Under the pieces are notes generated by a model. The model worked only from the letters and a program-made list of their open reading frames with translations. It was not told the DNA's origin and did not search any database. The position numbers were made by a program, and so were the translations under genes. A stretch of DNA of 24,966 nucleotides from Gemmatimonadota bacterium (lineage in GTDB: Bacteria > Latescibacterota > UBA2968 > UBA8231), in assembly GCA_002712305.1 (NCBI GenBank), contig PATE01000126.1:1-24966 (forward strand), read 5' to 3'. Below are positions 1 through 24,966 of the stretch, one piece after another; the stretch's first letter is position 1; each line of letters starts with the position of its first letter.

Positions 1-208
1 ATCGACATCGTCAATCCACTCTGATCTCGACAACACCGGGGTGGTGTTGACGCCGACCGTCGCTGGGAAAGTGACGGCTCGTGGCGGGGAGGGTCACTTC
101 CGTATAATGTGGTACGAGATCAGAGCCGACACAACCGCTTGTGGCTGTGATTCAGAAAAGGGGCCAAACGGCACCCTTTCTCGACTCAAAAAAACCCGTC
201 TGACTGAC
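1..208. other. Left-edge non-coding segment with a hairpin and a TATAAT box
   Basis: No gene is supported here. The first 24 bases can be read as eight codons ending in TGA (IDIVNPL then stop), which may be the tail of a gene lying outside the window, but this is too short to prove. A perfect 7-bp inverted repeat follows at 31-37 and 43-49 with a 5-base loop (CAACACC / GGTGTTG); it has no T-run after it, so it is at best a weak transcription end. A perfect TATAAT lies at 103-108 on the plus strand, without a convincing -35 box. A run of seven A's at 188-194 would be a U-run just downstream of the minus-strand acetyltransferase gene, but the stem before it is only three base pairs. Confidence 0.3.
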
Positions 209-1060
209 CTATACGAAATCGAGTTGCACAAACTCTCCCCGAGGTTGGTAGCCAATCTGTTGGTAAATGTGATTCGGCGTCGGGTTTGCCACATCGGTGA
301 AGAGAGTGACAAACTGTTTGCCCTCGTCGAGAATGCGCTGACTCAATTCGGCAACACACGCCGATGCGTACCCCTGGCGACGAAACTCGGCAGGCGTTCG
401 AACGATATCGATGGCGGCACCGCGGGGAGATGGCCGGGAGCGACCTGCCAGACTGACGGGGCGCCCCTCGTCCTCCCACAGCAACAGTTCCTGTCGTTCG
501 ATTCTCCGAAACACAGACCGGCGCAGCTCATTGCGGTCAGGTCTCGGATTCTGACGAACTTCGCGATTGAATGAATCGATCCAGTCGCTGAGTAGATCGA
601 GATCGGAGTCTTCAGCCAAGCGAGGTTCGCCGCTGACTGCCTCTGGTTGCATGACGTTTCGCAACTCGAAGACCATCATCTCCATGGATCGTTCTACCGC
701 AAAGGTCTCGGCTTGTCGCCAGGATGAAGCGAAGGCTTCGGCCACCTGTACGGGTCCGGTGACGCCGGGGACCGTCCGTCTGTCACCCCGCAGATCCTCG
801 ACGAGAGCGCCCAGTGCCTCGGATTGATGCACGGACTCGGCATTGAGCAGTAGCCGATGGGGAGGGGTCATGACCGCCACAAGATGGAACTGTCCCGACT
901 GCGTGATGGTCGCAAGGTAGGGTGTGTAGCCCGCGGCGGTGTGTTCGTGGGTTCGATCGGCAACACCGATCAGTACGCCGTTGATGACCTCGTCGTGATA
1001 GAGGTAGTCTGCCGCCGCTTCCAGAAAACTTGGCCCGTCACTATAGCGTTGCAGTTGCAT
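209..1060 (-). CDS. GNAT-family N-acetyltransferase
   Basis: This encodes a 283-residue cytoplasmic protein likely to transfer an acetyl group from acetyl-CoA to an unknown amine. The C-terminal third carries the GNAT acetyl-CoA loop (residues FRRQGYAS, matching the R/Q-x-x-G-x-G/A signature), followed by a helix and the typical NHIYQQIGY segment near the end, where many GNAT enzymes have N-x-x-A/I-x-x-x-Y. The first half lacks a recognisable motif; its length suggests a second, degenerate GNAT-like fold as in other ~280-residue family members. The ATG at 1060 is chosen over an upstream in-frame TTG at 1084 because GGAG lies 10 bases before the ATG. It lies 72 bp downstream of the metallophosphoesterase gene on the same strand, with a possible terminator between, so co-transcription is uncertain. 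The substrate cannot be told. Confidence 0.85.
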   Translation of the reverse strand: MQLQRYSDGPSFLEAAADYLYHDEVINGVLIGVADRTHEHTAAGYTPYLATITQSGQFHLVAVMTPPHRLLLNAESVHQSEALGALVEDLRGDRRTVPGVTGPVQVAEAFASSWRQAETFAVERSMEMMVFELRNVMQPEAVSGEPRLAEDSDLDLLSDWIDSFNREVRQNPRPDRNELRRSVFRRIERQELLLWEDEGRPVSLAGRSRPSPRGAAIDIVRTPAEFRRQGYASACVAELSQRILDEGKQFVTLFTDVANPTPNHIYQQIGYQPRGEFVQLDFV

Positions 1061-1082
1061 GTGTGTGTGTCTCCATTCGCCC

Positions 1083-1103
1083 AAAAACCTGTCGAGTCGA
1101 CAG
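1083..1103 (-). terminator. Possible Rho-independent terminator after the phosphoesterase gene
   Basis: On the minus strand an inverted repeat CTGTCGA / TCGACAG (1089-1095 and 1097-1103, one base between, so in practice a five-base-pair stem with a small loop) is followed after one G by five T's. It lies about 30 bases past the stop codon of the metallophosphoesterase gene. The stem is short, so termination would be partial at best. Confidence 0.45.
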
Positions 1104-1132
1104 CCACAGTGGCAAGCGTCACGGACTACTCG

Positions 1133-3070
1133 TCAAAGGGTCAGCAGGGCGACGGGACCGTCCCACGTGGAAAGCGGCGCTGTTCCATCGGCGACACTCC
1201 CACGAGACAGACCGTACCAACGTCCCGGGCCGGTCAGTTGGCCCAGCGGGTCTGGCCACACTCTCAGCTCACCGCCATGGCCTTCGAGACGCACACACTG
1301 TGTCGATTCGTCGAGGTCAAATTGCTGTGGCTTGATTCGTTCTAACAGAGCTGCCAGAACGCGTACCGTCTCATACGCGGGTCCGGGGTTGCAGAGTGGA
1401 TCGAGCAATCCCGCCGCGCCATCCATGGTGCGATCCAGATCGATGAGAGGTTCGATAAATGGCATCGCCCCCCATGCAGAGGCTTGTAGCAGCCCCCGAG
1501 TAATGTACGTGGGGGCCGTGGTCAGGTCATCGAGAACGATGCGCAATTGCAGTGGGCGGGCCCGAGTGGGCGCCTTCAACAACTGCTGCGTGAGTGGTCG
1601 GTGTGTCTCGGCGCTGATCACGATGGCCATGTCCGAGCTGCCCGCTGCGATCGACAGCAGTTGAGCCACTTCGTCCACCTTGTAGCCGATACGAGTGCGT
1701 GGGTGTTGTTTGTCAGCGATCAACTCACCGGGCACGATCGCACACAAGGCCAATGGTGGGTCCAACTGTTCGAGCACGGCCTGTTGACGCGCATCCGGGA
1801 TTGGAGAATCGGTCAATTGGACTTCAAGTCGATCCAGCCGCTGAGCATGTTCGGCAGCGGCTTGTGCCGCCGCGCCCAGTCCGACGGCCACCGCCTGTAT
1901 CTGCAGCCCTTCATCCCGCAACCATTGCAGCCTCTTCTGCTGTGCCGGATCATCCAGGTCTTGTGCGGGAACCCGCATCGCACCGATGCCGAGCTCTCGC
2001 AGCATGAGGTAGGGATAGTCGTTGCGAACGGGTTGGCGCACGAGCGACGGGTAGGCAACCGGAACCTGCGCACCGGTGACCAATGGCTGCACGAGGGTTT
2101 GGCCCAGATGACGCTGGCCCGAGGAGGTCGGCGTCAACACACGGCGATGGGTGGACCGTCCGTCGCCGGTGGGAATGAACTGAACGTCGAGTTGGCCTTC
2201 CTTCACGCGACACCAATAGAAGCCCAGCTTCGGCGTGTCGTCGCGGCCTCGCTCCGGGGCGGGCGGGGCGGCAAACAGGTAGCCGAATCCCGGTCGCGTA
2301 AAGCAGGAGGAGGCACAGATCCAGTGATGGGCGAACCCAGCAGCCGTCGACATCCGATCGTAAAAACGGAAATGCACGTGCGCCGCAAAAAGGTGACGCA
2401 CACGCGCCTGCTGCAACCACCGCAGCAACAGACCGCGATCAGGCTCAGCGACGGTGTCGTAGTGCCCCAGGTGGGGGTCGCTGCGATCTCGCAGGTAAAG
2501 CGGCAGATGGAGGAAGACAACGAGGCCTTGCGTCCCGGCTTCTGTGAGCTGTTCCTGCAACCAGCGCTGTTGTCGTTTGGCTGTTTCCAGCTTGGTGTTG
2601 AGAATCTGTGAATTCAACCCGACAAAACGAAGACCGCCGTGACACCACTCGGTAAAAGACAAACCGAACTGGGCTTCGTGATCCGTCAGGTCTTGCTCGC
2701 TGACCGCGTGGGTTGGCATCGTCGGATCGGGTTTATCACCCACGTCATGGTTGCCGGCGATGAAATGAGTTCGTGAGCGAAGACCCACGGCATCGATCTG
2801 TGCCAGCGCCTCAGTCTGGGCCCGGGAGAAATCTGGCCGACCAGGATACTCCTGTACCAAATCTCCCATGTGAACGATGAAGGTCGGATCCAGATCTGCA
2901 ATCGTGCGCCACACTGCCGCCGACCGCTCGCCCTGTACACCGCGTGAGGGAAACTCGGCCACGGCACGAGCATCGGCCCGGCCCGGGTCGGCGAAGTAAT
3001 GCGTATCGGCAACCACGACGAACTCGAAGTCCGCCGCGGGGAGCAGGCTTGTATCGCAGGAGATGGGCAT
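1133..3070 (-). CDS. Metallophosphoesterase with a large C-terminal domain
   Basis: A calcineurin-like, two-metal phosphoesterase of 645 residues. The metal-binding set is visible in order: DTH at residues 22-24, GD at 69-70, GNHD at 106-109, a histidine in FLHLPLY near 188, and AHVH at 230-233 in place of the usual GHxH. The phosphoesterase part ends around residue 310. The remaining ~330 residues have no motif I can name; they alternate beta-like and helical stretches (for example LGIGAMRVP and GLQIQAVAVG), which suggests a TIM-barrel-like domain followed by a beta-rich tail. No signal peptide is evident, so the protein is probably cytoplasmic. An in-frame TTG lies three codons upstream at 3079; the ATG at 3070 is preferred because AGG sits too close to the TTG. 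It is divergent from the nucleotidyltransferase gene. The substrate is unknown. Confidence 0.87.
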   Translation of the reverse strand: MPISCDTSLLPAADFEFVVVADTHYFADPGRADARAVAEFPSRGVQGERSAAVWRTIADLDPTFIVHMGDLVQEYPGRPDFSRAQTEALAQIDAVGLRSRTHFIAGNHDVGDKPDPTMPTHAVSEQDLTDHEAQFGLSFTEWCHGGLRFVGLNSQILNTKLETAKRQQRWLQEQLTEAGTQGLVVFLHLPLYLRDRSDPHLGHYDTVAEPDRGLLLRWLQQARVRHLFAAHVHFRFYDRMSTAAGFAHHWICASSCFTRPGFGYLFAAPPAPERGRDDTPKLGFYWCRVKEGQLDVQFIPTGDGRSTHRRVLTPTSSGQRHLGQTLVQPLVTGAQVPVAYPSLVRQPVRNDYPYLMLRELGIGAMRVPAQDLDDPAQQKRLQWLRDEGLQIQAVAVGLGAAAQAAAEHAQRLDRLEVQLTDSPIPDARQQAVLEQLDPPLALCAIVPGELIADKQHPRTRIGYKVDEVAQLLSIAAGSSDMAIVISAETHRPLTQQLLKAPTRARPLQLRIVLDDLTTAPTYITRGLLQASAWGAMPFIEPLIDLDRTMDGAAGLLDPLCNPGPAYETVRVLAALLERIKPQQFDLDESTQCVRLEGHGGELRVWPDPLGQLTGPGRWYGLSRGSVADGTAPLSTWDGPVALLTL

Positions 3071-3193
3071 GAGCGCCAACCTACATCACTGTCTCGTGAC
3101 GTCAATCACCCGTACATTCGCACCTTTTTATGGTGCCGTCGCGCCCGAAGCAAGGGTGGCAGCACGGCGGCGATCCAGATTGAAATTCGAAAC

Positions 3194-3198
3194 GGGAG
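3194..3198 (+). promoter_or_regulatory. Ribosome binding site deciding a GTG start
   Basis: GGGAG lies seven bases before the GTG at 3206. It places the nucleotidyltransferase start 69 codons inside a longer open frame whose upstream part overlaps the divergent gene and has no family similarity. Confidence 0.65.
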
Positions 3199-3205
3199 TA
3201 GACGG

Positions 3206-4015
3206 GTGGACACAGTGGTGGTGATGGCGCGCGGCCTGGGCAATCGCATGCGTCGAGAAGATGAGAGTGTCGGTCTGCGTTCCGACCAGAAGCACGCGGC
3301 CGAAAGCGGCATCAAAGCACTGGTCCCCTTTGATCGACCCTTTCTCGATTATGTTCTCACCGCCGTGGCCGATGCGGGGTATACGAAAGTGTGTCTCGTC
3401 ATCGGGCCTGAGCACGAGGAGATTCGCACCTACTACACCAACGTCGAGGCGGAGCGTTTGAGCTTCGACTTCGCTATCCAGCATGAACCCAAGGGCACAG
3501 CAGACGCCGTGCTGGCCGCCCAGGATGTCGTCGGCGACGAACCATTCCTGGTCATCAACTCCGACAATCACTACCCCTGCGAAGCCCTCCTGGCCCTGCG
3601 GCAGCTCGACGGTCCGGGTTTGGCCTGTTTCGACCGAGACGCGCTGATCGAGCTCAGCAACATCCCCGCCGAACGCATCGCCGGATTCGCGGTCGTCGAG
3701 GTGGACACCGATGGATTCATGTGTCGAGTCCACGAGAAACCGAGTCTCGAGCAGTTGCAGAGTATGCCCGAACCTGTGGGTGTGAGCATGAACTGCTGGC
3801 GCCTCGGAGGTGACCACATCTTCGATGCTTGTAAGGCCATCGACCCCTCGCCGCGAGGCGAGTTCGAATTGCCGGCAGCGGTGCAGTACTCCATCGACAC
3901 GCTCGGTGCCCAGGTGCGTGCCGTGCCGTTGCGCCTACCGGTGCTGGATCTCACGAGCCGAATCGATATCGACACCGTCGGCGAGCGGGTCAAAGATCTG
4001 ACTGTGCGGTTATGA
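3206..4015 (+). CDS. Sugar-phosphate nucleotidyltransferase
   Basis: A 269-residue GT-A-fold nucleotidyltransferase, expected to join a sugar 1-phosphate to an NTP and release pyrophosphate. Its N-terminus has a variant of the nucleotide-binding signature: MARGLGNRMR at residues 7-16, then a conserved lysine at 37 (GIKALVPF), where the classical form has G-x-G-x-R ... P-K. EPKGTADAV at 94-102 and the metal-binding INSDNHYP at 117-124 are standard family positions. The C-terminal left-handed helix seen in some relatives is absent; the protein ends with a simple alpha/beta segment. The GTG start is set by GGGAG. The stop overlaps the start of the kinase gene by four bases (ATGA), which implies translational coupling and a shared sugar substrate. 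The exact nucleotide and sugar cannot be deduced. Confidence 0.85.
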   Translation: MDTVVVMARGLGNRMRREDESVGLRSDQKHAAESGIKALVPFDRPFLDYVLTAVADAGYTKVCLVIGPEHEEIRTYYTNVEAERLSFDFAIQHEPKGTADAVLAAQDVVGDEPFLVINSDNHYPCEALLALRQLDGPGLACFDRDALIELSNIPAERIAGFAVVEVDTDGFMCRVHEKPSLEQLQSMPEPVGVSMNCWRLGGDHIFDACKAIDPSPRGEFELPAAVQYSIDTLGAQVRAVPLRLPVLDLTSRIDIDTVGERVKDLTVRL

Positions 4016-5367
4016 CTTCACCCCTCCTGCTCGACGATCAGCCGTTGCGACAGGATCTGCTAGACCATGGTCTCGGCAAGGATCATGTCGACGACAAGGC
4101 GAGGCGCTTTGCCGCAGCTTCACAGACCCTTGGGACGTCCACGCCAGCCACGCTGGCTTTCTTCGTTCCCGGCCGCATCGAGGTTCTCGGAAAACACACC
4201 GACTACTGCGGAGGGCACTCGCTGGTGACCGCCGTCGAGTGTGGTTTCTGTGTTGTGGCTCGGCCTCGCACCGACAACGTGATACGTGTTCACGCACTTG
4301 ACGAGGGCGACCATACCGAATTCCGCATGGGCCCAGAGCTCGATGTGCCCACAGGAACGTGGACGAACTATCCCATGACGGTCGCCCGTCGTCTCGCACG
4401 GAATTTCGACAGCTGTCGCACGGGCGCCGACATCGCTTTCAGCAGCGACCTGCCGTCGGCGGCAGGCATGAGCAGTTCATCGGCGCTTCTGATCGCCACG
4501 TATCTGATCCTGGCTGAGGTGAACCAACTGGAGTCAACGGATCGCTTCCGCGAGCATGTCGTCGACGATCTTACGCGAGCGGAATACCTGGGCACGCACG
4601 AAAACGGTCAGAGCTTCGGCCAACTGGCCGGGGATCGCGGTGTGGGAACCTTTGGTGGCAGCGAAGATCACACGGCCATCCTCTGCAGCCAACGCGGCTA
4701 CCTTGGGCTCTATCGTTATTGTCCGACCCAGGCTGTCCAGCAGATTCGTCTACCGGAAGGCCTCGTCTTCGCCGTCGGCGCCAGCGGCGTTGTGGCCGAA
4801 AAAACCGGCGCCGCCCAGGAACTCTACAATCGTGCATCCCTGCGTGTGCAAGCCCTCGTCCACGCCTGGCAGCGTCAGCAGACGTCGTCGGCTGTCTACC
4901 TGGCTGACATCACAAGCGGTGGCGACCGGTCCATAGACCAAATGCGCGCAGCGATCGAAGGAGGCAGTGACGGATTTGATACACAGGAGTTGTCTGTCCG
5001 TCTGGATCACTTCCTCGCCGAAGAGAGGCTGCTGGAAGAGGCCACCGATGCCTTGGCGCGGGGGGATGTGGCGACCTTTGGTGAGCGTGTGGACCGGTCC
5101 CAGGAACTGACGGACCGACTGCTGGGCAATCAGGTTCCTGAGACACGTGATCTGGCGCGTCTGGCGCGAGAACAGGGCGCCCTGGCAGCGTCCGCCTTTG
5201 GGGCGGGCTTCGGTGGCAGCGTCTGGGCTTTGACCTCAGATCGCCAGGCCGAGGAGTTCACCGAACGCTGGCGACGAGCCTACGTGGATGCCTATCCGGT
5301 GCGAGGCCCGACGAGCCAGTTTTTCCTCACGGGATCCGGTCCGGCGGCGTTTCCACTGCATCGCTGA
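4012..5367 (+). CDS. Galactokinase-like GHMP sugar kinase
   Basis: A 451-residue GHMP-superfamily kinase, expected to phosphorylate a sugar, most likely at the anomeric carbon. Motif 1 is PGRIEVLGKHTDY at residues 53-65; galactokinases have GRxNLxGEHTDY, so the galactose-contacting glutamate is lysine here (K61). Motif 2, the phosphate loop, is PSAAGMSSSSAL at 148-159. GGSEDHT near 215-221 replaces the galactokinase G-x-MDQ block and supplies the likely catalytic aspartate (D219). Motif 3, GAGFGGSVWA, is at 397-406. The length is slightly above the ~390 of bacterial GalK because of an N-terminal extension of about 45 residues. It has no ribosome site of its own and overlaps the nucleotidyltransferase stop. 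True GalK is possible but the altered motif argues for a related sugar. Confidence 0.82.
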   Translation: MTSPLLLDDQPLRQDLLDHGLGKDHVDDKARRFAAASQTLGTSTPATLAFFVPGRIEVLGKHTDYCGGHSLVTAVECGFCVVARPRTDNVIRVHALDEGDHTEFRMGPELDVPTGTWTNYPMTVARRLARNFDSCRTGADIAFSSDLPSAAGMSSSSALLIATYLILAEVNQLESTDRFREHVVDDLTRAEYLGTHENGQSFGQLAGDRGVGTFGGSEDHTAILCSQRGYLGLYRYCPTQAVQQIRLPEGLVFAVGASGVVAEKTGAAQELYNRASLRVQALVHAWQRQQTSSAVYLADITSGGDRSIDQMRAAIEGGSDGFDTQELSVRLDHFLAEERLLEEATDALARGDVATFGERVDRSQELTDRLLGNQVPETRDLARLAREQGALAASAFGAGFGGSVWALTSDRQAEEFTERWRRAYVDAYPVRGPTSQFFLTGSGPAAFPLHR

Positions 5368-5378
5368 AAGGGCCGTTT

Positions 5379-5407
5379 CCCGCGATCCCCTTATCCCGTC
5401 GTATACT
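5379..5407 (+). promoter_or_regulatory. Weak candidate promoter for the GGDEF-like gene
   Basis: TATACT at 5402-5407 resembles a -10 box and lies about 55 bases before the next start codon. No good -35 box is found at the right distance, so this is only a suggestion. Confidence 0.22.
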
Positions 5408-5460
5408 TTCTGCGCACCACTCGTACCGCAGCGTACTGACGAACCGTAGATAACCGACCC

Positions 5461-5967
5461 ATGCTCACATTCTTCCGCAATCTTGTCGCTCGCATTTTCG
5501 GCTTTGATCGTGAGATTAACAGCCTGCGCGAACGTGTGCGTGAACTGAGCTGGGATTCGGCATACGGGGTGTATACGCGGCCTGCCTTTCTGCAATTTGC
5601 GATGGTCATGCCACGCGGCACTCGATGGGTGGCTTTCATCGATCTGGACAAGATCCACACGCTGGATCAGGAACTTGGGTACACGGAAGTCGATCGGCGT
5701 ATCAAGGCGACCTTCTCCATGAACTTCCGCAGGTCCGATGTCGTGGCGCGTTGGTACTCGGGAGACGAGATCGTCATCCTCTTCGACTCCGATCGTGAAG
5801 GCGCTGATCGCAAGATGGAGGAGTTGGCTCTGTCCGCCCGACACGAGGGTCTCAGCTTCAAGTTTGCCATTGGCGAGTGGGCTGTCGGAAAAGAATCGGC
5901 CGATGACGTCATCGACGCATTGTCGGAAAATGTCCGTCTGCAAAAGACGTCCAGCGACCAGCGCTGA
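5461..5967 (+). CDS. Divergent GGDEF-like protein
   Basis: A 168-residue protein that follows the outline of a diguanylate cyclase domain. WDSAYGVYTRPAF matches the usual D-x-LTGL-x-NR-x-F entry, FIDLDKIHTL matches the first metal-binding aspartate strand, and FRRSDVVARWYSGDEI matches the R-x-x-D ... GGDEF hairpin. The signature is SGDEI rather than GGDEF, and there is one extra residue between the conserved arginine and the signature. The first GGDEF glycine contacts GTP, so catalysis is doubtful and a binding or scaffold role is more likely. The N-terminus (FFRNLVARIFGF) is hydrophobic and basic but short, without a clear membrane span. No strong ribosome site was seen. It stands alone between the kinase and lipoprotein genes. 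Confidence 0.72.
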   Translation: MLTFFRNLVARIFGFDREINSLRERVRELSWDSAYGVYTRPAFLQFAMVMPRGTRWVAFIDLDKIHTLDQELGYTEVDRRIKATFSMNFRRSDVVARWYSGDEIVILFDSDREGADRKMEELALSARHEGLSFKFAIGEWAVGKESADDVIDALSENVRLQKTSSDQR

Positions 5968-5999
5968 GGGATTCGGGCACGACTGATGGGCACGATTGG

Positions 6000-6545
6000 A
6001 TGGGCATGACTAGATCACGCCTGTTGCTGAGTATCACAGTGAGCTTGTTTCTGGCCAGCTGTGGCGATGACGATTCCAACCGGTTTGGCAATACCGACGA
6101 TCTTCGCCACTATCGAGACGCACTCAACCCGATCATCGACCACGTTTCGGCCATCGAAGCCCAGGTGCAGCAGCAAGCTGTGGGGTCATCGAATGTGGCC
6201 ACGGCGGCAAATCTCAACGCCGTCTATCTCGAAGTCCGGCCACAACTGCTGGAAACACTGGTCGATTTCGATCGACTCGTGCCGCCGAAGAACCTCAGGA
6301 CCCTCCATCACGACATTCGTACGCTCATCATCCTGCGCCTCGATGCCTACCGGATCGTGATGGAGGGGTTTGCGGTAGGTGACTCGACCGTGTATGCCAC
6401 AGCCGAAACTCAGCTGAGGCAGGCGAACGAACTGATCGTCGAGATCAACATCGAACTGTGCGAGATCGACGTCGCCCTTGGAGACCTCGAGGATTGTCGC
6501 TTGCTGGCCAGGCAGAGACGTCGTGAGTTCTCTCACCCGGTTTGA
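6000..6545 (+). CDS. Small lipoprotein of unknown function
   Basis: A 181-residue protein with a clear lipoprotein signal: basic start (MTRSR), a hydrophobic stretch and the lipobox LASC with the lipidated cysteine at residue 21, followed by an acidic, polar linker (GDDDSN). Aspartates after the cysteine would favour retention at the inner membrane in proteobacteria, but this rule may not hold in this lineage. The mature part is predicted mostly helical, with LNPIIDHVSAIEAQVQQQ and a later repeat of heptad-like leucines, suggesting a helical bundle. I do not recognise the family. The start may be the ATG at 6000 or 6006. It converges on the Gfo/Idh/MocA gene with only 17 bases between stops. 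Confidence 0.72.
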   Translation: MGMTRSRLLLSITVSLFLASCGDDDSNRFGNTDDLRHYRDALNPIIDHVSAIEAQVQQQAVGSSNVATAANLNAVYLEVRPQLLETLVDFDRLVPPKNLRTLHHDIRTLIILRLDAYRIVMEGFAVGDSTVYATAETQLRQANELIVEINIELCEIDVALGDLEDCRLLARQRRREFSHPV

Positions 6546-6562
6546 GTTTCGTCGTTCCTTTT

Positions 6563-7582
6563 TCAGATCTCGACCCGTCGACCAAGACGCGCAGCTTCGT
6601 AAGCAGCGGTCAGGATCTCGACGAGGTGGACGGCCGTCTCTCCGTCGAGTCGTACCGGTTGGCCTGTCTCCATGGCCTGAACCAGATCGTCGATCGGACG
6701 GGGCACATCCGGCAATTGTTCTTCTGAGAATCGATCGACGCCCTCTTCCGTCTCCAACTGCAGGTGGAAGGGGAATCCCGTCACCAGCGCCGTCCCCAGC
6801 GAACCGTAGTAGGCAGAATGCTGACGCTTACGGCGGATCTTCGAGTCCGCCGTCTGTACTAGACTGACCATCGCTCCATTCGACATCTCAAGACCGACAA
6901 CGGCGCGCACATCGGATTCAGCACTGTCCATCTGCGCCATGACGGCTGAAACCCGCAGGCCCGTACACCAGACCAGTTCACACAGTAGATGTGAACCACC
7001 GTCGACAAGAAACCCGCCGTTGGCGCCCGCATCACCACGAAAGAGTGTGGGAGGCACGACACCCGGCAGATCCGCGGGCAGCGGCTCTCGACCAAGTACA
7101 CCGAGCGCATTGCCCACCCAGCTGATGCTAGCGCTCTCAAGCTCGCCGATTCGACCGTCTACAAATTGCTTCAGTCGTTCACAATGTCGCCAATACGGCG
7201 GATTCTGAGCGACCAACAACACACGACCTGTCTCACGCGCCCGTTCCACCAGAACGCGACCTTCATCCGCATTGAGGGTGATCGGTTTCTCCAACAACAC
7301 ATGCTGCCCTGCCTCCAACGCAGCCATCGTATGTTCGAAGTGCGTCTCGTGAGGCGAGCAGATCAGAACCGCGTCAGTGGTTCCACTGGCGAGCAAGGCA
7401 CGATAGTCCGAGAACAGATCATCCACCTGAAAGGCCGCCCCCATCTTCGCCAGGGCTGCCTCGTCACGCCGACACAATGCTGCCAGTTTGGCGCGTGGAT
7501 GGGAGTCCACGTCCGGGCAGTGGCGCCGCGAGGCAAACCACCCGGCTCCGATCACACCGATACGCCACATCGTTGCTGGCAT
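6563..7582 (-). CDS. Gfo/Idh/MocA-family oxidoreductase
   Basis: A 339-residue NAD(P)-dependent dehydrogenase of sugars or sugar-like compounds. The N-terminal Rossmann fold opens with RIGVIGAGWFA (residues 7-17). The family's catalytic EKP block is present (LLEKPITL), preceded by DAVLICSPHETHFEHTMAALEAGQHV, the usual strand and helix. The C-terminal alpha/beta half contains GGFLVDGGSHLL, where family members place a substrate-binding D-x-x-x-H. The length is typical. The start is fixed by a perfect AGGAGG seven bases upstream. It is divergent from the Smr gene over 75 bp, which must hold both promoters. The substrate is unknown; the gene mix around it (sugar kinase, uxuA remnant) fits sugar or sugar-acid turnover. 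Confidence 0.9.
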   Translation of the reverse strand: MPATMWRIGVIGAGWFASRRHCPDVDSHPRAKLAALCRRDEAALAKMGAAFQVDDLFSDYRALLASGTTDAVLICSPHETHFEHTMAALEAGQHVLLEKPITLNADEGRVLVERARETGRVLLVAQNPPYWRHCERLKQFVDGRIGELESASISWVGNALGVLGREPLPADLPGVVPPTLFRGDAGANGGFLVDGGSHLLCELVWCTGLRVSAVMAQMDSAESDVRAVVGLEMSNGAMVSLVQTADSKIRRKRQHSAYYGSLGTALVTGFPFHLQLETEEGVDRFSEEQLPDVPRPIDDLVQAMETGQPVRLDGETAVHLVEILTAAYEAARLGRRVEI

Positions 7583-7589
7583 GTAGATT

Positions 7590-7595
7590 CCTCCT
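7590..7595 (-). promoter_or_regulatory. Perfect Shine-Dalgarno site
   Basis: AGGAGG on the minus strand, seven bases before the ATG at 7582. It decides the start against a second in-frame ATG four codons later. Confidence 0.75.
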
Positions 7596-7657
7596 GTGTG
7601 ATATCAAGGAAGACAAGGCTAGGGGCGTTGCTGCAAGGGGACAAACGTGAGAAAACA

Positions 7658-7969
7658 ATGGGTCAAGATCAGATGAAGGACGAAGACGGCAACGAAGACA
7701 TCGTGCGCATGCCCATTGACGGCACCCTCGACCTGCACACGTTCCATCCCCGAGATGTGAAGCCGCTGGTGCAGGACTACTTGGAGGAGTGCCAGCGCCT
7801 GGGGCTAATCGACGTCCGCGTCGTCCATGGGAAGGGTACCGGTTCACTTCGTCGCTCGGTGCACGCGATTCTCGATCGCCTCGATATCGTGGAAAGCTTC
7901 AGAATCGCCGGAGAAGGGGGAGGCGGTTGGGGTGCCACGCTGGTTCGACTGCACGCCGCCGGACATTGA
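7658..7969 (+). CDS. Smr-domain protein
   Basis: A 103-residue protein made almost entirely of a small MutS-related (Smr) domain. LDLHTFHPRD at residues 24-33 matches the conserved LDLHG segment, VRVVHGKGTGSLR at 53-65 matches the H-G-x-G signature with the following basic residues, and GWGATLVRL ends the domain as in relatives with G-x-G-x-T-x-V-x-L. The family comprises DNA or RNA endonucleases, stand-alone or fused to MutS2. The stand-alone form here is probably a nucleic-acid-binding or nicking protein. The ATG at 7658 is chosen over a longer open frame because upstream codons overlap the divergent dehydrogenase and the conserved domain begins just after it. It is followed after 68 bp by the amidohydrolase gene. 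Confidence 0.85.
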   Translation: MGQDQMKDEDGNEDIVRMPIDGTLDLHTFHPRDVKPLVQDYLEECQRLGLIDVRVVHGKGTGSLRRSVHAILDRLDIVESFRIAGEGGGGWGATLVRLHAAGH

Positions 7970-8037
7970 GCCTGGCGCAGCGCGGCGATAGATTCTCGAT
8001 GGAATGACGATGATGGCATCTTGACCCAGGCGCTGCG

Positions 8038-9225
8038 ATGACAAATGTCGAAGATCTGATTCAGAACCACATGGCGGACCTCATCTGCTTGCGCCACGAA
8101 ATCCATCAGAACCCGGAACTGGGGTATCAGGAGCACGGCACGGCCAAACGCGTCGTGGCAGCTCTCGATGGAATCGAGGGACTCGACATTCGTACGGGCG
8201 TCGCCGAGACGGGCGTGGTGGTGACCCTGGGGGCAGACAGACCGGGCCCCATGGTTGCCCTGCGTGCCGATATGGATGCACTGGCCATCCAAGAAACGTC
8301 CGGTCTGCCGTACGCCTCTGCGACTGACGGCAAGATGCACGCCTGTGGGCACGACGGGCACACGACGTGTCTGGTCGGCGCCGTGCGGGTCCTGTCGGCG
8401 ATCCGGGATGAGTTGGCTGGCCCCGTACGATTCGTGTTCCAGCCGGCTGAAGAGGGTGGTGGAGGTGGGGGTCGCATGTGCGACGAAGGGGTTCTCGACG
8501 GCGTGAAGGCGATCTTTGGTCTCCACGGCTGGCCTTATCTGCCGCAGGGCGAGTTGGGTGTCCGATCGGGCCCCTTTCTGGCCTCCTCCGATCGTTTTCG
8601 GATCGTCGTCGACGGGCAGGGGGCTCATGCCGCGTTCCCACACCAGGGCGTCGATCCAATCCCTATCGCCGCGCAGATCGTGCTCGGGTTGCAGACCATC
8701 GCCTCCCGACAGACGGACCCACTGGATGCAGTTGTGGTCACGGTGGCACAGATCCACGGCGGCACGGCAGACAACATCATCCCCGCTCAGATCGAGTTGC
8801 GCGGAACGCTCCGGTCACTGCAAGCCGGAACACGACGATCCGCGATGGATCAGATTGAGCGGATCGCAACCCAGATCGCCGCTGCTCACCAGGCTCGAGC
8901 CCAGGTCACGATCACCGAAGGAACACCGGTCCTGGCCAATGATCGTATCGCAGCCGGATTCGGGCAGCAGGTTGCGTCCACCGCGTCCTTAACCCCCGTC
9001 GACATCGATCCGGTCATGGGGGGCGAGGACTTTGCTTTCTACGCCGAGCGCATTCCTGCCGCCTTCTTCGCCCTCGGCGTACGACCACCGGACCGTGATT
9101 CGTATCCAGCCCTCCACCAACCCGACTACGATTTTCCCGATGCGGCCATTGCCACCGGTGTTGCACTGCACGTTCAGTTGGCGCGCCGGTTCTGGTCGGA
9201 TGCTGCCGACGAGCTCAACGGGTAA
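8038..9225 (+). CDS. M20D-family amidohydrolase
   Basis: A 395-residue zinc- or manganese-dependent amidohydrolase of the M20 subfamily D (N-acyl-amino-acid, hippurate or IAA-conjugate hydrolases). Metal ligands are visible in order: ADMDAL at 77-82, HACGHDGHT at 101-109 (Cys103, His105), the acid pair in QPAEEGGGG (Glu138-Glu139), GLHGWP with His163, and EDFAFY near the C-terminus with its final histidine partner. The family's lid or dimerisation domain spans about 180-290, containing VDGQGAHAAFPHQGVDP, where the histidine helps bind the acyl-amino acid. The length is standard. The next gene begins two bases after its stop, so the three genes that follow are probably one operon. It cleaves N-acyl amino acids; the precise substrate is not shown. 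Confidence 0.93.
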   Translation: MTNVEDLIQNHMADLICLRHEIHQNPELGYQEHGTAKRVVAALDGIEGLDIRTGVAETGVVVTLGADRPGPMVALRADMDALAIQETSGLPYASATDGKMHACGHDGHTTCLVGAVRVLSAIRDELAGPVRFVFQPAEEGGGGGGRMCDEGVLDGVKAIFGLHGWPYLPQGELGVRSGPFLASSDRFRIVVDGQGAHAAFPHQGVDPIPIAAQIVLGLQTIASRQTDPLDAVVVTVAQIHGGTADNIIPAQIELRGTLRSLQAGTRRSAMDQIERIATQIAAAHQARAQVTITEGTPVLANDRIAAGFGQQVASTASLTPVDIDPVMGGEDFAFYAERIPAAFFALGVRPPDRDSYPALHQPDYDFPDAAIATGVALHVQLARRFWSDAADELNG

Positions 9226-9227
9226 TC

Positions 9228-9827
9228 ATGCAGGCAGCTGTCGACTACTACGGCTACGAACCACTCGTCCAACTGCGGCAACCGCTGGTGGTAACCGGGC
9301 ACCCGGGCAGCGACCTGCGTGAGATTGCCTACGATCTGGCAGCCTTGACGGGACTCACCGTACACGATCTCGATCACCGTATCGCCCACGAGGTGGGCAA
9401 ATCGCCCTGGGCACTGCGTCGTCAGCAGGGCGTTGAGACTTATCTGGAATGCGCCGCATCGCTGGCACCCTCGCTGCTGACGTCGAGACCGGCTGGCATC
9501 GTCGTGGTCGGTATCGGTACCCTCGAAGCACGATCCGAGCTATCCGACCTCGCTTGTGAGTCGTCGACGGTGATCTTCCTTCGAGTGGATTCCTCCACCA
9601 TGTATTGGCGTCTGCGACAGCTGTATGGTCAGGGTCGATTCCGGCATCCCCTGCTTCCCGATGATCTGCGACATCCTGACGACCTGGCCAGTCTGTTGGC
9701 CGATAGCCAAGCGACGATGGCGAGGTCCGATCTTGTCATCGACGTCACACCGGGCCAGGTACATCCTGCCGTTACCGCGTTGCACGACTATGTCGTACAG
9801 CAGAATCTGGAGTTCAGTACGCCATGA
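9228..9827 (+). CDS. Shikimate-kinase-like protein without an intact P-loop
   Basis: A 199-residue protein that follows the layout of shikimate kinase but has lost its active-site residues. PLVVTGHPGSDLREIA (about residues 19-34) sits where the Walker A GxxGxGK(S/T) belongs, with no lysine or Ser/Thr. VHDLDHRIAHEVGKSP matches the D-x-D-x-x-I shikimate-binding strand and helix. The usual G-E-x-x-F-R is GVETYLE, losing the arginine, and the GGG loop is VVVGIGTLE. TVIFLRVDSSTMYWRLR and RHPLLPDD match later positions. I infer a pseudokinase with the NMP-kinase fold rather than a working AroK. The gene is squeezed between the amidohydrolase (2-bp gap) and DUF480 gene (ATGA overlap), so it is expressed with them. 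A different small-molecule kinase family is the alternative. Confidence 0.65.
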   Translation: MQAAVDYYGYEPLVQLRQPLVVTGHPGSDLREIAYDLAALTGLTVHDLDHRIAHEVGKSPWALRRQQGVETYLECAASLAPSLLTSRPAGIVVVGIGTLEARSELSDLACESSTVIFLRVDSSTMYWRLRQLYGQGRFRHPLLPDDLRHPDDLASLLADSQATMARSDLVIDVTPGQVHPAVTALHDYVVQQNLEFSTP

Positions 9828-10579
9828 CCGAATTGCCCACCCGCCCCGACAAATCAGCTGCTGACTCGCCCTCCGACTCTGAGGCCCATCCTCAAGCCAC
9901 CGGTCGGGCCCTGCCGGAACCACAGGTAGATCGCGTCGAAGAACGGGTTCTGGGTTCACTCATCGAAAAGGCGATCACCACCCCCGATTACTATCCGCTG
10001 ACGTTGAATTCGCTCATCGCCGCGTGTCGTCAGAAATCGAATCGAGACCCTGTGGTCGATGTAGACGAACAGACGGTGGCCGCCGCCCTGGAACGATTGC
10101 AGGAACAAGGTCTGACGCGTGTTGTGATCGGTGTCGACCAGCGGGTTCCCAAGTATCGCCAGCTGTTTGCCGAAGTGTATGGGCTCCAACCCGCAGAAAC
10201 GGCCCTGATGTGCGAGCTGATGCTGCGAGGTCCTCAGACCTTCGGCGAACTACGCTCGCGGGCCAGCCGCATGCACCCCTTCGAGGACCTGCAGCAAGTC
10301 GAGGCGGCGATCCAAGACCTATCGCACCGATCGCCGGAGTTGGTCACGCAACTGGAGCGACAGCCTGGTCGCAAGGAGTCACGAGTCGCCCATCGCCTTG
10401 CTGGGGAGCCCGCTTCCCCAACCCCATCGGCGGCAGCCACCAAGAGCGAGCCGGCCGTGGTCGCCGCACGGGCCGAGAGCGAACGGCTGGAGCGATTGGA
10501 AACCCTCGTTGAACAGCAACAATCCCAGATTGAAGATCTTCAGCAGCAACTCGAAGCCTTTCGAAAACAATTCGAGTAA
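9824..10579 (+). CDS. yceH: DUF480 (YceH-like) protein with a coiled-coil tail
   Basis: A 251-residue protein of the YceH/DUF480 family. The two winged-helix repeats are recognisable: VEERVLGSLIEKAITTPDYY near residue 35 with LTLNSLIAACRQKSNRDPV, typical of the family start, and TALMCELMLRGPQTFGELRSR near 127 for the second repeat, then an E-rich segment with RESRVAHRLAG-like residues. Family members are ~215 long; this one has an acidic, proline-rich N-terminal extension (about 30 residues) and a C-terminal tail, LETLVEQQQSQIEDLQQQ and onward, that reads as a coiled coil. The family's function is not established; a DNA-binding or regulatory role is inferred from the fold. The start overlaps the previous stop by four bases. 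Confidence 0.88.
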   Translation: MTELPTRPDKSAADSPSDSEAHPQATGRALPEPQVDRVEERVLGSLIEKAITTPDYYPLTLNSLIAACRQKSNRDPVVDVDEQTVAAALERLQEQGLTRVVIGVDQRVPKYRQLFAEVYGLQPAETALMCELMLRGPQTFGELRSRASRMHPFEDLQQVEAAIQDLSHRSPELVTQLERQPGRKESRVAHRLAGEPASPTPSAAATKSEPAVVAARAESERLERLETLVEQQQSQIEDLQQQLEAFRKQFE

Positions 10580-10611
10580 GCAGCTAGCTGACCAAGACGC
10601 AGGATCTCGCG

Positions 10612-12078
10612 ATGGAGTTCGGTGAGGGAGTGCACAGGTGGTGGTGCCAATACCATCTGCTGGACGAACGGTCGCTGGCTGCCATGCGGATCGGCCTGTC
10701 CTTCGTCCTGTTCTGGGATCTGACCCGGGGCTGGCTGATGACTGGCTGGCCATGCAGGCCTTCGATCGCTGGCCATTGCCCTTGGGACAGGACAATCCGG
10801 CAACAAGTCTGCGGTGTGCATTGGTCCTGCTCGCAGGTGCCACAACGGCGCTGATGATCGGGTGGCGGACGCAGTGGGCGATTTTCATCGTTTGGTTTGG
10901 TGCGTGCGGATATCAGTATGCCTCGCGCTACACCATCGACTACCACGACGCCATCGTTTGCCAATTGCTGCTATGGAGTCCGGCTCTGCCCATCGGTCGA
11001 CGGTGGTCGCTGGATGCACGCGCTGATGGGGTGAGCAACCTGTTGCCCCCATGGTTGACGAATCTGGCGTCGACGGGACTGGTCGCCACCATCACCTGGA
11101 TCTATCTCTCCACGGTGTTGTCGAAGTAGGGGGCTGCATGGTGGTCGCAGGGCCATGCCGTTCGCCTGGCGGTGGCCGGCGGTGATGACATCCGCCGGTC
11201 AATGGTGCCTCCAGCATGTCCTGGACAGCTGGTTCCAACTCATGACGTGGGCGACCCTGACCCTCGAGATCGCGATTCCGCTGCTGATTCTGGGGGCGCG
11301 TCGAGACTGTCGCAATCTCGCGGTCGCGCTGGTGGTCGCCCTTCACTGTGGGATGTGGCTCCTGATGGATCTGGGGGCTTTTCCCCTGGTGATGATCGCC
11401 GCGGCGTCCGTCCTCTACTGGCCAAAGAAAACGACAGCCGATCTTACATCGGCCTTCACCGGGGGTCGATGGCCCGCACGAGCATTGGCGGCCTTGATGG
11501 GTCTGAATGTGCTGCTGGCCGTCGATGATGAGCGACAGAATCGCTGGCCCGTTGAGCCCGATACGGAAGCGGCCCGATGGTTGCGCCGGGGTCACATCTT
11601 TCTGGCTGCTGAACCGGTGTGGGCGATGTATGCGCCTGAGCCTCTGCGATTCACCGGCTGGTGGGTTGCCATCGCGCGGACCCAGCAAGGTGATCTGACC
11701 GATCCCATCATCGGCAAACTACCTACGCTTGCTCCTCCCTGGCCAGCCGATTCCCGCCTTCGCTGGTCCTATCTATGGACTCCACCCACCGACCCCTCAC
11801 CCACAGGCGGGGGCACTCAGTGGGGATATCTGCAATTTCTCCTGCGGCGAGCCGCGTCCGCGACCTCGCCATCTACGATGCAGTGGCTCGGTCTGGTGTA
11901 TGTCTACGAAACGACGGACGGATCAGCGCGGGGTCAGATTTCGCCCTTGCTGGGCGCCGTATGGCCTGAGAATCTGCCCGCATCGACCGTCGCCAACGCC
12001 TTGGAAGCGGAGCGTTTGGGAGATCCGTCCTGGACACCGCGGCGTGTCGACATCGAAGAGCCGGCGTCTGCCTTGTGA
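10612..12078 (+). pseudogene. Broken HTTM-domain (gamma-carboxylase-like) membrane protein gene
   Basis: The HTTM family consists of multi-span membrane proteins related to vitamin-K-dependent gamma-carboxylase. The reading is split over frames. The first piece (from 10612) has LAAMRIGLSFVLFWDLTRGW, the normal first helix, and then degenerates near 10735. The next frame carries DDWLAMQAFDRWPLPLG, several hydrophobic helices and YTIDYHDAIVCQLL, up to a TAG at 11127-11129. After that TAG the same frame still reads GAAWWSQGHAVRLAVAGDD, the family's G-x-x-W-x-x-G-x-A block, so the TAG is a real interruption. A third frame takes over near 11180-11200 (WFQLMTWATLTLEIAIPLL) and runs to 12078 with a soluble C-terminal domain. 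The lesions are one base lost, one nonsense codon and one base gained. Decay is most likely; sequencing error is possible. The intact protein would be about 488 residues. Confidence 0.75.
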
Positions 12079-12119
12079 CTGTGAAGGGAGTTGTTACTTT
12101 ACCCCTCTTGCCCCCATCC

Positions 12120-12124
12120 AGGAG
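12120..12124 (+). promoter_or_regulatory. Ribosome binding site of the dioxygenase gene
   Basis: AGGAG lies seven bases before the ATG at 12132 and fixes that start. Confidence 0.6.
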
Positions 12125-12131
12125 ATCGTAG

Positions 12132-12920
12132 ATGCTGAGCCCAGAGCAGGTCGCGTTCTATCAAGAGCACGGCTTTCTCCACATTCCCGAGGTCTTTAAC
12201 GCAGAGGAAATCGATGCGTTGGACAGAGATCTGGAACAACTGGTGTCGGAATGGGCGATGACGAGTCCAGGATGGAGTGGGCCCTGGCGTCGTGCGTACA
12301 TGGATGAGGCCACAGAGAAGTCATCGAAACTGACGGCGATGCATGACCTGCATCTGTATTCCCGTGCCTGGATGCATGCGGTGACCCATCCATCACTCAC
12401 CAACGCGGTGGCCCAACTCATCGGCCCCAATGTCGAATTGCACCACTCGACGATGCACATCAAGCCGCCTTCCACCGGCCATCCCTTTCCTATGCACCAG
12501 GACCATCCGTTCTACATGCACGATGATGAGGGTTTCATCGATGTGCTGGTCCACCTGGACGACACATCCCATGAGAATGGGGAGATGCGGTTTCTCGCCG
12601 GTTCTCACAAGCAGGGAGCCCTCGTTCATATCACCCAGACCGAAGATGGGCCCTGTACCCCGCACCTGCCGACGGACGAATACAGTCTCGACGATACCGT
12701 CGCCGTGCCGGCCAAGCGGGGCGATGTGGTGTTGTTCTGTATTCACACCATCCACGGTTCGCACATCAACAAGACGGATACAGCACGACGCATGGTCCGC
12801 GTCGGTTACCGCGATCCACACAATACGCAGACCGCCGGCCAGAGTCTGGGGCGTCCGGGTTTGATGGTGCAGGGCTACCGCTCGCGCCTCGATGGACAAG
12901 AGCTACTCAAGAACGTGTAG
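12132..12920 (+). CDS. Phytanoyl-CoA dioxygenase family protein
   Basis: A 262-residue Fe(II)/2-oxoglutarate-dependent dioxygenase of the PhyH family, which hydroxylates diverse small molecules. The iron ligands are H122 and D124 in PMHQDHPFY and a distal histidine in IHTIHGSHINKT (about H208 or H211); R220 in DTARRMVRVGYR is in position to bind 2-oxoglutarate. MLSPEQVAFYQEHGFLHI at the start is the family N-terminus. ENGEMRFLAGSHKQG gives the typical G-x-x-x-x-x-PGSHK core just before. The length is standard. It lies 53 bp past the broken HTTM gene and 72 bp before the aldehyde dehydrogenase gene, and these two probably form an operon. The oxidised substrate is unknown; PhyH enzymes are expanded in marine heterotrophs of the types this window suggests. 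Confidence 0.92.
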   Translation: MLSPEQVAFYQEHGFLHIPEVFNAEEIDALDRDLEQLVSEWAMTSPGWSGPWRRAYMDEATEKSSKLTAMHDLHLYSRAWMHAVTHPSLTNAVAQLIGPNVELHHSTMHIKPPSTGHPFPMHQDHPFYMHDDEGFIDVLVHLDDTSHENGEMRFLAGSHKQGALVHITQTEDGPCTPHLPTDEYSLDDTVAVPAKRGDVVLFCIHTIHGSHINKTDTARRMVRVGYRDPHNTQTAGQSLGRPGLMVQGYRSRLDGQELLKNV

Positions 12921-12992
12921 AAGCCAACTTGATCCCGCGGGCACTGCCGGTGGCGCGCCTCGCGGCGACACACAGCAAGGAGATACAGCGTC

Positions 12993-14576
12993 ATGTCGAA
13001 GGCACAGCCGGTCCTTATCGCCGGTACGTGGCGGGATTCGAAGTCCGTCGGGTCTTTCGAACCAGACAATCCCCGCACTCGCCAGTCCACCGGCGAGACA
13101 TACCCTGTCAGCGGACTCGAGGAGGTGGAAGAAGCCGTCGAGGCGGCAGCCACAGCATCCGAGCAATTGCAGGCGCACTACCCGGAAGGCGTCGCTCGTT
13201 TCCTCGAGGTGTTCGCAGACCGCATCGAAGCGCGTCGTGACGAGATCGTCGAAATGGCAGCCACAGAGACGGGATATCCCACCTCTCCGCGCCTCAATGA
13301 CATCGAACTGCCCCGTACGACAGATCAGATCCGTCAGGCCGCCGCGGCAGCTCGCGATCGTGCGTGGTCCATGGCGACGATCGATTCGGCAAGTGGCGTT
13401 CGTTCCATGTTCGCCGCTTTGGAAGGGGGCGTCGCCGTTTTCGGGCCGAACAATTTCCCCCTCGCTTTCAACAGCATCGCCGGGGGAGACTTCGCTGCCG
13501 CCATCGCCGCCGGTTGCCCGGTGATTGCCAAGGCAAACTCCTCTCATCCGGGCACAACGCGGTTGCTGGCAGAAGAGGCCTTTGCGGCCCTCGCCGATGC
13601 TAGATTGCCACCGGCCACGGTACAACTCATCTACCGTACCGAGCACGATGTCGGCAAACGACTGGTAGGCCATCCACGAATCGGCGCCACCGGCTACACC
13701 GGTTCCCGCCACGCGGGTCTGACGCTGAAGGAAGCCGCCGACCTGGCTGGCAAGCCGATCTATCTCGAACTGAGTTCGGTGAATCCCGTCTACATTCTGC
13801 CCGGTGCTCTGCGCGAACGAAGCGACGCCATTGCTGAAGAGTTTCAGGCCTCCTGCCTGATGGGAACGGGACAGTTCTGCACCAATCCAGGCATCGTCGT
13901 GATGCTGAAGGGGGCCGACACGGATGCCTTCGTCCAGAGTGTCTCAGGGCGTTTCGATGATGCCGTCGTCGGTACATTGCTGGCTGCGGGTGTTGAATCG
14001 GGCATGACAGACAGTGTGGAGACCCTGGCCGGAGCGGGGGCCAAACTGATCACGGGTGGAAAAGCTGAGGCAGGAGAAGGTTTTAGTTACGCCAACACGC
14101 TGCTCACCGTGACGGGCAAGCAGTTTCTGACGAATCCCGAGACGCTGCAGACAGAAGCCTTTGGCAACGAATCTCTCTTCGTCATCGCATCCGATCTGGA
14201 CGAGGCCATCGAGATCGCGAGACACTTTGAAGGAAACCTTACCGGCTGTGTCTATTCCGACACGGAAGGATCAGACGATGAGGCCTACGAGCGTATTGAG
14301 CCATTGCTGCGCCGAAAAGTCGGTCGCTTGCTGAACGACAAGATGCCAACCGGCGTCGCCGTGGTACCGTCCATGAACCACGGGGGCCCCTTTCCCGCCA
14401 CGGGCCATCCTGGTTTTACGGCGGTAGGGATTCCCGCAAGTCTGCTACGGTTTACGATGCTGCAGTCCTTCGACAATGTTCGCCCGCATCGGTTGCCGGC
14501 ACCGCTACAGGACGCGAATCCTCTGAACATTCAGCGGCTCGTCGACGGTACCTGGACAGACGCCGTTGTGGGCTGA
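12993..14576 (+). CDS. Aldehyde dehydrogenase, ketoglutarate-semialdehyde type
   Basis: A 527-residue NAD(P)-dependent aldehyde dehydrogenase. The catalytic cysteine is C296 in GTGQFCTNPG, the general base E259 in IYLELSSVNP, and N153/N154 in FGPNNFPLAFN and K180 in PVIAKANSS sit at cofactor-binding positions. The SSVNP after the glutamate and the longer C-terminus are seen in alpha-ketoglutaric-semialdehyde dehydrogenases, which oxidise the last intermediate of galactarate, glucarate, arabinose or hydroxyproline breakdown. The exact substrate is inferred. AAGGAG lies 10 bases before the ATG. The strong terminator just after it ends the transcript shared with the upstream dioxygenase. A general NADP-linked aldehyde dehydrogenase of the same branch is the alternative. 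Confidence 0.9.
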   Translation: MSKAQPVLIAGTWRDSKSVGSFEPDNPRTRQSTGETYPVSGLEEVEEAVEAAATASEQLQAHYPEGVARFLEVFADRIEARRDEIVEMAATETGYPTSPRLNDIELPRTTDQIRQAAAAARDRAWSMATIDSASGVRSMFAALEGGVAVFGPNNFPLAFNSIAGGDFAAAIAAGCPVIAKANSSHPGTTRLLAEEAFAALADARLPPATVQLIYRTEHDVGKRLVGHPRIGATGYTGSRHAGLTLKEAADLAGKPIYLELSSVNPVYILPGALRERSDAIAEEFQASCLMGTGQFCTNPGIVVMLKGADTDAFVQSVSGRFDDAVVGTLLAAGVESGMTDSVETLAGAGAKLITGGKAEAGEGFSYANTLLTVTGKQFLTNPETLQTEAFGNESLFVIASDLDEAIEIARHFEGNLTGCVYSDTEGSDDEAYERIEPLLRRKVGRLLNDKMPTGVAVVPSMNHGGPFPATGHPGFTAVGIPASLLRFTMLQSFDNVRPHRLPAPLQDANPLNIQRLVDGTWTDAVVG

Positions 14577-14601
14577 GTCCACCCCCACAACGACTTACCA
14601 A

Positions 14602-14639
14602 AAAAACCCCCGACACCAGAGCTGGTGTCGGGGTTTTTC
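14602..14639. terminator. Strong bidirectional Rho-independent terminator
   Basis: A GC-rich stem CCCCGACACC / GGTGTCGGGG (14608-14617 and 14624-14633) with a small AGAGCT core is flanked by six A's on one side and five T's on the other. It therefore works on both strands and separates the convergent aldehyde dehydrogenase and response regulator genes. Confidence 0.9.
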
Positions 14640-14684
14640 TTTGGAGGTTTGCTGGAGTCCGTTCGACGCTCAGGTCGGGCGATC

Positions 14685-15437
14685 TTAGTTTTCGGCGCGA
14701 ATCCTAAGTCGATAGATCTTAGGAGACACACCTTCGCGCTTGCTGAAGACGCGGCTGAAATGCTGCACCGTCTGAAAGCCGGCTCGAACGGCGATCTCTG
14801 ATACATCCAGTTCGGTGTTTTCCAGCAGTCGCTTGGCCAGATCGAGACGACAGGCATGCAGGAATTGGCGGAAAGACAGGCCTGTCTGCTCCTGAACACA
14901 TGCGGACACGCGTTCGAGACTCACACCCAGACGATTGGCGACGTCTTTGCGAGATCCAATCTCGGTGGCATTCGTCTGAATGAACGCGACGATGGGATCC
15001 TCGGACACGGCCTTCTGCTGTCGGGCCAGGATATCCTGTAGCATGGCCTGCAGATCATCGGGACGAAAGGGCTTCTCGACAATGTCTCTCGCTCCGACCT
15101 TCATGGCCTTGACGGCGGTCGGTACATTGCCATACCCGGTGATCATGACAACGTCAGCTCGACATCCTTGCGCCTTGAGTCTGCGCAGGCATTCGATACC
15201 GTCCATCCCTGGCATCTTCAGGTCGAGAAGTACGACGCGATAGCTGTTCTGCGATGCGAGGGACAATGCTTCCTCGGCGAGGCCCGCCGTGTGGACCTCA
15301 TGCCCATATGCCTGCAAGACACGAGAGCAGAACTCACGCAGCGAATCATCGTCGTCTACGACGAGAATCGGGCCGTCGTCGAGGGAGTCGCTGGTTATGG
15401 CAGTTGAGTGGTCGCTGGTCTGTGTCATCGTGGGCAT
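14685..15437 (-). CDS. Response regulator: receiver domain plus AraC-type HTH
   Basis: A 250-residue transcription regulator. The N-terminal receiver domain has the acidic pocket (DDDD, residues 28-31), the phosphoacceptor D72 in LLDLKMPGMDG, T100 in MITGYG and K122 in VEKPF. From about residue 139 the C-terminal half carries two helix-turn-helix units of the AraC/XylS type: VANRLGVSLERVSACVQEQ then LDVSEIAVRAGFQTVQHFSR with FSKREGVSPKIYR, the family signature. No histidine kinase gene lies within the window, so this is an orphan regulator here. The start at 15437 is preferred over the longer frame at 15515 because the extra 26 residues look unlike a receiver N-terminus, and GAGG lies 11 bases upstream; an ATG at 15428 is also possible. 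It is divergent from the glycosyltransferase gene and may control it. Confidence 0.9.
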   Translation of the reverse strand: MPTMTQTSDHSTAITSDSLDDGPILVVDDDDSLREFCSRVLQAYGHEVHTAGLAEEALSLASQNSYRVVLLDLKMPGMDGIECLRRLKAQGCRADVVMITGYGNVPTAVKAMKVGARDIVEKPFRPDDLQAMLQDILARQQKAVSEDPIVAFIQTNATEIGSRKDVANRLGVSLERVSACVQEQTGLSFRQFLHACRLDLAKRLLENTELDVSEIAVRAGFQTVQHFSRVFSKREGVSPKIYRLRIRAEN

Positions 15438-15602
15438 TTTTCTTGAGGCCTCGTGCTTCACGAAACGTGTCTCGTGAGGCAGCGTCAACAAGCAAACTTC
15501 AAGCTGGCTTGTCATCGGTCACCGCGGTGGATCATCTCTGACAATAGCCAGTCTATATCGATCACGGTGTGTCACCGGTTACATCGTGCAAGCCAACAAT
15601 GA

Positions 15603-16658
15603 GTGGAGGGAGATGACGGATTGAGTGACGGGTTCGAATACAGCGCGCGAGAGGCAAGACGAGTCACCCGCAAGGAAACGGGGATCGTCATTCCTGTCTA
15701 TCTGCCGGCCGGCAATGAGCATGAACTCCAACTCGAGCTCTTGCTCGACAACGTCGAGTCCTGCCTCGGCGTCGTCGAGGACCCGAGCCAGGTCTGCCTG
15801 ACTGCAGATGGGCCTGACTGTGGTGGGCCCGAGGTTGAAGATTTGTCACGACGATTTGGCGTTACGGCGACCGTCGGTGACTGCAATCGTGGAAAGCTCA
15901 GCGCCTTGCGGTGCGGTGTGGAGCGGATGACAGAATCTCCCTTGTCATGGCTGGCCGTCATCGACGCCGACGGAGATCACTTCGCCAACGAACTGATCAA
16001 TCTCACGCGGGCAGCGCTGGCCGCACACGCTCGATTTGCCGCCGACCAGGTTCTCGTCATCGGACGTCGTGCCAGCCGACATCGTCCCATGGGTATGCTC
16101 CGCGGCGAGTTGGAGGAACTGGCGGATCGCATTCTGCTTGATGCCCTCAACTATGCCGCAGCCGTCTCGGGTAAGCCCCTGCCACTGCAAGGGACGACAA
16201 GTTTGGAAGAGTTTCCCGACTTCCACTCTGGCTTCAAACTCTTCAGTCGTTCGGCGGCGGAAGCCGTCTTTCTGAGGGAGCCAGATTTGTGCGATGTCTC
16301 CGAAGACGCCTATTTCCGCCATGGATGTGAGGCTGTGATGACGGTGGAAGCGGTCCTGGCCGGTGCTCAGTTGGTATCGGTTCAGCGGTCGACATTCAAC
16401 GAGCAGCCCGTGTCCACGTTTGGGCAGCTGCAGCGAGAACGACTCGTGGCGGACAAGATGATCTGGCCCTGCCGTCGATTGGGTGTTCCGCCCTGCTTCG
16501 TCGAACAGTGGTTGCGTAACCACGTCCCTCGGTTGCTGCTGACCACCCTCGCTCCGCAAGGAAAACAGGAACTGCTGACGATCTGCAATCTCATGGCTGA
16601 AGCGTACCAGCTCCCACCCTTCACGCAAGACCTGATGGACGGGCCCCTGTTCGTGTGA
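15603..16658 (+). CDS. GT-A-fold glycosyltransferase-like protein
   Basis: A 351-residue family-2-like glycosyltransferase. GIVIPVYLPAG at residues 27-37 is the first nucleotide-binding strand, NRGKLSALRCGV at 95-106 is the G-K-x-x-A segment, and DADGD at 121-125 is a good D-x-D metal and nucleotide-sugar site in LAVIDADGDHF. PDFHSGFKLFSR and EDAYFRHGCEAV match the acceptor and ED catalytic regions of the family. There is no membrane span. The start is either GTG at 15603 or TTG at 15621; GGAGGG is positioned 10 bases before the TTG and so favours 15621. It overlaps the broken sigma-54 activator gene by one base and faces the REC-AraC regulator across 165 bp. The acceptor is unknown. Confidence 0.78.
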   Translation: MEGDDGLSDGFEYSAREARRVTRKETGIVIPVYLPAGNEHELQLELLLDNVESCLGVVEDPSQVCLTADGPDCGGPEVEDLSRRFGVTATVGDCNRGKLSALRCGVERMTESPLSWLAVIDADGDHFANELINLTRAALAAHARFAADQVLVIGRRASRHRPMGMLRGELEELADRILLDALNYAAAVSGKPLPLQGTTSLEEFPDFHSGFKLFSRSAAEAVFLREPDLCDVSEDAYFRHGCEAVMTVEAVLAGAQLVSVQRSTFNEQPVSTFGQLQRERLVADKMIWPCRRLGVPPCFVEQWLRNHVPRLLLTTLAPQGKQELLTICNLMAEAYQLPPFTQDLMDGPLFV

Positions 16659-17139
16659 TGACGAAGAACGAGGACCAATACGGTATGATCGGGGATAGCG
16701 AGCGCATGAAGGCATTGCTGCGCCTGCTCGAACGAATCGCCAAGACACCTGCCACGATCATGCTTCAAGGGGAGAGTGGCACCGGAAAGGCGCTGCTGGC
16801 GGAGGCGATTCATCGCCAGCCCCTGGGCGGATGGGCCCTTCGTCACAGTGGCTTGAACAAGCATTCCGGCTTCTCTGATGGAGTCCGAAGTCTTCGGGCA
16901 CGAGGCCGGAGCATTCACAGATGCCAGGCAACGCAAACAAGGCTTGATCGAATTGGGCGCCGGCGGGACGGTACTGCTCGACGAAATCAGCCTGCTGCCG
17001 GTGGAGCTGCAGGCCAAACTACTCGGAGTCCTCGAAACCCGTCGGTTTCGCCGACTAGGTGACACCGACGAACACGAGGTCGACAAGAGATTCCTTGCTG
17101 CCACAAACGAGGATCTGATGGAGGTGGTCGAGGCGGGTC
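16658..17139 (+). pseudogene. Truncated, frameshifted sigma-54 activator (AAA+ domain) remnant
   Basis: Intact relatives are enhancer-binding ATPases that remodel sigma-54 RNA polymerase. The first frame gives MIGDSERMKALLRLLERIA and Walker A GESGTGK, then AEAIHRQP. A base gained in the C-run near 16818 shifts the reading; the next frame gives DGPFVTVA, then a TGA (16854-16856) exactly where the family has the cysteine of its N-C-x-A block, then TSIPASLMESEVFGHEAGAFTDA. The sigma-54-contacting GAFTGA loop is GAFTDA. Walker B is GGTVLLDEIS and the sensor I region reads FLAATNEDL. Similarity stops at EVVEAGR, right where an 18-bp repeat begins; the family would continue with F-R-x-D-L-Y-Y-R-L. 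The C-terminal lid and HTH are missing. It overlaps the glycosyltransferase stop at TGATG. Confidence 0.85.
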
Positions 17140-17202
17140 GGCACACCCGGCGACGACGGCACACCTAGTGACGACGGCACACCCGGCGATGATGGCACAC
17201 CG
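17140..17202 (+). repeat. 18-bp tandem repeat, about 3.5 copies
   Basis: Units GGCACACC(C/T)(G/A)G(C/T)GA(C/T)GA(C/T) repeat at 17140, 17158 and 17176, with a partial fourth copy at 17194. In one frame each unit reads GTPGDD or GTPSDD, the kind of low-complexity spacer that precedes cell-surface anchors. It starts exactly where the sigma-54 activator remnant ends. Confidence 0.85.
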
Positions 17203-17290
17203 GTAATGTCGCCACTAGTGCGGGAGTTCCGGTGACGATCCCCTTCGGTGGTGAAACGGCGATGCTGCTTCTGCTGGTGGGAACTGGTGT
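17203..17290 (+). pseudogene. Remnant of a C-terminal membrane anchor of a surface protein
   Basis: From about 17226 one frame reads GVPVTIPFGGETAMLLLLVG and continues TGVYVVRR: a short linker, a ~16-residue hydrophobic span and a basic Arg-Arg end, the layout of exosortase-type or IPTL/PEP-like sorting tails. The repeat upstream is in a different frame (+1) and ends in TGA at 17233-17235. I infer the tail of a lost surface protein, with an indel between spacer and anchor. The tail motif does not match a classical PEP-CTERM box, so the identity is uncertain. Confidence 0.4.
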
Positions 17291-17842
17291 CTATGTGGTT
17301 CGGCGGTCGCCCATCGCTTGGAGGGCGTCCCGCATCACCGCCTGCATCAGGCCGCGCATATAACCCAGCGCAAAGGCTCGTCCCTTCAGTCCCGGTGGTT
17401 CGTCACTCACGACCCGCGGTGTGTGATCGGGTGTCATGACCCCATCGAAACCGCATTCGTGGTAGGCGGCCATCGCCTCGTACATGTCACATCCCCCTCG
17501 TCGTGGAATCCCTCGTCGAATGAGGGGAAGGACCCGCGCACATTGCGGAAGTGGACGTAGACGATCTTATCCTGGGAAGCGAAACGACGGATCGCATCGA
17601 CGGTTCGGTCTGCTCCCATCTCTGCCACGGTGCCCTGACAGAACTCGAGTCCATTGCTGGGACTGTCGATCTCTGAGCACGTCTGACCAGTAGCGTTCCG
17701 GAAAGTTCTCGATCCCGGCCAGCGTCAGTCCGAAGGACTCGATCCGCGCCATTCACAAACAGATGGGTCACACCCAACTGAACCGTTTACCGAAGATTGT
17801 CGTCGGTCAAGTGCTGCGGGGTCAATCCCAGTCCAGTTTCAT
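17291..17842 (-). pseudogene. uxuA: Mannonate dehydratase remnant with internal deletions
   Basis: The intact enzyme (~350-390 residues) dehydrates D-mannonate to 2-keto-3-deoxygluconate in glucuronate breakdown. Here only about 184 codons remain, in broken frames. From ATG at 17842: MKL, then a lost base, then GLGLTPQHLTDDNLR, a TAA where the family has F or Y, then TVQLGVTHLFVNGADR. A segment is missing before RIESFGLTLAGIENFPERYW. After SDVL a block of roughly 150 residues is missing, and the frame resumes EIDSPSNGLEFCQGTVAEMG and IVYVHFRNVRGSFPSFDE, with HDEGDV. One base is lost there; MYEAMAAYHECGFDGVMTPDH and GYMRGLMQAV finish the protein to its natural C-terminus. Metal-binding CQG, H-F-R-N-V and DH motifs survive. 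The two large deletions rule out simple sequencing error. Confidence 0.85.
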
Positions 17843-18005
17843 GCTGTTATCAGCCTCTTGTCACAGCTGCACGAAAAGGTGAATCTCTCACACTCACTCG
17901 ACATCCAATCGAGTGTCCCGTCGTCGACAACCGCGTGTCTCTCACAACCGAGAGAAGTCACGGCGGGAATCACAGCAGAGAATCCCAAACGAGAATCACG
18001 CCGCA
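17843..18005. other. Intergenic segment with an inverted repeat
   Basis: This gap before the glutaredoxin gene holds a perfect 7-bp inverted repeat, CACTCGA / TCGAGTG at 17895-17901 and 17909-17915, with a 7-base loop. It has no T-run, so an operator-like site or simple hairpin is possible. Short GAGAATC-like words repeat close to the glutaredoxin start. No gene is seen here. Confidence 0.35.
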
Positions 18006-18269
18006 ATGAGTGAGTCCGAGCCCAAGATTATCGCCTATCTGAATCCCATGTGTCCGTGGACACACGGGGTTCTCGCCTTTCTCAAGTCAAACGAATTGCG
18101 CTTCGAGTTTCGCGATATCATGCGCGATCCGACGCAATACGAGGAAATGGTGAAGAAGTCCGGGCAGTACAGTTCGCCGTGCGTCGAGATCGATGGGCAC
18201 ATGCTGGCCGACGTCGGTGGCGATGAAGTGGAGGACTGGATGAGGCAGCAAGGCTACGTTTCGGGTTGA
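18006..18269 (+). CDS. Glutaredoxin-like protein, CPWT type
   Basis: An 87-residue thioredoxin-fold protein of the glutaredoxin class, probably cytoplasmic. KIIAYLNPMCPWTHGV carries the active site C16-P-W-T19; classical dithiol glutaredoxins have CPYC and monothiol ones CGFS, so this is a single-cysteine form. The cis-proline is P58 in YSSPCVEIDGH, and it is followed by a second cysteine C59; the glutathione-binding GGDEVEDW segment is at 71-78. The long open frame begins 31 codons earlier, but that part is basic, unstructured and unlike the family, so ATG at 18006 is chosen. It is convergent with the first 399-residue paralogue. Reduction of mixed disulfides is the family role. Confidence 0.85.
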   Translation: MSESEPKIIAYLNPMCPWTHGVLAFLKSNELRFEFRDIMRDPTQYEEMVKKSGQYSSPCVEIDGHMLADVGGDEVEDWMRQQGYVSG

Positions 18270-18311
18270 GCAGATACTCACCCTGATCAGCCCGCCCTTA
18301 CTTGCTCAACC
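18264..18311. repeat. Nine-base inverted repeat between convergent genes
   Basis: GGTTGAGCA (18264-18272) and its exact reverse complement TGCTCAACC (18303-18311) flank 30 bases. The left arm contains the glutaredoxin stop. It may form a hairpin between the convergent genes, but neither side has a T-run, so its role as a terminator is doubtful. Confidence 0.35.
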
Positions 18312-18328
18312 TTGGGCTTGAGGAGCCG

Positions 18329-19528
18329 TCAGGCCCGACCGTAGTGGGAGGCCTCAGGCGCCGTGTACCCGACCTCAAGATGCGGCGTCTCCAGTCGCTT
18401 GCTGCCCTGGTGACGCGACTGCAGGCAGCTTTCGAGGATGCCATTGACGATCATCGTTCGCTGAGCCGGGAACGGGGCGACCCCCGTCTGGAACATCTCG
18501 TCGATCTTGGCCGCAAAGCAGGCTGAATAGGTGACATTCGGCGTGGGTGTCAGGAAGAACTGGCACGACACCGGATCCTCTTCCCCTTTGAGCTTGGCGG
18601 CAAAGTTGTAATCGCCGATGGCGCCATTGATCATCAACAGCGTCGCCCGCAGTCCATCACGGAACTCAATCAGGTAGGCGACGGGCTTTTCGACCAGACG
18701 TCGTAGTTCGCCCGAACCCAACAGGTCCTGCGTGCGCCCGTCTTCCTTGGACAGACCCTGAGGAGAGTCGGATCGAGACAACGCCGCTTCTACCAGTCGC
18801 GTAGACCAACGCCCCTCATCGGCGGCGCGCCAGACGTCATCCCCCTCCAACATCTGCACTGCGGCCACGCCTGTTTCGCTTCCCGAACGTCGCTCGATCA
18901 TACACTGCATCGCTTCCAGGGCGTGATAATCCATCGCGTCCGAGCCGCCCACGCCCAACATCATTGCTTCTTCGATCTGGCATCCATAGGGCAACTCGAG
19001 ATCGGGGAGTCGGTACGTCACCGGTAGTGACGACCCCGCCAACAGCGGGAAATCGAGGCGTGCAGCATCCTCAACCATTTCCTGAGCCTTGGCGAAACTG
19101 TACGACAGGTGTTTGTCATTGTAGATCGCCACGGATCGACCGTCGGCCTCAAAGACCTCGACGCACTCTTTGAACAACTCATACCGGGGATACAGGATCT
19201 GGCCCAGTTCGTTGCTTGGGTAATCGCCGTGTTCGCCAATCAGGAGCACACCATCGACGGCCAATTCGTCGCCACCGCAACGGAGGGCCTCAGCGACGGT
19301 GGGATAGACGTCGAAGCCAAACTCACGGGCGCGATCATCGCTTTGGTCACCCACCGGTCTCTGGTCGACGTACATCGATACGACCTTGGTGTTTGGCATA
19401 TTCCAGCGACCTTCATAGGGATATCCCACCATGAAGCGGTCGCAGAAGTGCTGCGCGTGGGACAGATAACGATAGACGGTGGCGACGACCGCCAGGCGTT
19501 TGGGGGCATCAGAGGATGGTTGTGGCAC
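18329..19528 (-). CDS. Uncharacterised Rossmann-like protein, paralogue A
   Basis: A 399-residue protein I cannot assign to a named family. It is clearly homologous along its whole length to the adjacent paralogue B. Shared blocks, in order: VATVYRYLSHAQHFCDRF, VVSMYVDQRP, VDGVLLIGEHGDY, LYPRYELFKE, NDKHLS, LAGSSLPVTYRLP, GCQIEEAM, YHALEAMQCMIERR and, near the C-terminus, GDYNFAAKL and RLETPHLE. The order of strand, helix and a charged loop (VDGVLLIGEHG, then NDKHLS at the place of an E-K-P block) recalls the Gfo/Idh/MocA layout, but the glycine-rich dinucleotide loop is missing. It has no signal peptide. GTG at 19528 is preceded by GGAG nine bases upstream. It lies 38 bp downstream of paralogue B on the same strand, probably in one transcript. 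Confidence 0.85.
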   Translation of the reverse strand: MPQPSSDAPKRLAVVATVYRYLSHAQHFCDRFMVGYPYEGRWNMPNTKVVSMYVDQRPVGDQSDDRAREFGFDVYPTVAEALRCGGDELAVDGVLLIGEHGDYPSNELGQILYPRYELFKECVEVFEADGRSVAIYNDKHLSYSFAKAQEMVEDAARLDFPLLAGSSLPVTYRLPDLELPYGCQIEEAMMLGVGGSDAMDYHALEAMQCMIERRSGSETGVAAVQMLEGDDVWRAADEGRWSTRLVEAALSRSDSPQGLSKEDGRTQDLLGSGELRRLVEKPVAYLIEFRDGLRATLLMINGAIGDYNFAAKLKGEEDPVSCQFFLTPTPNVTYSACFAAKIDEMFQTGVAPFPAQRTMIVNGILESCLQSRHQGSKRLETPHLEVGYTAPEASHYGRA

Positions 19529-19566
19529 GTGCTGGGTCTCCGTTCAGTCGGTGAAATGGCCTGCGC

Positions 19567-20766
19567 TCACGTGCGCCAGTATGTGGACTCGGTGGGTGCA
19601 TCATAGGTAACCTGCTCAAGATGCGGTGTCTCGATGCGTTTCTGGTCCTCGAACAGACTGTCTACGGCTGCAGCCGTGAGTCCCGTCGTCATGAGGGTTC
19701 GTTCAACGGGGTAGCTGGGCCTGCCGCTCAAGAACATCTGCTCCACATTGGCAACCTGTGGCGAAAAGAAGTTGGCCAGTGATGTGAAGGCTGGCGGCAT
19801 GGGTAGATACATCTGTGTGGACAGCAATTCGTCCCTGGCCAGCTTGGCGGCGAAATTAAAGTCCTGCACGACACCATTCATGAGGATCATGGTCGTGCGC
19901 AGCCCGTCGACATGCTCGTAGTGGTAGGCGATCGGCTCTTCCGACAGCTTCATCATGTCATCGATCGTGGGAAACGCATCATTGAATCCTGGGCGCGCCT
20001 GCTTCAGCGTATGACTGCGACACAGACACGCTTCGAAAAGTTCCCGCGACCACAGTCGTTCGTGATGGGCCTGCCAGAAGCGGTCACCTTTGTAGGTCTC
20101 CAGCCAGCGCACACCCGCTTCGCCTCCCCCCCGCCGTTCAACCATACATTGGGCGGTCTCCAACCCGTGGAAATCGTAGGAATCCACGCCGCCATAACAC
20201 ACGCACATCGCTTCTTCGATGTCCGACCCTGTCGGCATGTCCACAGACGGAGTTCGCCAGGTCACCGGAAGGGATGAGCCGGCCATGAAGGCGAAGTCCA
20301 GTTCCTGGGAGATGTCATACATCTCCCGGGCCCAATCCCAGTTCCACGACAGATGTTTGTCATTGAAGATGGGTGCCGTCTTGCCCGTGGTACGATAGAC
20401 GGACGTAATCTGCTTGAACATTTCGTAGCGGGGGTACTGGTGTTGACCCTTCTCGTTCCGATGGTATTTGCCGTGTTCGCCAACGAGCAGAACACCGTCC
20501 ACGGCCAGATCGTTGCCGCCCAACGTCAGTGCGTCGGCGATGGTCGGCACTACCTGCATCTGTGGAAATCGTGCGGCCCGTTCATCGGTAAGGTCTCCCT
20601 CAGGCCGTTGATCGACGTAGAGTGAGACGACATCCATAGGTGGGCGATGGTGCCGGCCATTCCAACCGTATCCCTCAAGGAATCGGTCGACGATGTGCTG
20701 CCCGTGGGAGTACTTGCGATACTCGGTCACAATGGCGGCAATACGAGGTCGAGATGATGGGCTCAT
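19567..20766 (-). CDS. Uncharacterised Rossmann-like protein, paralogue B
   Basis: A 399-residue protein, the same length as paralogue A and upstream of it in the same orientation. It shares IVTEYRKYSHGQHIVDRF, VVSLYVDQRP, VDGVLLVGEHGKY, QYPRYEMFKQ, NDKHLS, MAGSSLPVTWRTP, GSDIEEAM, YDFHGLETAQCMVERR, QDFNFAAKL and RIETPHLE. Conserved His, Glu, Asp and Asn residues in these blocks suggest a polar, possibly metal- or sugar-binding active site rather than a structural role. B differs by an extra hydrophobic segment around FTSLANFFSPQ. The start is ATG at 20766 with GGAGG only three bases away, closer than usual. A minus-strand promoter with TTGAGC and TATCTT lies upstream. The function is unknown; a link to sugar or sugar-alcohol dehydrogenases is inferred only from layout. 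Confidence 0.85.
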   Translation of the reverse strand: MSPSSRPRIAAIVTEYRKYSHGQHIVDRFLEGYGWNGRHHRPPMDVVSLYVDQRPEGDLTDERAARFPQMQVVPTIADALTLGGNDLAVDGVLLVGEHGKYHRNEKGQHQYPRYEMFKQITSVYRTTGKTAPIFNDKHLSWNWDWAREMYDISQELDFAFMAGSSLPVTWRTPSVDMPTGSDIEEAMCVCYGGVDSYDFHGLETAQCMVERRGGGEAGVRWLETYKGDRFWQAHHERLWSRELFEACLCRSHTLKQARPGFNDAFPTIDDMMKLSEEPIAYHYEHVDGLRTTMILMNGVVQDFNFAAKLARDELLSTQMYLPMPPAFTSLANFFSPQVANVEQMFLSGRPSYPVERTLMTTGLTAAAVDSLFEDQKRIETPHLEQVTYDAPTESTYWRT

Positions 20767-20831
20767 GTGCCTCCGCGTCCGGCGGTCGTTTCTTGTTGAC
20801 GCTGCTTCGGATCAAATTGAACGGAGGTGCC

Positions 20832-20860
20832 AAGATAGCTCGTCGTCGGTATCGGCTCAA
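20832..20860 (-). promoter_or_regulatory. Candidate promoter of the paralogue pair
   Basis: On the minus strand TTGAGC (20855-20860) and TATCTT (20832-20837) are separated by exactly 17 bases, a standard sigma-70-type spacing, with the start codon of paralogue B about 65 bases further on. Confidence 0.4.
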
Positions 20861-20923
20861 TGTGATCGACACGCTTGTTTGACGATCGCCCGATGAGCGT
20901 GGACTTTCTGCATCCGGAAACTG

Positions 20924-22003
20924 ATGATGTTGCCCACACCGACAAACTTCTACCATCTGTGGAGTTGCGTGGCCGGTCTTCTGCTGTGCACGGCCCCGCT
21001 CGTGGCGCAATGGCCAGGTGCCGACGTCCGCGGCGATTTCGACGGCAATGGCATCGTCGATATGAGCGATGTTCGCCAGCTGCGCGATGCCTTCGGATCC
21101 GATGACACTCTTTTCGATCTCAACGCCGATGGGGAGGTCGGATTCGGCGATTTCTTCGAGATGGCACAGTTGGTCGACCCCTCTAGGGTCATCGATCCGA
21201 CGGCCGTTGAGCCGGCTCCATTGCCCTACAGGATCATCGAAACCTCACAGAGTCTCTCCCTGCACTTCGAGCAGTATTCGGTCACCCTCCAGCACGGGCG
21301 TCCCTTCGGACTCACCTCACTGCGCATGACCGGCCAACCGGGCGACTTTGTCCACTCCGAGTTGCCTTTGGCGGATTGGGAATGGTTCTGGTTCGATGTT
21401 CGCACGGGTCGCCGAGACGTCAAACTGCTGCAACCCACCTGGATCGCACCCCGGGTCGAGACCCATCCTGGTCACGCAGAGGTGACCTATCGACGACGGA
21501 ATGTGCTGCTTGAGGGCATCGATCTGCGTGTGAGCTATCGGTTTTACGTGCAGCGCCCCGTCTTCCACGTGACCTACCAGATTGACAACGCCAGTAGGCA
21601 GACGATCTCCGAACCCTACGTCATGCTGGGGTTCCCTGGATTCCCGAACCAACCGATGATCACCGGTGTCAGCGATACCGAGCGACATCGCACCGCCCGA
21701 TGGGGGAATTTCGGTGACGAAGCCCTCAGCGACGGGCGCACCGACTACCTGCTGCTGCGACACGACGCGGCGCGACGACCCCAGGGCATGCGGGGTGGTC
21801 TTGAAATGCATACACAGCAGGGCCTCTACACATTGACGACGTATTACCTGGCCGATTCACAGGTGCGGCGTGCGTACACGGCGCACACCAACAAGCCTCT
21901 GTATTTGACGAGCCACCTCTACGTGACCCTCGCCGATCTGCCACCTCAGCGCAGCCATCAGTTGCGGATTCACTACATCATGGCCGGGCCGCCGACACAA
22001 TAG
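20924..22003 (+). CDS. Secreted protein with two EF-hand/dockerin-like loops
   Basis: A 359-residue exported protein. Residues 1-28 form a signal peptide (LWSCVAGLLLCTAPLVA, cleavage probably before QWP). Two calcium-binding loops follow: D38-F-D40-G-N42-G-I-V-D46-M-S-D49 and D65-L-N67-A-D69-G-E71-V-G-F-G-D76, arranged as in dockerin type I repeats or similar EF-hand pairs, here at the N-terminus rather than the C-terminus. The rest (residues 95-359) is beta-rich, with alternating hydrophobic strands, and many aromatic and His residues (DWEWFWFDVRTG, PGFPNQPM), suggesting a carbohydrate-active or beta-sandwich domain; I do not recognise it. The start is ATG at 20924. It is divergent from paralogue B. 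Dockerin-like loops imply anchoring or calcium-stabilised assembly outside the cell. Confidence 0.8.
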   Translation: MMLPTPTNFYHLWSCVAGLLLCTAPLVAQWPGADVRGDFDGNGIVDMSDVRQLRDAFGSDDTLFDLNADGEVGFGDFFEMAQLVDPSRVIDPTAVEPAPLPYRIIETSQSLSLHFEQYSVTLQHGRPFGLTSLRMTGQPGDFVHSELPLADWEWFWFDVRTGRRDVKLLQPTWIAPRVETHPGHAEVTYRRRNVLLEGIDLRVSYRFYVQRPVFHVTYQIDNASRQTISEPYVMLGFPGFPNQPMITGVSDTERHRTARWGNFGDEALSDGRTDYLLLRHDAARRPQGMRGGLEMHTQQGLYTLTTYYLADSQVRRAYTAHTNKPLYLTSHLYVTLADLPPQRSHQLRIHYIMAGPPTQ

Positions 22004-22034
22004 CCGGGCAGCAACCAGGGCAGAGCTGATCGCC

Positions 22035-22063
22035 TTGCCCGCACTGTTTGGCGTAGGTACCAT
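22035..22063 (+). promoter_or_regulatory. Weak candidate promoter of the transketolase gene
   Basis: TTGCCC (22035-22040) and TACCAT (22058-22063) are separated by 17 bases and lie about 95 bases before the transketolase start. Both hexamers are imperfect. Confidence 0.25.
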
Positions 22064-22157
22064 AACCGACCCCGCATGGGCGCCTGCGCCCACTCCGTGT
22101 CTGACCCCAGGCGGGCTCCGACGCGAGAAACAAGAAAGCCCCAAGGACGAAGCTAAA

Positions 22158-24416
22158 ATGATCAGCCTCCAAAGTGCCCTTTCGGCTCAGGCACGTCGCA
22201 ATCGCAAGCTGCTTTCCGAGGCGTCCTACCTTGGACCATCGGTCAGTTCCAAAGTCGTACCCCTGCGCATCGATGTGAAGGGCCCTGCCAGTGCCGACCA
22301 GCTGGACGCTGTGGTTGGCCTTGGCGCTGAGGCAGCCTCGACGGCGATCTCGTCCCTGGCATCCCTGGCCAAGATCGGCGAACTCGATCATCTCGGTGGC
22401 GGTCTCGAACTCATCGATCCACTGCTTCTGTCGATGGCAGTCGCCGATGGCGAGTCGGTGGACTACACCATCGAACATGCCCACACCAGCATCGGCTACT
22501 ACGCGGCGCTGGCCGCCTTCGGTTACGTCAAATCGAAAGATGTAGTCGAAGGTTTTCGGCGGGGTATCGACATTGCCGGACACGTCTCGTGGCTTCCTGG
22601 TGGAACCCAACTCAACGGCGGTCGTTTGGGTGTCATGATACCTGTCGCCGTGGGACAGGCCCTGGGACGGCGGGCCCGAAAAGGCGACGACGCGTGGGTG
22701 ATCACGCACTGTGGCGATGCAGGTTGGATTTCAGGACAAGCACTCAACGGCTTCAACGGCGCCAGCGCCCACGGTGCGCCGATCACCTTCGTGATGCACC
22801 GCAATGGCATTCAGTTGTCGGGTACGACGCGCAGTGTCCTCGACCGCGATCCTCGACCGGTGGCCGAATCTCTGGGTATTCGTGTTCTCGAAATTCCCAC
22901 GCTTCACGACATTCCGGCGCTGTATGAGGCCTATCGCGAGGCAGCACGTCTGGCGCGTGAGGGTACGCCCAATTTGATCTTCCCCACCGGATTTAAGTCG
23001 GTGGAAGGTCAGGTGATCGACTTGCAGTGGTTTGGAGAGCACTACGGCGTCTTGGCCGAAACCGAGGCAATGGCTGCGAAGAATGGGGTCTCCATGGGCA
23101 GACCCATCTGGGTGCCCGGGTCCCTGATGAGTTATCGCGACGTGGGTCCCATGCTGGAATGCCTCTTCCTCGTCAACGATCTACCCGGCGGAGAAGGCCA
23201 CCACGATGGCCACATGAAGGGTCGTGACGAGAAGGAAGTCCTCAGCGGATCCATGTTCCAGGTGACCGATGCGCAGAAGTCGACCATCTCAAATCTGCGC
23301 AAAGCAAAGCGCTCGGTGACTCGCAGGGCGCGACCGGCTCCGGGGGCGCCCAACCTGAAACTCAGCGGCACCCAGACGGGGGCCGCCAAACTGCCGGCTG
23401 CCGGAGACTCCGCCAGTCCAAGAGCCGGATCTGAGGCTGGATACGCTGCCGTGGCTGCCGCACACAGCGAAGACGTTTTCATCGTCAGCTGTGACCTGGA
23501 TGTCTCGACGAAACTGGCCAAAGCGTGCGGTCTCATCCCGGCCCAGAACCAGTTCGAGATGTCGATCGAAGAGCAAGCAGCGACGCTGGTCGCCGACGGA
23601 CTGGCCATGAGTTCTGATCGCCCGCAACTCAACGTCGTTTCCACCTTCGCCGCGTTTTTTGAGGGAATTGCGCGTGAGGGATTCGACATGTGGCGATACC
23701 AGAGGAATCTGACGGGCGCCAATGAGGGTTTGAATGTCGCTTTCCATTTGTCCCACGTCGGAGCCTGTACGGGTCGTGATCATTTCTCCGGTTGGGGCCT
23801 GGATTGGATCAATGTGGCTCTCACCTACCTGCCCTATCTGCACCGTTTCTATGCACCCGCCGATGCACGAGCCGCCTATCTGGCGGTTGTGGATCTGGCG
23901 GCTCACTATGGCGGTCACGTCATCGGCATTCCCCGCGACAATCTGCCCGTGCTCAGCAAGCAGGATGACTCCGGTCCCTTGTGGGAGGCTACCGACGCCT
24001 GGCAGCCGGTGACGACCTATCGAACCCACGAAGGGGCTGAACATGCGATTCTGGCAATGGGCGCTCCGGCCTTCCTCGCCGGTGAAGCCGCCGCGACGCT
24101 GACGAAAAAGGGGCGACCCACCGATGTGCTCATCATCAATGGTCTGCCTCTGTCGGACAAAGAGCTGGAAACTCTGCTGGCCCCCTACGCCAACGGTGTC
24201 GTCACGGTGGAGGACGGATTTATCGGCACCGCTGCCACGGGTGTGCGCGGTTTCGCCGGTCTCGTCGCCTCCAAGGCGGCCGATGCCGCGTTGCCCGTCT
24301 CACACGTGGGTATCACCGATCCCACGGTGGCACCGTCCAATGGACACATGGAAACGTGGGCTCACTTTGGCATCACGACACAGGCTCTGACCAAGGCGGT
24401 TCAGGACCTGGGTTGA
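22158..24416 (+). CDS. Atypical transketolase-like thiamine-diphosphate enzyme
   Basis: A 752-residue protein with the three-domain plan of transketolase, which moves two-carbon ketol units between sugar phosphates. The thiamine-diphosphate motif is GDAGWISGQALNGFNGA from 186, closing at N216. The pyrimidine domain has the activating glutamate in MSIEEQAA (E471 or E472) and LNVVSTFAAFFEG; the C-terminal domain has DVLIINGLPLSDKELE. Differences from the usual enzyme are clear. The N-terminal GHAS and GPLGQG segments are missing; in their place are EHAHTSIGYYAAL and GHVSWLPGGTQLNGG. There is a basic, Ala/Pro-rich linker at about 380-425 between the two catalytic domains. ATG at 22158 is preferred (AAGGA ten bases upstream) over a longer frame from 22035. 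A specialised paralogue, rather than the housekeeping enzyme, is possible. Confidence 0.85.
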   Translation: MISLQSALSAQARRNRKLLSEASYLGPSVSSKVVPLRIDVKGPASADQLDAVVGLGAEAASTAISSLASLAKIGELDHLGGGLELIDPLLLSMAVADGESVDYTIEHAHTSIGYYAALAAFGYVKSKDVVEGFRRGIDIAGHVSWLPGGTQLNGGRLGVMIPVAVGQALGRRARKGDDAWVITHCGDAGWISGQALNGFNGASAHGAPITFVMHRNGIQLSGTTRSVLDRDPRPVAESLGIRVLEIPTLHDIPALYEAYREAARLAREGTPNLIFPTGFKSVEGQVIDLQWFGEHYGVLAETEAMAAKNGVSMGRPIWVPGSLMSYRDVGPMLECLFLVNDLPGGEGHHDGHMKGRDEKEVLSGSMFQVTDAQKSTISNLRKAKRSVTRRARPAPGAPNLKLSGTQTGAAKLPAAGDSASPRAGSEAGYAAVAAAHSEDVFIVSCDLDVSTKLAKACGLIPAQNQFEMSIEEQAATLVADGLAMSSDRPQLNVVSTFAAFFEGIAREGFDMWRYQRNLTGANEGLNVAFHLSHVGACTGRDHFSGWGLDWINVALTYLPYLHRFYAPADARAAYLAVVDLAAHYGGHVIGIPRDNLPVLSKQDDSGPLWEATDAWQPVTTYRTHEGAEHAILAMGAPAFLAGEAAATLTKKGRPTDVLIINGLPLSDKELETLLAPYANGVVTVEDGFIGTAATGVRGFAGLVASKAADAALPVSHVGITDPTVAPSNGHMETWAHFGITTQALTKAVQDLG

Positions 24417-24466
24417 ATCCGCGACATAGGTACGATTTTGCGACACGAATCAACGGAACATCAGAC

Positions 24467-24471
24467 AGGAG
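24467..24471 (+). promoter_or_regulatory. Ribosome binding site deciding a GTG start
   Basis: AGGAG lies eight bases before the GTG at 24480 and marks the start of the partial cyclophilin gene at the right edge. Confidence 0.65.
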
Positions 24472-24479
24472 CAAATGCT

Positions 24480-24966
24480 GTGAATCGAGTACGTGGAACT
24501 GCGATGGGATGTCTGCTGCTGCTGGCCAGCTGCGGCGGTGGCCCTGAGGGTGGCGGCGACGCGTCTGTGAACAAGGGGGTGTTGATGGATCCTCAAGGCG
24601 AGGAGATGACCAAGCAGGCCCCGGATACGTATCGAGTACGTTTCGAAACCAGTGCAGGTGATATTCAGATCGAGGTGGAACGATCCTTTTCACCACACGG
24701 TGCCGATCGATTCTACAACCTCGTGGCCAACGGGTTCTACGACGAATGTCGATTCTTCCGCATCGTCCCCAACTTCATCGTCCAGTGGGGGATGAGTCCC
24801 GATCCCGAAGTGACGGCGGTCTGGCAAGGAGCGACGATCCCCGATGATCCAGTCCAGATTTCGAACGACCGGGGCACGATCACTTTCGCGAAGACGAACT
24901 CGCCCAACTCGCGCACGACGCAGTTGTTCATCAATTTCGTCGACAATGCCCGGCTCGACGGGATGG
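24480..24966 (+). CDS. Lipoprotein cyclophilin-type peptidyl-prolyl isomerase (partial)
   Basis: The gene runs off the right edge; 162 codons are visible. Cyclophilins speed cis-trans isomerisation of proline bonds. The product starts VNRVRGTAMGCLLLLASC: a short lipoprotein signal with lipobox LASC and the lipidated cysteine at residue 18, then a glycine-rich linker. The cyclophilin domain follows: VRFETSAGDIQIEVERS, FYNLVANGFYDECRFFRIVPNFIVQWG (the conserved F-R-x-x-x-x-F-x-x-Q block), TITFAKTNSPNSRTTQLFIN and the beginning of NARLDG. These are standard family elements, so the isomerase is expected to act on the outer face of a membrane. It lies 63 bp after the transketolase gene; the two may share a transcript. 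The GTG start is supported by AGGAG. Confidence 0.9.
   Translation, partial: MNRVRGTAMGCLLLLASCGGGPEGGGDASVNKGVLMDPQGEEMTKQAPDTYRVRFETSAGDIQIEVERSFSPHGADRFYNLVANGFYDECRFFRIVPNFIVQWGMSPDPEVTAVWQGATIPDDPVQISNDRGTITFAKTNSPNSRTTQLFINFVDNARLDGM

Follow-up and report, generated by a model that had tools for sequence, protein, structure and literature searches.

Two adjacent genes in the analysed DNA (the window, 24,966 nucleotides, equal to the full length of contig C126 in a genome of 4.77 Mb) encode the two subunit types, A and B, of an ancient, two-clade protein family, which is predicted to adopt the two-domain fold of the Gfo/Idh/MocA oxidoreductases. On balance, we favour the explanation that the A/B pair is an obligate, probably hetero-oligomeric oxidoreductase for sugars or sugar acids, in which both active sites are kept and the cofactor loop is remodelled. 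The family is widespread in several abundant uncultured phyla and carries no Pfam or NCBIfam name, and the annotation in the one annotated record found is 'hypothetical'. The residues for the chemistry of a very large dehydrogenase superfamily are kept and the hallmark cofactor loop is discarded, so that the family can reveal in what way a Rossmann enzyme holds, substitutes or dispenses with its nucleotide. An A/B pairing this strict would also be unusual for the fold.

Both genes lie on the minus strand and are transcribed in the order P0002, P0001. P0002 (19567..20766, type A) starts with ATG and P0001 (18329..19528, type B) with GTG. A gap of 38 nt (19529..19566, minus strand) separates them, and a GGAG-type ribosome site was found upstream of each gene, that of P0001 being a GGAG located in this gap 9 nt before the GTG. 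The preliminary description had reported adjacent paralogues of 399 residues each, and the coordinates and lengths are as described; all five conserved blocks that it quoted were found in both proteins. The two sequences share 45% identity and 62% similarity over 395 aligned columns (E 3e-121), a paralogy far beyond chance. Their identical length is coincidental, because the orthologues range from about 383 to 410 amino acids. Orthologues of the pair in the same genus show 91–92% protein identity and dozens more occur in other phyla, and therefore P0001 and P0002 are real genes and not mere open frames.

The preliminary description had proposed to look for co-occurrence of the two genes in other genomes. 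The GTDB species genomes were scanned with P0002 as the query, and 80 of the 141 relatives obtained were kept, giving 80 loci from six or more phyla (Poribacteria, Latescibacterota, Gemmatimonadota, Acidobacteriota, Chloroflexota and Armatimonadota). In 79 of the 80 loci, a B-type gene was located downstream of the A-type gene, with the order unchanged. These comprised 74 pairs with both genes whole, one fused pair, two running off the contig within B and two with a split B; in the remaining locus, the contig ends 0.8 kb after gene A. The gap between A and B in the 74 whole pairs had a median of 7.5 nt and was 100 nt or less in 60 of them, while seven carried an inserted stretch of 0.5–2.2 kb. 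From the short gaps here and in the other genomes, P0002 and P0001 are probably co-transcribed. Within the Latescibacterota, 38 of 64 genomes had a close family member.

Across phyla, orthologues of one type shared 65–79% identity, and identity between the two types was about 45%. In the phylogenetic tree, all P0002-type proteins fell into one clade (SH-aLRT 96) and all P0001-type proteins into another (99). A second tandem pair in the same genome, on contig C92, contributed one member branching just outside each clade, and pairs of this C92 type are tandem in at least six related genomes. These results indicate that the A/B split is older than the spread of the pair, and that the unit has multiplied as a pair.

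In some Poribacteria, a conserved 208-aa protein is encoded directly after gene A (L046, 9154-9837; also in L055, L061, L064, L070 and L078), and in loci that also have B it separates the two genes; no Pfam family was found for it when the L046 copy was tested. Two other Poribacteria encode a protein of roughly 700 amino acids with a secreted-looking start between A and B (L040, 9222-11309; L058, 9207-11354). A distant relative of the family, with about 31% identity, was found on an Arthrobacter plasmid (pHiyo8-1), where it is annotated as 'conserved hypothetical protein'. The annotated frame (L150, 8422-10272) fuses transporter-like sequence to this relative, and is probably over-long or misassembled.

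To describe the fold, a structural model of P0002 was predicted by AF2 from an alignment of 86 family members, and was obtained with a pLDDT of 95.1 and a pTM of 0.93. In a Foldseek search with this model, all 50 of the 50 matches listed had the Gfo/Idh/MocA fold or were close kin (best E 7.9e-12), including GenD2, inositol dehydrogenases, GFOR and Gal80. The best match by VIA-align gave a Z of 25.1 and an rmsd of 3.7 over 288 residues with about 12% identity. In the model, the two-domain fold clearly spans the whole protein, and P0001 is predicted to have the same fold, as judged from the second half of the natural fusion protein described below. Profile comparisons gave the same direction. 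The sole matches of the family profile in an hmmsearch against the PDB were Gfo/Idh/MocA-type chains (E 0.005), and in hhalign the N-terminal domain aligned to a set of 19 Gfo/Idh/MocA proteins encoded by this genome, with a probability of 88% and an E of 3e-6. The comparison of profiles of the C-terminal domain only failed, and the homology of that domain rests on the fold and on full-length alignments.

On the other hand, searches of Pfam, NCBIfam and PDB with P0001 or P0002 as single sequences gave no meaningful score. None of the 86 members matched PF01408, PF02894 or PF22725 even at an E of 10, within HMMER's filters, and no Gfo/Idh/MocA-type family was matched among the NCBIfam models. 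Matches to DUF2849 and HTH_31 were rejected, as they were below the cut-off and covered 30–40 residues. The claim of an unrecognised family in the preliminary description thus stands for single-sequence searches of the three databases, but not for the fold, which is predicted to be of the Gfo/Idh/MocA kind. A literature search for the motif and for proteins of this fold that are heteromeric or lack the glycines returned nothing relevant in a collection with few of the subscription journals.

Compared with the Gfo/Idh/MocA proteins (PF01408 with PF02894 or PF22725; for example GenD2, 6nor, and the myo-inositol dehydrogenases 4mie and 3nt2), the P0001/P0002 family shares the predicted full-length two-domain fold, with Z of about 24–25, and keeps the catalytic-type Lys and His and the acidic residue that ends strand 2. 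In contrast to them, it has no Pfam match, has the low identity given above, has T-x-Y-x-x-x-S-H in place of GxGxxG and DKH in place of EKP, and carries an inserted GEHG-Y-x-x-NE-x-x-Q-x-YPR segment. It also occurs as an obligate-looking A/B pair, while the Gfo/Idh/MocA structures that have been described are homo-oligomers (PMC5969746). We therefore place it as a sister family beside Gfo/Idh/MocA, and not as a member, because it lacks the Pfam match, the GxGxxG loop and a strict EKP. Its chemistry is probably of the same kind. The oxidoreductive glycosidases (sulfoquinovosidases 8qc5 and 8qc6; 8zn9) also have this fold and rank high among the structural matches, with Z of about 23–24, although the sequence relation to them is not specific.

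The preliminary description had noticed a Rossmann-like layout without the glycine loop and an NDKHLS block at the position of EKP, and both observations were borne out. The two-domain AF2 model agrees with the former, and all three glycine positions of the loop (G9, G11 and G14) are occupied by other residues (V13, E15 and K18) in the hhalign and MAFFT alignments. At this position, T-x-Y-x-x-x-S-H is conserved throughout the family, as TEYRKYSH in P0002 (residues 14–21, 20704..20727, minus strand) and as TVYRYLSH in P0001 (residues 17–24, 19457..19480, minus strand). The EKP motif is replaced by DKH, in which Lys137 of P0002 (20356..20358, minus strand) is invariant in the 86 members and aligned to the Lys of EKP in three alignments (hmmsearch against the PDB, hhalign and MAFFT). 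The counterpart in P0001 is Lys139 (19112..19114, minus strand). His200 of P0002 (20167..20169, minus strand), also invariant, was aligned by MAFFT to the invariant catalytic His of the 19 Gfo/Idh/MocA proteins, and corresponds to His202 of P0001 (18923..18925, minus strand).

Gfo/Idh/MocA enzymes have a K-D-H catalytic triad (PMC5969746). The position of the triad Asp, four residues before the His, is Ser196 in P0002, and Asp195, five residues before the His, is Asp or Glu in nearly all members. D52, conserved to at least 92% in each group, was aligned by hhalign to the Asp that ends strand 2 and holds the ribose; the MAFFT alignment was off by one there. In P0002 numbering, the invariant or nearly invariant residues include H21, D52, E97, H98, Y101, P112-R113, D136-K137-H138, R171, H200, E203, Q206, E210, R212, E216 and W231. 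Both types retain this whole set, so neither A nor B is a plain dead partner. At the same time, 23 positions distinguish A from B, each fixed to at least 95% within its type, and V194S, Y197M and T172L among them lie beside the putative active site.

One Chloroflexi genome encodes A and B in one frame of 810 amino acids (L072, 8004-10433), with a linker of about 25 residues, rich in Ala and Pro, between them. For the AF2 prediction of this natural fusion, the alignment was made by joining adjacent A and B genes by in-frame read-through. The model had a pTM of 0.87 with a disordered linker, and both halves matched the same structure entries as the P0002 model. Because a random placement of two halves of equal size should result in a pTM of around 0.5, the fusion model packs A against B with confidence. 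This packing fits an A/B dimer, though AF2 may dock any homologous halves in the manner of the known Gfo/Idh dimers.

In the explanation that we favour, A and B would each consist of a Rossmann-type N-terminal domain and an alpha/beta substrate domain, and would assemble into a hetero-oligomer, probably via the same C-terminal beta-sheet faces by which other proteins of this fold dimerise. A sugar, polyol or sugar acid would be oxidised or reduced by the retained catalytic Lys and His with NAD(H) in a remodelled binding mode: the acidic residue that ends strand 2, which normally holds the NAD ribose, is kept, and the T-x-Y-x-x-x-S-H segment would take the place of the glycine-rich loop around the pyrophosphate in typical members. 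The two active sites would not be equivalent, given some 23 type-specific positions, several of which are near the putative active site. Several points speak against this explanation. With none of the three loop glycines retained, NAD binding could have been lost too, the triad Asp has no exact counterpart but the conserved Asp/Glu one residue further away, no third gene is constant beside the pair, the structures in PMC5969746 are homo-oligomers, and the pTM of the fusion may reflect a general docking of homologous halves. A bolder version, which we put forward tentatively, is that the family is an obligate hetero-oligomeric branch of the fold, present in many uncultured phyla and in 14 copies in one genome, which holds its cofactor by the T-x-Y-x-x-x-S-H loop and has two non-equivalent sites.

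An ordinary recent tandem duplication retained by chance would give adjacent paralogues of equal length, as seen here, but is scarcely credible, since it is contradicted by the two separate, well-supported clades and by the higher identity of each type across phyla than between A and B within one genome. The two proteins may instead be separate homo-oligomeric oxidoreductases, whose substrates are consecutive or related compounds in one pathway and which share no more than a transcript. We regard this as possible but doubtful. The full putative catalytic set in both types and the type-specific positions suit such enzymes, and the single-gene paralogues must work without a close partner; however, the same-order adjacency in 79 of 80 loci and at least six phyla is not accompanied by a constant third gene, the pair is duplicated or retained as a pair, and the natural fusion, with the confident packing of its halves in the model, also argues for association. 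The preliminary description had offered two related enzymes or a heteromer, and from the strict co-occurrence and the fusion we infer that the heteromer is favoured over the separate enzymes.

A non-redox role is also conceivable, in which the pair binds, senses or serves as a scaffold and dinucleotide binding disappeared with the glycine loop. The replacement of the loop glycines by a conserved non-glycine segment across the family is consistent with this, and Gal80 of yeast (3bts), which is non-catalytic, has the same fold and is among the Foldseek matches. Unlike Gal80, however, the family retains the catalytic-type Lys and His, both invariant, with the ribose Asp nearly so, and its neighbours are catabolic genes, with no link to regulators seen. 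We therefore consider a non-redox pair unlikely, and return to the hetero-oligomeric oxidoreductase in considering its substrate.

Beyond the preliminary description, which concerned the single pair, the pair is ancient and widespread and its predicted fold is that of a known superfamily; moreover, the genome holds 14 family members, namely two tandem pairs and ten single paralogues. No third gene constant beside the main pair was found, so its own pathway is not indicated, and the PhyH and metallo-beta-lactamase genes upstream of the pair are confined mainly to Poribacteria. The neighbours of other copies point to sugar or sugar-acid substrates. The copy on C41 is flanked by a UxuA-like gene and a sugar isomerase gene, a copy on C9 is overlapped by a 7-bladed lactonase gene, and second pairs adjoin genes for a 2-hydroxyacid dehydrogenase and an HpcH/HpaI aldolase, an amidohydrolase and an isomerase, or PhyH and GH4. 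Of the roughly 16 UxuA-like genes in the genome, four lie 5 kb or less from a family member, where 0.44 would be expected (P about 0.001 in a single test without correction); the window's own decayed gene is counted among the four. Gfo/Idh/MocA genes were not clearly enriched near family members, since the genome has 107 matches to that family's NAD-binding domain, a large expansion for 4.77 Mb. A published study describes Latescibacteria as breaking down pectin, alginate and further polymers of algal cell walls (PMC4454575).

Several other features of the window were observed. Just downstream of the pair, at 17336-17682 on the minus strand, the C-terminal third of UxuA (mannonate dehydratase) is matched by two fragments that overlap and lie in different frames; they represent either a decayed sugar-acid gene or an assembly frameshift. 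Upstream of the pair and divergent from it, 20924-24416 (plus strand) encodes two proteins, one dockerin-like (359 aa) and one E1/transketolase-like (793 aa), both of which are syntenic in the same genus (L151), with one or both near the pair in L012, L015 and L017. For a 135-aa open reading frame at 16655-17062 (plus strand), the match to the sigma-54 activator domain is limited to positions 1–45, and the frame is a truncated regulator. At 2999-5367 (plus strand), genes for a nucleotidyltransferase and a GHMP (galactokinase-like) kinase overlap by 4 nt, which resembles the arrangement for sugar-nucleotide salvage.
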